A stretch of 64,000 bases of DNA from Acidobacteriota bacterium (GTDB taxonomy: Bacteria > Acidobacteriota > Terriglobia > Terriglobales > Acidobacteriaceae), in NCBI GenBank assembly GCA_003225175.1, contig QIBA01000046.1, forward strand, positions 1 through 64,000, read 5' to 3'. The notes under the pieces are model-generated. The model did not search any database. It was not told the origin of the DNA and saw only the letters and a program-made list of their open reading frames with translations. The position numbers were made by a program, and so were the translations under genes. This document shows positions 1-64,000 of the stretch, in pieces; positions within the stretch are counted from its first letter, which is position 1, and each line of letters begins with the position of its first letter.

Positions 1-1440
1 ACTCTGGTACAGAATGTATATCCCGAAACATTCGCCGGCGAGGAAGGGGAGGCTGAACAGCGTGAGAACGAAGGCTCCGATTCCGGCAATGGGCTTTCCG
101 GAAATCGTCGCTTTCCAGGCTTTGACGACCGCGGTCAGCAGACCGTAAACGCCCAGGCTCCAGAAGGTAAGCCAAACCGCCATAAACAGCGCCGCCATCG
201 TACTGAAAGTCTGGCCCAGGAGAACCACAGCGCCGATGGTGGCAAGGGTAAGGAGAACGCCCGGCCACATGTACTGCGAGTTGGTGAGGAAATCGATCTT
301 CTCCATAGTTGCGCGAAGAGAGAGTTGCACCGCTTTGCGGGCGCGGTGGAGAAGATTGTAGTTTTGGCGATCCAGAGAAACGGTGCTGCCGTTCTCAAAT
401 AGTTTTTTCGCCAGCAGCTTCTCGTCGGGAGAGAGCGCTTTATCCGCTTCCACGAAACTGGGCTTGCGAATCAGCCGGTAGGTGAGTGATGCATCGCGAT
501 CGATGGTGAGATAACCCTTCGCCGCCAAATCGATGATCAGCGAGGCGAAAGCCTGGTTATCGAAGTTCATTCGCTCCAGGTATCGCATGGCCGCAGGCGA
601 CATGTTGTCTGGCGGCTCGTATAGCGGGACGATGGTTCCCGCCGCGGGATCGCGTCCGACCATGTTCCACACGGCAAAGTAATAAAGAAGGACCAATGCG
701 AGCCCAGCGAGCCCTACCGCCACAGCGCGGTTATCGGCAATGAACCAGTTCAGCTTCTGCTGCGTCGAGGGAGGAAGAATGAGTCCCTTGGGCCAGGAAA
801 CTACGATGGTGAGTCCTTGACCGGGAGCTAAGTGCTCCGCTCTGAACTGAGGATTGTTCTCGGCGTTACGGGTATGCGTGAGCAACTTACCGCGTTCTCC
901 GCGGAAGCCGGTGTAACCATCGAGGCCGAGATCGGCCTGGCGAACTTGCTCCGGCAAAACGACCGTGGCGGTTGCCACGTCAATGGGAAACTGCCATCGA
1001 TTGCCGGTTACGTTCCAATAAAGCTCATCGTGATCCGCGAAGAAACCTAGCTGCCGGTTGGTGGTGTAGGTGAACGTATACGTGTATGTTCCAGACGGCA
1101 GCATGAGCCGGGAGTCTCCGAAGTAGACGCGTACGCCGTGGTCGATGGTTCCAATATGGTACGGCTCGGAACTGCGGTTGCGCTCCACCCCGACAATTTG
1201 AAAACCTACGTTGTACTGATTGCCCAGAAGATCGTGATACCGGGTCGGGAAATCACGATAAATGCCGTGGCGAATGTTTTGCCCGGCAGCCTGCACTTCA
1301 ATCGTCTCGCAAACCAGCATGGAGCCATCCGCATTCACCGTAACGTAGGAATCAAAGAGAGAGATGCGCTCCGTCTGTCCGGCAAGCAGGAGCGGACTGA
1401 AGGCGGCGAGAAGGACCGCAGATAGCGCCAGTTTTTTCAT
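1..1440 (-). CDS. DUF2207 domain membrane protein, 3' end outside window
   Basis: The frame stays open from an ATG at 1440 down to base 1, giving 480 residues with no stop, so the C-terminus lies beyond the left edge. The N-terminus (MKKLALSAVLLAAFSPLLLA) is a signal peptide. The next roughly 200 residues look like the extracytoplasmic beta-rich DUF2207 domain (IRHGIYRDFPTRY, YTYTYTTNRQLGFF, ELYWNVTGN). A membrane span follows near residues 250-268, then a cytosolic part with a winged-helix-like segment (AAMRYLERMNFDNQAFASLIIDLAAKGYL), and more hydrophobic spans near residues 395-475. This order is typical of DUF2207 predicted membrane proteins, whose function is unknown. Family assignment is from recalled motifs, not a search. 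Confidence 0.85.
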   Translation of the reverse strand, partial: MKKLALSAVLLAAFSPLLLAGQTERISLFDSYVTVNADGSMLVCETIEVQAAGQNIRHGIYRDFPTRYHDLLGNQYNVGFQIVGVERNRSSEPYHIGTIDHGVRVYFGDSRLMLPSGTYTYTFTYTTNRQLGFFADHDELYWNVTGNRWQFPIDVATATVVLPEQVRQADLGLDGYTGFRGERGKLLTHTRNAENNPQFRAEHLAPGQGLTIVVSWPKGLILPPSTQQKLNWFIADNRAVAVGLAGLALVLLYYFAVWNMVGRDPAAGTIVPLYEPPDNMSPAAMRYLERMNFDNQAFASLIIDLAAKGYLTIDRDASLTYRLIRKPSFVEADKALSPDEKLLAKKLFENGSTVSLDRQNYNLLHRARKAVQLSLRATMEKIDFLTNSQYMWPGVLLTLATIGAVVLLGQTFSTMAALFMAVWLTFWSLGVYGLLTAVVKAWKATISGKPIAGIGAFVLTLFSLPFLAGECFGIYILYQS

Positions 1441-1722
1441 GGAATTAACCGAACTATAGGCCGGTTATGCCGCGTGGTGAAAGCGTGGAAGTGCTCGCAT
1501 CATGTCACGAAGGTAGTTGTCCGTGGGGGAGGAAGAATCGGGTGATCGGGTGAAGTGAACAGCCGGGGAACTGGCAATCGGCATTCGGCGTTCGGCATTC
1601 GGCTCAGGCAAACCGACAAAACCAACAGAGAGGGGACGGGTTACAGGGGACAGGGGTGAAGTACGTCTCCGGATCGGCGGGGCTGCCGCCGATCCGTTGA
1701 GGCGTATGGGGGATGGTGACCT
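1441..1722. other. Spacer with a hairpin and G-rich low-complexity sequence
   Basis: No gene seen. It holds a short direct repeat of ggcattcggc type near 1577-1604 and a G/A-rich run near 1630-1660 (gggacgggttacagggga). A similar run recurs at 13022-13055. A perfect 10-bp hairpin (ggatcggcgg/ccgccgatcc, 1671-1695) lies just past the stop of the secreted protein gene on the minus strand. It lacks a T-run, so it is not a clear intrinsic terminator. Confidence 0.5.
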
Positions 1723-2184
1723 TCAGTTTGTGCAGGTTGGGTCGAGGGACTTTCCCTGCGTGTAGCTCACTGCGCCGTTCTCGTCCAGGAAGACGCTAAT
1801 GACTCCGGTAAGCGCAAAGTTGAGCGCTGCTCCCTGTCCGACCCACTGCGAGTGAAATGGAATGTCATAACTGGTTGTAGATACGTCAGCGAACTGGGCA
1901 CTGCCTTCCAGATTGACTTGGTAGGCGTTGTTGGCCTGGTCCTGACCGCTGGCTTTAATCTGCAAGTGCAGAGACACGTGAGACGCGTCGCCAGTGGAGT
2001 TCACCTGGTAGTCGACAGCCGTCGGTCCGGTCAGCACCATTGGCAAGTTGTTAATGCACGGCAGTGCCGGCAGGGTGAGCGTGCTGTCAAAACTCGTTTG
2101 TGCGCTTTGCGCCGTCAGCTTGCTGCTCAAGAGCAACAGCAGGCCTGCGGCGAGAATCGGCAGGTAGCGCTTTGTGCTTTTCAT
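1723..2184 (-). CDS. Small secreted protein, unknown function
   Basis: This encodes 153 residues starting with a clear signal peptide (MKSTKRYLPILAAGLLLLLS...LTAQ). A purine-rich stretch (aaggaggga) sits just upstream of the ATG and serves as ribosome binding site. The mature part is about 125 residues, polar and beta-rich, with only two cysteines (C43 in LPCINN and C151 in DPTCTN) that could form a disulfide. I recognise no family. It stands alone, divergent from the NicO transporter gene. It is probably a periplasmic or surface protein; nothing indicates a specific role. Confidence 0.7.
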   Translation of the reverse strand: MKSTKRYLPILAAGLLLLLSSKLTAQSAQTSFDSTLTLPALPCINNLPMVLTGPTAVDYQVNSTGDASHVSLHLQIKASGQDQANNAYQVNLEGSAQFADVSTTSYDIPFHSQWVGQGAALNFALTGVISVFLDENGAVSYTQGKSLDPTCTN

Positions 2185-2477
2185 AGTCCCTCCTTGTCGG
2201 CGGGGAATCCGAGCACCAGGGAATCATGGCATGCAGGGGATTCTTTGGGTACATTCCCAAAGACGTACAGGTCGCAGGAGCTGGTCGTAGAACCTTCTGA
2301 TTGCGGAAGGCAAGTCGGCTGCCAATCAGGGAGTGCTCTCAGGAGGATCGACGCCAAGGGTGTGGTGTCCTTCCAGCCTTGAAGCGAGCCGCATTGCTGC
2401 ACGGAATTTGCTGCGATGCCCGCCGGAGAGCGTGTGCCAGCTATACTCTCCAATCAACGTTCATCCAATCAACGTCC
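2185..2477. other. Divergent spacer with one hairpin
   Basis: This region separates the secreted-protein gene (minus) from the NicO transporter (plus) and should hold both promoters. A perfect 8-bp hairpin (tctttggg/cccaaaga, loop tacatt) lies at 2242-2263. I looked for cobalamin and NiCo riboswitch signatures, as expected before a Ni/Co transporter, and recognised none. Confidence 0.4.
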
Positions 2478-4865
2478 ATGGCGAAGAGCAGCGTTAAGAG
2501 AGTGCCGAGAGCAGCGAACCAAATCCGCCAATTCCGCCAATTCGTGGGACCGAGCACAGGCCTTGCTCTTCTTGCCTTTGTGCTGTTTGCAGCAGTCCCG
2601 CTCGTCGCCCATCCCATGGGTAACTTCAGCGTGAGCCATTATTCGGGAATTACGCTTACGCGTTCCCAAATTGAACTGCTTTACATGATCGACATGGCGG
2701 AAATTCCTACCTTCCAGGAGCTGCAGGCCGCCGGACTCAAAGCTGATTCCGCAGACCCTCGCATCTCCGCTTATCTCCGGAGGAAAGCAGACGAGTTCTG
2801 GCGCGGCATTACCTTGAAGCTTGACGGGCGGCCCGTGGAACTGGAATGCGCCGAGCGCCAGGTGATTTTTCCGCCCGGCGCAGGTGGGCTTCCCACCATG
2901 AAATTCGGCTTCACCTGCCACGCGCCATTGACCAGGCTCAGCTCCGGACGCCATCGAGTGGAATATCACGACGACAATTTTGCCGGGCGCGCCGGCTGGA
3001 AGGAAGTGGTGGTCCATGCCGATCCGGACTTGCAGCTCACCAGCAATGTCCCAGAAAGGGACCGCAGCGCTGAGCTGTCGAACTATCCTACCGATCTGCT
3101 CAACAGCCCGCCGCAGGATTTGAGTGCCAATGCGATCTTCGTTATGCCGGTGATCGCGTCAGCCGCGCGGCGCGATGTTCCTGCGCAACAGGCCGCTAAA
3201 CCGAGTTTGAGCTTATTCACTACGCCGCTGGCGTCCACCGCCGCGAGCACTGCGGGTTCTGCGGTTCCGGGCAAAACTCAAGCGCCGCGACTCGCTGCGA
3301 ATTCTCAGCCCACGCCGCGCAGTGCTTTTACCCAGCTGATCAATTCCAGCAGTTTCAGCATATGGTTTTTCCTCACGGCCGCAATCATCGCTATGGGACT
3401 GGGCGCATTGCACGCGCTTGAGCCGGGCCATGGCAAGACGTTAGTTGCAGCGTACCTTGTGGGATCCCGCGGCACCGCCTGGAATGCCGTACTCCTCGGA
3501 TTGATCGTCACCCTCGCCCACACTGCGGGCGTGTATGTGCTGGGAGCCATCACGCTGTATGCATCGCGTTACGTGCTTCCTGAGAAGCTTTATCCCTGGC
3601 TCGGTTCCATTTCGGGACTCATTATTTTTGTCCTGGGAGTATGGCTATTTTTACGGCGGTGGATCGGTCAGGATTCATCACTGGCCGAAGATCACACGCA
3701 TTGGTATGACGGATTGGTCAAAAGCAGCCATCCAGTCGCGGTCGGAAGCGACGGATGCGCAGCCGGAGCTGCGCGGCAACCGGTCTCGACGCGTCAGCTA
3801 ATCATTCTGGGGATTACCGGCGGGCTGGTGCCTTGTCCGGCGGCGCTGGTTGTGCTCCTCAGCGCGATCGCGCTGCATCGCATTGCGTTCGGCTTCTTCC
3901 TGATCGTGGCCTTCAGCCTTGGACTGGCAGCGGTGCTCATTGCCGTCGGGCTTGTCATGGTGCGAGCAGGACGACTGATCTCAAATTGGAATCCAAAGAG
4001 CCAGCTGATCTCTCGAGGATTGCCGCTGCTTTCAGCGGTATTCATCAGCATTGTCGGAGCGGCGCTGATGGCGCAATCGTTGAAGCCGATTGGCTTGCCT
4101 CACATCACGGCGTTTGCCAGTGCGAAATGGTTGTTGGTGGCAGGCATCGGACTGCTGCTGGGGATGCGTCATTCGACGGATCCCGATCACGTGATTGCTG
4201 TGACCACGATCGTGACGAGGCTTCGCACGCTGCGTCATGCAAGCCTGGTGGGGATGCTCTGGGGGGTTGGTCACACGCTGACGATATTCATTGTGGGTTC
4301 GGCGATCATCCTCTTCGATATTGCAATTCCTCCTCGCATTGGACTTTCAATGGAATTCGCGGTTGCGCTGATGCTGATTTTGTTGGGCGTGCTCAACCTC
4401 ACGGGAGTGTTGGCCTGGTTCACTGGACGAGTCAGCCCAACGCACGTTTCTTCCGACAGTTCAGTACCAGCAAACATGACCAACTCACAATCGCAACGAC
4501 TTCTCGATCGCGCCTTGTCCCGTTTTGGCGCATATCAGCTGGTGCGACCGCTGGTGATCGGCATTGTCCACGGATTGGCAGGCTCGGCGGCTGTGGCTCT
4601 GCTGGTGCTGGCTACCATTCATAACCCGGTGTGGGCGATCGGGTATCTGCTCCTGTTCGGCATAGGAACCATCGCCGGAATGATGCTTATGACGGCGGTG
4701 ATCGCGATGCCGGTAGTCTGGACCGGCAAGAGCTTCGCCCGTTTAAATCGCTATATGTGCGCGACCTCTGGGATCGTGAGCGTTGCCTTCGGGCTATTCC
4801 TGGTTTACCAGATTGGATTTGTATCCGGATTATTCAGCGCCGCGCCTAAGTGGATTCCTGAGTAG
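2478..4865 (+). CDS. NicO-type nickel/cobalt transporter with two transport modules
   Basis: This encodes 795 residues from the ATG at 2478. The frame is open further upstream to 2301, but that extension is Arg/Cys-rich and lacks secretion features. A hydrophobic signal/anchor (LALLAFVLFAAVPLVAHPMG) leads into a periplasmic domain of about 200 residues (MGNFSVSHYSGITL). The first membrane module carries LHALEPGHGKTLVAAYLVG near residue 305, a NicO/RcnA-like signature. The second carries RHSTDPDHVIAVTTIV near residue 564, containing the HX4DH metal-binding motif of HoxN/NixA permeases. The two modules are joined by a His-containing loop (EDHTHWYDG). It is likely an inner-membrane Ni2+/Co2+ transporter; the direction cannot be told from sequence. 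The fused double module is notable. Confidence 0.8.
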   Translation: MAKSSVKRVPRAANQIRQFRQFVGPSTGLALLAFVLFAAVPLVAHPMGNFSVSHYSGITLTRSQIELLYMIDMAEIPTFQELQAAGLKADSADPRISAYLRRKADEFWRGITLKLDGRPVELECAERQVIFPPGAGGLPTMKFGFTCHAPLTRLSSGRHRVEYHDDNFAGRAGWKEVVVHADPDLQLTSNVPERDRSAELSNYPTDLLNSPPQDLSANAIFVMPVIASAARRDVPAQQAAKPSLSLFTTPLASTAASTAGSAVPGKTQAPRLAANSQPTPRSAFTQLINSSSFSIWFFLTAAIIAMGLGALHALEPGHGKTLVAAYLVGSRGTAWNAVLLGLIVTLAHTAGVYVLGAITLYASRYVLPEKLYPWLGSISGLIIFVLGVWLFLRRWIGQDSSLAEDHTHWYDGLVKSSHPVAVGSDGCAAGAARQPVSTRQLIILGITGGLVPCPAALVVLLSAIALHRIAFGFFLIVAFSLGLAAVLIAVGLVMVRAGRLISNWNPKSQLISRGLPLLSAVFISIVGAALMAQSLKPIGLPHITAFASAKWLLVAGIGLLLGMRHSTDPDHVIAVTTIVTRLRTLRHASLVGMLWGVGHTLTIFIVGSAIILFDIAIPPRIGLSMEFAVALMLILLGVLNLTGVLAWFTGRVSPTHVSSDSSVPANMTNSQSQRLLDRALSRFGAYQLVRPLVIGIVHGLAGSAAVALLVLATIHNPVWAIGYLLLFGIGTIAGMMLMTAVIAMPVVWTGKSFARLNRYMCATSGIVSVAFGLFLVYQIGFVSGLFSAAPKWIPE

Positions 4866-4868
4866 GCT

Positions 4869-5420
4869 TCAGCGAGATCTGCCGGCGCGAAGCGGCGTAG
4901 TCCGCGCCGGGAACTGTGGCGAAGTGTCTCCCGATTCGAAACTTTGCATCTCCTCGCGCGGCTCTGGCATGGGAATCTGTTCTAACAGCCGGACACAACG
5001 ATTCCAGCGCAGAATCGCTTCATCATTTCCCGCAGGGCGACGCTGCTCAGCGCCCTGGAAGCAGCGCATCGCCTCTTCAAGCTCGGCGGCAACCGCCTGC
5101 GGCGGGCGTCCGGCGCTAAGCTGGGCTTTGGCGTGACGCTCATGCAAGATGCCGCGGTAGTAAAGCTGAGCATATTGTTCTTCGAGGCTGTCGAAGACTG
5201 ACGAAGCCTCGGTCACGCGATCGTTGACTCCGCCGGAAAACTGATCGGTAATGGCAAGGCCGAGGATGCGCTTCGCCAATTGATGATTCGGATCGACAGC
5301 GAGGATGTCGCGACAAATCGATTCCGCCTCTTCCGGCTCATTGAGATAGCGATAGCGCTCGGCTTTAGCGATGGCGGTGCCGATTCCAGCCTGGGAAATC
5401 GATTTCAGCTTGAATTCCAT
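4869..5420 (-). CDS. TPR-containing protein downstream of frdABCD
   Basis: This encodes 183 residues from the ATG at 5420, chosen because AGGAG lies eight bases upstream; a longer frame would overlap frdD. The N-terminal half holds TPR-like helices (AIAKAERYRYLNEPEEAESICRDILAVDPNHQLAKRILGLA). The rest is helical with a Pro/Arg-rich tail. No signal peptide or membrane span is visible. It lies 34 bases after frdD in the same direction, so it may be co-transcribed and act in assembly of the complex, but that is inference from position only. Confidence 0.65.
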   Translation of the reverse strand: MEFKLKSISQAGIGTAIAKAERYRYLNEPEEAESICRDILAVDPNHQLAKRILGLAITDQFSGGVNDRVTEASSVFDSLEEQYAQLYYRGILHERHAKAQLSAGRPPQAVAAELEEAMRCFQGAEQRRPAGNDEAILRWNRCVRLLEQIPMPEPREEMQSFESGDTSPQFPARTTPLRAGRSR

Positions 5421-5454
5421 TGTGTACTCCTGCTCAAAAACCTGAGCCTTTTCC

Positions 5455-5805
5455 TTACACCACCCAGAGCAAATATGCCGCCGCGAGTGTTCCCAGAACT
5501 GCGATTCCATAGCATCCCGCAAAGACGACTTCGTTCAGGTGCTTGATCTGAAGCCCGTCATACAACGTGTAGCGGAAGCGATGAGCGAAGTGGAACAGCG
5601 GCAGCGAGCACAGAACGAATAGATAAATTCGCGTGATGGGAGAATGCACGAGCGCGCGCAGCGATTCATACGCCGGAGCATGCATCCATCCGAACGGCAC
5701 CGCCAAGGCGAAGATGAACAACTGGACCGGCAGAAAAAGAGCGGCTACGACTCCGCCGGCGCTGAACAGTGTCCAGAAGATCGGTTCAGTTTCTCGATTG
5801 ACCAT
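5455..5805 (-). CDS. frdD: Fumarate reductase membrane anchor subunit D
   Basis: This encodes 116 residues with three hydrophobic spans (about 10-35, 60-75, 90-115). It is small and hydrophobic like the FrdD anchors of quinol:fumarate reductases (MVNRETEPIFWTLFSAGGVVAAL, FHFAHRFRYTLYDGL). The His residues in FHFAHRFRYTL match the conserved anchor region. It is last in the order frdA-B-C-D, starting 6 bases after the frdC stop. With FrdC it anchors the catalytic FrdAB dimer and contacts the quinone pool. Confidence 0.9.
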   Translation of the reverse strand: MVNRETEPIFWTLFSAGGVVAALFLPVQLFIFALAVPFGWMHAPAYESLRALVHSPITRIYLFVLCSLPLFHFAHRFRYTLYDGLQIKHLNEVVFAGCYGIAVLGTLAAAYLLWVV

Positions 5806-5811
5806 AATCCC

Positions 5812-6276
5812 CTATCCACGCGAAACGATGATGGCGACCACAATCGCTGAGATGACGATCCAGGCCAGGTATTGCGGCCCCGAGATCAGCGGCGCCGGCA
5901 GACGTCTTCCGCGAACGCGAACTACCATCGCTTTTGGAGCCAGATTGAACCACGTGATCGAGTGCAGCAACAGGAAAGCGAACGCGATCACGTTGAGCCC
6001 GATCATCCAGGGAGCGCGCATCACATGCTCGAAGCGCAGATACGCCTGCTGGCCACGAATAAGCGCAAACATCTGAAGCAATATGATGGCGACGGTCCAC
6101 GCGACGGCGACGCTGCTCAATTCGCGGAGAATGAATTTTACGTAAGCCCATTTGCCCAGCCACCAGTACGTTGAGACTTGCGGGCGGTACCAGCGCGGAT
6201 GAAATTCCGTGTAAGCGGGAGAAGTTGCCCCGCCGGATGCCTGCGCCGGAGTTGAAGCTTGCCCAGAACTGCTCAT
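5812..6276 (-). CDS. frdC: Fumarate reductase membrane anchor subunit C
   Basis: This encodes 154 residues from the ATG at 6276, whose ATGA overlaps the frdB stop by four bases; this translational coupling decides the start over a longer upstream frame. An N-terminal Ser/Ala/Gly-rich extension of about 25 residues precedes the family motif [16 protein letters not shown]. Three membrane spans follow ([52 protein letters not shown]). [13 protein letters not shown] matches the conserved His-containing segment of FrdC. The protein anchors FrdAB together with FrdD. Confidence 0.92.
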
Positions 6277-7022
6277 TGGTTCTCCTGTCGCTGTCCCCAG
6301 GGCATGAGGAATTGTTTGATGCCGTCGATCGCCGCGGCCAATTTGTATTGCTGAATGGCTCCTGCGGGATCGACGTGCTTGGGGCAGACCTTGGTACATT
6401 CGCCGACAAATGTGCAGCCCCAGATTCCCTCCGGATGCGAGAGCACCGCCATTCGCTCGGCCGAGCCTTGATCGCGCGAATCTTTGTTGTAGCGATGGGC
6501 CAAGGCTAGCGCTGCGGGACCCGTGAAGATCGGATCAAGTCCCGAAATAGGACATGCGGCATAGCACAGCAGGCAATTGATGCACATGCTGTACTGGCGG
6601 AATTCCTCGAGTTGATCGGGAGTCTGCAGGTACTCGCCGGTGCCATTTCCATCCTCATGGATAAGCCACGGCTTCACTTTCTTGAGTTTTTCCAGGAAGT
6701 CTGAGATCTCGATGACCAAGTCCCGAACCACGGGAAAATTCCTGAGTGGCTCGATGGTCAGCGGACCAGGCGTGTACTGCGTGAGGAAGGTTGCGCATCC
6801 CAATTTGGGCTCGTTGTTGACCATGTAGCCGCAGCTTCCACAGATGCCCATGCGGCAAGACCAGCGAAATGTCAGCGTACCGTCGATCTTGTCCTTGATG
6901 TAGTTGAGCGCATCAAGGATCACCCACTCTGCTTTCACCGGCACTTCGTAGGTTTGAAAGTAGGGTTCTGCATCGCGTTCGGGCGAGTAACGCGAAACCC
7001 GGAGCTGAATGGTCTGTGCCAT
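6273..7022 (-). CDS. frdB: Fumarate reductase iron-sulfur subunit B
   Basis: This encodes 249 residues. The plant-ferredoxin-like N-terminal domain binds a [2Fe-2S] cluster ([14 protein letters not shown]). The C-terminal domain carries two further Cys motifs for the 4Fe and 3Fe clusters ([12 protein letters not shown] and [12 protein letters not shown]). Length and motif order are normal for FrdB/SdhB. It relays electrons between the FAD in FrdA and the quinone site in the membrane. The gene starts one base after the frdA stop and overlaps frdC, consistent with a single operon. Confidence 0.96.
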
Positions 7023-7023
7023 G

Positions 7024-8796
7024 TTATGCCTTTGCCGCTATTAACGTTGGTTGTTGTCCGTACACGCGTTCGCCAGGAGGCCAGCGCGTGATTACCACCG
7101 GCTTGTACTCAATGCGCGGGGAGCCTTCGGGAGAGCGCGTGACCACGGAGTGAGCGAGGAATTTGGCGTCGTCGCGTGCAGGATAATCGGTTCGCTGATG
7201 CGCCCCGCGCGACTCGGTGCGGCTGAGCGCGCTGTGAACCATGGTGATCGCGACGTCGAGCATGCAGGTCAATTCGAGCGCCGACAACAGCTCCGTATTG
7301 AAAGTCCGCGAGTGATCGTCGATGGCCAGCTTCTGCGCTCGCTCCTGTAGCTCAGCCAGCTTTCCCGCCGCAACGCGCAAGGACTTCTCATTTCTGTAAA
7401 TACCGGCTCCGTCTTCGACTGCCTTCTGCATGGCCTCGCGAATCGTGGCTACACGTTCCCTGCCGTCGGTCTTTCGCAGGAACTCCTGCTCTAGACGGCG
7501 GCGCTCATCCTCTGCCTGCCTGAGGATCGGGAGACTCACGGTGTCGGGTACGCCGCTCGCGTACTCCGCAGCAACTCTGCCTGCTCGCGCGCCAAAGACA
7601 AGGATCTCGGGCAGCGAGTTCGACCCAAGCCGATTGGCTCCGTTGATGCTCACGCAGGCACACTCACCGGCGGCAAATAAGCCGCGGAGCGGAGTTGCGC
7701 CATCGATGTCGGTGGAGATTCCACCCATCATGTAGTGCACCACCGGACGCACGGGAATGAGCTGTGTCACGGGATCCAGACCTTCGTATTTCAGGCACAG
7801 CTCGCGCACGAAGGGCAGCTTCTGATTGATGAGCTTCTCGCCGAGATGCCGCAAATCGAGGTGCACGACAGGGCCGTATAGCCCATCGATGGTGCGTCCC
7901 TTTTCGAATTCCTTCACGAAAGCCTGCGAGAGACGATCGCGCGGGCCCAATTCCATGCAACGCAGTACCGGTTTGGGCTCGGGCTTGCCGAGGTTGTAGT
8001 CCTGGAGATAGCGATATCCGTCTTTGTTGAGCAGATATCCGCCTTCGGCGCGCGCGGCCTCCGTGATGAGAATTCCCGTAAAGGGAAGGCCGGTTGGGTG
8101 ATACTGCATGAACTCCATGTCCTTCAGCGGCCCGCCTGCGCGATAAACCAGCGCCATGCCGTCGCCGGTCTTGATGGCGGCGTTGGTGGTGTATGGGAAG
8201 ACGCGACCGCAGCCGCCTGTGCAGATAATCACCGCTTTCGCAGTAATCGCCTGAATGCGGCCGGACATCAATTCGATCGCAACTACGCCTTGCACGCGGC
8301 CATCGTCGACGAGCAGCTTGGTGACGAACCACTCGTCGTAGCGATGAATCTCGTTGTACTTGAGCGTGGTCTGAAAGAGGGTGTGCAGAATGTGGAAGCC
8401 GGTCTTATCAGCGGCGAACCAGGTGCGCTTCTTCTTCATTCCGCCAAAGGCGCGTACCGCGATGTGGCCGTCGGGCTCGCGGCTCCAGGGGCATCCCCAG
8501 TGCTCAAGTCGCAAGAGCTCCTGCGGCGCTTCTCTTACAAAGGCCTCGACGGCATCCTGATCGCAGAGCCAGTCGCCGCCGGAGATTGTGTCGTAACAAT
8601 GGTCGTCGAGAGAGTCGTCGGGCTTAGCCACACCGGCAGCGCCGCCTTCGGCGGCAACGGTGTGGCTGCGCATGGGATAGACCTTTGAGATCACTGCGAT
8701 GCGCAGATTAGGATTGGTTTCAGCAACGGCAATTGCCGCGCGCAGACCTGCGCCGCCGCCACCAACGAGCAAGACGTCGTGGGAAGAGGTATCCAT
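7024..8796 (-). CDS. frdA: Fumarate reductase flavoprotein subunit A
   Basis: This encodes 590 residues, the usual size. The Rossmann FAD motif is at the N-terminus ([14 protein letters not shown]). [11 protein letters not shown] contains the His that carries covalent FAD. HPTG and the substrate-binding segment [14 protein letters not shown] are present, as is the capping-domain/C-terminal [11 protein letters not shown]. The subunit interconverts fumarate and succinate. Presence of two separate small anchors (FrdC, FrdD) points to the four-subunit QFR type rather than the usual SdhABC(D), though direction in vivo cannot be read from sequence. Confidence 0.95.
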
Positions 8797-9160
8797 GGGG
8801 CCTCAACGAACCGCGCCAAACCCAGCCTTCCAGCAGTGGCTGGTGTAATTCTCTCTGTCAGGGCCTGAGACCGGGCCTAAAAGGAGCCCGAAAGGACGGA
8901 GCCAACTGAGCGGATCGAGTCCGCCTGGCTTCTCCAAACTGCGTACATGTTCGCCGCGGCGAACTAAATCAGGGCCGACGTTCGGGGCCTGAGCTCGTGC
9001 AATTGCACTGAGCCGCTAATCCTAGAACCAAACGCGCGGTGCCAAGGCCTGGGCTGCCAGTGAGAAGTGAATGGGATCCGACAGCTCGAAACGGCAAAAT
9101 TCTGCTACAGAACACCAGCAACTTGCAAGTACGAAGATGCGGCGCGGCAGAACACAATTT

Positions 9161-9298
9161 GAACACGGAGGTCACGGAGGTCACGAAGGGGAGTTTCGCT
9201 GGGGCCAATTTGCTGCAAGCAGACGTCCCGAGCCAACGAGTGTCGGGTCTTGTTGGTTTCGCTCTGGCATCTCCGTGACCTCCGTGACCTCCGTGTTC
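9161..9298. repeat. Inverted pair of cacggaggt-type repeats
   Basis: The motif gaacacggaggtcacggaggtcac at 9161-9184 faces its reverse complement at 9271-9298 (ctccgtgacctccgtgacctcc onward). A third copy in reverse orientation lies at 9401-9428. Related copies sit at 17867-17896 (forward) and 18066-18091 (reverse). It is a dispersed short repeat family of this genome, usually in inverted pairs about 100-200 bp apart. Confidence 0.8.
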
Positions 9299-9467
9299 AA
9301 GGCTTTTGCCCTTGAGTCTCTTATGAGAATAACAGCGTAAATTTGCTGCAAGCAGACGTCCGAGCCAACGAGTATCGGGTCTTGTTTTTCGCTCCGGCAT
9401 CTCCGTGACCTCCGTGACCTCCGTGTTCAAAGGTTTTGCCCTTGAGTCTCTAATGAGAATGACAGCG
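9207..9467. repeat. Tandem direct repeat, two units of about 130 bp
   Basis: Unit 1 (9207-9337) and unit 2 (9340-9467) share the order aatttgctgcaagcagacgt, gagccaacgagt, tcgggtcttgt, the ctccgtgacc repeat, then cttttgcccttgagtctc and gagaat(a/g)acagcg. They differ by a few substitutions and small indels. Each unit carries one ctccgtg-type repeat, so the duplication copied a dispersed repeat together with its flank. No ORF is conserved between the units. Confidence 0.85.
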
Positions 9468-9560
9468 GTAACTCGTGCTATTTGTTTTAGCAGGCATCTT
9501 CAGGGCGGTTCTGCGAATATGTATTAGGTGCAGTTCACACCCAGCAACTTACGTTTGCGA

Positions 9561-12053
9561 ATGCGGATCGTCCACACCGCCTTCCTGCTTTTCGCGATGC
9601 TCGCGCCCCGGCTGCTGGCGCAAACCCCGGGCCATCAGGGCACCATTCCGGTGGCACCCTCAAAGCATTCCGGAACTTCACTCACGATCGTGGTGAGCGA
9701 TGAAAACAGTGTCGTTGTTCCGGACGCTGTTGTCATTCTTACTGATACACGAACCGGAGAAGTGCTGCGGGTGCAGACCGATGCCGCGGGCCGCGGACGC
9801 TTTGTCAGCCTCGACCCCGATGGCACGTTCACTATGCGTACGGAGAAAAGAAACTTCTATCCCGTGACCAAGCAGGATCTGACAATCAACGGTGCGCAGA
9901 CGCTCGAGATCGTGATCCCACATGTGCAGGAGTTGAAAGAGACGGTGAACGTTAGCGCCACGGTTCAGGGAATCGATCCTGCGCAAACGTCCGATGGCAA
10001 GGTGCTGGGCACGCCCGAGATCGTCAACATTCCCTATCCCACGTCGCGCGATATCCGTAATCTGTTGCCCTTTTTCCCTCAAGTAGTGCAGGACTCGACC
10101 GGGCAAGTTCACGTTGCCGGGGCCGATACTTACGAGAGCACTGATGTGCTCGACGGCTTTGACATTACTGCGCCTGTCAGCGGCAATCTCTCCATGCGCT
10201 TCAGCGCGGACGCGGTGCGGCAGGTCGATGTTGAAAGCACCCGCGTTTCCACCCAGTTTGGGAAAGAATCGGGTGGGATCATAAACTTCAACACCGGGAT
10301 GGGCGACGACCATTTTCGTTTTGACGCTACGAACTTCATCCCATCCTGGCAGAACAAAAAGGGCAAGGGATTCAGCTTCGACAAGTGGGTGCCACGCGCC
10401 ACGGTTTCTGGCCCGATCCAGAAGGGTAAGATCTGGTTTTTCGATTCCGCGGACGCTGAGTACGACAATTATGTCTTCAAAGATCTGCCTGAAGGTTCGG
10501 ATCGCGATCCTTTCCTGCGCGGCAGCAATCTGGCCAAGGTCCAGGTTAATCTGCGTCCGAACGACATTCTGACCTTCTCCCTGCTGAACAATGTGCAGGA
10601 CGAAAACCGTCAGGGACTCTCGCTGCTCACTCCCGCGTCGGCGACGGTAAGACGCGACATTAACGCACATCTCGCGACAGCAAAGCTTCTGCACTATTTC
10701 TCCGGCGGCGCGCTGCTCGAGACGGGCTTTGCCTGGAACCAGTTTCGCGACGAGTACCATCCACAAGGCGCGACCCCATTCGTGATCACTCCCACGTTGA
10801 ATGAAGGAAACTATTTCGAGAGCTTCCACGGCACTTCGCGCCGGGCACAGGGAATCACGAATCTGACGCTGAGTCCATTTACCAAATTGGGACGCCACGA
10901 ATTGAAGTTCGGCGGTGAGATCGATCACATCAACTTCACCCAGCGCTATATGGACCAGCCATTCAGCCTGCTTCGTGCGGATGGCACGCTCTATCGGCGC
11001 AGCGTTTTGCCACCGCTGACTGTGCTCGATCGCAATAATCTGGAGCTCGGCGGCTTCGTCGAAGACCGCTGGTCGCCGGACGATCGCCTGCTCATACAAC
11101 CGGGTGTGCGCTTCGATTGGGACGAGATCGTGCGGCGTCCGCTGTACTCGCCGCGCATCGCCGGGACATACGTGCTGGGAGCGGAGCACAACACGAAGAT
11201 TTCTGCAGGAGTCGGGATCTATCACGAGCGCACGCATCTCGATTACCTCGCACGTGCTATGACTGGTCCGCGCCTTGATTACTATTACGACGCTCTCGGG
11301 ACCACGCTTACCGGTCCTCCACTGGTCACGAACTTCCTTGTAAACCAGAATCTGCTGCGCGAGCCCCGATTCCTGAATTGGAGCGCTGCCCTGGAGCAAA
11401 AATTTCCTGGCGCGATCTATGGGAGTGTTGAATATCTGCAGAAGTATGGCAGCAACGGATTCATCTTCCAGAACCTCAACACTGCCTCGGAGCTCTCCGG
11501 CAATTACCTCCTGACCAACGATCGGCGCGACCACTATCGCGCAATCCAGGTCACGGCGCGCAAGCACTTTCATGGCGATTACAACGTTTTCGGTGCCTAC
11601 ACGCGCTCCTACGCGCACTCGAACGCAGTGGTCGACTACTCGCTCAACAATCCTATCTTCAGCACTCAAATGGGCGGTCCCCTGCCCTGGGACGTTCCGG
11701 ACCGGGTCATCAGCTGGGGATGGTTCCCCACGCCTTTCAAGCGGCTCGATCTGGTCTACTCGCTCGACTACCACATCGGATTCCCCTGGACCGCCGTCAA
11801 CCAGAATCATCAGATCGTCGGCTTGCCCTACTCGAACCGTGTGCCCGCTCATTTCTCGCTTAGTCCCGGACTCGAATGGCGCTTCGCCTTTCACGGATAC
11901 GCCCTGGCGCTGCGCGGAGTAGCAGAGAACGTGACCGATCGCAAGAATCCGGCGTTCGTGAACAACAACGTCGACTCTCCGAACTACGCAACGTATGGTG
12001 GCTTTGGCGGAAGAGCGTTTACCGCCAGGATCAGGTTCCTCGGGCGCAAGTGA
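9561..12053 (+). CDS. TonB-dependent receptor with carboxypeptidase-regulatory-like domain
   Basis: This encodes 830 residues from the ATG at 9561 (a GTG at 9528 is possible but puts 11 residues ahead of the signal peptide MRIVHTAFLLFAMLAPRLLA). Residues about 35-115 form a CarboxypepD_reg-like Ig fold (VVVPDAVVILTDTRTGEVLRVQTD). A plug domain follows (NIPYPTSRDIRNLLPFFPQV, DGFDITAPVSGNLSMRFSADAVRQVDVE, GKESGGIINFNTG). The rest is a long beta-barrel ending in GRAFTARIRFLGRK. This is the Oar-like receptor type expanded in Acidobacteria. It is probably an outer-membrane importer of oligosaccharide or another bulky substrate; the substrate is unknown. Confidence 0.88.
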   Translation: MRIVHTAFLLFAMLAPRLLAQTPGHQGTIPVAPSKHSGTSLTIVVSDENSVVVPDAVVILTDTRTGEVLRVQTDAAGRGRFVSLDPDGTFTMRTEKRNFYPVTKQDLTINGAQTLEIVIPHVQELKETVNVSATVQGIDPAQTSDGKVLGTPEIVNIPYPTSRDIRNLLPFFPQVVQDSTGQVHVAGADTYESTDVLDGFDITAPVSGNLSMRFSADAVRQVDVESTRVSTQFGKESGGIINFNTGMGDDHFRFDATNFIPSWQNKKGKGFSFDKWVPRATVSGPIQKGKIWFFDSADAEYDNYVFKDLPEGSDRDPFLRGSNLAKVQVNLRPNDILTFSLLNNVQDENRQGLSLLTPASATVRRDINAHLATAKLLHYFSGGALLETGFAWNQFRDEYHPQGATPFVITPTLNEGNYFESFHGTSRRAQGITNLTLSPFTKLGRHELKFGGEIDHINFTQRYMDQPFSLLRADGTLYRRSVLPPLTVLDRNNLELGGFVEDRWSPDDRLLIQPGVRFDWDEIVRRPLYSPRIAGTYVLGAEHNTKISAGVGIYHERTHLDYLARAMTGPRLDYYYDALGTTLTGPPLVTNFLVNQNLLREPRFLNWSAALEQKFPGAIYGSVEYLQKYGSNGFIFQNLNTASELSGNYLLTNDRRDHYRAIQVTARKHFHGDYNVFGAYTRSYAHSNAVVDYSLNNPIFSTQMGGPLPWDVPDRVISWGWFPTPFKRLDLVYSLDYHIGFPWTAVNQNHQIVGLPYSNRVPAHFSLSPGLEWRFAFHGYALALRGVAENVTDRKNPAFVNNNVDSPNYATYGGFGGRAFTARIRFLGRK

Positions 12054-12142
12054 GGCCGGGAAAATCGTTCCGTATAGCAGCAAAGCGGCCGATTCGGCCA
12101 ATCGCGATAAAATTCGACATGCTTCCGTGCACCGGGAGAATC

Positions 12143-13018
12143 ATGCGACGAACTCTGGTTCTAACAGCCTTAGCTTTTGGCGGCGCTGTTTACCTCTGCG
12201 CTCAATCAGAGGCTGACCTTCGCGACTCCTTCGAGGGCAGGACGGTGGTGGTGAAGCAGGACCTGCCTGCAAGTAAAACCGGAATCGATATCTTTCCTGA
12301 CTCGTCCTCACCGATTAATTACGCGGATTACGGCAGACGCATCAAGCAGTTTGGAGTTGCGATCCGTCGCAATCAATCCGTTCCGCTGACAAGTGTGCGC
12401 GTAAACGATAAGAGCATCGAGCTGCAACTCGGAGGCAGCGCGACTGCGGAAGCCGACAATGCTTCCCCAGCGGCAAGCGTCGCGGTTGAGAAGAGTCCGC
12501 GCGAGCGAGCTCTGGAGCGAGATATTCAGAATGAAGCCGATCCGGAGCGGCAAGCGAAGATGCAGCAGGAGCTCGATACATTGCGCAGGCAGCGCCAGCG
12601 CGAAGACGCGCGCCTCAAAGCTGCGCTCGCGCAACTCGCGTCCAGCACGGACGATCGTCAGCGCGCTGCGGCTGCAGTGTCGCACATTAATCTCCTGTTT
12701 CCCGGCGGAGTTCCTGCCCGCGCGCTCAATCCCGACTATGTGAAGTCAGCTCTTCGGAGCTGGATTGACTTCCCCGCAGCGGAGCGCCCCGCAGCTTCAA
12801 CAACTGCTCCCTCGGACGACAACTTCCCTGCTGCCGGTCTGCACAAGGGGATGACCGAAACGGAGCTGGTGCACCTCTACGGCGCTCCGGTGAAGCGCGA
12901 GACCGGCACCGAAGGCGATTTGCGCGTCGAAATTCTCACCTTCAAGCGCGATGGCAGCACGCTCGAGGCGACGATGGTTGAAGGCGTGCTTGTTCGATTC
13001 AGGCAGTGGTCGGACTAG
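12143..13018 (+). CDS. Secreted coiled-coil protein, unknown function
   Basis: This encodes 291 residues from the ATG at 12143, preceded by gggaga; an ATG at 12119 is possible. The signal peptide is MRRTLVLTALAFGGAVYLCAQ. A beta-rich stretch (residues 25-105) is followed by a charged helix/coiled coil (about 120-175, many Glu/Arg/Gln, as in QQELDTLRRQRQREDARLKAAL). The C-terminal part has the pattern HKGMTETELVHLYGAPVKRETG, which resembles SmpA/OmlA-like 'G-M...LYG-P' lipoprotein folds, then EILTFKRDGSTLEATMVEG. Function unknown; the OmlA-like resemblance is a guess. It lies 90 bases after the TonB receptor and may be co-transcribed. Confidence 0.72.
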   Translation: MRRTLVLTALAFGGAVYLCAQSEADLRDSFEGRTVVVKQDLPASKTGIDIFPDSSSPINYADYGRRIKQFGVAIRRNQSVPLTSVRVNDKSIELQLGGSATAEADNASPAASVAVEKSPRERALERDIQNEADPERQAKMQQELDTLRRQRQREDARLKAALAQLASSTDDRQRAAAAVSHINLLFPGGVPARALNPDYVKSALRSWIDFPAAERPAASTTAPSDDNFPAAGLHKGMTETELVHLYGAPVKRETGTEGDLRVEILTFKRDGSTLEATMVEGVLVRFRQWSD

Positions 13019-13084
13019 GGGCTAGGGAACAGGTTACGGGGGACAGGGAACAGGGCCTTCAACCCCGACAACTCGGCCAGAAAT

Positions 13085-13984
13085 TTAGTTGCAGGATAGC
13101 AAGGTTCTCGCGAGGTCACAGAAGGTCTTCACAATCGCGCGATCCTCGCCAACGCGGTAGGCAAGTTCGATGTCGCTCCTGGTTCGCGTTCCTTGAACTT
13201 TTCGACAGACTACGTCTGGTGTAGCGATGCGCTGCACACAGGCGGGGGCAACTGTTACTCCGATTCCTGCCCCCACCAGCCGCAGGATCGTCAGCCACTG
13301 TGACGCCACCTGAACAACTTGCGGCCGGAATCCGGAATCCTCGCATGGCGATATGAGTTTGTCATAGGCGCGTCGACCGGCGATCACCGGCGGCATGACG
13401 AAAGGCTCATCGCGCAGTTCGGCGCCGCTCAGCTTCTTGCATTTCGCCAGAGGATGCCGGCTGGGCAATACCCAAATGAATGGCTCGGAGAACAGCGCTT
13501 CGACAACAAGTCCCTCGGTCGGTCCGCTATCGCGCATTACGCCAACGTCCATCGCCTCGTCCAGCAGTTGCTGGATCACGCCCGAGGTGTGGAATTCGCT
13601 GAGCTGCAGGTTCACTTTGGGAAACTGACGTCGATAGCGTCCGAGCATCCCAGGTAAGGCGGTGAGCATGCTCGATCCAATAAATCCCACTCTCAGGAAG
13701 CCAACCTCTCCGCGGCCGACGCTGCGCGCTTCCTCGAGATCTTCATGTACGTGGCGCAGAGTACGACGCGCCCGCTCCAGAAAGATCTCTCCCGCACTCG
13801 TGAGCTTTACCGCGCGAGAGGTGCGCGCGAACAGCTGGTATCCCACGATCTCTTCCAGCTTACGAATCTGCTGCGAGAGCGGCGGCTGCGCCAGGTGCAG
13901 GCGATTCGCTGCTCGCCCAAAATGCAATTCTTCCGCGACGGCTACGAAGTAGCGCAAGTGTCGAAGTTCGATGTCCTGATTCAT
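13085..13984 (-). CDS. LysR-family transcriptional regulator
   Basis: This encodes 299 residues, the standard LTTR size. The N-terminal winged helix-turn-helix is clear (ELRHLRYFVAVAEELHFGRAANRLHLAQPPLSQQIRKLEE). The C-terminal periplasmic-binding-like effector domain follows (LRVGFIGSSMLTALPGMLGRYRRQFP, VVQVASQWLTILRLVGAGIGVTVAP). The sequence order resembles the BenM/CatM-type LysR regulators of aromatic catabolism, but no such pathway is nearby. It is divergent from a GNAT acetyltransferase gene, the likely target together with itself. Confidence 0.93.
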   Translation of the reverse strand: MNQDIELRHLRYFVAVAEELHFGRAANRLHLAQPPLSQQIRKLEEIVGYQLFARTSRAVKLTSAGEIFLERARRTLRHVHEDLEEARSVGRGEVGFLRVGFIGSSMLTALPGMLGRYRRQFPKVNLQLSEFHTSGVIQQLLDEAMDVGVMRDSGPTEGLVVEALFSEPFIWVLPSRHPLAKCKKLSGAELRDEPFVMPPVIAGRRAYDKLISPCEDSGFRPQVVQVASQWLTILRLVGAGIGVTVAPACVQRIATPDVVCRKVQGTRTRSDIELAYRVGEDRAIVKTFCDLARTLLSCN

Positions 13985-14035
13985 AGTCCGCTAGTCAATT
14001 GAGACTCATAGGATATCAATCATTATGAACAAGAT

Positions 14036-14050
14036 ATTGGACGTATCAAT
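14036..14050. promoter_or_regulatory. Candidate LysR operator (T-N11-A)
   Basis: The imperfect palindrome attg-gacgtat-caat fits the T-N11-A consensus of LysR-type boxes. It lies in the 89-bp divergent spacer between the LysR gene (start 13984) and the GNAT gene (start 14074). A second dyad (atatc/gatat) lies at about 14013-14036. The position is as expected for an autoregulating LTTR; binding is inferred. Confidence 0.4.
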
Positions 14051-14073
14051 GGTATAGGCATTACATTTTTGCC

Positions 14074-14607
14074 ATGGAAGCCTCAGTACATTCTCCGATT
14101 CTTAATATGTTGATCGAAGACGCCATGCTCAACCGCGCTCCGGCAATACATCTCCGGCCGTTTAAGCCCGGAGATGAAGCTGCGTTCCGCAATCTGAACG
14201 AGGCGTGGATCGCCAAGTACTTCATGATCGAAGCGGCAGATCGGGTGGTGCTCGAAGATCCGGTGAAGAACATCATCGAGCCCGGTGGGCACATTTTTAT
14301 GGCGCTCGCCGATGATCGTCCCGTCGGTTGCTGTGCCTTGCTCCCCATGGGACCAGGAGAGTTCGAGCTGGCCAAGATGACTGTGCTGGAGCGCGATCGT
14401 GGCCTCGGCATCGGCCGCAAGATACTCGAATATGCGATTGCGCAAGCAAAGAAGCTAGGCGCGGAGCGTCTGTACCTCGAGACCAATCGCAATCTGGCGA
14501 ATGCGATTCATCTGTACGAATCGGTGGGATTCCGCCACGTGTCTCCGGACCAGGTAATCCCCTCTCCGTACGCGCGTGCGAATGTGTTTATGGAGATGGC
14601 GTTGTAA
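14074..14607 (+). CDS. GNAT-family N-acetyltransferase
   Basis: This encodes 177 residues from the ATG at 14074; a start at 14128 is also possible. The GNAT fold is visible: IHLRPFKPGDEAAFRNLNEAWI at the N-terminus, FELAKMTVLERDRGLGIGRKILEYAI containing the acetyl-CoA loop (R-G-L-G-I-G), then LYLETNRNLANAIHLYESVGF. Substrate unknown; the order resembles MarR-associated or amino-acid/antibiotic acetylating GNATs. It is divergent from a LysR gene that probably controls it. Confidence 0.87.
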   Translation: MEASVHSPILNMLIEDAMLNRAPAIHLRPFKPGDEAAFRNLNEAWIAKYFMIEAADRVVLEDPVKNIIEPGGHIFMALADDRPVGCCALLPMGPGEFELAKMTVLERDRGLGIGRKILEYAIAQAKKLGAERLYLETNRNLANAIHLYESVGFRHVSPDQVIPSPYARANVFMEMAL

Positions 14608-14635
14608 GCCCCGCCATTCCGGCGGCACCTATTAT

Positions 14636-17600
14636 TTATGGCTCATCTCCCCCGCCCTCATCTTCAGCTTGGGCGGGCGCAGGTTTCTTCAGATCTATGG
14701 CAGGCAAACCGCCGCTTCGTAGTTGCTGATTGAGCGGAGCAATTCCCTTCTTCACTTCGTTCCATTTTGAAGTCTCCGATGTCAGTGCTTTTTCAAGCTG
14801 ATCGGCGGCGGCGACCGCTTGGGTTGTGGGGGCCGCGTCAGCCAGGCTTACTACGTCATAGATGTGGGCCAGCGCTCCGTTCAGACGAGTCAAGCTTTGC
14901 GCCTGTGGGCTGAGGCTCGCGCCGAATCCAGCGCCGCTGCCTTCGACTGCTGCGGCTTGCTGATCCAGTTTGCTGATCGAGTCGGCGAGCGCTCCCTTTG
15001 CGCGCGGTTTCAATTCGTTCAATTGTGCGCGGAGACTGCGCAGCTCCTGCAGGCTGCTGTAATCCTCATGCAGCGCCTTCAGCATTCTTTGCTCCACGGC
15101 GTACTGCTGTTGGAGATCCTCGTCAGAGGCCTTCACCCGCGGATCGCCTTTAATGACGAGTGGCTGCATGAACTCGTGGCCACTTACGGTCAGGCGAACG
15201 ACGTACTCTCCAGGAGGAGCAAGGACGCCCTGCGGAGCGAGGGGGGTGTCAAGATAGATGGCCGAGATGGGATAGTCCCGATTTAGCACATCGGGTGGAG
15301 TGAAGTGCAGATCCCATACAAAGCGATGCATCCCGGCCTGATTTGACAATTCCTGCGGCGGACGAACCCAGTAAGTGGGCACATGCAGCTCTTTCGCGCT
15401 CGGCGCCGGACGATCGTTATTGGGAAACGTACGCAGTACGTGCAAGCCGCCATCGAGAATCTCAATCTTCAGATCACTTGCTCCGGACTTGAGGAAGTAG
15501 TCGATGATCGCGCCGTCCGGAGGATTTTTGCCTGCAGGCTCTTCAGGCGGTAACGGCGTGTCAGTCCATGCGTCACGCCGATAGCGATAGACAACGGCGG
15601 GCTTGAACAGGAAATCAGCCGAGAGCGTGTTGGCACGGATCTGGCGAAGCGCGGTAATGTCGTCGAGGATCCAGAAAGAGCGCCCATGCGTTCCCACTAC
15701 GACATCATCATCATGAACGACCAGATCGCGGACCGAGGTTGCCGGCAGGTTCTGCTGTAACGACTGCCAGTGATCGCCATCGTCAAATGAGACCCAGACC
15801 GAAGTCTCAGTTCCGGCAAAGAGCAAGCCCTTGTGTCGAGGATCTTCGCGGACCACGTTTACAGGCGCAGTATCAGGCAGGCCGTCGACGATCTTCTGCC
15901 AGCTTTTTCCTCCATCGTGCGTGCGGTAGATGTAAGGATGCAGATCGTCGAGGCGGAAGCGATTCACCGCGGCGTAGACGGTCTCGGCGTCGAAGTAGCT
16001 GGCATCGAGTTGCGCCACTTTACTCCAGGGCGTGAGTTCCGGCGGCGTGACGTTCTGCCACTTCGTCCCGCCATCGTGGGTTACATGAAGCAGGCCATCG
16101 TCCGTCCCCGCCCAAATTAGATTGGCATCCAACGGCGAGGGAGCGATGCTGTAGATTACGCCCCGGTGTTTTCCCTTTTGGGAATCAGAATCGGCAAACA
16201 TTCCAAGGTTGGCCGGCGTTCCCGGATCGGGACGAGAGAGATCATCAGAAATGCGCTCCCAACTCTTACCGCCATTGGTGGTTTTGAACATTGCATTCAC
16301 GCCGAGCAGCAGCAGGTGCGGATCTTTCCTGGAGAAGATCAGCGGCATGCTGCGGTTGGTGCGGAACTCGCCGAGGAGAAACGGCGTCACATCTTCTACT
16401 TGGCCGGTGTCGCGGTGAAATTTGGAGACCTTGAAGCGTGGACCACCGTAGATGATGTTCGCATCCAGTGGATCGGGAGCGACATACGAATACTCGTCGG
16501 CGCCCACCGGATGCCAGTCGTGAGAAGTGATTTGGCCATCGTTGCCGCGGTTTAGCACGCTGGCGGAACCACTCTCCTGCTGTCCGCCATAAACCCAATA
16601 TGGATGCTGGTCATCGGTGATCACGTGATAGAGCTGCGCGGTCGGCTGGTTGTACCACGAGCTCCAGGTGCGTCCACCATTAACCGTGATCGTAGCCCCC
16701 TGATCGACCCCGAGCAGGATGATGTCTGGATTCTTAGGATTAATCCAGATGGTGTGATAGTCGTCGCCTCCCGGAGCGCCCTTCCATGCAACGAAGTTCT
16801 GGCCGCCATCAGTCGACTTATAGCTTGAGGTGTTCGCTACATAAATCGTGTTCTCCTCTTTCGGCGAGACACGGACCCAGGCGAAATCGGAACCGCGTCC
16901 CCAGACGCGCGCCTCGTCGTTAACGCGTTTCCAACTCGCACCGGCATCGTCCGAGCGGTAAACGCCACCCTTAGTTGGCGAGTCCACCATGGCGTAGATT
17001 CGCTTCGAATTGCTCGGAGCGATGCCAATGCCAACTCTTCCAAGCTTGTCGTGTTCCCAATCCGGGAGACCTCCAGTGAGCTGCTGCCAGTGATCGCCCC
17101 CATCGATCGATTTGTAAAGCCCGCTTCCTGGCGCGTTGTAGGAATCTCCAACACTCCACGGTGGACGGCGCGAAGCCCACAGGTCAGCGTAAATCGTTCG
17201 GGGATTCGCGGGATCGAAGGCCAAGTCGATTGCGCCTGTGTTTTCGTCCTTGTAAAGAATTTTCTGAAACGTTTGCCCGCCATCGGTCGAACGGAAAACA
17301 CCGCGTTCCGCATTAGGACCGTAAGGATGTCCGAGCACCGCCACGTACAGGCGGTTTGGATCACCGGGATCTACGAGAATCGATCCAATCTGCTGGCCAT
17401 CGCGCAGGCCGAGATGGGTCCAGTTTTTCCCGCCGTCAGTGGATTTGTAGATGCCATCGCCGGTCGAGAGATCCGGACGCCGCAGTCCTTCGCCACTGCC
17501 GACATAAATGATGTTCGGATCCGAAGGCGCAAGTGCCAGTGCACCGACAGAGCCGGTGGGCTGGCCATCGAAGATAGGAGCCCACGTGCGCCCGAAGTCG

Positions 17601-17812
17601 TCGGTCTTCCAGACACCCCCGTTGTTCGGCGCCATAAAGAAGACATTGGGCTGGTCAGGAATTCCGCCAATGGCCACAGTGCGGCCGGCGCGGAAAGGTC
17701 CAATGCACCGCCAGCGCAGTTCGCTGTAAGGAACCGCAGAGTTCTGCTGCGCGATTGCAGCCAAAGCACTGAACATGAGTACAACTGCACCCAAACACCG
17801 CAGAATCGACAT
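14636..17812 (-). CDS. Secreted sortilin/BNR-repeat beta-propeller protein
   Basis: This encodes 1058 residues with signal peptide MSILRCLGAVVLMFSALAAIAQ. Many BNR/Asp-box motifs (S-x-D-x-G-x-x-W) lie across residues 60-700: KTDDFGRTW, KSTDGGKNW, RSTDGGQTF, KSIDGGDHW, RSDDAGASW, KTTNGGKSW and RTHDGGKSW. Together they form one or two VPS10/sortilin-like propellers. A C-terminal segment (about 780-900) has Ig-like strands (HRFVWDLHFTPP, PGEYVVRLTVSG), then a helical tail (LKALHEDYSSLQELRSLRAQL) and an acidic end. Often annotated as glycosyl hydrolase, but no catalytic residues are identifiable. Proteins of this build are common in Acidobacteria and Bacteroidetes. Confidence 0.85.
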   Translation of the reverse strand: MSILRCLGAVVLMFSALAAIAQQNSAVPYSELRWRCIGPFRAGRTVAIGGIPDQPNVFFMAPNNGGVWKTDDFGRTWAPIFDGQPTGSVGALALAPSDPNIIYVGSGEGLRRPDLSTGDGIYKSTDGGKNWTHLGLRDGQQIGSILVDPGDPNRLYVAVLGHPYGPNAERGVFRSTDGGQTFQKILYKDENTGAIDLAFDPANPRTIYADLWASRRPPWSVGDSYNAPGSGLYKSIDGGDHWQQLTGGLPDWEHDKLGRVGIGIAPSNSKRIYAMVDSPTKGGVYRSDDAGASWKRVNDEARVWGRGSDFAWVRVSPKEENTIYVANTSSYKSTDGGQNFVAWKGAPGGDDYHTIWINPKNPDIILLGVDQGATITVNGGRTWSSWYNQPTAQLYHVITDDQHPYWVYGGQQESGSASVLNRGNDGQITSHDWHPVGADEYSYVAPDPLDANIIYGGPRFKVSKFHRDTGQVEDVTPFLLGEFRTNRSMPLIFSRKDPHLLLLGVNAMFKTTNGGKSWERISDDLSRPDPGTPANLGMFADSDSQKGKHRGVIYSIAPSPLDANLIWAGTDDGLLHVTHDGGTKWQNVTPPELTPWSKVAQLDASYFDAETVYAAVNRFRLDDLHPYIYRTHDGGKSWQKIVDGLPDTAPVNVVREDPRHKGLLFAGTETSVWVSFDDGDHWQSLQQNLPATSVRDLVVHDDDVVVGTHGRSFWILDDITALRQIRANTLSADFLFKPAVVYRYRRDAWTDTPLPPEEPAGKNPPDGAIIDYFLKSGASDLKIEILDGGLHVLRTFPNNDRPAPSAKELHVPTYWVRPPQELSNQAGMHRFVWDLHFTPPDVLNRDYPISAIYLDTPLAPQGVLAPPGEYVVRLTVSGHEFMQPLVIKGDPRVKASDEDLQQQYAVEQRMLKALHEDYSSLQELRSLRAQLNELKPRAKGALADSISKLDQQAAAVEGSGAGFGASLSPQAQSLTRLNGALAHIYDVVSLADAAPTTQAVAAADQLEKALTSETSKWNEVKKGIAPLNQQLRSGGLPAIDLKKPAPAQAEDEGGGDEP

Positions 17813-18145
17813 TGTGTTGGTCCCTCGTGAATGAAGTTACAGAGGATAAATCAGCAAAACCTTTTTGAACACGGAGGGCGCGGAGAACACGGAGGAGCTT
17901 CTCTCTCGCCTGCCAGATCTCATGAGGCATCCCTATCCACTGCATGCATTCTGTGAACTCACCCTGACAATTCGGAACTACGGCCAAACTCGCGGATCCT
18001 ACTGCCATATATCTTCGTGGCTGTAGGGATTCCCCACTCAGTGCGGAATGACCGTAAAAAAGCACCTCCCTACCTCCGTCTCCTCCGTGTTACATCTGTT
18101 TGGAAGGTGCGCATTTCACTGGAAGCGAATACCATTTCCGAGCCC
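17813..18145. repeat. Spacer carrying an inverted pair of cacggagg repeats
   Basis: No gene is seen in this 333-bp divergent spacer. The motif gaacacggagggcgcgg with gaacacggaggag follows at 17867-17896. Its reverse (ctccgtctcctccgtgtt) lies at 18074-18091. The pair belongs to the same family as the copies at 9161, 9271 and 9401. The sequence between is ordinary and could fold into a long hairpin. Confidence 0.7.
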
Positions 18146-18706
18146 ATGAAAAGAACACTGATTGTTTGTCTGCTCGCCTCGGCTGCGATTGGCTTCGCTC
18201 AATCGGCTTCGACACAATCTCAATCTCCCGCACCTCCTGCCGCTCAAGCTAAGCCTGAAGATGTGAATTCCGTCGAAGCGATCCTCGCCGCGACTTACGA
18301 TGTGATCTCTGGCCCAGTCGGCAAAAAGCGTGACTGGGATCGTTTTCGTTCACTCTTTTATCCGGGAGCGCGGCTGATTCCGACCGGCAAGCGAGCGAAT
18401 GAGTCGGACGTAAAGGCACGCGTACTCTCGCCGGAGGATTACATCGAACGATCCGCTCCGTTCCTGGAGAAGGAAGGTTTCTTCGAGCATGGCGTCTCAA
18501 ACCAAGTCGAGCATTACGCCAACATCGCGCACGTCTTCAGCACCTACGAATCCCGGCACAAAGCCGACGATGCAAAGCCGTTCGCGCGAGGTATCAACAG
18601 CTTTCAGTTGATCAACGATGGCAAGCGCTGGTGGGTGATGACGATTCTCTGGCAGGCCGAGAACGCGGAGAATCCAATACCTGCGGAGTACTTGAGAGGG
18701 AAGTAA
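18146..18706 (+). CDS. Secreted SnoaL/NTF2-like protein
   Basis: This encodes 186 residues from the ATG at 18146, the in-frame start placed just before the signal peptide (MKRTLIVCLLASAAIGFAQS). After a Gln/Pro/Ala linker comes an NTF2-like fold of about 140 residues: VEAILAATYDVISGPVGKKRDWDRFRSLFYPGARL, then strands ending in GINSFQLINDGKRWWVMTILWQ. The W-D-R-F and G-x-x-x-F-Q-L-x-x-D-G-x-x-W patterns suit SnoaL/DUF4440-type proteins. No catalytic role can be assigned. Confidence 0.75.
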   Translation: MKRTLIVCLLASAAIGFAQSASTQSQSPAPPAAQAKPEDVNSVEAILAATYDVISGPVGKKRDWDRFRSLFYPGARLIPTGKRANESDVKARVLSPEDYIERSAPFLEKEGFFEHGVSNQVEHYANIAHVFSTYESRHKADDAKPFARGINSFQLINDGKRWWVMTILWQAENAENPIPAEYLRGK

Positions 18707-18718
18707 GATTTTCATTAC

Positions 18719-18914
18719 GTGGTTCCGGCCGCCCTCGGCCGGCTGCGGCGCGCGATTCGTGAATGTGTGATTAGCGACTTTTGACACACGGAGTTTACGA
18801 GAAGCCGATCACATGATTCCAAAAGACCGGATTGCATGCAGAGTCTTTACTGCATCGCGACCTAGAGCTTTCCGAAATCGCACACCGCCCGGCCAAGGGC
18901 GGCCGGAACCACGC
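18719..18914. repeat. Inverted pair of REP-like GC-rich elements
   Basis: The motif ccggccgagggcggccggaa followed by ccacg lies reversed at 18719-18746. It lies forward with one change (aagggc) at 18889-18914. Each copy is itself nearly palindromic and can fold. A degenerate copy is at 55209-55236, directly against a stop codon, and a related cacccggccgcgggtggccg is in the tandem units at 43151 and after 43379. This looks like a dispersed REP-type family. It sits in the spacer between the NTF2-like and kinase genes. Confidence 0.7.
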
Positions 18915-18944
18915 AATCAGATCCCAGGTTAGAATCCCCCATCC

Positions 18945-21659
18945 ATGGCCTACTGTCCTCATTGTGGAAGCGGCATTCTCGAACCGGCGCGGTTCTGCGG
19001 TTCATGTGGTGCTCCCCAGTCTTCAGGAGCTGAAGTGCAGGTCACGCTCGATCGAAGTCCTTCCTCACCTGTTCCTGTCGCGCTGCCACCTTCCTCTTCG
19101 AGCCGTGGTTCTGCGTCACTACGTGCCGAAAGCGGACGCATTCTTCCGGGCACTTTGCTAGCAGATCGATATCGCATCGTGGCTCTTATTGGCCGCGGTG
19201 GCATGGGCGAGGTCTATCGCGCAGAAGACCTCAAGCTCGATCAGGACGTCGCGCTGAAGTTCCTGCCGGAAAAGCTGGTGCAGGATGGCGCTGCGCTGGC
19301 GCGCTTCCACCGCGAAGTGCGAATCGCGCGCGAGATCTCACATCCCAACGTGTGCCGCGTCTTCGACATTGGCGAGGCGAACGGCGTGCCGTTCATCAGC
19401 ATGGAGTATGTCGACGGGGAAGATCTCTCTTCGCTACTGCGCCGTATCGGCCGCCTGCCGGAAGACAAAGCCATCGACATCTCGCGCCAGCTCTGCGCTG
19501 GGCTGGCTGTCGCCCACGACCACCGCGTGCTGCATCGCGACCTGAAACCCTCGAATGTAATGCTCGACGATCGCGGCAAAGTCCGCATCATGGACTTTGG
19601 CCTCGCTGGCCTAGCAACCGACATTCAGGGTGCGGAGATCAGTTCGGGAACTCCGGCCTACATGGCTCCCGAACAGCTTAGCGGAAAAGAAGTGACGGTT
19701 CAGAGCGATATCTATTCGCTCGGCCTAGTCCTCTATGAACTCTTCACCGGCAAACGAGCCTTTGAAGCGACAAATCTGAATGATCTGCTGCGATTGCGCG
19801 AGCACAGCTCCGTGACAAGTCCAACGCGAGTCGTTCACCACCTGGATCCTCTGGTGGAGCGCGTGATCCTGCGGTGTTTGGAGGCGGATGCGCAAAAGCG
19901 TCCCAAAACGGCGCTTCAGATCGCCGCAGCGCTGCCTGGGGGCGATCCGCTGGCCGCTGCGCTCGCTGCCGGAGAAACTCCCTCGCCGCAAATGGTCGCA
20001 GCTGCTGGTGGCGAGCAGGCTTTGTCGCCACGAGTCGCGTGGTCCCTGCTCGCGGCGGCGTTAGTGGTTTTCCTCGCGATCCTTTGGGTAGCTCGTTATT
20101 CCACCGATCTGGCGCTGTACCCAATCGAGAAAAGTCCAGACGTTCTCGAAGATCGCGCGCGGGATATCGCCGCGAAGGCCGGATACGCACAAGTAGGTGA
20201 TCGCGCCTGGTGGTTTAGCCGCAACTATGACTATCTGCTTTATCGCAATGCGATGAAGATGTCGTCTCCTCATGGCCAGCCCATCACTGGCTCGAATCCT
20301 GGCGCTCTCGCGTTCAATTATCGTCACAGCCCTGACCTACTTTCTCCATCGAGACCGAGCGGTCTTGTGCAATCGCAGGATCCTCCGTACGAGACCTCAG
20401 GCATGGTGTTGGTATCTCTGGATTCGGTGGGGCGACTCCACACATTCCGTGCCGTTCCCCCGCAGGATCAATCCCAACCTACAGCTCCCGAACCCAATTG
20501 GCAGGAAATGTTCGAGCAGGCAGGTCTGGACATAAGTCACTTTAAGCCGGCCACGCCCAAGTGGCTTCCCATTGAGCCATTCGATTTGCAGCGGGATTGG
20601 GAGGGTACGTATGAAGGCGATCGCACTCCAATTCACGTCACTGCCGCTGCGTATCGCGGCAAGCCGGTTTATTTCCATTTGATCCCTCCCTGGACCACGG
20701 CGCCGGACTGGATGCCGGAAAAGAAAATCAGTCGCACGGGGACGATTGCTCTGTTCACGATCATCGCAGGCGGAGCAACGCTGGTGTTGTTTGCGGTGGT
20801 CTTCGCACGCAGGAACGTTCGCCTTGGACGGGGAGACCGCAAAGGGGCTTTTCGGTTGGCGGCATTTTTTGCCGTGGTGAATGCGCTCGCCAGAGTTCTG
20901 CTCGTGCATCACGTGGCCGATGTGAACGCAGAATTCAATCTTGTGATTGTGCCCGTGGCGATCGCCTTGATGGGTGGAGCGGTGATTTGGATTTACTACA
21001 TTGCTCTTGAACCCTATGTTCGGCGTCGCTGGCCGGAGCACCTGATCTCCTGGACGCGGCTGCTCGGCGGCAACTACCGCGATCCTATGGTGGGGCGCGA
21101 CCTGCTGGTCGGCGCGCTCATCGGATCGGGTCTCGCCCTGGTGGAGCATCTAATCAATGCCTTGCCTGCCTGGTTCAACCTTGCCGGACAGACGCCGATC
21201 AATAGTGACAGTCCCGCTTTGGGAAGCACGGCAAACTTCCTTTCCATGTTGCTGAATTCTGCGATTGGCGGACTCTTTGCCGGTCTGACGATGCTGTTCC
21301 TGTTTTTCCTGGTTCGTTCCGCCATACGGCATTACTGGGCAGCAATCGTTGTGCTCGGCACTTTAATCACGCTGATCAATCTGGGGCGCGAAAACGTAAT
21401 CGCTGAGAGCATCGGCGCTGTGCTGATTGCAACGCTGGTTCTAACCGCCCTGCTGCGCTTCGGACTGCTCGCCTTGGTGGTCGCCTATGGTATTCAAAAT
21501 TTCCTGCAGGTTTTTCCAGTGGCTCTAGATTCTTCGCGTTGGTACTTTGCGCGTGGATTTGTGCCGGTCATGATCGCTCTGGCGGTGGCGCTTTATAGCT
21601 TCCGAATCTCGCTCGGTCGTCGACCGGTGTTCGGGTTCCTCTCGGCAGAAGACCAGTAG
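18945..21659 (+). CDS. Membrane serine/threonine protein kinase with N-terminal zinc ribbon
   Basis: This encodes 904 residues. An N-terminal zinc ribbon has two CxxC pairs (CPHCGSGILEPARFCGSCG). The Hanks-type kinase domain spans about 73-345: Gly loop IGRGGMGEVYRA, ATP-binding Lys in VALKFLPEKL, catalytic loop HRDLKPSNVML, DFG in IMDFGLAG and activation segment GTPAYMAPEQL. A membrane span is near 365-385 (AWSLLAAALVVFLAILWVARY). An extracytoplasmic region of about 210 residues follows, then a cluster of six or more spans from residue 600 to the end. The hydrophobic C-terminal half is unusual for a kinase and may be a sensor or transporter-like module. Targets unknown. Confidence 0.88.
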   Translation: MAYCPHCGSGILEPARFCGSCGAPQSSGAEVQVTLDRSPSSPVPVALPPSSSSRGSASLRAESGRILPGTLLADRYRIVALIGRGGMGEVYRAEDLKLDQDVALKFLPEKLVQDGAALARFHREVRIAREISHPNVCRVFDIGEANGVPFISMEYVDGEDLSSLLRRIGRLPEDKAIDISRQLCAGLAVAHDHRVLHRDLKPSNVMLDDRGKVRIMDFGLAGLATDIQGAEISSGTPAYMAPEQLSGKEVTVQSDIYSLGLVLYELFTGKRAFEATNLNDLLRLREHSSVTSPTRVVHHLDPLVERVILRCLEADAQKRPKTALQIAAALPGGDPLAAALAAGETPSPQMVAAAGGEQALSPRVAWSLLAAALVVFLAILWVARYSTDLALYPIEKSPDVLEDRARDIAAKAGYAQVGDRAWWFSRNYDYLLYRNAMKMSSPHGQPITGSNPGALAFNYRHSPDLLSPSRPSGLVQSQDPPYETSGMVLVSLDSVGRLHTFRAVPPQDQSQPTAPEPNWQEMFEQAGLDISHFKPATPKWLPIEPFDLQRDWEGTYEGDRTPIHVTAAAYRGKPVYFHLIPPWTTAPDWMPEKKISRTGTIALFTIIAGGATLVLFAVVFARRNVRLGRGDRKGAFRLAAFFAVVNALARVLLVHHVADVNAEFNLVIVPVAIALMGGAVIWIYYIALEPYVRRRWPEHLISWTRLLGGNYRDPMVGRDLLVGALIGSGLALVEHLINALPAWFNLAGQTPINSDSPALGSTANFLSMLLNSAIGGLFAGLTMLFLFFLVRSAIRHYWAAIVVLGTLITLINLGRENVIAESIGAVLIATLVLTALLRFGLLALVVAYGIQNFLQVFPVALDSSRWYFARGFVPVMIALAVALYSFRISLGRRPVFGFLSAEDQ

Positions 21660-21900
21660 CGGATCACCAGCAGTCCAGGAAACCAGAGCGAACTCGGGCA
21701 AGAAGGCCACAGAAAACGCCGTCACAGCCTTCGCGACGTTTCGTGTTCGTTCCTTCGGCAAAAACGGGAGATACCAACAGCTCTCCTTATGCGACGAGCA
21801 ACACATCTCGGTAATCTCCACCACTCCAGCAACCATCTAAATCCTCAACCAGGAGAACCAAAACGCGGCACCCGGCCGTGTTTTCTGGAGGAGGCCCCAA
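21660..21900. other. Spacer with strong ribosome binding site
   Basis: No gene is seen in this 241-bp spacer between the kinase and the triple-repeat protein. ggaggagg about seven bases before the ATG at 21901 is a near-perfect Shine-Dalgarno, suggesting high translation of that secreted protein. A small GC hairpin (cggcacccggccg) precedes it. Confidence 0.5.
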
Positions 21901-22638
21901 ATGAAACATCTGCTTGCTTTATGTGCTCTGCTGCTCTGTCTAGGCAGCGCTGCTGTCGCGCGGCCAGTCGCGCCGGATCCTTATGTGCCGCAACAAAACT
22001 GGCACGCGATGCTTTCCGCCGATGACCAACGCGACTTCGATAATTACTACGGGAAATGGATGGAAGCGACGCGCAAAAACGACCGCGACGCTATGTCGGA
22101 GAACACCCGCAAGATGCAGGACATCATGACTCGCAACAACATTCCTGCAGATGTGTCGTTTGATCAGGTTGCATCTGCCTCAGCGTATCCAAATCCAGCC
22201 TACTCGGCTTCGGTCCCAGCGCAGCGACTCTCAGCCGACGATCAGAAGGATTTCGACAAGTATTACGCGAAATGGACAGAGGCAACGCGCAAGAACCATC
22301 AAGAGGACATTTCGGAAAATGCGCGCAAGATGCAGGACATCATGGCGCGGTACAACATTCCCGCCAGCGTACCCTTCGCGCAGGTTGCGAGCGGCGGCAC
22401 TCAAGCCGCATACCCGAACACCGCGTATGTGCCGGCCTACAGCCAGGGACAACGACTCTCTTCTGACGATCAAAAGGAATTCGATAAGGCGTACAAGAAA
22501 TGGCTGGAATCCCGCCACAAAAAGCACACCGAGGACATGGCGGAGAGTGAGCGCAAGATGCGAGACATCATGGCGCGCTACAACATCCCAGCGAATGTTT
22601 CGTTCGACCAGATCGCATCGCCGGGGATTTATCGCTGA
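21901..22638 (+). CDS. Secreted protein with three copies of a 52-residue helical repeat
   Basis: This encodes 245 residues with signal peptide MKHLLALCALLLCLGSAAVA. The mature protein is three imperfect repeats separated by Ala/Pro/Tyr-rich linkers. Each repeat runs DDQ-(R/K)-(D/E)-F-D-x-x-Y-x-K-W-x-E, a charged helix ending R-K-M-(Q/R)-D-I-M, then YNIPA-x-V-x-F-x-Q-(V/I)-A-S. Repeat starts are at about residues 41, 111 and 188. The repeats are 60-75% identical by eye, so the duplication is either recent or conserved. No cysteines in the mature part. Family not recognised; function unknown. Confidence 0.8.
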   Translation: MKHLLALCALLLCLGSAAVARPVAPDPYVPQQNWHAMLSADDQRDFDNYYGKWMEATRKNDRDAMSENTRKMQDIMTRNNIPADVSFDQVASASAYPNPAYSASVPAQRLSADDQKDFDKYYAKWTEATRKNHQEDISENARKMQDIMARYNIPASVPFAQVASGGTQAAYPNTAYVPAYSQGQRLSSDDQKEFDKAYKKWLESRHKKHTEDMAESERKMRDIMARYNIPANVSFDQIASPGIYR

Positions 22639-22666
22639 TTCAGATTAGTTCCGAATTGGTATGAGA

Positions 22667-22690
22667 GGAGCACGGTGGAAGCCGTGCTCC
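22667..22690. other. Perfect 9-bp hairpin after the triple-repeat gene
   Basis: ggagcacgg and ccgtgctcc are separated by tggaag, 29 bases after the stop codon at 22638. No T-run follows, so it may be a Rho-type or 3'-protecting structure, or a dispersed repeat. Confidence 0.5.
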
Positions 22691-22801
22691 GACTAAATCC
22701 CGGCCACTCTGGATCCAGGCATGAAGTTCTGCGCAACGCTTCCGGCTTTTAGGCTGTCCGCAATTGAGCGCCTACGGCGCTGAGAAGATGTGATGCTCTG
22801 C

Positions 22802-23110
22802 TTACTCGGCGGTAGCAGCGGCGAGGCGGTTGGGCAAGAAGCCGATTGCGCTCAGCGCTTGCGTTGAAGTTGACACCAAAGTGGCTCCCTCGGGAAATTC
22901 TCCGCTTTCAAAAAGCGCGCGCTCGACGCAGGCAACATTGCCGGCGTGACGCTCGCATACAAACATCTGCAACCGGGACTTATCGGAGAATTGGAATTCG
23001 ATGCGATGACTGCGCCGGGCCGAACAGGGTTGCGGCGGGGTGACCAGATTCATCTCACAAATGCTTGAAAAAATGTTTGCCAAGGTTCGCACTCTCTCTG
23101 ATGTAGACAC
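22802..23110 (-). CDS. Small hypothetical protein, uncertain
   Basis: This is an open frame of up to 102 residues; an internal ATG (MNLVTPPQPCSARRSHR, about 83 residues) is an equally good start. It is mixed polar with HRIEFQFSDKSRLQMFVCERH, ending GFLPNRLAAATAE. Codon use looks plausible and no alternative frame is better. No family recognised and no clear ribosome binding site, so it could be spurious. Confidence 0.4.
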   Translation of the reverse strand: MSTSERVRTLANIFSSICEMNLVTPPQPCSARRSHRIEFQFSDKSRLQMFVCERHAGNVACVERALFESGEFPEGATLVSTSTQALSAIGFLPNRLAAATAE

Positions 23111-23369
23111 TAATAAATCGATTTAGTCGCGCAAAACTTAATTGAATTTTAATTGCCGTGTCAAGGGGAGTTTGCGAGGAAAACTCGGAAAACGAGATCC
23201 AGCAAAGCTCATTCCTGAACAACTCCGGCAAATCATCGCACGGCTCGTGCCGGTATGAACCGGAGTTTCGGAGAATAAAAACGCCTAAGTGGTTGGACTT
23301 CCGTGTGTCTGGTGTTGCGCTCGATCGCGCACGAAGCGCGGTTAGATGGGAGCAAAGCTCCTCACAAAA
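23111..23369. other. AT-richer spacer, nothing recognised
   Basis: This runs between the small hypothetical gene and the end of the cupin gene. An AT-rich patch at about 23108-23156 (aaatcgatttag, ttgaattttaattg) could hold a promoter. Partial inverted short motifs (accggag/ctccgg) are seen. An overlapping + frame from 23158 has unnatural composition and is not called. Confidence 0.4.
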
Positions 23370-23645
23370 TTACCGTTCTCCGATTAGATATCTGCAGCCC
23401 TGTGCTCCCATGCGGGCGCAATGCTCTGCTCCGGCCGGAACATCGCACCGTTCTCCCGTTTTGTAAGTTCGCATGGCGCCATCCATCATGAGAGTCATCT
23501 CGCCGTCGAGAACGATATGCGCTGTTTCGGTCGGATGAGTATGTTCGGGATAGTACGCGCTAGGCCCGTCCTGCCAGACATAAACGCGCCGAAATCCTTC
23601 TGAGCGAAGGGTTTCGCGTAAGGCGTCCTCATTCACAGCTGCCAT
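23370..23645 (-). CDS. Small cupin-domain protein
   Basis: This encodes 91 residues covering a single conserved beta-barrel cupin: YYPEHTHPTETAHIVLDGEMTLMMDG (first motif, H-x-H and E), then TYKTGERCDVPAGAEHCARMGAQGCRYL (second motif with the last His). Metal-binding residues H34, H36 and H67 are present. It is probably a metal-binding or sensing small cupin; substrate unknown. It is divergent from the DUF255 gene. Confidence 0.82.
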   Translation of the reverse strand: MAAVNEDALRETLRSEGFRRVYVWQDGPSAYYPEHTHPTETAHIVLDGEMTLMMDGAMRTYKTGERCDVPAGAEHCARMGAQGCRYLIGER

Positions 23646-23774
23646 AGGAAATCCTCAGCCTGACCGAGTTACGTAATTGGAAGTTGTGGACTATGATTCT
23701 ACCCGCTCATCATCCCAAGTTCGTTGGCGTTTGGCCGCCGCATTCCTGGTCCATCAGTATCGAGTGAGGTTCGT

Positions 23775-25631
23775 ATGCTTCGTCATGCCTTCCGCACACT
23801 TTTGACCTTCGCATTGGCTCTCGGTGTCTGCACTTTTTCTGCGTCACAAATGAGGGCCCCAAAGGCCGCGATGAAGAGCGCCGACAAAATGCAATGGGTT
23901 TCATGGTCAGACGATGTCTTCAAACAGGCGAAGGCGGAAAACCGCTTCGTGCTGCTCGATCTTGAGGCAGTGTGGTGCCACTGGTGCCACGTTATGGACG
24001 AGAACACATACAAGGATCCCGACGTAATCCGGCTGCTGCGGGAGCGCTATATCACCGTGAAAGTCGATCAGGATTCACGTCCTGATCTCTCGAACCGATA
24101 CGAGGACTACGGCTGGCCGGCAACGGTTGTGTTCAACGGCAATGGCCAGGAGATCGTAAAGCGCCAAGGATATCTGGCTCCGGATGAAATGGCTGGACTG
24201 CTGCAGGCGATCATCGACGATCCTACTCCGGGACCATCGGTGAAGCCCGAGCCGAAGATTAACTTCGCCGAGAATCCGTTGCTCACGGCGGAAGCCCGCG
24301 ATGGCATCAAGCGCGATTACGCAGTGCAGTACGACTCGAAACAAGGTGGCTGGGGATTCAGTGACAAGTTTCTCGACGCCGACTCTGCCGAATACGCTCT
24401 ACTGCTTGCTCGCTCAGGCGACAAAGATGCCGAGGAAAAGGTAAAGACCACGTTGCGTCTGCAGCAGAAGCATCTGATCGATCCCATATGGGGCGGCGTT
24501 TATCAGTATTCCGCTGAACAGGACTGGGTTCATCCTCACTTCGAGAAGATCGCGCTGATCCAGGCGAACGATCTGCGGATCTATGCGCTTGCGTACGCAC
24601 AATATCGCGATTCCGAATATCTCCAGGCTGCGAAAGATATACACCGATATCTGACGGGGTTCATGATGAGCCCGGAAGGCGCGTTTTATGTGAGCCAGGA
24701 CGCAGACCTGGTTGAAGGCCATCACGGCGCGCATTATTTCGCGCTCAACGATGCAGGACGCAGAAAGCAAGGCATTCCGCGTATCGATAAGCATCTCTAC
24801 GCTCGCGAGAATGGATGGATCATCGCTGCGCTCACAGCGCTTTATGGCGCAACGGCCGACAAGACCTACTTAGATGACGCGACACGCGCCGCAAACTGGG
24901 TGATTTCAAATCGGTCTTTGTCCGGCGGTGGATTTTCACATGATGCGAAAGACATTACCGGCCCTTTCCTCGGCGACAGTCTTTCAATGGCGCGCGCTTT
25001 CGAGGGCCTCTACACGCTTACAGGCGATCGGCAGTGGCTGAAGCGAAGTGTGGAGACGATGGATTTCATATCCAAGAACTTCCTATCAACAGGTGTGCCC
25101 GGGTATCTGACTTCAAAAGTCGGGACGGATCTGGCCTACAAGCCGCGGCCGCAGCGCGATGAAAACATCCTGATCGTTCGCACTGCAAATCTTCTCCATC
25201 ACTACACCGGCGATCCGGCATACGAAAAGATGGCGGCGCAAGCGATGCGCTACATTGGCACGCCGGAGATCGCGCGGGCATTTCCAGCCGCTGGTGCGCT
25301 GCTTGCCGACTACGAGTTCACGCATCTACCGCTTCATTTGACGGTGGTTGGGCACAAGGACGACCCTGCCGCGCAATCGCTGTTTTTCGCGAGTCTACGC
25401 ATGCCCTCCGGCTACAAGCGCATTGAATGGTGGGACGAACGCGAAGGACCATTGCCGCATGCGGATGTCGAATATCCGCCACTGGACAAATCTGCTGCTT
25501 TTGTCTGTTCCGAAAAGAGCTGCTCGAAACCAATCTTCGCGGCGGATGAGATCAAATCAAGAGCCGAGGAGCTGTTGGCGAAAAACGCGGTTTCCGAAGT
25601 AGTGACACGGCATCCTGCGTCTCCACGATGA
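23775..25631 (+). CDS. DUF255 thioredoxin-like protein, exported
   Basis: This encodes 618 residues from the ATG at 23775, which places the signal peptide first (MLRHAFRTLLTFALALGVCTFSAS). The N-terminal domain is the thioredoxin-like DUF255 with the redox motif WCHWCHVMD and DGWPATV-like YGWPATVVFNG. The C-terminal part is an alpha/alpha barrel resembling YyaL/SPATA20 (QGGWGFSDKFLDADSAEYALLLARSG, DADLVEGHHGAHYFAL). It probably acts on periplasmic thiols or folding; the barrel's substrate is unknown. Its stop is followed after 135 bases by a cytochrome c gene in the same direction. Confidence 0.87.
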   Translation: MLRHAFRTLLTFALALGVCTFSASQMRAPKAAMKSADKMQWVSWSDDVFKQAKAENRFVLLDLEAVWCHWCHVMDENTYKDPDVIRLLRERYITVKVDQDSRPDLSNRYEDYGWPATVVFNGNGQEIVKRQGYLAPDEMAGLLQAIIDDPTPGPSVKPEPKINFAENPLLTAEARDGIKRDYAVQYDSKQGGWGFSDKFLDADSAEYALLLARSGDKDAEEKVKTTLRLQQKHLIDPIWGGVYQYSAEQDWVHPHFEKIALIQANDLRIYALAYAQYRDSEYLQAAKDIHRYLTGFMMSPEGAFYVSQDADLVEGHHGAHYFALNDAGRRKQGIPRIDKHLYARENGWIIAALTALYGATADKTYLDDATRAANWVISNRSLSGGGFSHDAKDITGPFLGDSLSMARAFEGLYTLTGDRQWLKRSVETMDFISKNFLSTGVPGYLTSKVGTDLAYKPRPQRDENILIVRTANLLHHYTGDPAYEKMAAQAMRYIGTPEIARAFPAAGALLADYEFTHLPLHLTVVGHKDDPAAQSLFFASLRMPSGYKRIEWWDEREGPLPHADVEYPPLDKSAAFVCSEKSCSKPIFAADEIKSRAEELLAKNAVSEVVTRHPASPR

Positions 25632-25675
25632 GGCCGACGCAAACCTGCATTGCGGGATTGCTTTGGCGAATGGCG

Positions 25676-25703
25676 GAGGTGCAGCATGCTGCGTCTCAAC
25701 CTC
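25676..25703. repeat. Dispersed palindromic repeat, copy A (gcagcatgctgc)
   Basis: The core gcagcatgctgc at 25681-25692 is a perfect 12-bp palindrome followed by gtctcaac. Copies with the same right flank (gtctctac) lie at 33388-33415 and 38854-38878. All three lie outside or at the edges of genes. Copy A sits before the cytochrome gene's probable start. Confidence 0.7.
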
Positions 25704-25765
25704 GCCCAGGAGCTACCCTCATTACAATGGTTGCATCCTACGTTGCTGTTGCGAGGAGAGACGCC

Positions 25766-26323
25766 GTGATTAAAAAATCAGTTGTGATGTTGACCATTGC
25801 TGCCGTGTGCATGCTTTGCGCGTGTAAAGTCTCTCGGCCCGGCTCGGTCGAATCCGGCGTCATGAAAGAAGTTAAAAAGAACATCACGGTCGGCGGCAAG
25901 GACGACCAGAACCCTGTGCCTGACAATCAAGCCTCCGTCAACGAAGGCAAGGAGCACTTTGGACATCATTGCCAGATCTGCCACGGCCTCGATGGGCAGA
26001 ACACTGGAGTTCCTTTCGCCGGCCAAATGTCACCTCCCGTCGCGGATTTGAAGTCAGCAGATATCCAGGCTTACACGGATGGACAGCTGCACTGGATTCT
26101 GATCAACGGCATAAATCCTTCGGGAATGCCGGCATGGAAGGGGATCCTCGAAGACGACGAGATGTGGAAAGTCGTGCGCTACATCCGGCACTTGCCTGAA
26201 AAGGGAAGTCTCGGTGTTCCTGCGGTCTTCAAGGAAGAGGAAGAAGAGCACAAGCAGATGGAATCTGCTGGAAGTCCGGAGCACCATCACCCTGCCACGA
26301 CAAACCCAAAGAGCAGGCACTGA
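25766..26323 (+). CDS. Lipoprotein c-type cytochrome
   Basis: This encodes 185 residues from a GTG at 25766, preceded by gaggagag. The start is chosen because it gives a lipoprotein signal (MIKKSVVMLTIAAVCMLCAC, lipobox LCAC). An ATG at 25628 overlapping the previous stop would add 46 residues. The single heme site is CQICH in FGHHCQICHGLDG, with the likely axial Met in GINPSGMPAWKGIL. The C-terminal His-rich tail (EHHHPATTNPKSRH) is notable. It probably carries electrons at the outer face of the inner or outer membrane. The next genes are the bufferin cluster. Confidence 0.83.
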   Translation: MIKKSVVMLTIAAVCMLCACKVSRPGSVESGVMKEVKKNITVGGKDDQNPVPDNQASVNEGKEHFGHHCQICHGLDGQNTGVPFAGQMSPPVADLKSADIQAYTDGQLHWILINGINPSGMPAWKGILEDDEMWKVVRYIRHLPEKGSLGVPAVFKEEEEEHKQMESAGSPEHHHPATTNPKSRH

Positions 26324-26750
26324 TCCCACTCATCGAAAAGCCGGGGACGAATTGACGCAGAGTCTGCGCCGCGTTCTTCCTCCGCAATCTGGCTGTCTTA
26401 GCTGATGCGTACATTGATCGGCTTGGCTTTGACTGTCCTTAGAGGTAGGTCAAATACCTATTGCCCGGCATTGGGCTGCCGGGTAAAATTGCCCCCCCAT
26501 CGCGGAAAGTGCAATTGTGGTGTATTTCCTGCCTGCAATTTTTATTGGCGCAGGACAGTACATCTCTGTGCTCACTCCGCAGCGCAGTTTTGATCTCTAG
26601 TTGCGATCACCGCTTGTCACATCGGTCGCGGCAGGGAATCACAATTGGGGTAATGCACACGGCGCAGGCTCGAGAGTCGAACCTCGACGGCGCGAGGCTG
26701 GTCTTTTGGCGGTAACAACCGAATTAGAAACAACACCATAGGAGATACAA
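26324..26750. promoter_or_regulatory. 427-bp leader/promoter region of the buf cluster
   Basis: No gene is seen. It holds a GC hairpin (cccggc/gccggg, loop attgggct) at about 26463-26482, and a strong ribosome binding site (aggaga, 26740-26745) six bases before the bufA ATG. A 5-bp dyad (gtcga/tcgac) is near 26680. The length is long for a simple promoter, so extra control of bufA is plausible. No metal-sensor site is recognised. Confidence 0.5.
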
Positions 26751-27041
26751 ATGACGAAGTCAGTGAAGTTGGCAATCGCGAGTGCGGCTCTGGCGGGTCT
26801 GGTCACCGGGACAAGCGCTAGTCTGTTTGCGCAGGATGCAGGCAGCAGCACCACAACCGACAAATCAACCAAGAAAGCCAGCAAGCACACGAAAGACAAA
26901 CATGCTTGTAAAGGCCAAAACTCCTGTAAGGGCAAGGGTGGCTGCAAGAGTGGCGACAACGGCTGCAAGGCCCAGAACTCCTGCAAGGGCAAGGGCGGCT
27001 GCCGCACCGATGGCAAGCCGATGGAGCAGGCACCGCAGTAG
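26751..27041 (+). CDS. bufA: Bufferin/HvfA-like RiPP metallophore precursor
   Basis: This encodes 96 residues. The signal peptide (1-28, MTKSVKLAIASAALAGLVTG...LFAQ) is followed by a Ser/Thr/Lys linker and a Cys-rich tail. Cysteines lie at 53, 59, 65, 72, 78 and 84. The tail is two copies of the unit CK(G/A)QNSCKGKGGC joined by six residues. Gly/Lys/Cys-rich exported peptides beside MNIO and DUF2063 genes are known as bufferins or HvfA-like peptides. Their cysteines are modified by the MNIO enzyme so the peptide can bind copper or other metal in the periplasm. Modification here is inferred from context. An intrinsic-terminator-like hairpin follows. Confidence 0.85.
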   Translation: MTKSVKLAIASAALAGLVTGTSASLFAQDAGSSTTTDKSTKKASKHTKDKHACKGQNSCKGKGGCKSGDNGCKAQNSCKGKGGCRTDGKPMEQAPQ

Positions 27042-27056
27042 TTCGGTATCCTGTTG

Positions 27057-27086
27057 GGGCTGGGTCTAGATCGACTCAGCCCTTTT
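27057..27086 (+). terminator. Hairpin with T-run between bufA and bufB
   Basis: gggctgggtc and gactcagccc form a 10-bp stem (one G-T pair) with loop tagatc, then tttt. It starts 16 bases after the bufA stop and ends 26 bases before bufB. It is probably a partial terminator giving more precursor than enzyme mRNA. The short T-run (four) suggests readthrough. Confidence 0.7.
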
Positions 27087-27111
27087 GCACTTATGAGGTT
27101 CAGACTTCCTA

Positions 27112-27969
27112 ATGCCGGCCAATCGCTTTAATGGATTCAAAAATCTCGGAGTCGGAATCGGCCTTCGCGTTCCTCACTACAACCACATCCTTGAGAAAAA
27201 GCCGGTCGTCGGCTGGTTTGAAATCATCTCCGAAAATTACATGGTCGATGGCGGACGTCCGCTGCACATCCTTGACCAGATCCTCGACCAATACCAGGTA
27301 ATTCAGCATGGCGTATCCATGTACTTCGGTTCGGCTGAGCCGCTGAATCGTGAGCATCTCAAAAGATTAAAGGCACTGGTGCGCCGCACGAAGACACCAT
27401 GGCTCTCCGATCACCTTTGCTGGGGCAGCGTTGATGGAACCTACAGCCACGACCTGCTGCCGATGCCTTACACCTTCGAGGCGGCGCGAGTGACAGCGCA
27501 GAAGATCAGAGAAGCGCAAGATTTTCTTGAAGTTCCCATTGCCGTAGAAAATGTCAGCAGCTATGCCGAGTTTCACGTATCGGAGATGACGGAGTGGGAG
27601 TTCCTGAATGAAGTTGTGGAACAAGCGGATTGCGGAATCCTGCTTGACGTAAACAACATTTACGTCTCCTCGCAAAACCATAATTTTGATCCGTTGACAT
27701 ATCTTGAGCGAGTGCCGATTGAGCGCGTAGCGCAGATCCACATCGCCGGCCATTCGAAATACGAGAAATACATTTTAGATACGCACGACCATCCTGTGAT
27801 TGATCCGGTGTGGAAGCTATACGCGCGTGCCATCGAACTTGCCGGGCCTATGCCGACGCTGCTTGAGTGGGACGATCACATTCCATCATTCGATGAAGTT
27901 CATGCCGAGGCGCTGAAAGCTAACCGCTTCGTTCCCTCGAATGTTCCCGAAATGGCGGTGGCAGAATGA
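27112..27969 (+). CDS. bufB: MNIO-family (DUF692) peptide-modifying iron oxidase
   Basis: This encodes 285 residues, the usual size. Conserved residues of the multinuclear non-heme iron TIM barrel are visible: GLR (17-19), IISENY (38-43), HGVSMYFG (66-73), SDHLCW (99-104), HDLLPMPYT (113-121), AVENVSSY (144-151), DVNNIYV (179-185), HIAGH (210-214), DTHDHPV (223-229) and LEWD (251-254). Such enzymes modify cysteines of precursor peptides (as in MbnB and BufB). Its substrate is most likely the bufA product. The stop overlaps the bufC start (ATGA), indicating coupled translation. Confidence 0.93.
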   Translation: MPANRFNGFKNLGVGIGLRVPHYNHILEKKPVVGWFEIISENYMVDGGRPLHILDQILDQYQVIQHGVSMYFGSAEPLNREHLKRLKALVRRTKTPWLSDHLCWGSVDGTYSHDLLPMPYTFEAARVTAQKIREAQDFLEVPIAVENVSSYAEFHVSEMTEWEFLNEVVEQADCGILLDVNNIYVSSQNHNFDPLTYLERVPIERVAQIHIAGHSKYEKYILDTHDHPVIDPVWKLYARAIELAGPMPTLLEWDDHIPSFDEVHAEALKANRFVPSNVPEMAVAE

Positions 27970-28886
27970 ATTTGCTGGAGCTCCAGCGCAAGTTCAACGA
28001 GGCGCTGGCTACGAAGCTGAATTCCCAAGAAGGAATTCGCGACCGCACCATGGCCGGCGAGTCCATGCATGAGTTGGTAGAAGGAATTGTCAAGCCGAAT
28101 GACAGGCTAAGTTCGGTCGAGCGGCTCGAAATCTACAGCCGCTCCTATTGGTTCCGCATTCTGTCGAGTTTGAATGAGGACTTCGTTGGTCTGCGCGCAG
28201 TCATGGGCGATGAGAAGTTCGACGCGCTCTGCGAAGCTTACCTGGCAGCGAATCCATCGCGCTCGTTTACGCTGCGCAACCTGGGATCGCGGCTGGAGAG
28301 TTGGCTGCGCGCCAATCCGCGATACACGCATCCGCATGAGCAGTTAGCGCTCGATATGGTTCGAATCGAATGGGCAGACATTGAATGCTTCGACGCTGCG
28401 GAAGAGCCCACGTTGAAACTCACCGAGATTCAGGAACTGGGCGAAGATCCTGGGTTGCGCCTGCAGCCGCACATTCAGCTGCTCAATCTGCAGTTTCCGG
28501 TCGACAGTCTGCTGCTTCAGATCCGCGAAGAGAACGACGACGGGTCCGACGAGGCCAGCAATACGTTTTCGGAACGGCGCAGCCGTTCGCGCGTGAAGAG
28601 CGTGCGCAAATCGAAGCCGAAGCCAACTTTCGTCGTAGTCCATCGCACCGATTATCTGGTCTACTTTAAGCGCGTTACACCTGAAGCATTCCGCCTGCTA
28701 AGCGCACTGCGCGAGGGCAAGAAGCTCTCGGAAACAATCGATTTAGCCTTCAATCCATCCACCTGGCCGGAAGCTAAGATCATGGAACTCGTGCAGGGCT
28801 GGTTCGCGGATTGGGCGGAGTGGGGCTGGTTTTCGGGGAGCAAGCTGGAATCGAACAGCTCTTCTGCTGATCCATTGAGTAATTAG
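27966..28886 (+). CDS. bufC: DUF2063 partner protein of the MNIO enzyme
   Basis: This encodes 306 residues. The N-terminal helical domain is the DUF2063 'putative DNA-binding' type (MNLLELQRKFNEAL, RLEIYSRSYWFRILSSLNEDFVGLRAVMGDEKFDAL, LEAYL-like CEAYLAANPSRSFTLRNLG). In this family it is known as the recognition partner that delivers precursor peptide to MNIO rather than a DNA binder. A basic Ser/Arg/Lys insert (about 198-222) precedes the C-terminal domain. It overlaps bufB by four bases, so the two proteins are made together and probably form a complex. Confidence 0.9.
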   Translation: MNLLELQRKFNEALATKLNSQEGIRDRTMAGESMHELVEGIVKPNDRLSSVERLEIYSRSYWFRILSSLNEDFVGLRAVMGDEKFDALCEAYLAANPSRSFTLRNLGSRLESWLRANPRYTHPHEQLALDMVRIEWADIECFDAAEEPTLKLTEIQELGEDPGLRLQPHIQLLNLQFPVDSLLLQIREENDDGSDEASNTFSERRSRSRVKSVRKSKPKPTFVVVHRTDYLVYFKRVTPEAFRLLSALREGKKLSETIDLAFNPSTWPEAKIMELVQGWFADWAEWGWFSGSKLESNSSSADPLSN

Positions 28887-28951
28887 TTGCTGTTTTCAAG
28901 CGGGCCTGCTGTTGCAACATCTGCTCGGGCTCCAACTGTAATCGAGCAACT

Positions 28952-29464
28952 ATGAGCATCGTTAACACGAGCATTCACCTTTACCGCCGCCTTCTCAGAG
29001 TTCTCAATTTCCTCCAATGCCCTTTCCTATTGTTCGTGCGCGTCTACTGGGGATGGCAATTTTGGCAGACCGGCTGGGGAAAGCTGCAAGATATCTCCAA
29101 ACCTATCGGTTTCTTTACCGAACTCGGCATTCCCTTTCCGGTATTCAACGCGTGGTTCGTTTCTATGCTGGAATGTGTTGGAGGAATCCTGCTCATCTTA
29201 GGACTCGCTTCGCGATTGATCTCGATTCCGCTGGTTATCGACATGGCCGTCGCTTACATCGCCGCAGACCGGGAGGCGCTGAAGTCCATCTTCTCCGAGC
29301 CAGACAAGTTTTATGCCGCCTCACCGTATACCTTCCTCTTCGCTTCGCTCATAGTGCTACTGTTCGGTCCGGGAGCAATTTCTCTCGATTCCTTGATTGC
29401 GCGCTACGTCAGGAAGCGCCATCCCATCGAGACTCACTCAACGATAATCTCGCAGAAAGTCTGA
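28952..29464 (+). CDS. DoxX-family membrane protein of the buf cluster
   Basis: This encodes 170 residues with four membrane spans (about 22-45, 65-88, 90-110, 125-145). Family features are FVRVYWGWQFWQTGWGKLQD, GFFTELGIPFPVFNAWFVSMLECVGGILLILGL and a C-terminal span before the Arg-rich tail. DoxX proteins often accompany MNIO clusters (sometimes called BufD), where they are thought to be quinone- or redox-linked. It lies 65 bases after bufC and is probably in the same operon. Confidence 0.88.
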   Translation: MSIVNTSIHLYRRLLRVLNFLQCPFLLFVRVYWGWQFWQTGWGKLQDISKPIGFFTELGIPFPVFNAWFVSMLECVGGILLILGLASRLISIPLVIDMAVAYIAADREALKSIFSEPDKFYAASPYTFLFASLIVLLFGPGAISLDSLIARYVRKRHPIETHSTIISQKV

Positions 29465-29520
29465 TAACCTCGTTTCGCGGGGCTCATCGAACTCCGTAAG
29501 GTGTTGAGGTGAGTTCTGCC

Positions 29521-30486
29521 ATGGTTGTCCGTTCCGTCTGTACACTTCTCATCGTGCTCAGCGCTGCCTTCACTCCACATCGCGACCCTTCTTTTGAGGT
29601 TGGGGGCGGCACGATTGATGTGAACCTCGATTCCGACCTCTCTCAATCTGCCCAGGACAACTTGATGAATTGGGTCCACACCGCGGCCAATTCCGTCGTT
29701 GCCTATTACGGACGCTTCCCGTTGGCAAGAACTTATCTCAACATCCGTAGCTTCGATGGTCGCGGAGTACATAACGGCCACACCTTCGGATTGCATAACG
29801 GCGGACTCATCCGTATCTCGGTGGGGACTCAGACGACCCCTGAGGAGTTCAAAAAAGACTGGATGATGACGCACGAGATGGTGCACCTGACGTTTCCATC
29901 GGTGCCGGAAGAGCACCACTGGATCGAGGAGGGGATCGCTGTCTACGTTGAGCCCCTCGCGCGACTCCGCGCCGGGAACATGAGCAAAGCCGAAGTGTGG
30001 GGCGAGATGGCGCGCGACATGCACCAGGGTCTGCCTGAAAATGGCGACGAAGGACTGGATCACACGCACACATGGGGCCGAACTTATTGGGGCGGTGCGA
30101 TGTTTTGTCTGATTGCCGACGTCGAAATCCGGCAGCGCACCCACAATCAAAAGGGACTTGATGACGCTTTGCGCGCGGTGATGAATGACGGCGGCGTAAT
30201 CACCGAAGACTGGGAGTTGTCACACGTCTTTGAAGTTGCTGATAAAGCCGTGGGCGTTCCCGTTTTGGAAGAACTTTACACGAAGATGAAAGACAAGCCG
30301 GTTTCCGTGGATCTCGACCAGCTGTTCGCGCGGCTTGGCGTGACCCGCAATGGCGATGTGGCGAAGTTCGACGACCGCGCTCCGCTGGTGGCGATTCGCG
30401 AAGCCATCTCAACCGGCAAACAGGGCAAAGCAGCTGCAATGAACGTTGCACTCGATAGCCTTATGTCCAGCGCGGCAGCTCACTAG
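29521..30486 (+). CDS. Secreted zincin-like protein (HExxH)
   Basis: This encodes 321 residues from the ATG at 29521; a GTG at 29509 is possible. The signal peptide is MVVRSVCTLLIVLSAAF. The zinc motif is HEMVH within WMMTHEMVHLTFP. The third ligand is probably the Glu of HHWIEEGIAVYVEPLA, giving the H-E-x-x-H...E arrangement of gluzincins (peptidase MA/M61-like). Later segments (YWGGAMFCLIADVEIRQRT) match the conserved helix after the active site. It is probably an exported metalloprotease or a relative. Its place after the bufferin cluster may be coincidental. Confidence 0.78.
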   Translation: MVVRSVCTLLIVLSAAFTPHRDPSFEVGGGTIDVNLDSDLSQSAQDNLMNWVHTAANSVVAYYGRFPLARTYLNIRSFDGRGVHNGHTFGLHNGGLIRISVGTQTTPEEFKKDWMMTHEMVHLTFPSVPEEHHWIEEGIAVYVEPLARLRAGNMSKAEVWGEMARDMHQGLPENGDEGLDHTHTWGRTYWGGAMFCLIADVEIRQRTHNQKGLDDALRAVMNDGGVITEDWELSHVFEVADKAVGVPVLEELYTKMKDKPVSVDLDQLFARLGVTRNGDVAKFDDRAPLVAIREAISTGKQGKAAAMNVALDSLMSSAAAH

Positions 30487-30546
30487 CCAACTCGCCGTTC
30501 ATCGAATAGAATCCTGCGCGAGTGCCCGCTTCATCCGCGATCCACG

Positions 30547-31230
30547 ATGGCAAAGCGAAAAGTAAAGACATTTCGCGCTACCCTCGAGCGCTTGAGGTCC
30601 GACCTCGGATGGATCATTGTTCGGCTGCCTTTTGACGCAAAGAAGGTCTGGGGGAAGGGTCGGATAAAGGTCTTTGGCGAAGTGAACGGGGTTACTTTTC
30701 GCACTTCATTGTTTCCGCAAAAAGACGGTGGCCATTTCATTTTGGTAAACAACAAGGTTCAGAAGGCCGCCAAAGTCTTTCTGGGCAACACCGCGGAATT
30801 TCACCTTTCACACGATACCGAGCCGCGGGCCGTCGCGGTTCCAATTCAATTTGAATCAATTCTTAAGCAGAGCAAGAGAATGCGGGCTTTCTTCGACTCT
30901 CTAAGCTTTTCTTATCGGAACGCCGTCAGCGCGTGGATCTCTGAGCCGAAGAGCGTTGCCAGCCGTCGCCGTCGTGCCGAACAGATTGCTGAGCGCCTCA
31001 TGGAGACCATGGAGGCGGAGCAGGAATTGCCGCCTCTAATCCGAACCGCCTTTGCGCGTAATCCGGTGGCTCGCGAAGGCTGGTCCCGCATGACGCCGCG
31101 GCAGCAGCGCGGGGAATTGATGGCGATCTTTTATTATCGGAATCCTGAGAGCCGTGCGCGGCGGTTGCAGAAAACCTTGGAGTTTGCAAAGCGGGTCGGG
31201 GAGCGGCCCGTTCACGCTACGGAGCAATGA
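30547..31230 (+). CDS. DUF1905 plus YdeI/OmpD-associated domain protein
   Basis: This encodes 227 residues. Residues 5-95 form a DUF1905 beta-barrel (FRATLERLRSDLGWIIVRLPFDAKKVWGKGRIKVFGEVNG, YKNAVSAWI-like RNAVSAWISEPKSVASRRRRAEQIAERL). The C-terminal part has the YdeI 'bacteriocin-protection' helix (YRNAVSAWI.., RRRRAEQIAERLMETM) and an extra helical tail. Cytoplasmic, function unknown; family members are linked to stress or bacteriocin resistance. No signal peptide. Confidence 0.8.
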   Translation: MAKRKVKTFRATLERLRSDLGWIIVRLPFDAKKVWGKGRIKVFGEVNGVTFRTSLFPQKDGGHFILVNNKVQKAAKVFLGNTAEFHLSHDTEPRAVAVPIQFESILKQSKRMRAFFDSLSFSYRNAVSAWISEPKSVASRRRRAEQIAERLMETMEAEQELPPLIRTAFARNPVAREGWSRMTPRQQRGELMAIFYYRNPESRARRLQKTLEFAKRVGERPVHATEQ

Positions 31231-31357
31231 GAGAGTAGCTCGTCGCTAATCCTTAGAAGCAGGAGGCCACCTTCTTGGTTGCTTCCGGGTGCTCACACCA
31301 AAGTCCAATGCATCTCGGTAATGCAGCGATTCCCATACTGGGAGCTTCTTATGCTGT

Positions 31358-31732
31358 ATGCCTGAGAAGCTGCTCTACGTTGATGATGACGCTCGTCGCC
31401 GGGAAGTAATGGAGGAGCGGTTGCGGCAACTTGGTTACCGGGTAGTCACGGCCAGCAACGGCACTGACGCACTGGTAACGTTCGAAGCTGAAGACTTCGA
31501 CCTTGCGATTCTCGACTACTACATGCCGGGAATGTGCGGCGACCTGGTTGCCATGCAAATGAAGAGCAAAAAACCGAACATTCCTGTCATTATCTTTTCG
31601 GGAACTTTTACTCTCTCAGAAATGGTGGTCGCATTCGTGGATGGCTTTATCTCAACTTCCGACGAACCGGACACGCTGATGGACAAGATTGCCGAGGTCC
31701 TCGCGCCACGTCGATCACAGCGTGCGGGCTAA
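31358..31732 (+). CDS. Single-domain response-regulator receiver protein
   Basis: This encodes 124 residues covering one receiver domain. The acidic pocket is YVDDD and the phospho-acceptor Asp is in LAILDYYMPGM. The Ser of IIFSG replaces the usual Thr. The conserved Lys of the KP motif is missing: the region reads FISTSDEPDTL. Loss of this Lys often alters phosphorylation-driven switching. No output domain. The stop codon abuts the encoded CCA of the convergent tRNA-Ser gene. Confidence 0.85.
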   Translation: MPEKLLYVDDDARRREVMEERLRQLGYRVVTASNGTDALVTFEAEDFDLAILDYYMPGMCGDLVAMQMKSKKPNIPVIIFSGTFTLSEMVVAFVDGFISTSDEPDTLMDKIAEVLAPRRSQRAG

Positions 31733-31822
31733 TGGCGGAGGGAGAGGGATTCGAACCCCCGATACCCTTTCGGGTATAGCGGTTTTCAAGACCGCCTGTT
31801 TCAACCGCTCACACATCCCTCC
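31733..31822 (-). tRNA. tRNA-Ser (anticodon UGA)
   Basis: Read on the minus strand from 31822, a 7-bp acceptor stem (GGAGGGA with TCCCTCC), a D arm, an anticodon loop CTTGAAA with anticodon TGA, a long class II variable arm (TACCCGAAAGGGTA) and a TTCGAAT loop can be drawn. The 3' CCA is encoded (31733-31735). The variable arm and anticodon identify serine. Length is 90 bases including CCA. Confidence 0.97.
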
Positions 31823-32000
31823 GCGTGAGCACTCCCAGCCAGTTTACCTTAGAGATGAAAAACAGCCGATGCGGTTCCCTGACTTCAAGCTACGCTCCTG
31901 ATAATGCACACGAAAGCATCCCCTACAGACCGGCAACATTCACCTTCGTTCTTTCAAAGGGTATGATTCACTAGCTGGATTCGAGTCTGTCTACGAAACT

Positions 32001-32918
32001 ATGCGGGAATTGTCGAACGCTAAGCTGAGGCCACCCGCATTTCTGATTGCTATTCTTCTTCTCGCCCTGTCCGCTGTAGCCCTTTCCCAGGGAAATAATG
32101 ATTCCCCAATCAGTGGGTCGAGTCCCACCGTAGTGCCGCTTTCTGCCAATCAAATTGTGCGTCGAGCCATGGAGCACGACGTGAGCAACTGGCAAAAGGA
32201 GACAAACTACACGTTCGTGCAGCGCATCGAGCAGCGTGAGTTGAATTCCGATGGCAGCACGAAGTCGACGAAATCGGAGACTGAGGAGATCATCTTTCTC
32301 TACGGGCAGCCGTATGCTCACTTGATCAAACGCAACGATCAGCCGCTGTCTGAGTCCGAGGCGCGCAAAGCTGAGAAGAAGCTCAACGACACAATGGAAA
32401 AACGCCGGCAGGAGAGTCCAGCCGACCGGCACAAGCGGCTGGCCGATTTCGAGAAACGCCATCACGAAGAGCACTCATTTCTTTTGGAGGTGCCGGAGGC
32501 TTATGATTTCCGTATTCTCCGCGAAGAAACCGTAAATGGGCGGCCTGCGTACGTAGTGGCGGGCGAACCTCGGCAGTCGTTTCGGCCGAGATTGAACGCG
32601 GCGCGAGTGCTGCCGAAGCTGCGTCCGAAATTGTGGATCGGCAAAGAGAATTTCGAATGGCTGAGGCTCGAAGCTGAAGTAATCGATACCATTACTTGGG
32701 GAGGGTTCCTCTTGCGCTTGCATCCCGGTTCCCATATTGAACTTGAGCAGACGTTTGTGAATAACGAAGCTTGGCTGCCGCGGCATGCACATATTGCCTT
32801 CGATGCGCGCATCGCGCTCCTGAAATCAATGCGGCTGGAGGTGGATGCTCAGTTCAGCGACTACAAGAAATTCCGCACGGACTCGAAGATCATCTCGGTT
32901 GAGGAGGCGCAACACTAG
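32001..32918 (+). CDS. Secreted protein with LolA-like features, unknown function
   Basis: This encodes 305 residues with N-terminal signal peptide (LRPPAFLIAILLLALSAVALSQ). The mature protein has an N-terminal helix (SANQIVRRAMEHDVSNWQKETNYTF), a charged mid-region (ARKAEKKLNDTMEKRRQESPADRHKRLADFEKRHHEE) and beta strands that resemble outer-membrane lipoprotein-sorting folds (VNGRPAYVVAGEPR, LWIGKENFEWLRLEAEVIDTI, HIELEQTFVNNEAWLPRHAHIAFDAR). Related proteins are frequent in Acidobacteria. Family assignment is tentative. Confidence 0.72.
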   Translation: MRELSNAKLRPPAFLIAILLLALSAVALSQGNNDSPISGSSPTVVPLSANQIVRRAMEHDVSNWQKETNYTFVQRIEQRELNSDGSTKSTKSETEEIIFLYGQPYAHLIKRNDQPLSESEARKAEKKLNDTMEKRRQESPADRHKRLADFEKRHHEEHSFLLEVPEAYDFRILREETVNGRPAYVVAGEPRQSFRPRLNAARVLPKLRPKLWIGKENFEWLRLEAEVIDTITWGGFLLRLHPGSHIELEQTFVNNEAWLPRHAHIAFDARIALLKSMRLEVDAQFSDYKKFRTDSKIISVEEAQH

Positions 32919-32920
32919 GC

Positions 32921-33382
32921 GTGAAACAACGTCCACTTGGCGTGAAGATGATCGCGGCTCTGTATTTCCTCGGCTCGGCGGGGTACACCGCGTTGCTCTT
33001 TGGGTGGCTCTTCGCTCGCGCCTCACTCATCTCATTGTTAGAAGACGCGACGCCATCAGCGTCATTGGGTCCCACACTGCTGCTCGATGTGCCAGGAATT
33101 GTGACCACCTACTTCGTGGTAATGGCACTCCTTTGCTGCTGGATCGGGATTGCGCTGCAACGATTGCAGCGATGGGCATGGTTTGCCAGCTATGGATTCG
33201 CCGTCTTCTCCTTCATGCTCGACGTAGGACTCTTTGCCCAGATGTTCCGTTACCTTCCGGTCGCGCTCGCAATTCTCGGACTGTTGCGATTCGCGCTGCT
33301 GGCGTGGATCATCGTTTATCTGAGTCGAACCAGTATCCGCGCCGCTTTTGGTCTTTCCCGGGCGGGTGCAGCCCGAGCGTAG
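32921..33382 (+). CDS. Four-span membrane protein, unknown function
   Basis: This encodes 153 residues from a GTG at 32921, two bases after the previous stop, so probably co-transcribed and translationally coupled. Four hydrophobic segments (about 10-30, 60-80, 90-112, 118-138) are visible. No known motif. The close spacing suggests work with the upstream secreted protein. Confidence 0.65.
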   Translation: MKQRPLGVKMIAALYFLGSAGYTALLFGWLFARASLISLLEDATPSASLGPTLLLDVPGIVTTYFVVMALLCCWIGIALQRLQRWAWFASYGFAVFSFMLDVGLFAQMFRYLPVALAILGLLRFALLAWIIVYLSRTSIRAAFGLSRAGAARA

Positions 33383-33387
33383 TCCTG

Positions 33388-33415
33388 GTAGAGAGGCAGC
33401 ACGCTGCGTCTCTAC
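33388..33415. repeat. Dispersed palindromic repeat, copy B
   Basis: gtagagag-gcagcacgctgc-gtctctac is a nearly perfect 28-bp palindrome that can fold as a hairpin. It lies five bases after the stop at 33382, between convergent genes. Same family as 25676-25703 and 38854-38878. Confidence 0.75.
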
Positions 33416-33433
33416 GATGCGCTTGAGCCCAAA

Positions 33434-34060
33434 TCAAATCAGGTTGAGCCCCGGACCGCCGCTCGTGGTTCCTGCCGTGTTCTTCTTCTTGGACTTACTC
33501 CCAACTTTGCCGTTGCTACCTGACTTGTTCATGGCGTCGTGAACTGCCTTTGCGTGGGTCAGGTGGTTATCCAGCGTAGGATAAGTGCGAGTCGCGAAGT
33601 CTTTGACATCGGAGTTGGCGGACGTGTTTGCAGCTTCCTTCTTGAACTCCGCCACATCCTTCACGTGATCCTTAACCATCATTTGCATGTAAGCCCGATC
33701 AAAGGCAGCGCCGGATAGCTTTTCCAGCCGCTGCTGCTCAGCTTTTTGTTCGGCACCTACTTCTTTTGGGACCTGCAAATTGTTCTTTGACGCCACTCCT
33801 TCAAGCTCCTGCTCGGCCTTCGAGTGATCGTCGACCATCATCTGACCGAACTTCTTCACGTCATCGTTCTGTGACTTCTCAGTTGCCATTTTTCCCAGCG
33901 CAACTTCAGCCATATTCCCTTGAGCAGCTTTGGTTACAAACTGAGAGTCGGAAACTGCGCCGGCCTTCGCCGTTGATTTTTGGGATTTCGATCCAGAGCT
34001 CTTCTCCTGCGCAACGGCAGACACACAGAGCGCCAAACATAGAATGGCCAGCAAACGCAT
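33434..34060 (-). CDS. DUF4142 exported protein
   Basis: This encodes 208 residues with signal peptide MRLLAILCLALCVSAVAQ. The DUF4142 four-helix bundle (ferritin-like) is at about 35-185: SQFVTKAAQGNMAEVALGKMATEKSQNDDVKKFGQMMVDDHSKAE and YMQMMVKDHVKDVAEFKKEAA, ending LDNHLTHAKAVHDAM. The tail is Lys/Gly/Ser-rich. Stress-linked in other bacteria, exact role unknown. Confidence 0.9.
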   Translation of the reverse strand: MRLLAILCLALCVSAVAQEKSSGSKSQKSTAKAGAVSDSQFVTKAAQGNMAEVALGKMATEKSQNDDVKKFGQMMVDDHSKAEQELEGVASKNNLQVPKEVGAEQKAEQQRLEKLSGAAFDRAYMQMMVKDHVKDVAEFKKEAANTSANSDVKDFATRTYPTLDNHLTHAKAVHDAMNKSGSNGKVGSKSKKKNTAGTTSGGPGLNLI

Positions 34061-34192
34061 ATAGCACCTCTCTTCGCCTTTCTTTGCTTAGAGTGTGGAA
34101 GAAGCGATGCAGTTTGCCGGATGCGATGCTGTGAACAGCCAACGAGAGCAGCAGGCACTTCATGGCGCTCGAGCTTCGTCGCGACTGAGCTG
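34061..34192. other. Spacer upstream of the DUF4142 gene
   Basis: This is upstream sequence of the DUF4142 gene (minus strand) and the region past the end of the uxuA remnant. No gene or strong motif recognised. Confidence 0.4.
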
Positions 34193-34467
34193 TTATCGTT
34201 CTGCGCTAACCATTTGGATCAGTGCCTGATGTAGCCGAAGCAATACGCAAAAGCCTGCGCCCTTGTTCATCGCCATCGATCTTCGGCACGTGGCCGGGCA
34301 TGAGCATACCGTCGTAGCCAACCTCTTATAGGTGCGGATCGCGCGGACAAAATCAATATCCTCGTTGTCGGGGAAGGCTTCCTGGAAATTTAAGGAAGCC
34401 ACCTTTGATGTTGCGAAAATGCAGACTGAAGATTTTGCCGTGAGTTCCCATCAGAGTGCCGAAAGGC
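34193..34467 (-). pseudogene. uxuA: Decayed C-terminal fragment of mannonate dehydratase (uxuA)
   Basis: Conceptual translation on the minus strand shows the uxuA C-terminus in pieces spread over three frames. GKIFSLHFRNIKG begins near 34439, then a frame change gives FQEAFPDNEDIDFVRAIRTYK. The next frame gives GYDGMLMPGHVPKIDGDEQG. A third change gives QAFAYCFGYIR, and ALIQMVSAER ends at a stop at 34193. These match conserved mannonate dehydratase segments (K-I-F-x-x-H-F-R, P-x-H-V-P-K, A-F-A-Y-x-x-G-Y-I). At least three frameshifts and no N-terminal part make it non-functional. Confidence 0.8.
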
Positions 34468-34531
34468 AGCACAGGCGAATAGGCCCGAAAATTCCGCGTT
34501 TTTCCCGAGTGCCCTCCGGCCAGGGCAGGTT

Positions 34532-36082
34532 ATGCTCGGGGGTATGCCCTCAAACCAGGAACTGCTCAGCACCGGCAATGTCGTTGTCCGAGTGAAAGAG
34601 TTCCCGCCTTCAAGCACCGAAAATCGTCGGGCTAGGCGCTTCCAACCTGCAATCTCGATTGCTGCGCTCGGCATCGTGTCGCTCATTTATGTCGCGTTGC
34701 GTTTGCGCCACCTCAGTACGTACTCGCTCTGGTGTGACGAGGCGTTTAGCGTTTTCGTCGCCAGGTCTAGATGGAGCGATCTCTTACGGCAGCTGGTTGT
34801 CGACAGGGTTCACCCGCCGCTTTACTACATGCTGCTCAAGCTCTGGATCTCCACGGTTGGGGCATCTGTTGCGAGCTTGCGGGGGTTTTCGGTTCTGTTT
34901 TCCGTTCTGACTGTGGCGCCGCTTTGGAGTTGCATGAAGCAGATCCGGCTCTCCACCTGGTTGAGAATTGCTTTGCTGCTCGCAATTGCGTGCAATCCTT
35001 TCCTGGTTCTCTATAGCCAGGAAGTACGGATGTACTCCCTGCTCTGCTTTCTTACGGTGTGGTCTTTGGATTTGTATCTGAAGCAGAAGAGCGATCGTTC
35101 CTCCCTACAGATCTTGTGGGGCCTCGTCAATTTGGCTTTGGTGATGGTGCACGTTGCCGGTCTCGCGGTCGTGGGATGCGAACTCGCGCATGCTGCGCTA
35201 GCGCGGAGACAATTCCGAAATCGATTGCTCACTTGCCTGCCTGCCCTGCTCGCACTTTTTGGCTGGGTCGTAGCAGTAAAGGTTTTTGCTCCCGCTCCGG
35301 CGCGAGTCATTCACAACATTTCATGGATTGCGAAACTGACGCCTGCAATCGAATGGAAGACGATCACCCATCTTCTTGGAAGCACTCTGGGAGCGATAGT
35401 GCTGAACCTGCCTATCGCAATAGCGATTTGGGCTCATCGCAAGGTTGAGCGTCGCTTCGCGAGTCTGTTTCTCATGCTCTCAGTGGCCACGATCGGCTTC
35501 GTTTTTGCCTTCAGCATGATCGTTAAACCGATTTGGCAAGAGCGCTACCTGATCATCGCCGTCATTCCTTACTACTTGCTTGCGGGGCACTCGATTCGGC
35601 GGATAAACCCAAAATGGGCATTGCGATTTACAGTGGCAGTCGCAGTGGTTGGAACCTTGTCGCTCGAGTATGACCTCACGCACCGTCCCGATCGGCCAGT
35701 CTTTACCAGCTTCGTAATTCCTGCAGGAGAGCCGATCTTCGCCTCAGACGATCTCGCCGGCGCCCCGCTGGCGATCCACCAGTCCTCCGGAGGCTTTCCC
35801 GTCCAGGTCATCAAAGCGGTGTTGCCAGCTAAGTCGGCAGGCCTGAGACTCACGGTGCGCGACGTCTCATACTCGATCGGGGAGCGCGAAGATATCATCG
35901 AGCACGGACACGACATCTACGAGCGCGAATTCCTCTACGCATACGATACGACTCCCGATCCTCTGAGCCCACCAGGATTGTTGCTTTCGAGCCTGGCGTC
36001 CTACGGCTGCTCCGAGAAAGAGATAGCTGAGACACGCGGTCAAGGTCGCAAGTTCGTTTTTTTCAAGGTAACGTGCACATAA
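34532..36082 (+). CDS. Integral-membrane glycosyltransferase (GT39/ArnT-like)
   Basis: This encodes 516 residues; a start at 34544 is also possible. About ten membrane spans. The first periplasmic loop has LWCDEAFSVFVARS, with the conserved Asp-Glu pair of dolichyl/polyprenyl-phosphate mannosyltransferase-like (GT-C) enzymes, then VHPPLYYMLLKLW and LYSQEVRMYSLLCFL, typical of PMT_2/DUF-type GT-C proteins. The C-terminal soluble domain is about 120 residues. It probably transfers sugar from a lipid carrier to a surface glycan or protein; substrate unknown. Confidence 0.82.
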   Translation: MLGGMPSNQELLSTGNVVVRVKEFPPSSTENRRARRFQPAISIAALGIVSLIYVALRLRHLSTYSLWCDEAFSVFVARSRWSDLLRQLVVDRVHPPLYYMLLKLWISTVGASVASLRGFSVLFSVLTVAPLWSCMKQIRLSTWLRIALLLAIACNPFLVLYSQEVRMYSLLCFLTVWSLDLYLKQKSDRSSLQILWGLVNLALVMVHVAGLAVVGCELAHAALARRQFRNRLLTCLPALLALFGWVVAVKVFAPAPARVIHNISWIAKLTPAIEWKTITHLLGSTLGAIVLNLPIAIAIWAHRKVERRFASLFLMLSVATIGFVFAFSMIVKPIWQERYLIIAVIPYYLLAGHSIRRINPKWALRFTVAVAVVGTLSLEYDLTHRPDRPVFTSFVIPAGEPIFASDDLAGAPLAIHQSSGGFPVQVIKAVLPAKSAGLRLTVRDVSYSIGEREDIIEHGHDIYEREFLYAYDTTPDPLSPPGLLLSSLASYGCSEKEIAETRGQGRKFVFFKVTCT

Positions 36083-36103
36083 CTTCTGTGCAGGCAGGCT
36101 CGT

Positions 36104-36736
36104 TTACGGAAGGTTCACCAAGCCATTGCGAATGGCGTAGACGACGAGTTCGGCGGTCTTATGCAGGCCAAGCGCATTCATGATATTCGCCCGATGCACT
36201 GCCACGGTGTTGACGCTCAGGTCGAGGTCGCTTGCGATCTCCTTGTTCGATTTGCCCATCGCAATCAGTTGAAGAACCTCAAGCTCGCGACTGGTGAGTC
36301 CGCCTGCGCGCTCTCCTCTTAACGTTTCAGTCCGTTTTAGCTGCGGGTCGAGCACGACATTTCCGTCAAGAACTCGGCGGATAGCGGCAGCCAGGTCGAG
36401 ATCCGAAGCGTTCTTCAGAATGTAGCCACGGGCTCCGGCTTCGAGAGATTGGCGAACGAGCGTTTCTTCCGAATGCATGCTTAGCATGAGAACCGCTGTG
36501 TCGGGTAACGCCTCGATGATCTTTCGCGTTGCTGTGATGCCGCTCTCGCCTTGCAAGGCGCAATCCATGAGGATGACCTGCGGTCTGAGCTTTCCCGCAA
36601 GTTGCACGGCTTCCCCGCCACTGCTGGCCTCGCCAACGACTTGCATATCGCTCTCGTCTTCCAGCATACGTCGGAAGCCGCGACGGACAAGGCTATGATC
36701 GTCGACCAGAAGAACGGAGATCTTGTTTTTGGTCAT
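36104..36736 (-). CDS. NarL/FixJ-family response regulator
   Basis: This encodes 210 residues. The receiver domain (1-120) has LLVDDHSLVRRG, phospho-Asp in VILMDCALQG, T/S in VLMLSMHSEE and Lys in GYILKNASD. The LuxR-type HTH is at about 145-205 (LTSRELEVLQLIAMGKSNKEIASDLDLSVNTVAVHRANIMNALGL). It follows the sensor kinase by 42 bases in the same direction and is its likely partner. Confidence 0.95.
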   Translation of the reverse strand: MTKNKISVLLVDDHSLVRRGFRRMLEDESDMQVVGEASSGGEAVQLAGKLRPQVILMDCALQGESGITATRKIIEALPDTAVLMLSMHSEETLVRQSLEAGARGYILKNASDLDLAAAIRRVLDGNVVLDPQLKRTETLRGERAGGLTSRELEVLQLIAMGKSNKEIASDLDLSVNTVAVHRANIMNALGLHKTAELVVYAIRNGLVNLP

Positions 36737-36778
36737 TCAGCTTCGAATTTGGGTTTGCTTCTCTGCGAGGCTCGCATT

Positions 36779-38137
36779 TTAGCCAACGTGCTCTGGCTCC
36801 TTATTGGCCTCGGCACTCGCAGTTCGTGGTACTCGCAGCTTTACCAGAGTCCCTCCTTCCGCAGGCTGCGTGAAGCTTAACTGCGCATCAATGAGCTGTG
36901 CGCGTTCTCGCATTCCTACGAGGCCTATACCGCGCGTCCCATTCGATCTGGCTAGTCCTCGACCGTGATCTTCAATTTCGAGCTCGAGTGCATCGGCGAG
37001 AAAACGCAGACGCACCCACGCGCGCTGAGCTCCTGAGTGCCGCTTCACATTGTTCAGCGCTTCCTGTACGACCCGGTAAATGTGAACTCCGGCACTGCGG
37101 GGGACTTCAAATGCGCTCCCGGATTTTTCATAGGAGATGGCAATCCCGGTCTGACGCTCGACTGTAGGCAGATACCAGTCGAGGCTTTGCTCGAGGCCGG
37201 CTTCGTCGAGCATCACGGGGTGCAACGCTTGCGAGAGCGTGCGTACTTTGTTCAGCGCCGATTGCGCGACGTCGCGAATTTCGCGCAAGCTCTCATTCAG
37301 TTCCGCATCGGGATTTCGCTTCGCGGCGCGCGTGAGCATGGCTCCGAGCGCAGTGAGTATCTGCCCGAATTCGTCGTGAAGTTCGCGGGAGACATAGCTG
37401 AGCGTCGACTCTTGGGTTGAGATCAATTTTTGGGCCAGGTCACTGCGTTGCTCGGAAAGCGTGGCCAGCCGGTGAAAAAGTTCGCGATTCGACCGGATCA
37501 GCAACACGCTGGTAAGCACGATGGCCGCGAGGGCTGCGATGAGAAACGTATATGCCTGTCTTTCAACTCTGCGATAAATGTCGTTTACTCGCTCTGCGGC
37601 TTGCTTCTCGCTCTCATTGTTCTCTACCAGCAAGCGAGCTACGGCGATGCTCAGCGCCGCTTCGCGAGCTTGAAGCGACTGACTTATTTGCAGGCGAGCC
37701 TCCTCTTCCTTGCCGTTGCGCGACAGATCGAAGACGTGATCGAGAGCTTCCCAGAATTGTGCGACAGAACTTTCAAGGTACTGATGCTGCTCAGCAGTGC
37801 GCGTTGCGACGGAAACCGCTTGCTCCCGCTTCATTCCGTCTTCGAGATCGGTACGCAGCCGTTGGAATTGTCCCTGGAAGGCTTTTACGGGATAGTGCTC
37901 TGTGTTGTCGAGCACATCGCGCATTCCCAAAGCGATACTGTTCAGCGTGTTCTGAATTCGTAACAACTGCAGCGAGTCCATCCGATTTCGCTCAGTAATG
38001 GACGTTTGCAGCTCGCGCAAGCCAGAGATCTGCCGGGTCACATACCAGGAATATGCGACGACTACCGCCAGCGTGATAGCGAGTCCCACCAGTAGTCCGG
38101 CCGTAGCTGAGCGCGGGCTTGCGTAAGACTGAGCCAC
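36779..38137 (-). CDS. NarX/DegS-type sensor histidine kinase
   Basis: This encodes 452 residues from a GTG directly after the stop of the upstream lipoprotein gene (TAAGTG). Two spans (about 12-32 and 200-222) enclose a helical periplasmic sensor of roughly 165 residues (four-helix-bundle type). The HisKA_3 H-box is LSYVSRELHDEFGQILTALGAML, and the HATPase has VVQEALNNVKRHSGA with GRGLARSNGTRGIGLVGMRER. It probably senses a signal in or near the periplasm and phosphorylates the NarL-type regulator downstream. Confidence 0.93.
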   Translation of the reverse strand: MAQSYASPRSATAGLLVGLAITLAVVVAYSWYVTRQISGLRELQTSITERNRMDSLQLLRIQNTLNSIALGMRDVLDNTEHYPVKAFQGQFQRLRTDLEDGMKREQAVSVATRTAEQHQYLESSVAQFWEALDHVFDLSRNGKEEEARLQISQSLQAREAALSIAVARLLVENNESEKQAAERVNDIYRRVERQAYTFLIAALAAIVLTSVLLIRSNRELFHRLATLSEQRSDLAQKLISTQESTLSYVSRELHDEFGQILTALGAMLTRAAKRNPDAELNESLREIRDVAQSALNKVRTLSQALHPVMLDEAGLEQSLDWYLPTVERQTGIAISYEKSGSAFEVPRSAGVHIYRVVQEALNNVKRHSGAQRAWVRLRFLADALELEIEDHGRGLARSNGTRGIGLVGMRERAQLIDAQLSFTQPAEGGTLVKLRVPRTASAEANKEPEHVG

Positions 38138-38659
38138 TTACCTGCCTGCGAGTGAAAGATAGTAAGGACCGACATACAACCGGGCGGATCCATCAGCAGC
38201 CGAGATCACTTGCAGCGGCTTCACCGGGCGCAAGTTCTCCTGCTTCTCCGTGGGAAGCTCTGCCAGTTTCTCTCCACCAAGGTTGTAGACATATACCGTG
38301 ACAGAGTCCCCATTCTTTTTTTGACCTATGGCGTAAGCTCCGGCGTCGAGATTCTTGTTGCCAAGCGTGAATCTGCTTTGCGAGAGCAGGACGCCGGCAT
38401 ACTTCTCTTGATACGCAGAGCTGTACCCGGCCGTGTCGATCAAACTCGCCAGCAGGATTTTTCCATTCGGGAGTTGAACCAGAGCTGCGTTGCGTTGCTG
38501 CGTGGGGACATTCTCACCGTCGATGAAAACCGTCGCGGGAAGCAGCTGCTGGAGCCGCTGTTCCGAAACCAGAACGACGCCCGTGGTGCTTGCGTTCTGT
38601 GCTCCGCAAGCCGCAAGCAACACCACCATGCAAATTACAATTCTCTTCGCGTGTTTCAT
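38138..38659 (-). CDS. Putative lipoprotein, first gene of the two-component operon
   Basis: This encodes 173 residues from the ATG at 38659; an ATG at 38680 adds seven residues. Lipoprotein signal MKHAKRIVICMVVLLAACGA with lipobox LAAC. The mature domain is beta-rich with repeats of VQLPNGKILLASLID, SRFTLGNKNL and YVYNLGGEKLAELP. It ends TAA directly before the kinase GTG. It may present a ligand or redox signal to the kinase sensor domain; that is inference from the operon. Confidence 0.75.
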   Translation of the reverse strand: MKHAKRIVICMVVLLAACGAQNASTTGVVLVSEQRLQQLLPATVFIDGENVPTQQRNAALVQLPNGKILLASLIDTAGYSSAYQEKYAGVLLSQSRFTLGNKNLDAGAYAIGQKKNGDSVTVYVYNLGGEKLAELPTEKQENLRPVKPLQVISAADGSARLYVGPYYLSLAGR

Positions 38660-38680
38660 CTCACCTCGGCAACTGAACAC

Positions 38681-38843
38681 CAGGACAAGCGCACTAGTCC
38701 GAACGAATCGGGCCAGCAGTATCTAATCGTTTTAAATTAGGGAGCACGATACTACAAAAACACTATGGAAGGGTCGCAGGCAAATCGCTAGATTGTAGTC
38801 ACCCTATCGAATCGATCCCGCCGCAAACGGCGGGAATTTTTTT
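38681..38843 (+). ncRNA. Possible small RNA ending at an orphan terminator
   Basis: The spacer between two minus-strand genes ends, on the + strand, with a strong intrinsic terminator (38816-38843). No + strand gene lies upstream to use it. An AT-rich patch (atcgttttaaattag, about 38726-38742) could be a -10 region, giving a transcript of about 100 bases. No family recognised; the 5' end is a guess. Confidence 0.35.
38816..38843 (+). terminator. Strong intrinsic terminator without an obvious gene
   Basis: tcccgccg and cggcggga pair perfectly (8 bp) around loop caaa, followed by a-ttttttt. On the minus strand there is no T-run after the stem, so it serves + strand transcription. Confidence 0.8.
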
Positions 38844-38853
38844 GTCCAGCCTG

Positions 38854-38878
38854 GAGATGCAGCATGCTGCGTCTCTAC
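38854..38878. repeat. Dispersed palindromic repeat, copy C
   Basis: The palindrome gcagcatgctgc (38859-38870) is followed by gtctctac. It lies directly past the stop (38881) of the TlpA gene and next to the orphan terminator. Same family as 25676-25703 and 33388-33415. Confidence 0.7.
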
Positions 38879-38880
38879 CT

Positions 38881-39420
38881 TCAATACCTCTTCACCCGCT
38901 CCGTGGGCGCCGGACCGTTCTTCCCATTCAAAAGCCAATCCACGGCTTGTTTGACATCCTCTTCGTGGGCTTCGCCATTGATGGCGCGGACGATCTCCCC
39001 TTTGTCGTCGATGATCAGCGTTGCGGGGACCACGTTGGTGCCGGACAGTTGCTCAAGGAGATCGACGTCCGCTCCTACTAAAACTGGCAAGCTAAGCTTT
39101 TGTTGCGCCACAAAATCGCGAACTGCTTCGAGCTTCCTTTGCTCGTCAATGGATGCCAACACGAAGGCGACATTCTGCGCGGCATATTGATCAGCCATTT
39201 TCCCTAAACGTGGAAGTTCTTCCTTGCACGGCCCGCACCAGGTAGCCCAGAAATTCAGTACCACGATCCGTCCCTGGTAATCGCCAAGTCGGGCCTTGTT
39301 GCCCTGGAGATTTCGCAGCGTGAGCTTCCGAACGTTCTTTGCAGCGAAGGCAGAAGCAGCGAAAATCAGGAGCAGAGCGATTACATAAGCGGCGACTACG
39401 CGCCGAAGCCTGGATTGCAT
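38881..39420 (-). CDS. TlpA/ResA-like periplasmic thioredoxin
   Basis: This encodes 179 residues from the ATG at 39420 (an ATG at 39429 adds three). The N-terminal signal/anchor is VVAAYVIALLLIFAASAFA. The thioredoxin fold carries WCGPC in VLNFWATWCGPCKEELPRLGKMA and cis-Pro in NVVPATLIIDDKG. It probably works as a thiol reductant or oxidant in the periplasm, for example in cytochrome c maturation. A standalone gene. Confidence 0.9.
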   Translation of the reverse strand: MQSRLRRVVAAYVIALLLIFAASAFAAKNVRKLTLRNLQGNKARLGDYQGRIVVLNFWATWCGPCKEELPRLGKMADQYAAQNVAFVLASIDEQRKLEAVRDFVAQQKLSLPVLVGADVDLLEQLSGTNVVPATLIIDDKGEIVRAINGEAHEEDVKQAVDWLLNGKNGPAPTERVKRY

Positions 39421-39543
39421 GGTTCCCAATGTACAGGCAGTCCCAATAGTGCATTTGCATTATTGTTCGCGCCAGCTACATACGATGTACTTCCGCATCG
39501 CAGACTTGGGCTCAAGATCTGATTTCTGTAGTCCGGAGTTCTT

Positions 39544-40638
39544 ATGACGCGCGCCTTTGCTCGCCGCCTCCTGAAGGTTTTTGCGATTCTTGCTGGCTTG
39601 CTTCCGCTGTTGGCCTTCTCAACCATGGCTTTTGGACAAGGCTGCGTCGCGGCGCATACGGAACAGCCGCTGATTTCTGGTCTGGACCCGACAAATCAGC
39701 AGCAGACCTTTCATGGACGCGACTGGGCAGACAGACTTCACAATTTGACGATAAGCGTCGGATTCCGCACTTACAGCTCTTATGCGCACTACATTGGAAC
39801 GGATTACCAAGTGCGTCGCGCCATCCTGCACAATCAGGTGCAGAATCACGTCAATCTGTACGATCTTTCCTTCAATTACCAGTTCAGTCCGCGGTTCAGC
39901 ATCATCGGCGACATTCCCGCTATGACCGGGACACGCCATCAGCAGGGCAACGTAAACGTCTCTCGCGTGGGCGGCATTGGCGACATATTTCTGGGCGTGC
40001 AGGGGTGGGTATTTCGTCCGCCGACAGAGAGTCACGGCAACGTAGCTATCTCTGCATCTCTCAAATTACCCACCGGCATCAACGATGCACAAGGGACCAC
40101 GATTCTTTCCAACGGCACAACGCAGCTTCGGAATTTCGATCAATCCCTTCAGCCTGGCGATGGAAGTTGGGGATTCACGCTGGCGACACAGGCATATCGC
40201 CAAACCTATTTCCATACAATGCTCTACTTCACCGGCTCGTGGCTGTTTAATCCACGCGACACCAATGGCGTGAAGACATTCCGCAGCGCTCCGCACGAAG
40301 ACGTTATGTCGGTGAGCGATCAATACTTGTGGCGTGGAGGTTTTTCGCACAATGTGCCGAAGCTTCGCTATTTAGCGCTTAGTCTCGGCGGAAGGATGGA
40401 AGGAGTTCCGGTGCGCGATGCATTCGGAGCCAGCAATGGTTTCCGGCGTCCGGGATATGTGATTTCGATTGAGCCGGGCCTGGCGCTTTCATACCGGAAC
40501 AATTCGTTAAACGTAAGCGCTCCCTGGGCGATGGAGAGAAATCGCAAGATCAGCACCTCCGATATCCAGAACCACACGCACGGAGATGCTGCCTTCGCCG
40601 ACTACACAATCATTGCCAGCTACTCACGTCATTTCTAG
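39544..40638 (+). CDS. Outer-membrane beta-barrel protein, unknown transport role
   Basis: This encodes 364 residues with signal peptide (RRLLKVFAILAGLLPLLAFSTMAFGQ). The mature protein is made of alternating amphipathic strands (LTISVGFRTYSSYAHYIG, NLYDLSFNYQFSPRFSIIGDIPAMTG, GNVAISASLKLPTG, GWGF-like SWGFTLATQAYRQTYFHTMLYFTGSWLF) and ends in TIIASYSRHF, a C-terminal aromatic typical of barrels. It resembles MetA-pathway/DUF3187-type or channel-forming transporters. Its 3' end overlaps the convergent receiver-Fis gene by 29 bases. Confidence 0.75.
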   Translation: MTRAFARRLLKVFAILAGLLPLLAFSTMAFGQGCVAAHTEQPLISGLDPTNQQQTFHGRDWADRLHNLTISVGFRTYSSYAHYIGTDYQVRRAILHNQVQNHVNLYDLSFNYQFSPRFSIIGDIPAMTGTRHQQGNVNVSRVGGIGDIFLGVQGWVFRPPTESHGNVAISASLKLPTGINDAQGTTILSNGTTQLRNFDQSLQPGDGSWGFTLATQAYRQTYFHTMLYFTGSWLFNPRDTNGVKTFRSAPHEDVMSVSDQYLWRGGFSHNVPKLRYLALSLGGRMEGVPVRDAFGASNGFRRPGYVISIEPGLALSYRNNSLNVSAPWAMERNRKISTSDIQNHTHGDAAFADYTIIASYSRHF

Positions 40639-41200
40639 GAGAGCCGCGACGCGCAGGTCCTTTGCGCTTGCGGGAGTAACTTCCGTATTGCCGCAGTTTG
40701 CGGTACAGCGTGGTTTTGCCGATCGAGAGCAGGCGGGCAGCTTTGACCTTGTCTCCTTCCGCCTGCGCCATGGCGTCTTCGATGGCTCGCCGCTCCAGCT
40801 GTTCTAATGTGGGAATCGACGGCTGGAATTTTAGAGATCTATCCAGTGCCTGCTCGATCGATTTCTGCAGCGCCTGCACATCCAGGGGCTTCTCGAGATA
40901 ATCGAAAAATCCAGCTTTGATCGCGCGAACGGCCGCTGCGGTGCTGGCTTTTTCTTGCAATAGGATGACTTCAATTCTGGCGGATTTAGCCTTGATTTGC
41001 GGAAGCAGGTCCGGAGGATCTGAAATCGTATTCGCATCCAGGAGTGCGACGGAAAATTCGCCACGCTGAATCATCGAAAGAGCAGAATCGCGGCCGGATA
41101 CAACAGCCAACTCGCAATGCAAATTTTCAGCGAGATCGCGGCAGAGCGTTCGAGTCCGTTCATCGGAGTCAGCAAGTAAGAGCTCGGGTTTGCGTTCCAC
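40610..41200 (-). CDS. Receiver plus Fis-type HTH regulator, no AAA+ domain
   Basis: This encodes 196 residues. The receiver domain has LLLADSDERT, phospho-Asp in VALLDANT and Lys in FDYLEKPLD. The C-terminal Fis HTH is LEQLERRAIEDAMAQAEGDKVKAARLLSIGKTTLYRKLRQYG. It has no central ATPase, so it is of the PrrA/RegA/ActR class rather than sigma54 activators. No sensor kinase is adjacent. It faces away from the giant RNA element that starts about 340 bases upstream. Confidence 0.88.
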   Translation of the reverse strand: MERKPELLLADSDERTRTLCRDLAENLHCELAVVSGRDSALSMIQRGEFSVALLDANTISDPPDLLPQIKAKSARIEVILLQEKASTAAAVRAIKAGFFDYLEKPLDVQALQKSIEQALDRSLKFQPSIPTLEQLERRAIEDAMAQAEGDKVKAARLLSIGKTTLYRKLRQYGSYSRKRKGPARRGSPRNDVSSWQ

Positions 41201-41539
41201 GTGTTGGCTTCGTCCCGGATAAGCTTCGCGCCGCGCGCGGAGGAGTCTAGAAAATAGCTAGCTATCATCGCGTGGATTGAAGGGTTCTCTGCTTCGAAGG
41301 CAAGTTTGTTCGGAAAACCGTACAAAGAACATTTCCGGGAACTTGGGCCCCATTTCCGCACAGCTTAGAGTGCAATATCGAGGCGTAATATCGCCAAGAT
41401 CGCACACTAAGCTGTGCAGAAATTCTCGCGCTCACGCCTTTTCCACCCGACTCCACAAGACGGACTACTTTTAAACAGGAAACCCACAAAATCGGATCGT
41501 ATTTCCCTTGCTCCCATCTGCGAAAGGAGTAAATTCCCT
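41201..41539. promoter_or_regulatory. Divergent spacer before the giant RNA, with a long dyad
   Basis: No gene. An 11-bp dyad gcacagcttag (41358-41368) pairs with ctaagctgtgc (41407-41417), and GTGC/GCAC extend it after one mismatch. The roughly 60-base hairpin contains an inner ggcg/cgcc hairpin. Candidate -10 boxes are weak: tatcat at 41263-41268 and tacttt near 41466. The region should hold promoters of both the regulator (minus) and the RNA (plus); neither is firmly placed. Confidence 0.5.
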
Positions 41540-43056
41540 AACACGCGAGCGTGAGATGTCCTGAATCGCTCGAGCCTGAGTTTCAAAGTTGAGATCTCCG
41601 TCAGGGGATGGAAGTTTGAAACAGTCGGTTGAGGCCCGCAGTTTCGTCGGAGAGGAACAGGCCGTAAGGTCGGTTCTGACGCGAGACGGAGCCGAGAGTT
41701 TCAATCGAGCAAGGACTGGTCGCAAACAACGAAAGTTGGAAAGCGATCGGTTGCTGAAATCGAAGATGCAGATGGGTCAGCAAACGGCGGCAGCGAGAGC
41801 TGTCAGCGGGTGCAAGGAATCAGGCGGCGAATAACCGCTTGAGACCGGAAGCCAACGGAATCGCATTGCAGGCGCAGTTCAAAAGACTGCGAACACAACG
41901 CTAGGAAAGTCGAAGGCGCAAGTTTTCGATATCCGAAAGTTCCGGCAGGCTGAGAGCGGGTTGAGGCTTCGCGGCTTCAGCCTGCGAGAACAAGGCGGCG
42001 TAAGTCGGCGAGTTCGTCAGCTTGGAAGCATGAGGATCGGCGAAAGCTGAGCTTCATGTGGGAAAGCGCTAGAGGGCAACCGAAGTGCATTCCTCAAAGA
42101 TTCTGCAGGCGTAAGAGATCAGCACTGTGAAAGGAAGCGTTGAATTAGGCGCAAGCTCAATTCAAGACTTCTGCATCACAGCCAGGTTGCCGGTGCTGTC
42201 GGCGTAAGTGCGACGGCAGGTTGCAATAGTGCTGGAAACAGTCATTGCAACAGATTCGATGTTCCCGAAAGGGAACACGCGAGTAGCAGCCCGCAAGGGC
42301 GAGTTGCATGAGCAGATTGCGGAAGCGTTCTGCTGATCACGGCAATCAAATCGCAACCCAGCGCATGGCGTAAGTCAAAGCGGGTTTTGCGGTTGTCAGT
42401 CGGCCGAAGGCATCCCGGCGCGCCCGGGACGAGGGCGGCGATTGATGACGGCTTCGCCGAAACTGAATCCAGGTTCGCCTGGAATCGGAAATTCAGGGAC
42501 GAAGCTGTTCGAGAAGTCCAAGCATGAGGAACCATTTGGCGTGAGTCGAGTGCGGAATCATGCAGGCAAAAGCCCGGTTGACCTGAACAGCGTGGCGCAA
42601 GTCACGACGGACAATCGGCGAAAGACCAACTGTGATGCTGGGTGAGCGAAAGCTCATCTGCAATCCAGATGGCTTGCAAGACTGGGCGTCCTTCGGCGGC
42701 GAAAGCTGCTGGACAGATAGGCCAGCCTAGAGACCACAGAACACCGGAGATGAAAGTCTTCGGATCGTCTGTGGCCCTATCTCAAACCCGAGAGGGTGAG
42801 GGATAACAAAGAGCAGCAATCGGTGGACGGCCTGTCGAAATCAGGCAACAGGCTTCGCTCCTCGGGCACTCGCAGGAAGACGTCGCAAGGCGGGTTCCAG
42901 CGTAAAGCTTCCGGTAACGGAAGGGGGCACGATGGGTGACAAATTCACCAGATTGTGTGAGCAGCCGGTTTTGGCAACAGAGTCGGCCAGTTCCAAAGAG
43001 GACATCTCACCACCTTCCACGGCCTGCATTCGCAAGAATGCAGGCCGTGATTGTTT
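41540..43056 (+). ncRNA. Giant structured non-coding RNA candidate, about 1.5 kb
   Basis: No frame gives a plausible protein. By eye at least 15 hairpins close with GNRA tetraloops on the + strand, at 41727-41738, 41789-41804, 41909-41930, 42029-42057, 42140-42165, 42260-42277, 42289-42300, 42311-42334, 42591-42606, 42641-42658, 42694-42711, 42744-42763 (inside 42734-42774), 42786-42797, 42908-42923 and 43018-43049. Loops without GNRA include ttcg at 42468-42483. A perfect 12-bp helix (gtgagatgtcct with aggacatctcac) joins 41551-41562 to 42999-43010, enclosing 1,436 nt. Other paired parts are 41580-41587/41615-41622, 41945-41953/41977-41985 and 42221-42227/42244-42250. GGCGNRAG recurs 11 times. 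The 5' end is uncertain (41,450-41,550). It is comparable in style to OLE, GOLLD and ROOL but not identifiable as any. Confidence 0.85.
43018..43056 (+). terminator. Terminal hairpin of the giant RNA
   Basis: cacggcctgcattc and gaatgcaggccgtg form a perfect 14-bp stem with loop gcaa, followed by attgttt. It comes eight bases after the 3' strand of the closing helix. The T-run is interrupted, so termination may be partial or the hairpin may be a protective 3' cap. Confidence 0.7.
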
Positions 43057-43497
43057 AAGAACAGCAATAAGCGATTAGCAATTAGCAATTAGCCAAAGCG
43101 CTGAAGCTGAGCACTTTGTTTCAAATTGGGATTCCCGACCTGCAGGCGAACACCCGGCCGCGGGTGGCCGCCAGGTTCTGAGTGTTTCGAGGAACTTTGG
43201 GATGGACGCGCGGTTTCGCGCGATTTCTGCATTGATGTCGAGCCTCAATTGGCCGAATGCCGACAGCCGAGGCTGTGATTGTTTAAGGGCAGCAATAAGC
43301 GATTAGCAATAAGCAATTGGCCAAAGCGCTGAAGCTGAGCACTTTGTTTCAAAATGGGATTCTCGACCTGCAGGCGAACACCCGGCCGCGGGTGGCCGCA
43401 GGTTCTGAGTGTTTCGAGGAACTTTGGGATGGACGCGCGGTTTCGCGCGATTTCTCATTGATGTCGAGCTCAATTGGCCGAATGCCGACAGCCGAGC
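43047..43497. repeat. Tandem duplication of a 228-bp unit
   Basis: Unit 1 (43047-43274) and unit 2 (43275-43497) both begin gtgattgtttaag and run through gcaataagcgattagcaa, ccaaagcgctgaagctgagc, the cacccggccgcgggtggccg hairpin, gttctgagtgtttcgagg and aattggccgaatgccgacag. They are about 95% identical. The unit starts exactly at the tail of the giant RNA terminal hairpin. It ends 33 bases before the S4 gene. No ORF is shared. A GC palindrome in each unit resembles the REP-like family at 18719. Confidence 0.9.
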
Positions 43498-43530
43498 GCC
43501 GACTGCCTGTTCCACGCGCTAGACTCTACG

Positions 43531-43929
43531 ATGACAACCATGACCGGCGTTCGCATCGACAAATGGCTGTGGGCTGCTCGATTCTTCAAGACACGTTCTC
43601 TGGCTACTCGCGCCTGTGAACTTGGTAGGATTGAATCCCACGGCCAGGCAGTTAAACCTGCCCGAGAGGTGCACGTAGGCGACTTACTACAGATTCGAAC
43701 CGAGGGTGGCCAGTTTCAGGTAAGGGTTCAGGATCTCAGCGAGGTTCGGGGCCCTGCATCGGTGGCTCAGACCCTGTATCGCGAAACAGAGGCAAGCCGC
43801 GAGCTTCGCGCGAAGTTTGCCGAAGAACAAAAAGCTATGAGAGGCTTTACTACAGCGCCTTCAACTCGACCATCGAAGCGGGATCGCCGAAGAATCGTTC
43901 AGTTCAGATCGCAACGCGAGAGCGGCTAG
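43531..43929 (+). CDS. S4-domain RNA-binding protein (Hsp15-like)
   Basis: This encodes 132 residues from the ATG at 43531 (or 43540). The S4 domain is at about 5-70: VRIDKWLWAARFFKTRSLATRACELGRIESHGQAVKPAREVHVGDLLQI. The tail is basic (STRPSKRDRRRIVQF). This is the HslR/Hsp15 type, which binds 50S subunits carrying stalled nascent chains. It lies in the same direction as the giant RNA and is an RNA-binding protein, but the link is only positional. Confidence 0.88.
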   Translation: MTTMTGVRIDKWLWAARFFKTRSLATRACELGRIESHGQAVKPAREVHVGDLLQIRTEGGQFQVRVQDLSEVRGPASVAQTLYRETEASRELRAKFAEEQKAMRGFTTAPSTRPSKRDRRRIVQFRSQRESG

Positions 43930-44266
43930 GTCGCGCACCTCAACAACGACTAGAACAAGCATTCCTGTTTAGGCGCTCTAGAAAGAGTTGCCGCCGAACC
44001 AATTTTTGGTGAGCAAGATCCGGCCGTCTTCCTTTTCATGAGCCAACTCTGGAGTTACATGTCGGCATTCGTAAGCTGCTGAATGTAGGACGCTTAGATG
44101 TCCGTTGGCATGTTATCAGCCCACTAACATTACCGAAGTCGGGTATTACCGCATGGTCTATAGGACTCTTTTCGTGCACTGCTCTCCAGCTTATCTTTGC
44201 CGCTAACTACCCCGGGAAAAAATCAGCTCGAACAAATCTTTGTTCGCCACTGGAGGAAATCGGTCC
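43930..44266. other. 337-bp spacer, no gene recognised
   Basis: Ordinary sequence between the S4 gene and the beta-barrel gene. The 3' part leads to a clear ribosome binding site (ggagg) nine bases before the ATG at 44267. No convincing -35/-10, repeat or RNA structure is seen. Confidence 0.4.
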
Positions 44267-44827
44267 ATGAGGAAAGCTCTGTTTGCAAGTTTCTTTGTGC
44301 TTGCCGCGAGCTTCTCGCTGTTTGCGCAGAAGTCGTCGTCGGACAAGTTGGACGTATTCGGCGGATATTCCTATACCCGCTTCAATCCCGGCCAGGGCGC
44401 AAGCGCTGTCAACCAGAACGGTTGGGAGAGCATGGCGACCTTCAGGCTCACGCCGACTTTTGGCATCTCGGCTGACATGAACGGCAGCTATCACAGCGAG
44501 AACGGCGCCAACAACCACATCTATACCTATCTGTTTGGACCCGAGTTCAAGATGCCCAACGACAAGGGCGCAGTTTTCGTTCACGGCCTGTTCGGCTTCG
44601 CGCATGACAGCGTGAGCACCAGCGTGCTGGGAACCAATTTTTCGGTTTCAGACAACGCCTTTGCCACAGCTCTGGGTGGTGGTTATGACTGGCAGGCTTC
44701 GGACGTAATCTCTGTCCGCCTGTTCCAGTTCGACTACCTCATGACCCGCTTCAGCAGCCAGACGCAAAATAACATCCGGCTGTCGTTCGGCGTCACCTTC
44801 CACCCGAAATTCGGGCGCGGATACTAA
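44267..44827 (+). CDS. Small outer-membrane beta-barrel protein (OmpA/OprF-like N-domain)
   Basis: This encodes 186 residues from the ATG at 44267, with tggaggaaa as ribosome binding site. Signal peptide MRKALFASFFVLAASFSLFA. An eight-strand barrel is likely: LDVFGGYSYTRF, ATFRLTPTFGISADMNGSYH, HIYTYLFGPEFKM, FVHGLFGFAHDS, FATALGGGYDWQ, VISVRLFQFDYLMTRF and NNIRLSFGVTFHPKFG. A strong terminator follows, consistent with an abundant single-gene transcript. Confidence 0.85.
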   Translation: MRKALFASFFVLAASFSLFAQKSSSDKLDVFGGYSYTRFNPGQGASAVNQNGWESMATFRLTPTFGISADMNGSYHSENGANNHIYTYLFGPEFKMPNDKGAVFVHGLFGFAHDSVSTSVLGTNFSVSDNAFATALGGGYDWQASDVISVRLFQFDYLMTRFSSQTQNNIRLSFGVTFHPKFGRGY

Positions 44828-44875
44828 AAAAATTGCCTTGGGCGGATCCCCCATCCCCTTCCGCTCCATGACAGA

Positions 44876-44924
44876 TGCGTGCCTCATTCTGGACTCCTAG
44901 CCAGGCTGAGGCACGCAGTTTTTT
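44876..44924 (+). terminator. Intrinsic terminator after the beta-barrel gene
   Basis: tgcgtgcctca and tgaggcacgca form a perfect 11-bp stem. The 20-base apical part has its own ctgg/ccag pair. A tttttt run follows. It lies 49 bases after the stop codon at 44827. Confidence 0.85.
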
Positions 44925-44970
44925 GTTGGGGAAAGCAACAGCAACCTCTCAGGGAATCAAGCAAGATGCT

Positions 44971-47250
44971 TCACGATACCGTTGGCCGACGTTGGCGCCG
45001 CACCGCATCGTTCCGATAAGCGATTACCGGTATGCGGGCTTCAACTCGCGCTTTAACCCGGCTTCCGTCCACGCTGATCTGAAACTCCTCAGCGCCGTTC
45101 GCGCTTAACTTGGACGCACGAACTTCGCTGGCTTGCCAACCACGAGGCAAATTGGCCGTCAGCTCTTGAGCAGTGAGCGAGTAGAACGCGATTCGGTCTG
45201 TATCCAAGGGACAGAACGTGCCTGCCTCGGAACAAATCGGCGAACCGTCGAGTGAGGCGGTGTAGGCCTTGGCATTCCAATCGATGTCGATCACCGCATT
45301 ATCCTCCACCCCTATAACAGTTCTTTCTCCCTCGCGCCGGAACGACTCGATGTGGCGCGCGTGTAGTTGAAACCAGGGAACCATGATCAGATAGAAGGTA
45401 TCGAGCGCGTCATTCAGATTCATGTCCGCGCGGACGATCGCATGCGAACAGCCGTTGTAGAACAACGTTTTCATGATCCGTTCGGCAACCGTCGTGGTTC
45501 TGCCTGATTGTCCCCAGACCGCGCTCTTGCGATAGATGGTTGCTAGCAGCGGAATCGCGGTGCCGCCGAAGGGACAGGTTCCCGGTCCCGTCATGTACCA
45601 GAAGGAACTGATCTTGCCGATGAATGCGTAGCGCAGCGCTTCGGAGCTTACGTCGACTCCGCGCTTGGCGAACTCGTGCAGGATCTTGTAGCGCCCATCG
45701 CGCAGGTTCTTGATCCCGCTTGCCGGATGTTCCGGATCCCAGTCGTTGCGGATCGAGAAATACGAGAGCACGTCCACGTGCGTAGTCTTCGGCAGCTTGT
45801 AACGCTCGCAGGTATAGCGAACGCGTTCCATTCCGGGACCGTCCATATACTTGGCCAGTCCGATGATGTAGGAGTTCTCCCCAGTCCAGTTACGGCTCTC
45901 CCAGAGCTCGCCATCGGGACGGCGCGCGATGATCTTCTCATCCCACGCCGGACTGCTGCGGTACGCATCATCGTAATTGTCGGAGAGCGTCGCGATGCAG
46001 TTGTAAGCTTTCGCCTTTTCCATCAACTTCATCATTCCGTCGTAGCCGCCGATGCGCTGGTTGACCTCCTGCACTGCGGGATAGCCGGTGTCCTTGCCGC
46101 GATATTGCCAGCCCCAGAGATGGACGATCTGCGGAGAATAGTCAGTCAGCTCTGCGATTTGGTGGATGAGCTGTTCGCACTGCTCAAAGGTCGATGAAGC
46201 TTTGGGATAGCTGGGCTCATCGCAACGAATGCCATAGACAAACGCGTTGTCGTAAAGATGATTCGGGATCGGCGGCATGCGCTTGCGAACAAGCTTGGCC
46301 GCGTCGAACCAGGTCAGCGAAGTCTTGTCGCCCGGAGTACTGAGGAAGTCCAGACGACATTGTGACTCCTGTTCGATCAGTAAGTTGCGAGTCTGCCGAT
46401 TTCCGCAATTCCGCGGAGTTCCCGGGCCCGTATTCATGTCATAGCAGAGCGTTCCGTTTACGCGATGGCATTTAATGGTTCCGAGCGATGCGCGTCGCTT
46501 GCCCGGCTCGCCGCTTACAGCAAGTGTGGTGCCATCCATGAAAGCGGTAGTTTCCTGCACGCAGATCGCATGATCCGTTCCAACCATTACCACTGGCAAA
46601 GTCGCCGACACATTTCCCCAAAAGGTATTCGGCGTCAGCAGTCCGGGGGATGCATCTTTGAGAGTGGCGAGCCAGCCGCCATCGTCGCCGTGGGCGAGCC
46701 ATGATGCTCCATCTTCTTCTCGAACCGCAGCCAGTCGCGGCAGAGCTACTTCGATGAGCTCGTATCCGGGAGATTCGCGAACTGCGTAGAGCACTACGCG
46801 AAGCGTAGCCGCTTCAACTATGTAGGCGATCACAAAACTTACAGCGGACTGCGAGCCGTCCTGAATCTGAAACAGCAGATCGGAATGCTCCTTCAGTTCA
46901 GAGTATTTCTGGACCGAAGCATTAGCATTTTTGATCGTTCCGGAAGACTTATCATAGAAAGTGACGGCGATCGGCTTGCCAAGGTCTTCGCCAAGCATCC
47001 GGCGGTTTCCACGCAGCAACCGATACTCATACGGCAGGCCATCATGCCGGTCGAGGACAACCTCCAGCTCCGCCGATCTGAGCACGATTGGATTCACGGG
47101 CGCGCTTCGGCTGGTGAGGGCTCCGGTATTTGCCGCTTCGGGAGTCTGGGGATAGACCTTGCTTCCGGCGAGTCCCACGGCAGCAGCGCCGCTGAGCTTA
47201 AGAAAAATTCGCCGATTGAGTTGTTCCATTTCCTCTTGCATATCTCGCAA
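44971..47250 (-). CDS. Tat-exported glycosidase-like protein (GH101/DUF5696-like)
   Basis: This encodes 759 residues. A twin-arginine signal is present (NRRIFLKLSGAAAVGLAG), so it is exported folded. A beta-sandwich N-domain (about 50-270) precedes a TIM-barrel-like core: SPQIVHLWGWQYRGKDTGYP, IATLSDNYDDAYRSSPAWDEK, TTHVDVLSYFSIRNDWDP and RYKILHEFAKRGVDVSSEALRYAF. The order of Asp- and Glu-bearing strands recalls endo-alpha-N-acetylgalactosaminidase-like glycoside hydrolases. I cannot name the substrate. A small C-terminal beta-domain ends the protein. Tentative family, firm gene. Confidence 0.78.
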   Translation of the reverse strand: MRDMQEEMEQLNRRIFLKLSGAAAVGLAGSKVYPQTPEAANTGALTSRSAPVNPIVLRSAELEVVLDRHDGLPYEYRLLRGNRRMLGEDLGKPIAVTFYDKSSGTIKNANASVQKYSELKEHSDLLFQIQDGSQSAVSFVIAYIVEAATLRVVLYAVRESPGYELIEVALPRLAAVREEDGASWLAHGDDGGWLATLKDASPGLLTPNTFWGNVSATLPVVMVGTDHAICVQETTAFMDGTTLAVSGEPGKRRASLGTIKCHRVNGTLCYDMNTGPGTPRNCGNRQTRNLLIEQESQCRLDFLSTPGDKTSLTWFDAAKLVRKRMPPIPNHLYDNAFVYGIRCDEPSYPKASSTFEQCEQLIHQIAELTDYSPQIVHLWGWQYRGKDTGYPAVQEVNQRIGGYDGMMKLMEKAKAYNCIATLSDNYDDAYRSSPAWDEKIIARRPDGELWESRNWTGENSYIIGLAKYMDGPGMERVRYTCERYKLPKTTHVDVLSYFSIRNDWDPEHPASGIKNLRDGRYKILHEFAKRGVDVSSEALRYAFIGKISSFWYMTGPGTCPFGGTAIPLLATIYRKSAVWGQSGRTTTVAERIMKTLFYNGCSHAIVRADMNLNDALDTFYLIMVPWFQLHARHIESFRREGERTVIGVEDNAVIDIDWNAKAYTASLDGSPICSEAGTFCPLDTDRIAFYSLTAQELTANLPRGWQASEVRASKLSANGAEEFQISVDGSRVKARVEARIPVIAYRNDAVRRQRRPTVS

Positions 47251-47434
47251 TCACAATCGTGGAGTGGGGTTCTGAGGCGCAATTTCACTGCTCGAAATGC
47301 ACACTCGGCATCGTGCCCCGCAAGAGGATATCAAGAAGCAGAACGCCTGCGCGTCGTTATACTGGCTGCCTCATGGATCGAAAAGCCTTTCTCAAGATGA
47401 TTTCTCCAGCGGCTGGAGCTGCCTGGTCCGAAAC

Positions 47435-49141
47435 GTGACCCGCGTTCGAGCTGTATTGATCTTCTCTTCGCTATTCGCCGCATTCGGAATGACTCAAGCT
47501 GCGAAGCAAACCGGACGCGTGCAAGAAAACGCTGCTGGGAACTTCGTCGACTTTGCGCGAACGAGCGGAATTAAGTTCGAATACCAGGCATCGCACACCT
47601 CCAAAAAATACTTACTTGAGACCATGGGGGCCGGAGTTGCGCTGTTTGACTACGACAATGACGGTCGGCTTGATTTATTTCTCGTAAACGGCGCTCCCCT
47701 GAACGATCCGACGCCTAAAGGAACGATTCCGCAGAAGACCGGCCCGAAGTACTGGAATCGGCTGTATCACCAGAAGGCAGACGGCACCTTCGAGGACGTA
47801 ACCGAAAGAGCGGGGTTGCAAGGCCAAGGCTACGGCATGGGAGTCGCGGTCGGCGACTATGACAATGACGGCTTCGAGGACCTTTTCGTCACTGCGTACG
47901 GCGGCAATCGCCTTTATCACAACAACGGCAATGGGACGTTCACTGATGTCACGGAGAAGGCCGGAGTCCGTGGCGGCGGGTGGTCAACAAGCGCCGCGTG
48001 GGTGGACCTCGACAATGACGGCCGCCTCGACCTCGTGGTGCTGCGCTATGTGGAGTGGGGCTTCAGCGATGTGTGGTGCGGCGAGCGCAAGAAAGGATAT
48101 CGCGCGTACTGCCAGCCGGAAGTCTTTCCGCCGATCTCGCCGCTCGTCTATCACAATGACCGCAATGGCCACTTCACGGAAGTGTCGCAAAAGACGGGAA
48201 TCTCGAAAGAGGGCAGAGGACTAGGCATCGCATTAGCCGACTACGATCGCGATGGTCGCGTCGATCTCTATGTGGCGAACGATTCCATGCGCGAATTTCT
48301 CTATCGCAACAAAGGAGACGGCAGTTTCGAGGAGGTCGGTCTGGTCTCCGAGGCGGCCGTCGATGGAGACGGTCACACCTATGCGGGCATGGGAGTCGAT
48401 TTCGCCGACTATGACAATGACGGGCTTCCCGATTTGGTAGTCACAGATCTGGCCAACCAGCGGTATGCGTTGTATCAGAACAGAGGGGACGCCAGTTTTT
48501 CCTACACAAGCCTCAGTTCCGGGATGGGACGCATGACGGCGCTCCACTCCGGTTGGGGCGTGCGCTTCTTCGACTACGACAACGATGGCTGGAAGGATTT
48601 ACTGGTAACTCAGGGACATGATCTCGACACGATTGAGCTAACCTCTCCTAACCTCCGCTATCGCGAACCGATGTTGCTTGCGCACAACACCGGCAAGGAT
48701 TTTGAAGACGTCTCGGCGTTCTCGGGACCTGGGCTCCAACAATCTTGGGTAGGCAGAGGCATGGCCATCGGCGACATCGACAACGACGGTCGCCTGGACG
48801 CGGTTGTAACCACGAATGACGGCCCCATACACATGCTGATGAACAAGACGGTGAATCAGAATCATTGGCTCGCTTTGGAGCTTCTCGGACACACGAGCAA
48901 CCGCGATGCGATCGGAGCGGAAGTAAAGCTGGTCACCAGATCGGGTTCACAATTTGCGACTGTGACTACGGCCAGCAGCTATCTTTCGTCCAGCGATAAG
49001 CGGGTGCACTTCGGTCTTGGTCCCGCAACTGAGGCCCAGAGCATCGAAATCAAATGGCCGAGTGGGATTATGCAAAGGATGGAGCATGTGCGAGGCGATC
49101 GGATTGTAAAGATCGACGAGCCGCCGCCCCAAACTCATTGA
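47435..49141 (+). CDS. CRTAC1-family FG-GAP/ASPIC-UnbV protein
   Basis: This encodes 568 residues from a GTG at 47435, chosen because it gives a signal peptide (MTRVRAVLIFSSLFAAFGMTQA); the frame is open back to 47297. Seven Ca-binding-like DxDxDG blades follow (DYDNDGRLDLF, DYDNDGFEDLF, DLDNDGRLDLV, DYDRDGRVDLY, DYDNDGLPDLV, DYDNDGWKDLL, DIDNDGRLDAV). The C-terminal UnbV/ASPIC domain is visible (NQNHWLALELLGHTSNRDAIGAEV). It is surface or secreted. The convergent neighbour is a giant TPR protein, a pairing frequent in Acidobacteria. Confidence 0.9.
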   Translation: MTRVRAVLIFSSLFAAFGMTQAAKQTGRVQENAAGNFVDFARTSGIKFEYQASHTSKKYLLETMGAGVALFDYDNDGRLDLFLVNGAPLNDPTPKGTIPQKTGPKYWNRLYHQKADGTFEDVTERAGLQGQGYGMGVAVGDYDNDGFEDLFVTAYGGNRLYHNNGNGTFTDVTEKAGVRGGGWSTSAAWVDLDNDGRLDLVVLRYVEWGFSDVWCGERKKGYRAYCQPEVFPPISPLVYHNDRNGHFTEVSQKTGISKEGRGLGIALADYDRDGRVDLYVANDSMREFLYRNKGDGSFEEVGLVSEAAVDGDGHTYAGMGVDFADYDNDGLPDLVVTDLANQRYALYQNRGDASFSYTSLSSGMGRMTALHSGWGVRFFDYDNDGWKDLLVTQGHDLDTIELTSPNLRYREPMLLAHNTGKDFEDVSAFSGPGLQQSWVGRGMAIGDIDNDGRLDAVVTTNDGPIHMLMNKTVNQNHWLALELLGHTSNRDAIGAEVKLVTRSGSQFATVTTASSYLSSSDKRVHFGLGPATEAQSIEIKWPSGIMQRMEHVRGDRIVKIDEPPPQTH

Positions 49142-49169
49142 AATTGTCAAAGGGCGGACAGACGAACTC

Positions 49170-51836
49170 TCAATGCGCCGAAGTAGCAGATGCCTGTAGC
49201 TGATCCAGGGCTTTTTTGGCAGCGATCAAGTCTGGCCCGTTCGGCAGCAGTTTCAACGCAATCTGTAGTTCCTCCCGTGCGTGTTCTGTGTCACCTTTTC
49301 GCGCATAAATGAGTCCCATATTTTTTCTCAGCACTCCGAGTTGAACGCATTGCCTGCAAAGATCAATTGCGTCCTGTAATTGACTAACTGCCTGGTCCCA
49401 CCTTTGTTCTTCGGCAGCACGAAGTGCGAAGTTGTTCAGCTCTTTCACCCGTTCAATGGTCTGTTGCTTCTGCTGCAATGCCTGGAGGCGCGCGGCGTAC
49501 TCTCCCGAATCGGAACTCTTCATTTGCGTCAGCACTCGAGTAAGGCTGGAGAGCGCGGGCAGATAATCGGGGTCTGCATCAACCGCCTTCTTCCATTGCG
49601 CAATTGCTTCATCTCTCTTCCCCTCCTGAAGCAGGCTGCGGCCGAGATAAAAACGCGCCTCAGCATTTGTGGGTTCGAGTTCAACGACACGTTGAAAGAG
49701 CTGGGTGGCGTAGGGAGAAGAATGCTCAAGGACTCCTAGCAGAAGGAGCGCGTCGATGTAATTTGGTGAGAGCTTCACAGCGGTTGCCAGCGCCTCGTGG
49801 GCCTCTTGGTTGCGATGCAGCGCGTAGAGAACTCTGCCGCGATTGTAGTGAGCCATTGCCGAATCTGGAGCGAGGCGAGCTGCCTCCGAGAATTGATTCA
49901 GCGCCCCCTGAAGGTCGTTGTTATCGCCAAGAGCGATTCCCAGATTCAGGTGGACGTCCGCTAACGTCGGATCTAATGCGACTACCTTGCGCAACGTTTC
50001 CACCGACTCGGCCCGACGGCCAGTCTTTCCCTGAAATATACCGAGAGCGGTTAGGGCATTCCTACTGCCGGGCTGGAGTCGCAACGCTGTCCGGAATTGC
50101 GCTTCGGCATCGCCGTACTTACCAGCCGAAGCGTACATAAGTCCCAGGTTGACATGACCCAGCGCAGATTGCGGATCGATCTCAATTGCTCGGCGAAACA
50201 ATCTCTCCGCATCTTCGTTTCTTGCCTGCCGGCCAAGCGCAGTGCCTAAATTGTTGAGAGCATCCGCAGACTGTGGATCGATGTCGAGCGCATTTGTGAA
50301 TTCGCGCTCAGCATCAGAGAGACGGCCTTGAGAGAGGAGCAGCGCACCGAGTTGATTGTGGGCCGGAGCGAACCTGGCGTCGAGAGAAATGGATTTTTCC
50401 AGTTCGAGCTGCTCTGCTGACTTGTCTCCAATTTGGGAAAGTGCAACCGCAAGATTGTAGTGCAATCTTGCGTCGTTATTGTCAAGCAACACGGCTTTGC
50501 CATAGAGGTCCGCCGCTTCCCTAGCCCGTTTTTGCTCGAGCAAATCGTTGGCTTGATTGCTGAGAAAAGCAGCCTTTGCCTGCTGCTCTTCTTTCTGCTT
50601 GAGCTGGTCGAAAGCTGCGAATTGCTGCTTAGCGGCAGCCTCTTGCTTGTTTCTCGCCAGCAGACGAGCGAGTTGATATCTCGCCTCCGCACCGGCGGGT
50701 TTCAGTTTCACTGCCGTCTCCAACTCCCGAATGGCCTCATCCATACGGCCGGCACGGCCCAGAACGACTCCAAGATCGTAATGAGCTTTATAGCTGGAGG
50801 GGTTCACTTTGAGTGCGCGCTTCAACACCGCTATTGCTTCATCCGGATGGTTAGAATCTTTCAGCGCGTCACCGAATATTTCCAGGCCTTCCGCATTCGC
50901 TGGATTGCGATGCGTATAGTCACTCAGATATGGAAGGGCCTCCTCGACAGCGCTTTGGTTCAGCAGTGCCTTGGCGAGCAGAAGCTGAGTGTCTGCCCTG
51001 CCTGGATCGAGTCGCAAGGTTTCTTTGTATTCCATCACCGCATCACGATAATTCCCGCGATGCGCGTACGCCGTAGCCAGATCGTAATGCAGCTCTGCTG
51101 TATTTGGGTTGGCTGCTACCGCCTCCTGCAAGAGAGGAATGGCGCTTGCATAATTGCCGAGTTGCGAGCGGGCAACAGCTAGAGCCGTTTTCATCTGCAA
51201 CGAGATTGGCGCCGCCGGTGAAGCAGCAAGCCCCTGCTCCAGGTAATACGCCGCCGCATTGTAGCTCCCTTGCCAACTCATCAGTTGAGCAAGGTCGTAA
51301 TAGGCAAGCGCAAACTGCGGATTGATTGCAATGGCGCGGCGGAATTCTTGCGCGGCATCATCAGGTTTGCGCAAATCCTGCAGCGCCAATCCACGCGCGT
51401 TGTGGGCGGTGAACGAGTTCGGCTGTTGCTGGATAACTGCGGCCAGTTCCTGAACGGCACGCTGCGGATTGTGATTCTGGATCAGCGCGAGAGCGAGATC
51501 GTAGCGCGCCTGCGTTGCTGTGGGATCAATCGCGAGCGCAGTTTCAAATGCGCCCGTTGCGCAATCGTAGTTTCCCGTTCGGCCAAACTGCACGCCAAGC
51601 TCATCGTAAAGTGCTGCACTAGGCTCAAGAGCAAGTTTCTGTTGGAGTCCTGAGGCAACGCGATCGGTTGACCAGCACTCATCCGGAATTCGTGCAGCAG
51701 ATGCAACCTGGCCAGAGTTTGGCGTACTCCTGTTTTCCTGGGCTGCCAGCAGCAAAGCCAGGAACAACAAGGCGAGCACAACAAGTGAATGGCGAAAACG
51801 CGCGGTTGCAGCCATTGATGAACCTAAACTTATCAT
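49170..51836 (-). CDS. Secreted protein with about 20 tetratricopeptide repeats
   Basis: This encodes 888 residues; a start 21 bases further in (MAATARFRH) is possible. Signal peptide FRHSLVVLALLFLALLLAAQ. Almost the whole mature protein is TPR, with consensus pieces such as AHNARGLALQDLRKPDDAAQEFRRAIAINPQFALAYYDLAQL and YNLAVALSQIGDKSAEQLELEKSISLDA. It is probably a periplasmic scaffold. Convergent with the CRTAC1-type gene, 28 bases apart. Confidence 0.9.
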   Translation of the reverse strand: MISLGSSMAATARFRHSLVVLALLFLALLLAAQENRSTPNSGQVASAARIPDECWSTDRVASGLQQKLALEPSAALYDELGVQFGRTGNYDCATGAFETALAIDPTATQARYDLALALIQNHNPQRAVQELAAVIQQQPNSFTAHNARGLALQDLRKPDDAAQEFRRAIAINPQFALAYYDLAQLMSWQGSYNAAAYYLEQGLAASPAAPISLQMKTALAVARSQLGNYASAIPLLQEAVAANPNTAELHYDLATAYAHRGNYRDAVMEYKETLRLDPGRADTQLLLAKALLNQSAVEEALPYLSDYTHRNPANAEGLEIFGDALKDSNHPDEAIAVLKRALKVNPSSYKAHYDLGVVLGRAGRMDEAIRELETAVKLKPAGAEARYQLARLLARNKQEAAAKQQFAAFDQLKQKEEQQAKAAFLSNQANDLLEQKRAREAADLYGKAVLLDNNDARLHYNLAVALSQIGDKSAEQLELEKSISLDARFAPAHNQLGALLLSQGRLSDAEREFTNALDIDPQSADALNNLGTALGRQARNEDAERLFRRAIEIDPQSALGHVNLGLMYASAGKYGDAEAQFRTALRLQPGSRNALTALGIFQGKTGRRAESVETLRKVVALDPTLADVHLNLGIALGDNNDLQGALNQFSEAARLAPDSAMAHYNRGRVLYALHRNQEAHEALATAVKLSPNYIDALLLLGVLEHSSPYATQLFQRVVELEPTNAEARFYLGRSLLQEGKRDEAIAQWKKAVDADPDYLPALSSLTRVLTQMKSSDSGEYAARLQALQQKQQTIERVKELNNFALRAAEEQRWDQAVSQLQDAIDLCRQCVQLGVLRKNMGLIYARKGDTEHAREELQIALKLLPNGPDLIAAKKALDQLQASATSAH

Positions 51837-51896
51837 TCACGGCTGCAGGACGGCGGATCAGCCCGAAGTTGCGGCTTGGCGTGGGCGTCTGCAACT

Positions 51897-51930
51897 TCAA
51901 AGTAGAAACGCCCCACCAATGCGGGGCGTT
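51897..51930 (-). terminator. Intrinsic terminator after the DUF1059 gene
   Basis: On the minus strand aacgcccc and ggggcgtt form an 8-bp stem, followed by tctactttg. It lies 20 bases after the DUF1059 stop. Confidence 0.6.
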
Positions 51931-51949
51931 CTAAAAGTTAGACGCATTG

Positions 51950-52189
51950 CTAGGCTGCTTGCCGGCGGATTGCTCCTCGCACTTTTGAGCGGGTGTTTTC
52001 GTCCATATTCATGTGATGGACTTCTCGAGCATGCTGCTCGATCTTGGGAAAAATTTCGTCTTCACTCTTTCCCTTTGTCTGCCAATCGCAGCTGCTCTGA
52101 CCCACGTCTGCACAGCGGAATGTGAGGTTTTGATTGCCTTGGTTGACGTTGCGTTCCGACGACGGACCTTTCGAGACATCTTGTGCCAT
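51950..52189 (-). CDS. DUF1059 small protein
   Basis: This encodes 79 residues. The conserved family core is clear: LTFRCADVGQSSCDWQTKGKSEDEIFPKIEQHAREVHHM, with Cys in FRCADVG and CDW and the final H-x3-H-H pattern. Soluble, single domain; function unknown. A terminator follows. Confidence 0.92.
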   Translation of the reverse strand: MAQDVSKGPSSERNVNQGNQNLTFRCADVGQSSCDWQTKGKSEDEIFPKIEQHAREVHHMNMDENTRSKVRGAIRRQAA

Positions 52190-52432
52190 TCTCGTTTACC
52201 TCTTGGCAATTCTCCCGCAAATCCAGAGCAGCGGCGGGAAAATCGAGAGCTGGTCCACACGGAGCTGCGCGCTCCGTTCAGAGGTTTGCGCTACTCCGTC
52301 CTCAGCACGCATATGGATTGAAGTCACGACGGCGAATCCTGCGGGAATATCGCGGTGATAAACACGCAGATGGTTTATAACCAGCGGTTTCCAGGAAAGA
52401 GAATAAAAGCCACTATCCGATAATGCTCAATT

Positions 52433-53167
52433 TTATCGACGGCGGTAATGAATTGCGAATTCGTATCCGGGATTCGGCGGAAATAATTCCGCGCACTTGC
52501 GCAGGCGTTCGCCAAGCGGTCCAGGAGCTAAGAGAGGGTAATCGCGTTCGCGCAGATCATAGTAGTCGACATCTACCGCGAGCGATAGCAGATACACGGC
52601 GATGGCGTCGGCAAAGGTTGCGTTCAGATATTCGTGGCGTGCCTTTTCGCGATCGCCGGAGTTGCCGGTAGCGAGTTTGCGCAATTCGAAGGCATCCATG
52701 CTGCTTTCGCCACGGACATTGCTTTCGGCTTGTCTCCACACGATTTCAGCGAACTCTTCGGACACTCCTGCTTTCTCCACGAAGGCATGGCCTACATTAA
52801 TAAAGAACTCAAAGGCCACCGAGAACCGGTCGTCCATCACGCGCGTTGAGATAAAAACACATTGCGAGCCGCTTACGGTGTAGTTGCGATGGCAAACGGC
52901 ATGGTCGCTCAGCTCGCTGTCGTAGCGCTCGGCGATGCGGGTATCGTCACCTTCACCCACTGTGAGTGGGACGAAATAGTACGCCTTGCGTTGTAATGCC
53001 GCGGCAATTGCCGGTGGCACCGCTCCCACTGCGCGCTCAACGTCCTGCGCGCTGATGGTGTTCTCGCCGACTAAGGCGTAGCAGACGCCGTTAGGTGCCT
53101 GCGCCACGTGAGCCGTACGCACAACTTCGGCGGCTGGGCGCGTCTCTGCCTGGGCGGTTTGGGACAT
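52433..53167 (-). CDS. Conserved-looking protein, unknown function
   Basis: This encodes 244 residues. No signal peptide or membrane span. Mixed alpha/beta with several aromatic-rich pieces (GKAYYF-like RKAYYFVPLTVGEGDD, FEFFINVGHAFVEKAG, AFADAIAVYLLSLAVDVDYYDLRERDYPLLAPG, ending PPNPGYEFAIHYRRR). Two His/Asp-bearing segments (DSELSDHAVCHRNYTV, NVGHAFVEK) might hold a metal or active site, but I recognise no family. Confidence 0.68.
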   Translation of the reverse strand: MSQTAQAETRPAAEVVRTAHVAQAPNGVCYALVGENTISAQDVERAVGAVPPAIAAALQRKAYYFVPLTVGEGDDTRIAERYDSELSDHAVCHRNYTVSGSQCVFISTRVMDDRFSVAFEFFINVGHAFVEKAGVSEEFAEIVWRQAESNVRGESSMDAFELRKLATGNSGDREKARHEYLNATFADAIAVYLLSLAVDVDYYDLRERDYPLLAPGPLGERLRKCAELFPPNPGYEFAIHYRRR

Positions 53168-53423
53168 CTATCCGGAATTTTACAGTATGGTTCCTAGGGC
53201 GTAGCCCCCCAGAAATGGAGCGTCCGGCGCCCGCCTGGCGAAGATGGGAGTCGTCAACAATTTCGTGCGCCGGGGGAAAGCTGCCGGCCACTGGTTGGTT
53301 GCTGCGCCATGCCCGCTCGTCCCACGCGGTGCTGATAGTATTCCTTGCTGCACCTGTGGGCTGCAGAGTGCCGGGTGAGCGTCAACAGGCAGGCGCGAGC
53401 CCAAGATCCCGAAAAATTGAATC
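53168..53423. other. Divergent spacer, nothing recognised
   Basis: This separates the hypothetical gene (minus) and the M28 peptidase gene (plus). A tacagtat patch at about 53182 is a possible -10. No repeat, operator or RNA motif seen. Confidence 0.4.
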
Positions 53424-55094
53424 ATGGTTGGAGGTCATCGTTTGAAATTCGCGACCCGCCGTCTGCTGGTTTGCTCACTTCCCTTTCTATCCGTGCTTGC
53501 CTTTGCACAAACTCAGGAAAAAGTCGATCTCGATATGGTGACGAAGATCCGTTATGAGGGTTTTCGTAATTCGAAGATCAAGGAGATTGCCGAAGGGCTC
53601 ATCGAAAACATCGGTCCGCGGCTCACGGGTTCACCGAACATGAAGCGCGCGAATGAGTGGACTCGCGATCAGCTAACGAAATTCGGTCTGGTCAATGCTC
53701 ACCTCGAAGCCTGGGGACCGTTCGGACGCGGCTGGTGGAATGAGTATGTCAATGTGCGCATGCTGTCGCCGGATACGCAAACGGTTATCGCTTATCCGAA
53801 GGCGTGGACTCCCGGAACCGACGGTGCAATTCACGGCGATTGCGTTCGCGCCAACATCAGGACCAAGCAGGATTTTGAAAAGTACAAGGGCAAGCTGGCC
53901 GGGAAGATTGCGATCCTCGGTGAGCTGGTGGACGTGAAGCCCATTGTGGAACCGCCATACGAGCGCTACACGGAAAAGTCGTTGGCAGACGTCGGGAATT
54001 ACGAACTGCCAAGCGAGAGGCCGGCGTTTAGTCCGCAAGAGCAGCAGAGACGCCAGCAGTTTCAGCGGGATCTGAATCAGTTCTTTGCTGACGAAAAGCC
54101 GCTGGCGGTGATCGACCGCAGTCGCGGAGCCGCGGGCGGAGGAACTGTCTTCGTGCAGGGTGGTGGTGCATATCGCAAGAGCGAGCCCCAGGCTGCGGTA
54201 CCACAATTGACGCTGGCGATTGAGCAGTGGGATCGCGTGGCACGCCTGCTGGAGCAGAAGACACCGGTGCAGCTCGAGATCAATGTAAAGAACAACTGGT
54301 CCGACGCTGACGAGCAGTACGACACGATCGCTGAGATCCCTGGCGCCGACAAGAGAGATGAGGTCGTGATGCTCGGAGCGCATCTCGATTCATGGCATAC
54401 AGGCACAGGCGCAACTGACAACGGTGCGGGCAGCATCGTGATGATGGAGGCAGTGAGGATTCTGCAATCGTTGGGAGTGAAGCCGCGGCGGACGATTCGC
54501 ATTGGGCTGTGGAGCGGCGAAGAGGAGGGCTTGCTGGGCTCTCAATGGTACGTGCAGCACCATTTTGGATCGCGTCCACCAATGGATACTCCTGCAATGC
54601 AAGGTATGCCAACGCTTCGGCGTCGAGAAGCCGGAGCGGTAACGGTGAAGGCGGAGCAGGCGAAGGTGTCGGTTTACTTCAACATCGATAATGGGACAGG
54701 AAAGATCCGCGGCGTGTACATGCAGGAGAACGCTGGAGTGCAGCCGATCTTCGAAGCCTGGATGCATCCGTTCAAAGATCTCGGCATGGATACGCTCACG
54801 ATGCGTTCCACGGGGGGCACCGACCATCTCTCGTTCGATGCGGTCGGCATTCCAGGATTCCAGTTCATCCAGGATCCAATTGAGTACGACACCCGAACGC
54901 ACCACTCCAATATGGACGTCTATGACCGTTTGCAGTTCGACGATCTGCGGCAGATCGCGGTGATTGTCGCGGACTTCGTCTATAACGCCGCGATGCGTGA
55001 TCAGATGTTTCCGCGCAAGCCGATTGAGAAGGAACTGCCGAGGCGTCCGGAGAAGCCGGAGGATGAGGATCAGGCGCCTCCGTCAGGAATGTAA
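53424..55094 (+). CDS. M28-family metallopeptidase (carboxypeptidase Q-like)
   Basis: This encodes 556 residues with signal peptide (LLVCSLPFLSVLAFAQ). A PA-like insert lies between about 130 and 270. The catalytic domain has zinc ligands and acid/base: MLGAHLDSWHTGTGATDNGAG (His and Asp), IGLWSGEEEGLLGSQ (Glu pair) and THHSNMDVYDRL (last His). Other features are ISFDAVG-like HLSFDAVGIPGFQF. It is an exported aminopeptidase or carboxypeptidase. C-terminal tail is acidic and Pro-rich. Confidence 0.93.
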   Translation: MVGGHRLKFATRRLLVCSLPFLSVLAFAQTQEKVDLDMVTKIRYEGFRNSKIKEIAEGLIENIGPRLTGSPNMKRANEWTRDQLTKFGLVNAHLEAWGPFGRGWWNEYVNVRMLSPDTQTVIAYPKAWTPGTDGAIHGDCVRANIRTKQDFEKYKGKLAGKIAILGELVDVKPIVEPPYERYTEKSLADVGNYELPSERPAFSPQEQQRRQQFQRDLNQFFADEKPLAVIDRSRGAAGGGTVFVQGGGAYRKSEPQAAVPQLTLAIEQWDRVARLLEQKTPVQLEINVKNNWSDADEQYDTIAEIPGADKRDEVVMLGAHLDSWHTGTGATDNGAGSIVMMEAVRILQSLGVKPRRTIRIGLWSGEEEGLLGSQWYVQHHFGSRPPMDTPAMQGMPTLRRREAGAVTVKAEQAKVSVYFNIDNGTGKIRGVYMQENAGVQPIFEAWMHPFKDLGMDTLTMRSTGGTDHLSFDAVGIPGFQFIQDPIEYDTRTHHSNMDVYDRLQFDDLRQIAVIVADFVYNAAMRDQMFPRKPIEKELPRRPEKPEDEDQAPPSGM

Positions 55095-55208
55095 GCTGAA
55101 GCAAAACGTGTCTCCGGCCGGGCGGGCCCCGTTTTGATTCTCATCTCGCGTGACTCGTGAAGTAGACGACCATCGCAAACTCGCAGGACCACGACATCCT
55201 AAGCAAAA

Positions 55209-55236
55209 CACCCGGCCGAGGGCGGACGGATCCACG
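55209..55236. repeat. Degenerate REP-like element against a stop codon
   Basis: cacccggccgagggcgg and acggatccacg follow the family at 18719-18914 with a few changes. It abuts the TAA of the VWFA protein gene (minus strand stop at 55237) and may act as a 3' end structure for it. Confidence 0.55.
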
Positions 55237-57021
55237 TTATTTTGGCGGAGCATTAGACAGCAGAACATCGATCGTTCCTACTTGTTGGCTAAGACGATCC
55301 ACAGCGCCAACTCTGACGCGATACGCGCTGGGCTTCACGGTAACCTCCTGCGATGCCTGCAGTCCGGTGCGAAGAACTTTGAGATACTCGGCCTGCGTGA
55401 GGGTTGCGTCGATTGTGTCGGCCGAATGCCCTACATCCTTCCCATTTCGGTCCCAAGCCACGGCCAGCAGATCGAGGAATGCGTGTTTCCGGCCTTCGGC
55501 AGCATCCGTAAAAGTGATTTGCTGCGGATTAATCAGATACGTGATTCGAACTGAGTGATGGTCAGTATCGGGCGGTAGCACTTGTGCTTTAAAGTAGAGA
55601 GCGGTCGAGTCCGGCATGTCAGGACGCATCGCCGCCGCCAGTTTGATAGTCGACTCTTGGGGCGTGTGTTCCGGTTCAGGAAACGCGTAATAGCCACGCC
55701 GATATTGCAGCGTTGCTCCGGGGCGCTCTGTCTTGAGGCTGATGCGACGAAACTTGCCGTTCCAATCCTGGTTTTGGGGCTCATAGGCAATTGTGTAGTA
55801 GCAGGATGTCTGGTCAACGCTGCGCTGCATCGCCGTCTTCAGGCCATTGGTTCCGTAGAAGGCTTTTCCGCCGGTCTGCTCTGCGATCTCGTCCATTGTG
55901 GTTTGTGCGTCGCTTTCTTCCTGCATCTGGCGCGCGAATCCTGCATTCATGCGCGGCATCTGCGTGCTGGAGTCAAAGCCGGTCATGCTTTCGCCGGTAT
56001 TAGTCAGATCGACGCCATGAGTGTGAAGGCCTGTGGCGTCGATGGGGTACACCGCCACTTGCGCCGCCGATAACAGCGAAGTGGCTTGATGGACAGCAAT
56101 GTCGAAATTGCTGCGGTCATGTTGCTCGGAACGTACGAATGGATTTGGACCAAAACTGAACGGAAAAGTTCCTGAGAGCCAAAGCAGGTTCTTTCGTCCG
56201 GGATAGCCTTGCAACATCGCCGCCAGCTCCACCAGTGAACTCAGGGTGATTCCAACTCTCTGAGTAATCTGGTACTGCTCTTGTGTTGTAAGAGCATCGC
56301 GCAACCTCGCCGTTGTTCCCGCCAGGAGATCTGAGTCCTGCGGCGCTTGTGGGGCCGCACCCGAGCCTGGTCCGGTCACCGTCGGAGTGGTCATCCGCTC
56401 GCGGTAAATGAGGTCATCCTCATTTCGTTGATGTTCCTTTTCAGTAGTGAGCAGAGGAGATTGGCTCGACAGAATCCTTTGTGCGGCAGCAAGCAGAACA
56501 TCCGATTGTCCGGTAAAGCTCTGAACCATTCGCAGACGCGTGCCGAGGGTGAACAATGCAGTTTGTTGGCCGCGCGGCAGCTCGTTTAGAAATTCGATGA
56601 GATGACGACGCGCCGCGGACTGGTCGAGCGTTGGAGTATTGAGTGTGTCGAAGAGTATGACTGTGAGAGGACCGCGAGGTTCGTCTACAGGGACGTTCGT
56701 ATATTGGTGCGGTGGCAGATGGAATGGTTCTTGCGGCTGCGCCGTCAGCTTTGTTTCATGCGCGTCAAATGAGCGTACCTGCTGAGGTTTGCCATCCTCG
56801 AAGATCTTGAAATCGTTTTGCGCCAGCCCGCGAATCGGACGGCCATTTCCGTCGAGCACGATGACATCGAACTGTACGAGCCTCGAGTTCGCACGAAAGG
56901 TCGGCGTTGCTGAAGTGGTCGATCTCGCGGTCGGCGGCGCTTGGGCGGATAGTAATGAGCTCAAGATGAACAACAGAAACGCTGAGTGAAATATGCACGG
57001 CATTGAGCGTCTGCGAACCAT
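55237..57021 (-). CDS. VWFA-related protein of acidobacterial type
   Basis: This encodes 594 residues; a start 18 bases further in (MPCIFHSAF) is possible. Signal peptide CIFHSAFLLFILSSLLSAQ. A beta domain is followed by a VWA-like fold: LTVILFDTLNTPTLDQSAARRHLIEFL, LLWLSGTFPFSFGPNPF and YTIAYEPQNQDWNGKFRRISL. This is the acidobacterial VWFA-related family of unknown function, found in many copies per genome. The MIDAS site is only partly preserved (DTLNT). Confidence 0.9.
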   Translation of the reverse strand: MVRRRSMPCIFHSAFLLFILSSLLSAQAPPTARSTTSATPTFRANSRLVQFDVIVLDGNGRPIRGLAQNDFKIFEDGKPQQVRSFDAHETKLTAQPQEPFHLPPHQYTNVPVDEPRGPLTVILFDTLNTPTLDQSAARRHLIEFLNELPRGQQTALFTLGTRLRMVQSFTGQSDVLLAAAQRILSSQSPLLTTEKEHQRNEDDLIYRERMTTPTVTGPGSGAAPQAPQDSDLLAGTTARLRDALTTQEQYQITQRVGITLSSLVELAAMLQGYPGRKNLLWLSGTFPFSFGPNPFVRSEQHDRSNFDIAVHQATSLLSAAQVAVYPIDATGLHTHGVDLTNTGESMTGFDSSTQMPRMNAGFARQMQEESDAQTTMDEIAEQTGGKAFYGTNGLKTAMQRSVDQTSCYYTIAYEPQNQDWNGKFRRISLKTERPGATLQYRRGYYAFPEPEHTPQESTIKLAAAMRPDMPDSTALYFKAQVLPPDTDHHSVRITYLINPQQITFTDAAEGRKHAFLDLLAVAWDRNGKDVGHSADTIDATLTQAEYLKVLRTGLQASQEVTVKPSAYRVRVGAVDRLSQQVGTIDVLLSNAPPK

Positions 57022-57091
57022 GGCAGTTGCAGCGTTCCATTATCGTGCTTTGCGGTCGAGAAATGCGAGACAACGTTTTGCAACGGCTGAT

Positions 57092-57514
57092 TCACGCCGC
57101 TTTGCGCTGTCCATCTCCAGTCTTTTGTCTTACTTCGTGCTCTTCGCCTTTGATTTCTACGCGCTCGCGCTTGATGTCGAGCCGCAGGCGGTCGAATATC
57201 GAGATGTATTGGTTCGCGATCCAGACCAGGGCGAAGAAGCCGAGGACCGATCCGCGCCAATCCTGATAGACCAGACGGAAGTGGGTGATTAGTTGGAAAA
57301 TGAATGCCACCCAGTGACTGAAGCAGTATTCGCAGGTAAAGAGGTAGAAGAACTTGCGTTGCAGCAGATGTGGAGCCTGCTTGCTGCAGCGTATGCAGAA
57401 CTCACGAGGCTCGCGGAAGATCTCTTCGTGGGTAATAGTCCAACTCACGCTGGCAATGGGAATTGCGATCAACAGTAATTGAATGATTTGAACGCCAAGC
57501 TCGCCTGCGGTCAT
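57092..57514 (-). CDS. Membrane protein with CxxC-type motif (DUF1360-like)
   Basis: This encodes 140 residues from the ATG at 57514, which avoids overlap with thiE; the frame stays open to 57631. Three hydrophobic spans. The motif FTCEYCFSHWVAF and a second pair FCIRCSKQAP recall DUF1360-like proteins, but residues differ. The tail is charged and cytoplasmic. Function unknown. Confidence 0.65.
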   Translation of the reverse strand: MTAGELGVQIIQLLLIAIPIASVSWTITHEEIFREPREFCIRCSKQAPHLLQRKFFYLFTCEYCFSHWVAFIFQLITHFRLVYQDWRGSVLGFFALVWIANQYISIFDRLRLDIKRERVEIKGEEHEVRQKTGDGQRKAA

Positions 57515-57583
57515 CTCATCAGAGAGGCCGAATTGCCCTGGCGCGTTGCATCGCAGGCGCGCCCGTTCTGCTAAGGTCAATGA

Positions 57584-58261
57584 TTGTTTCTCTATTACAT
57601 AACCGATCGTAGCCAGCTTTCCGCTAAGCATGAGGAAGCAATTCGGTTATTGCTCGAGCGTATAGCAGAGGCTGCGAGCGCTGGTGTTGATGCCATTCAG
57701 CTGCGGGAAAAAGACCTCAACGCGCGAGAGCTTGCCGAATTGGGAACTCGCGCGGTGGACATTGTCCGTGGCGTCTCGATCGGCGCGTCGAACGTGCGCA
57801 CCAGGTTGCTGATCAATTCTCGGCTAGATGTAGCAATTGCATGCGGCGCAGATGGAGTGCATCTTCGGTCCGATGATGTCTCCGCGGCAGAGGCGCGTGT
57901 GATCTTCGCGCAGGTTGGAATTTCTTCTCCGTTCATCGGTGTTTCCTGCCACACAGTTCAAGAGGTATCACTTGCGGAAGGACAGGGGGCGGACTTTGCG
58001 GTGTTTGGCCCGGTATTCGAAAAGGCACGGGACAAAGGCGCTCCGACTGCGGTACGCGCAGTGAAGGAAGCGTGCGATAAGCGTAAGGCAGCCCACCAGC
58101 CTATGCCAGTCTTCGTACTCGGGGGAGTCACCCTCTCGAATGCAGCAAACTGCCTCAAGGCCGGTGCACGCGGTGTGGCAGGAATTCGGGTATTCCAGAA
58201 TGGAAATATGTCCGAGACAGTGGCTCGGCTGCGCAAGCTGGGGGAGGAGCTGCACTCCTAA
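57584..58261 (+). CDS. thiE: Thiamine phosphate synthase
   Basis: This encodes 225 residues from a TTG at 57584 (LFLYYITDRSQ matches the family start). TIM-barrel motifs are LYYITDR, IQLREKDLNARELAELG, LLINSRLDVAIACGADGVHLRSDD, GVSCHTVQEVSLAEGQGADFAVFGPVFEKARDKGAP and VFVLGGVTLSNA. It joins HMP-PP and the thiazole phosphate to make thiamine phosphate. No TPP riboswitch is seen in the short upstream gap. Alone, without other thi genes here. Confidence 0.95.
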   Translation: MFLYYITDRSQLSAKHEEAIRLLLERIAEAASAGVDAIQLREKDLNARELAELGTRAVDIVRGVSIGASNVRTRLLINSRLDVAIACGADGVHLRSDDVSAAEARVIFAQVGISSPFIGVSCHTVQEVSLAEGQGADFAVFGPVFEKARDKGAPTAVRAVKEACDKRKAAHQPMPVFVLGGVTLSNAANCLKAGARGVAGIRVFQNGNMSETVARLRKLGEELHS

Positions 58262-58351
58262 TCCTCGCTACTTGGCGTTTCGTCCCACATGCTCCGGAGT
58301 AAGAAAGTTTTTAACGCTTCGCTAACGCGCGCAGGATTATACTTTCGCGCC

Positions 58352-59149
58352 ATGACAACGACAGCCACATTCAAACCAGGTTCTTTCTGCTGGATGGAAC
58401 TCGGAACTACCGACCAGAAAGCCGCTAAGAAGTTCTACATGCACCTTTTCGGCTGGACCGTCGATGACGCGCCCATGGGGCCAGACGAATTCTATTCAAT
58501 GTTTAAACTCGATGGAAAAGATGCCGCCGCTGCCTACACGCTGCGCAAAGATCAGCGCGAACACGGCGTCCCACCGCATTGGATGATCTACATTGCCTCA
58601 GATAACGTGGACGAATCTGCCCAGCGCGCGAGCGCCTTGGGCGGAAAAGTCATCGCGCAGCCATTTGATGTCATGGACGTCGGGCGGATGGCGGTGGTGC
58701 AGGATCCAACTGGCGCCACGTTCTGCATCTGGCAAGACAAAAGACCCCGTCCCGCGGGCGCCAGAAACACCAACGGCGCATTCTGCTGGGCCGACCTCAA
58801 CACTCCTGACGTAGCACGCGCCAGTGAGTTCTACACCAAGCTGTTCGGATGGAAGCTGGAGAAGGATGAAAAAGATCCTTCCGGCTATCTGCATATCAAA
58901 AATGGTGAGGATTACATCGGTGGAATTCCACCTGCGGAACACAGCAATCCGAATGTTCCGCCGCACTGGCTTCTCTACTTTGAGACCACCAACTGCGATG
59001 CCACTGTCGACAAAGCAAAGCAGACCGGCGCTAATGTGCTTTTCGGTCCGGTTTCAATGGAGAACGTAGGAAGATTTGCAGTGCTCACGGATCCACAGGG
59101 CGCAGCATTCTCAGTATTCCAGAGTGCGCGCAAAGCTAAGGTTGCGTGA
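58352..59149 (+). CDS. VOC-superfamily protein with two glyoxalase-like domains
   Basis: This encodes 265 residues from the ATG at 58352. Two tandem VOC modules are clear: FCWMELGTTDQKAAKKFYMHLFGWTVDDA with GATFCIWQDK, and FCWADLNTPDVARASEFYTKLFGWKLEKD with GAAFSVFQSAR. Each has paired beta-alpha-beta-beta units. Metal-binding residues are poorly conserved (N-terminal E/D in place of His). It is probably a hydroxylase- or dioxygenase-like or binding protein; substrate unknown. A terminator follows. Confidence 0.9.
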   Translation: MTTTATFKPGSFCWMELGTTDQKAAKKFYMHLFGWTVDDAPMGPDEFYSMFKLDGKDAAAAYTLRKDQREHGVPPHWMIYIASDNVDESAQRASALGGKVIAQPFDVMDVGRMAVVQDPTGATFCIWQDKRPRPAGARNTNGAFCWADLNTPDVARASEFYTKLFGWKLEKDEKDPSGYLHIKNGEDYIGGIPPAEHSNPNVPPHWLLYFETTNCDATVDKAKQTGANVLFGPVSMENVGRFAVLTDPQGAAFSVFQSARKAKVA

Positions 59150-59173
59150 GGCGCTAGTTTCAGAATGGGAAGA

Positions 59174-59198
59174 GCGGCCGAAAGGCCGCCCTTTTTTA
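59174..59198 (+). terminator. Intrinsic terminator after the VOC gene
   Basis: gcggcc and ggccgc pair around gaaa, followed by cctttttt. It ends the VOC protein transcript 24 bases after its stop. Confidence 0.85.
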
Positions 59199-59234
59199 TT
59201 TTTGCGCTTGGGCGGGACCTACCTTATCGCTTTT

Positions 59235-59393
59235 ATCCTGAGGCCCTCTTTTGGCCGAAGGATCTCCCGGAATGCTTCACACTTGAGTGGCCTTGGTTTG
59301 GCTTTTGGCCCGAACTCTCGTGAAAAGCCAGGAGGGAGCGATTAAGTCTGAAACATGGCGGGAGGTCCTTCGGCCAAAAGAAGGCCTCAGGAT
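59235..59393. repeat. 159-bp inverted-repeat element with 35-bp arms
   Basis: The arms atcctgaggcc(c/t)tcttttggcc (left, 59235-59269) and the reverse complement at 59359-59393 match with about two mismatches over 35 bases. An 89-base middle separates them. It forms a long hairpin or cruciform between two convergent genes. No ORF or transposase inside. It may be a non-autonomous MITE-like element or a bidirectional termination structure. Confidence 0.85.
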
Positions 59394-59429
59394 CACAAAT
59401 TGTGCTATGCGCTGATTGTGATCGTTGTT

Positions 59430-60260
59430 TTAAGACGGGCTGTCTGCCGAAACTTCCAAGCTACCAGCTTCCGGAGACGCTGCTGCAGCCTGCGTTTCGG
59501 CTGTGACTTTCGCCTTCTTTGTCTTTTTCTTGTCAGGCTCAGGCGGAGGCGGTTCGTGGGCTGGATCGTAAAAAAGGATTCGTCCGCAGCTGTCGCAGGT
59601 CAGGATTTCGGTTCCCGCCTTTATCTCATTCCATTTTTGCGGACGCAGTAGAACGTAACATGCAGTGCAACGCTGTTCACGAGCTTCGGCAAGGGCGGTC
59701 TTGCGAGCTTTGAGAACCCGATCGTAAAGCGATAATAAATCTTCGTTGACGCCAGACCGAAGTCCGCCGCGCTCGCCCTGGAGCTCCTTCAGCCGCGCCT
59801 CATCCTTCGAGGTGAGCGCTCGCGCTTCTTCCTTTTCTCTGTCAACCTGCGCAGACTGGGTTTTCAGTTCCGTTTCCGAAGCTTTCACCTGGCGATCGAA
59901 CAGCTCGCCGCCTTCCATGATCTCGAGGACCTTGTCTTCAGCTTTGCGGATCTCCGCTTGCGCGAATTCGATCTCGTGCATCAGGGCTTTATATTGCTCG
60001 TTGGTTTTTACGTCGAGCGACTGGTCGCGAAATTTGCCGATCTTTTGCTGGTACGACTGGATGTCAGACTCCAGGCTGCGCCGCTTTTGCTCCTGAGATT
60101 TCATCGCGGTCTTTGCCTGTTCGACCTTGGCTTTTGCGTCAGAGAGCTGGTGTTCGATGTCGGCAACTCGTTTGGGAAGCGCGGCCACTTCGGCGGACAG
60201 GCGTCCTATCTCGCGATCTACCTGCTCAAGTTTTATAAGCCTTTCAAGATCGGCATTCAT
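59430..60260 (-). CDS. Coiled-coil protein with C4 zinc ribbon
   Basis: This encodes 276 residues. Residues 1-175 form a long coiled coil (ADLERLIKLEQVDREIGRLSAEVAALPKRVADIEHQL). Then comes a zinc ribbon (RCTACYVLLRP with two Cys, and LTCDSCGRILFY with two Cys) and a Pro/Lys/Ala-rich tail. This is the YbgI/CT398-like zf-RING_7 family with a role near DNA replication or recombination or flagellar systems in other bacteria; here unknown. Confidence 0.9.
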   Translation of the reverse strand: MNADLERLIKLEQVDREIGRLSAEVAALPKRVADIEHQLSDAKAKVEQAKTAMKSQEQKRRSLESDIQSYQQKIGKFRDQSLDVKTNEQYKALMHEIEFAQAEIRKAEDKVLEIMEGGELFDRQVKASETELKTQSAQVDREKEEARALTSKDEARLKELQGERGGLRSGVNEDLLSLYDRVLKARKTALAEAREQRCTACYVLLRPQKWNEIKAGTEILTCDSCGRILFYDPAHEPPPPEPDKKKTKKAKVTAETQAAAASPEAGSLEVSADSPS

Positions 60261-60305
60261 GAATGGATAATTTGATTCTAACAGGCTGGCAGCGGATTCT
60301 GCGAC

Positions 60306-61601
60306 CTAGAACAATGCGTAACGCATGTAGATCAATCCAGCGGCGGCGGTGCCGCCAGCGGCGGCTCCCAGCCAGAAGTTCTGCCAGCGGTTGTTCACCG
60401 TGCGCATGATTCGGCGATCGTTTGAAATCAGCAGGATAAAGATGAGGGTGGGAATCAGGAGCACCCCTGCCAGCACCATCGACCAATAGAGCGCTGTGAC
60501 TGGGTTTATACGCAGAAAATTTGCCCCCGCGGCTAAAAAGACGGCGGCCGAAATCAGAACGTAAAAGCGCTTCGCCTCCCATGGCTTGTCACTCAATCCT
60601 GCCTTCCATCCCACAGCCTGCGCCAGATCGAAGCACATAGACGCCGTCAATACAGGGAGCGCGACCATTCCCGATCCGATAATGCCGATCGCAAAGACAA
60701 TCGCGCCCCAATCTCCGACGGCAGGTCGCAGAGCCTCTGCAGCCTGGCGCGTGGTCATGTCAGGCGCATGATTGAACTGCAGTACAGCGCTGGTGGCCAC
60801 AATAATGGAGCACGCCAGCACAAACGTAACGGCCGTCGAGATGATGGAGTCCGCGCCATGGTGCTCATGATTAGGGTCGCTTCGCGAACTCGTTTGCCAA
60901 ATGATGATGTAAGGCGTAAGGAACGAGCCGAACAACGCCACGATGTTCTCCGCGTACTCGGAGCTCGCCTGCATTCGTGGCACGAAGATGTCGTGCAATA
61001 GCGTGGAAATATGCGGATGCGTGAATATCGCTGCGGCCACGTACAGGTATAACGGCAGTGAAAATAGAACCAGCGCGCGAGTGATCTTCTGATAGTCCTG
61101 GAAGACAAGGATGTACCACACGAAAAACGCAGTGGCTGCAATGAAGAACATGCGCGAGAGTCCGGTAAGAATCGACATCGCGTCGGACACGGCCATGATG
61201 TCCGCAATCACCACAACGAAATTCGTCAGCATGGTGAAGGCGGCGCCTGCGAGTGCGAATCCACGGCCGTAGTGCTCGCGCACCAGATCGAGCAGTCCCA
61301 ATCCAGTCTCAACGCCGATTCGACTTGTGACCGAGAAAATCGCAAGTAGAAATGGAACCACGAGAATAACGACCCAAAGCAGCGAGTGGGCGAAGGCCGC
61401 TCCCGCAATCGTCGCCGTCACAACGGCGGAGGGATCAAGGTTCGCCGAGCCAGTTACTATCCCGGGCCCCAGACGCCAAAAACCCCATCCTTCGCGTGAA
61501 GCGGACTCTGCCGGCGTAGCGATAGGGAACTTCACCACTCGACCGCGGTCGGCGGATGATCCTCGGCGTTTTTTGTTTTCAGGGAATCTTGGGAAGTTCA
61601 C
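60306..61601 (-). CDS. Nramp-superfamily transporter with non-canonical metal site
   Basis: This encodes 431 residues from a GTG at 61601 that overlaps the upstream gene by 23 bases; the frame is open to 61679. Eleven spans are likely. Family motifs: PGIVTGSANLDPSAVVTATIAGAAF (span 1) and GIIGSGMVALPVLTASMCFDLAQ (span 6). Typical MntH has DPGN and MPH in these places; here they read DPSA and VALP, so the Asn, Met and His ligands are not kept. It may move another ion. It sits next to a small membrane protein. Confidence 0.85.
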   Translation of the reverse strand: MNFPRFPENKKRRGSSADRGRVVKFPIATPAESASREGWGFWRLGPGIVTGSANLDPSAVVTATIAGAAFAHSLLWVVILVVPFLLAIFSVTSRIGVETGLGLLDLVREHYGRGFALAGAAFTMLTNFVVVIADIMAVSDAMSILTGLSRMFFIAATAFFVWYILVFQDYQKITRALVLFSLPLYLYVAAAIFTHPHISTLLHDIFVPRMQASSEYAENIVALFGSFLTPYIIIWQTSSRSDPNHEHHGADSIISTAVTFVLACSIIVATSAVLQFNHAPDMTTRQAAEALRPAVGDWGAIVFAIGIIGSGMVALPVLTASMCFDLAQAVGWKAGLSDKPWEAKRFYVLISAAVFLAAGANFLRINPVTALYWSMVLAGVLLIPTLIFILLISNDRRIMRTVNNRWQNFWLGAAAGGTAAAGLIYMRYALF

Positions 61602-61947
61602 TACGTAGGTCTCTCTCGATCTTACGTTCGTGCCAAAGCCGCAGCGGACGGCTATAGGTAATGGCTCCAAATGCGGCAATGGCTGCGAGTAAGAGCGTGT
61701 TGCTGGCCCACAGCAGGATGCGCGCGATCTTAGTATGCGAAATCCGCGTCAGAATGGCGGCGTTCTGAGGCGTGAGAAGCAAAGCTAGCGCGAGCGTCAT
61801 CAGGCCGACACCGGCCAGAAGGCTCGTCACATTCTTCGCCCACTTGCCCTTGGAGTGATACTCGGCAAAGAGCCGAAAACCGTAGACAGTGAGCGCCGCA
61901 ATGAGCACGAAGTTGACGATTACTGCAATTGCCTCGCGAAGGTGCAT
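61579..61947 (-). CDS. Small membrane protein, unknown function
   Basis: This encodes 122 residues from the ATG at 61947; the frame is open to 62070. Three hydrophobic spans (IAVIVNFVLIAALTVYGF, LLAGVGLMTLALALLL, LLWASNTLLLAAIAAFG) and a charged tail (WHERKIERDLRSEL). Translation of the Nramp-like gene appears coupled to it by overlap. Confidence 0.65.
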   Translation of the reverse strand: MHLREAIAVIVNFVLIAALTVYGFRLFAEYHSKGKWAKNVTSLLAGVGLMTLALALLLTPQNAAILTRISHTKIARILLWASNTLLLAAIAAFGAITYSRPLRLWHERKIERDLRSELPKIP

Positions 61948-62106
61948 CTCTGGTTGTTGAGACGCTACGTAGTTATGCGGGGTTGGAATCCAGAGTAGAT
62001 GTTTTCGGCTTAGTACTTTGCTTTGTGCAATTTTGGTAAGAGGCCAAGGTCTACTGCGGGCCTGGTGCACCTGGTTCGAAGAGTTAACTCGAAGATTACT
62101 AACCAG

Positions 62107-63489
62107 TTACTCCCCAGCTACGGTCATTCCTTCAATACGCAAAGTGGGGGCTGCGATTGAGCTACGGAACTCGAGGTCATTTCCGATGGCGGAGACGTTG
62201 CGGAACATTTCTTTCAAGTTACCCGCCACGGTGATCTCTTCCACTGGAAAGCTGAACTCACCATTCTCGATCCATAGGCCGGAGGCCCCGCGAGAGAAAT
62301 CTCCGGTGACCAGGTTCACCCCGAATCCTAAAAACTCGGTCACATATAGGCCGCTGCGAATATCGCGCAAAATGTCCTTCGGGCTTTTGTCACCAGGCTG
62401 CAGATAGAAATTTCCCGAGCCGATACCAGGATTGCCGGTCAGTCCGCGAGCGGCATTACCGGTGGTTTGCAGCTTCAGCTTTCGGGCCGTGTACGTATTC
62501 AGCAGATAACTCTTCAGAACTCCGCGCTCCACGACTACTGTACGGCGCGTGGGCACGCCTTCACCGTCGAACGGAGAAGAGCCGAAGCCCCCAATCATCG
62601 TGCCATCGTCAACGATCGTAATGTTCTCCCCTGCGATCTGCTCTCCCAGCTTACCGGTCAGGTAAGAGGAATGACGATAGATGGCATCCCCGTTCACGGC
62701 GTCGAAGATGTGATCGATCAGGCCGCGCGAGACCATCGGATCGAAGACCACGGGAACCTTCTGCGTGGGGACTTTGCGAGCGCCTACGCGACGCAAAGTG
62801 CGCTCTGCTGCCTTTCGACCAACGGATTCAGGCGATTCCAGTTTCTGCAGAGTGCGGCAGGCCGAGTACCAGTAGTCGCGCTGCATGGCTGAGCCTTCCG
62901 CCTGTGCGATGGGAACCGCAGAGACCGAGCAGTACGAGCGGCGATAATCACCAACAAATCCCAGCGAGTTAGCCAGGACCTTGTACCCCGTGGCCGCGTC
63001 GAAAGAACCACCGTCGGAATTCGTGATGCGGGGATCGGCCGCCATTGCCGCCGCCTCTGCGCGACGCGCGTAGTCAATCCTGTCGGCGGCCGAGAGCGAG
63101 TAGACATCGTCGTAATAAAGATCCAGGTCCTGCTTGAGCGATCCTAGAGCAGCTGCATCGGGTAAGCCGGCGATCGGATCTTCGGAAGTCGCTCGCGCCA
63201 GCGTCATCGCGCTCGAGACTAGGCGCTCAACTCCTTCGTGGGAAAAGTCGCTGGTATGAGTTGCGGCAGCGCGCGCGCCCACAAATACTCGCAATCCCAG
63301 CGCTCGCGCGCCGGACTCCTTAAGGGTTTCAACTTCACCCAGCCGAACCAGCGTCGAGAACTCATTACCATCGCGCGCAATGGCGTCGGCTGAAGTAGCT
63401 CCCGATTTCATCGCGCGTTCCACTACTTCAACTGCGATCTCCTTGAGTCCTGCTCCGAGTTCGATTCTTTCCTGAGTTTCAATTGGCAT
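62107..63489 (-). CDS. pmbA: TldE/PmbA metalloprotease subunit
   Basis: This encodes 460 residues. Typical elements are VVERAMKSGATSADAIARDGNEFSTLVRLGEVETLKESGARALGLRVFVG, a central DPMVSRGLIDHIFDAVNGDA, FDGEGVPTRRTVVVERGVLKSYLLNTYTARKL and SGLWIENGEFSFPVEEITVAGNLKEMF. It pairs with TldD to form the heterodimeric peptidase that processes small peptides such as antitoxin or RiPP-like substrates. The tldD gene lies directly upstream in the same direction. Confidence 0.94.
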   Translation of the reverse strand: MPIETQERIELGAGLKEIAVEVVERAMKSGATSADAIARDGNEFSTLVRLGEVETLKESGARALGLRVFVGARAAATHTSDFSHEGVERLVSSAMTLARATSEDPIAGLPDAAALGSLKQDLDLYYDDVYSLSAADRIDYARRAEAAAMAADPRITNSDGGSFDAATGYKVLANSLGFVGDYRRSYCSVSAVPIAQAEGSAMQRDYWYSACRTLQKLESPESVGRKAAERTLRRVGARKVPTQKVPVVFDPMVSRGLIDHIFDAVNGDAIYRHSSYLTGKLGEQIAGENITIVDDGTMIGGFGSSPFDGEGVPTRRTVVVERGVLKSYLLNTYTARKLKLQTTGNAARGLTGNPGIGSGNFYLQPGDKSPKDILRDIRSGLYVTEFLGFGVNLVTGDFSRGASGLWIENGEFSFPVEEITVAGNLKEMFRNVSAIGNDLEFRSSIAAPTLRIEGMTVAGE

Positions 63490-63692
63490 TAAGTTTTAAT
63501 CGCATCTAATACAACGGCCACTAGTGCGTTTTTGTTCCATATTGGAATATCGTGTTGAGCTCTCACCGAAAAGCGCGACCCACCAGCCGCGCAGCAAGAG
63601 TGCCGCGCCCACGGCGCTCAATTTGTTTTTTCAGACCCCCAGGGCTTACGCCGCGGGACTACGAGAATGCCGCGCTCCGGCTTTGCAGAAGA
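63490..63692. other. Short spacer between tldD and pmbA genes
   Basis: No gene recognised in 203 bases. It may hold a promoter for pmbA. A ttgttttttc stretch near 63622 is the only low-complexity feature. Confidence 0.4.
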
Positions 63693-64000
63693 TTATCCCG
63701 TTCCTCCGACCGTCAACCGATCCACCTTGATCGTGGGCATTCCTACGCCCACCGGCACGGACTGTCCGTCCTTGCCACACGTGCCCACACCTTCATCGAG
63801 CTGAAGATCATTGCCCACCATGGAAACGCGTGTAAGCACATCCGGACCGTTGCCGATCAGCGTGGCATTCTTTACCGGTGTGGTGATCTCGCCATCTTCG
63901 ATCAGATACGCCTCGGAAGTTGAGAATACGAACTTACCGTTCGTGATATCCACTTGACCACCACCGAAATTCACGGCGAAGAGCCCGCGCTTTACTGACT
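63693..64000 (-). CDS. tldD: TldD metalloprotease subunit, C-terminal part only
   Basis: This is the last 101 codons, open to the right edge (the first visible residues are [17 protein letters not shown]). It matches the TldD C-terminus: [44 protein letters not shown] and [33 protein letters not shown]. The zinc-binding HExxxH part would be outside the window. It forms the TldD/TldE peptidase with the downstream pmbA product. Confidence 0.93.

Follow-up and report, generated by a model that had tools for sequence, protein, structure and literature searches.

In the window, i.e. the whole 64,000-nucleotide stretch of DNA that was analysed, a region of about 2.3 kb separates a minus-strand ORF coding for a receiver-Fis regulator (40610-41200), with the Pfam domains Response_reg and HTH_8, from an ORF coding for an S4 protein (from 43474) and, as previously proposed, contains no plausible gene. 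Specifically, ORFs of at least 60 aa are present in this region, some of them at similar places in some homologues, and the longest open register shared by five aligned sequences amounts to 32 codons on the + strand and 31 codons on the - strand, in line with the earlier claim that no frame codes for a plausible protein. Both of these shared registers sit in the well-conserved 3' end of the element described below; no excess of third-codon substitutions appears in these open stretches, and not every length change is a multiple of three.

The element itself is a predicted RNA gene on the + strand, whose body (41540-43015) measures about 1,476 nt in the window and from 1,286 nt (in G028) to 1,500 nt (in G003) across seven full-length copies. 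The limits first assigned to it, 41540 and 43056, fit the comparative data: an invariant 5' block begins at position 41543, a terminator-like hairpin extends to 43049, and its tail reaches approximately 43056. The RNA region is purine-rich on the + strand, the flanks less so. Between the regulator gene and the RNA promoter, the window also carries an inverted repeat (41351-41424, GCACAGCTTAGAGTGC ... GCACACTAAGCTGTGC), which yielded a chance match to mir-2063 in the Rfam scan.

The original prediction listed at least 15 GNRA-capped hairpins, all in + orientation, and this proved to be an undercount. When every GNRA loop closed by a stem of 4 bp or more was counted, the + strand of 41540-43056 had 22 such hairpins and the minus strand had none; 500 dinucleotide shuffles averaged 1.73 (sd 1.31) and never exceeded 6. 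The seven full-length copies each have 16 to 22 GNRA hairpins on the + strand and none on the other. A UUCG loop, proposed as a further ornament, is indeed present at 42474, and 6 of the 10 pairs of its helix covary; the number of such loops, on the other hand, is at chance level (1 vs 0.46).

A comparable asymmetry was observed in the folding energies. The + strand of the window reaches a minimum free energy of -694 kcal/mol (z -13.8, 20 shuffles), and the z values across the seven full-length copies range from -10 to -22 (10 shuffles each), while the minus strand, at -547 kcal/mol, differs little from the average of -549 obtained by shuffling the + strand. In addition, non-Watson-Crick cells were tallied in a five-sequence alignment, only at pairs with at least three Watson-Crick pairs out of five: G-U combinations occur 164 times vs 40 for A-C, the remaining mismatches being A-G (39), C-U (15), C-C (12), G-G (12), A-A (9) and U-U (7). 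This excess of G-U over A-C, which the folding program itself partly favours, points to the + strand as the RNA strand. The alignment of the reverse complements gave -791 kcal/mol and 110 compensatory pairs out of 471, almost as many as the + strand; since paired sequence covaries on either strand, the strand was assigned from the energy, the GNRA loops and the G-U pairs.

Homologues and covariation of the predicted helices

Homologues were found in all six genomes of the genus (that of the window, in one copy, and G001 to G005). In the family as a whole, 10 of the 200 genomes sampled carry the element, belonging to 3 of 79 genera: the six just mentioned, G012, and three genomes of one further genus (G028, G128 and G164), the last two with partial copies at contig ends, limited to the 5' end in G128 and to the 3' end in G164. 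Contigs break inside the RNA in 3 of the 10 carriers (G001: L021 and L022; G128: L023; G164: L024), which perhaps reflects an effect of assembly or a middle domain that varies between strains.

A covariance model (R1) built on the stretch 42722-42930 (+ strand) recovered 8 of the 200 family genomes at E<1e-55, these eight being its building set. Four further family loci were weakly matched (L050-L053, E 0.001-0.03), and a fifth (L054) at E 0.06. L050-L053 were rejected as copies: by a count applied to these four loci, they contain 0-3 hairpin-like motifs per 500 nt on the strand given, and nothing else in them resembles the RNA. The model detected one of five genomes in the genus of G028, only the window's own genome among 396 genomes of the phylum, and only this genome and G028 among 319 of the class. 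The samples were drawn evenly from larger groups (family 200, 398 and 160; class 299 and 319; phylum 396), and covariance-model searches over 40 genomes ran with stricter filters.

Searches by exact sequence gave a similar picture. A 22-mer of the 5' block was found, among about 85,000 species genomes, on five contigs titled as Acidobacteria or Acidobacteriales MAGs; these are equal in length to the carrier contigs of G001, G003, G028, G012 and G128 and so add no copies. No match was obtained in 50,697 phage records or 72,556 plasmid records, nor in viral contigs searched with three exact patterns. Matches to a pattern with two mismatches in G052 and G503 were discarded as chance hits, no other motifs of the RNA being found nearby. 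We also scanned for hidden diverged copies 30 loci of a DUF6526 gene, which adjoins the RNA in some carriers and is present in 70 of 160 family genomes. A cluster of hairpins emerged only in G028 (18 per 1,200 nt, on the minus strand of the locus, where its RNA lies); the other 29 loci show at most 4, and two of them, L068 (G012) and L082 (G128), hold just the start of the known copies. The range of the RNA is thus narrow, as far as sampled.

To assess the structure, the five full-length genus sequences of the window, G004, G005, G002 and G003 were used. The copy of G001 was left out, being split over two contigs that were not joined, as were G028 and G012, whose middle domains align unsafely with those of the genus, and G128 and G164, in which one end only is present. 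Alignments A1 and A2 add the 3' part of G001, G028 and G012. Significance was judged from column shuffles and from slid controls, with seven full-length copies in all.

The RNAalifold consensus of the five sequences reaches -1012.5 kcal/mol vs -627 (sd 13) in 20 column shuffles, and compensatory changes occur at 125 of its 532 pairs vs 51 (sd 8) in the same shuffles. The same procedure applied to a flanking thioredoxin-like coding gene (four sequences) gave z values of -0.4 and -0.1 for the two strands, i.e. no excess. When the fold was instead derived from the window sequence only, 137 of 182 double changes in the other four sequences (75%) kept a standard pair, compared to 33-39% when the partners were slid by 1-3 columns. 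By taking each of the five sequences as the reference in turn, 67-75% of double changes kept the pair vs 24-50% in the slid controls. Outside the genus, G028 and G012, which are 63% identical, were compared with each other, and 60 of 83 and 57 of 89 double changes were pair-keeping (64-72%) vs 33-47% slid.

The conserved 3' core could be followed across three genera. In alignment A2 (eight sequences), 38 of its 128 pairs are changed on both sides, vs 19.2 (sd 3.1) in shuffled and 8-18 in slid controls, with a structure derived from the same alignment; 92.3% of the cells are paired. The covariation sought among homologous regions is strong in three tests and, in addition, present in the 3' core of three genera.

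Ends and internal architecture of the RNA

The consensus comprises 56 helices of at least 3 bp, a total that includes the terminator hairpin and a helix within the promoter region, and 23 of its 31 hairpin loops are of the GNRA type in the window sequence. At the 5' end lies a near-invariant block, ACGCGAGCGTGaGATGTCCTGAATCGCTCGAGCCTG (41543-41578, + strand), of which positions 41543-41553 and 41562-41578 are identical in all seven full-length copies. Within this block, pairing by eye identifies a local hairpin, CGAGCG/CGCUCG, whose loop contains GAUGUCC. The block also holds an invariant 8-nt palindrome, GCUCGAGC, which is a possible candidate for a site of self-contact.

A predicted closing helix of 13 bp joins positions 41551-41563 to positions 42998-43010 (the AGGACAUCUCAC region), both on the + strand. 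In the five sequences, 2 of its 65 cells are unpaired and no compensatory change occurs: its pairs hardly vary, and the helix is thus conserved but without proof by covariation, as is the 5' hairpin. The pairing GAUGUCC/GGACAUC of the closing helix is retained in G028 and G012. Since the GAUGUCC of the 5' loop can pair with the GGACAUC of the 3' side, the RNA would be closed by a predicted pseudoknot across 1.45 kb. A candidate pairing between 5' CGCUC and 3' GAGCG, present in the five-sequence consensus, is weakened because the window, G004 and G001 have GAGCA on the 3' side.

Between these ends, the MAFFT alignment separates variable 5' and middle domains, which change in length (41580-42567, + strand; 36 helices of at least 3 bp and, in the window sequence, 20 hairpin loops, 14 of them GNRA), from the 3' core (42618-43012, + strand), which encloses the stretch modelled in R1. 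The 3' core is marked by the motifs AAGACCAACUG, CCUAGAGAC, CCUAUC..CCCGAGAGGG..GG.UAA..AAAGAGC and CCGGURACGGARGGGGGC. Within the genus, unpaired positions are not more conserved than paired ones (0.50 vs 0.53), so nothing in these values points to a tertiary core under tight constraint beyond the 5' block and the 3' core.

This architecture bears on the idea of a regulator that acts in trans by binding. In this view the repeated GNRA hairpins would be binding sites, and the RNA would be a multi-hairpin decoy or sponge that captures an RNA-binding protein, or else would associate with the ribosome or RNA polymerase. Short hairpins that resemble one another are indeed numerous in the RNA, several of them reading GGCGYAAGYC, and its stand-alone gene, with a promoter-like block and a terminator-like hairpin of its own, would suit such a function. 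A decoy, however, should hardly need long-range helices, a near-invariant 5' block or a 3' core, all of which are present here, and we consider this explanation unlikely.

The same two conserved parts could alternatively house the active site of a ribozyme or of a ligand-binding catalytic RNA. The 5' block and the 3' core stand out from the remainder by much stronger conservation, the closing helix would join them, and the ornate style of the RNA recalls that of catalytic RNAs. Against this, no ribozyme, intron, RNase P or rRNA of Rfam matched at E<=5 and a substrate is not evident, which makes a catalytic function quite improbable.

Upstream of the body, a promoter-like block consists of TTGCTC (41508-41513), a spacer of 16 nt and TAAATT (41530-41535), on the + strand, with a predicted start at about 41540. 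Inspection by eye of nine 5' flanks revealed TTGnnC in eight of them (TTGAAG in G128), and the 16-nt spacer followed by TA(A/C/G)ATT in all nine. Downstream, the intrinsic-terminator-like hairpin (43018-43056, + strand) has 14 bp, a GCAA loop and an ATTGTTT tail, and a G+C-rich hairpin with a T-rich tail is seen by eye in all nine 3' flanks inspected (the six of the genus, G028, G164 and G012), the tail being weakest in the window, G001 and G003. A strict sigma-70 scan returned no site (0.8 in shuffles), and the four sites of the terminator scan are not above shuffles (3.3, sd 1.9). As both scans performed no better than shuffles, the support for the promoter-like and terminator-like elements comes from conservation. 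The same promoter-like block, invariant 5' end and terminator-like hairpin recur in three genera and contexts, so the element looks like a stand-alone gene.

Starting inside the terminator-like hairpin, a segment of about 187 bp is repeated in the window (43042-43455) with a spacing of 227-228, identity being 95% over 130 nt and 100% over the next 57 nt; short repeats of the AATTAGC/AATAAGC type lie near its head.

The promoter-like block is preceded by a further element (41438-41507, + strand), recognised by eye in the 5' flanks, in which TTTTCCAC..TCCACAA (41439-41458) is followed by ACAGG and CACAA blocks. Its first part is recognisable in all nine 5' flanks, being changed in G005 (TTATCCAC), G003 (TTTCCGC) and G128 (longer gap); by eye, the ACAGG/CACA blocks are found in eight flanks and absent from G012. 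The pattern TTTTCCACN{2,8}TCCACAA occurs once per genome in four of five genomes searched, always at this promoter, and not at all in G005. The element is a possible candidate for an activator site.

We take the TTTTCCAC/TCCACAA element to resemble paired DnaA boxes and, together with the DnaB gene that adjoins the RNA in one context, this could speak for an element working at the DNA level, such as a replication origin, an attachment site or a single-stranded DNA structure. On the other hand, all five genomes checked have dnaA on a different contig (these being drafts, in which separate contigs set no distance), and the G-U excess and the GNRA loops occur on one strand only. A function at the DNA level is therefore extremely improbable.

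Gene contexts and comparison with known RNAs

The RNA lies in three gene contexts, for which the Pfam names of the neighbours were taken from one member each. In the window, in G004 and in G001 (on two contigs), it is placed between the receiver-Fis and the S4 genes. In G005 and G003, and in part in G002, a gene for a DUF4142-type protein lies downstream, at 256 bp from the RNA in G005, 306 bp in G003 and 2.3 kb in G002, which has two upstream genes in common with the first context; a relative of the DUF4142-type gene is located 7.5 kb upstream in the window. In G028 and G012, and at the contig ends of G128 and G164, DUF6526 is upstream and DnaB downstream, with one extra ORF between DUF6526 and the RNA in G012.

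The adjoining genes thus differ between lineages, in line with the view that no protein partner is obvious. Because these neighbours are not shared between lineages, synteny gives no support to S4 or receiver-Fis as a partner and, as no protein adjoins the RNA throughout, neither regulation in cis nor a partner protein encoded next to it is likely. In particular, a cis-acting leader or a 3' UTR of an adjacent gene might be suggested by the genes adjoining on both sides; the three contexts (receiver-Fis and S4; DUF4142; DUF6526 and DnaB) and the terminator-like hairpin that follows the RNA in nine flanks argue against it, and we regard it as very improbable.

To compare the element with known RNAs, we ran cmscan with Rfam 15 on the window (gathering threshold), on 41200-43540 (E<=5) and on eight homologous loci (E<=0.5). 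Within the region, no match reached the gathering threshold, and the relaxed search returned two chance matches (E 2.1 and 3.5). Only chance matches, far below the cut-offs, were obtained for the element and its homologues (mir-2063, GlsR27, tfoR). The covariance models of OLE, GOLLD and ROOL did not match in the cmscan of the window region. Together with the covariation, the lack of an Rfam match supports the original proposal of a large structured RNA, perhaps of a new class. Of the outcomes named beforehand as counter-evidence, none that can be checked by computation was observed.

The same scan bears on a degenerate group I or II intron, or a retroelement. The RNA is large and multi-domain, and GUGAG or GUGCG in its 5' block resembles the GUGYG with which group II introns start. 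However, no catalytic core of a group I or II intron was matched in Rfam at E<=5 in 41200-43540; no conserved ORF for an intron-encoded protein exists inside the RNA, and no such protein, reverse transcriptase or maturase is found among eight neighbouring proteins scanned against Pfam. Moreover, the RNA has an intergenic position, a promoter-like block and a terminator-like hairpin of its own, and a single copy in the window's genome. All this renders an intron origin highly improbable.

Apart from those of the ribosome and of introns, few large structured RNAs exist, and for most of them the function has yet to be solved. The Acidobacteriota RNA combines extensive covarying structure with a non-coding stretch longer than 500 nt, as large ornate structured ncRNAs do. 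The raiA motif RNA is smaller than this. According to Kretsch et al. 2025 (PMC12286853), OLE, ROOL and GOLLD form homo-oligomers, ROOL being an 8-chain nanocage; prophages and phages encode both ROOL and GOLLD, many of the GOLLD RNAs are longer than 800 nt, the OLE proteins include OapA, and HEARO, of 343 nt, serves with the raiA motif as a structured bacterial comparator. OLE is described in PMC12054373 as an RNA of about 600 nt, mostly from Bacillota.

Like GOLLD, the Acidobacteriota RNA is a very large, many-helix bacterial RNA of unknown function, but at 1.29-1.50 kb it is considerably longer than GOLLD, ROOL and OLE (a length of about 1.5 kb being roughly 1.8 times the 800-nt GOLLD mark), and it comes without a phage or viral-contig match and without a tRNA in 10 homologous loci. 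With ROOL it shares a large and ornate build and, likely, a pseudoknot; ROOL, however, is a phage- or prophage-encoded nanocage, and its model has no match in the window region. OLE is likewise large and ornate but, unlike the RNA described here, of about 600 nt and associated with proteins, while the latter has neither a constant protein neighbour nor a match to the OLE model. The raiA motif and HEARO differ in size, both being smaller, and their models do not match. Among open-licence papers retrieved for Acidobacteria or Acidobacteriota and large or novel RNA, no title or opening of an abstract describes this RNA. We judge that it represents a new class among the large ornate RNAs, similar in style to OLE, GOLLD and ROOL but unrelated to them by the tests made.

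Proposed nature of the RNA

Comparison of the copies establishes, at the sequence level, the existence of homologues, the covariation of the predicted helices, the strand, the conservation of the boundaries and the independence from neighbouring genes. We are close to certain that these features mark a real class of structured RNA, and a stand-alone gene acting in trans is very probable.

Specifically, the element would be an ncRNA gene of approximately 1.29-1.50 kb with its own conserved promoter-like region and terminator-like hairpin, present in three genera of one Acidobacteriota family and presumably transcribed as a single RNA. Its ends would probably be joined by the long-range helix formed with the loop of the 5' hairpin, with more than 50 helices predicted between them and GNRA tetraloops capping most of the hairpins. 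Such loops commonly dock into helices, and docking of this kind may give the RNA a compact tertiary structure. Acting in trans, it could serve as an RNA particle or scaffold and might, like OLE, GOLLD and ROOL, be a homo-oligomer.

The picture of a transcribed, compact particle or scaffold draws on the size, the GNRA loops, the closed ends and the precedent of OLE, ROOL and GOLLD, and its action in trans also on the lack of a constant neighbour. By analogy with these RNAs, we put forward a particle or scaffold tentatively, at slightly less than an even chance, and hold with the same reserve the explanation as a whole, in which a stand-alone ncRNA gene with closed ends would yield such a trans-acting product. 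That an RNA of about 1.5 kb might self-assemble into a protein-free particle, outside any phage or plasmid context found and in a phylum for which the literature retrieved reports no such RNA, appears doubtful.

The RNA sits in ordinary-looking chromosomal neighbourhoods rather than in phages, with clear conserved ends and well-supported covariation, and it offers a test of how general RNA-only assemblies are in bacteria, as opposed to being peculiar to the RNAs in which they are known. A phage, prophage or tRNA-island setting like that of GOLLD and ROOL was not seen in the searched records and the 10 homologous loci. In PHROGs, two of nine window neighbours (the receiver-Fis regulator and a protein of 452 aa) have matches, all of them to families of unknown function. 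The nearest tRNA in the searched part of the window is a tRNA-Ser (anticodon TGA; 31733-31822, minus strand), which is also the sole Rfam match of the window at the gathering threshold.
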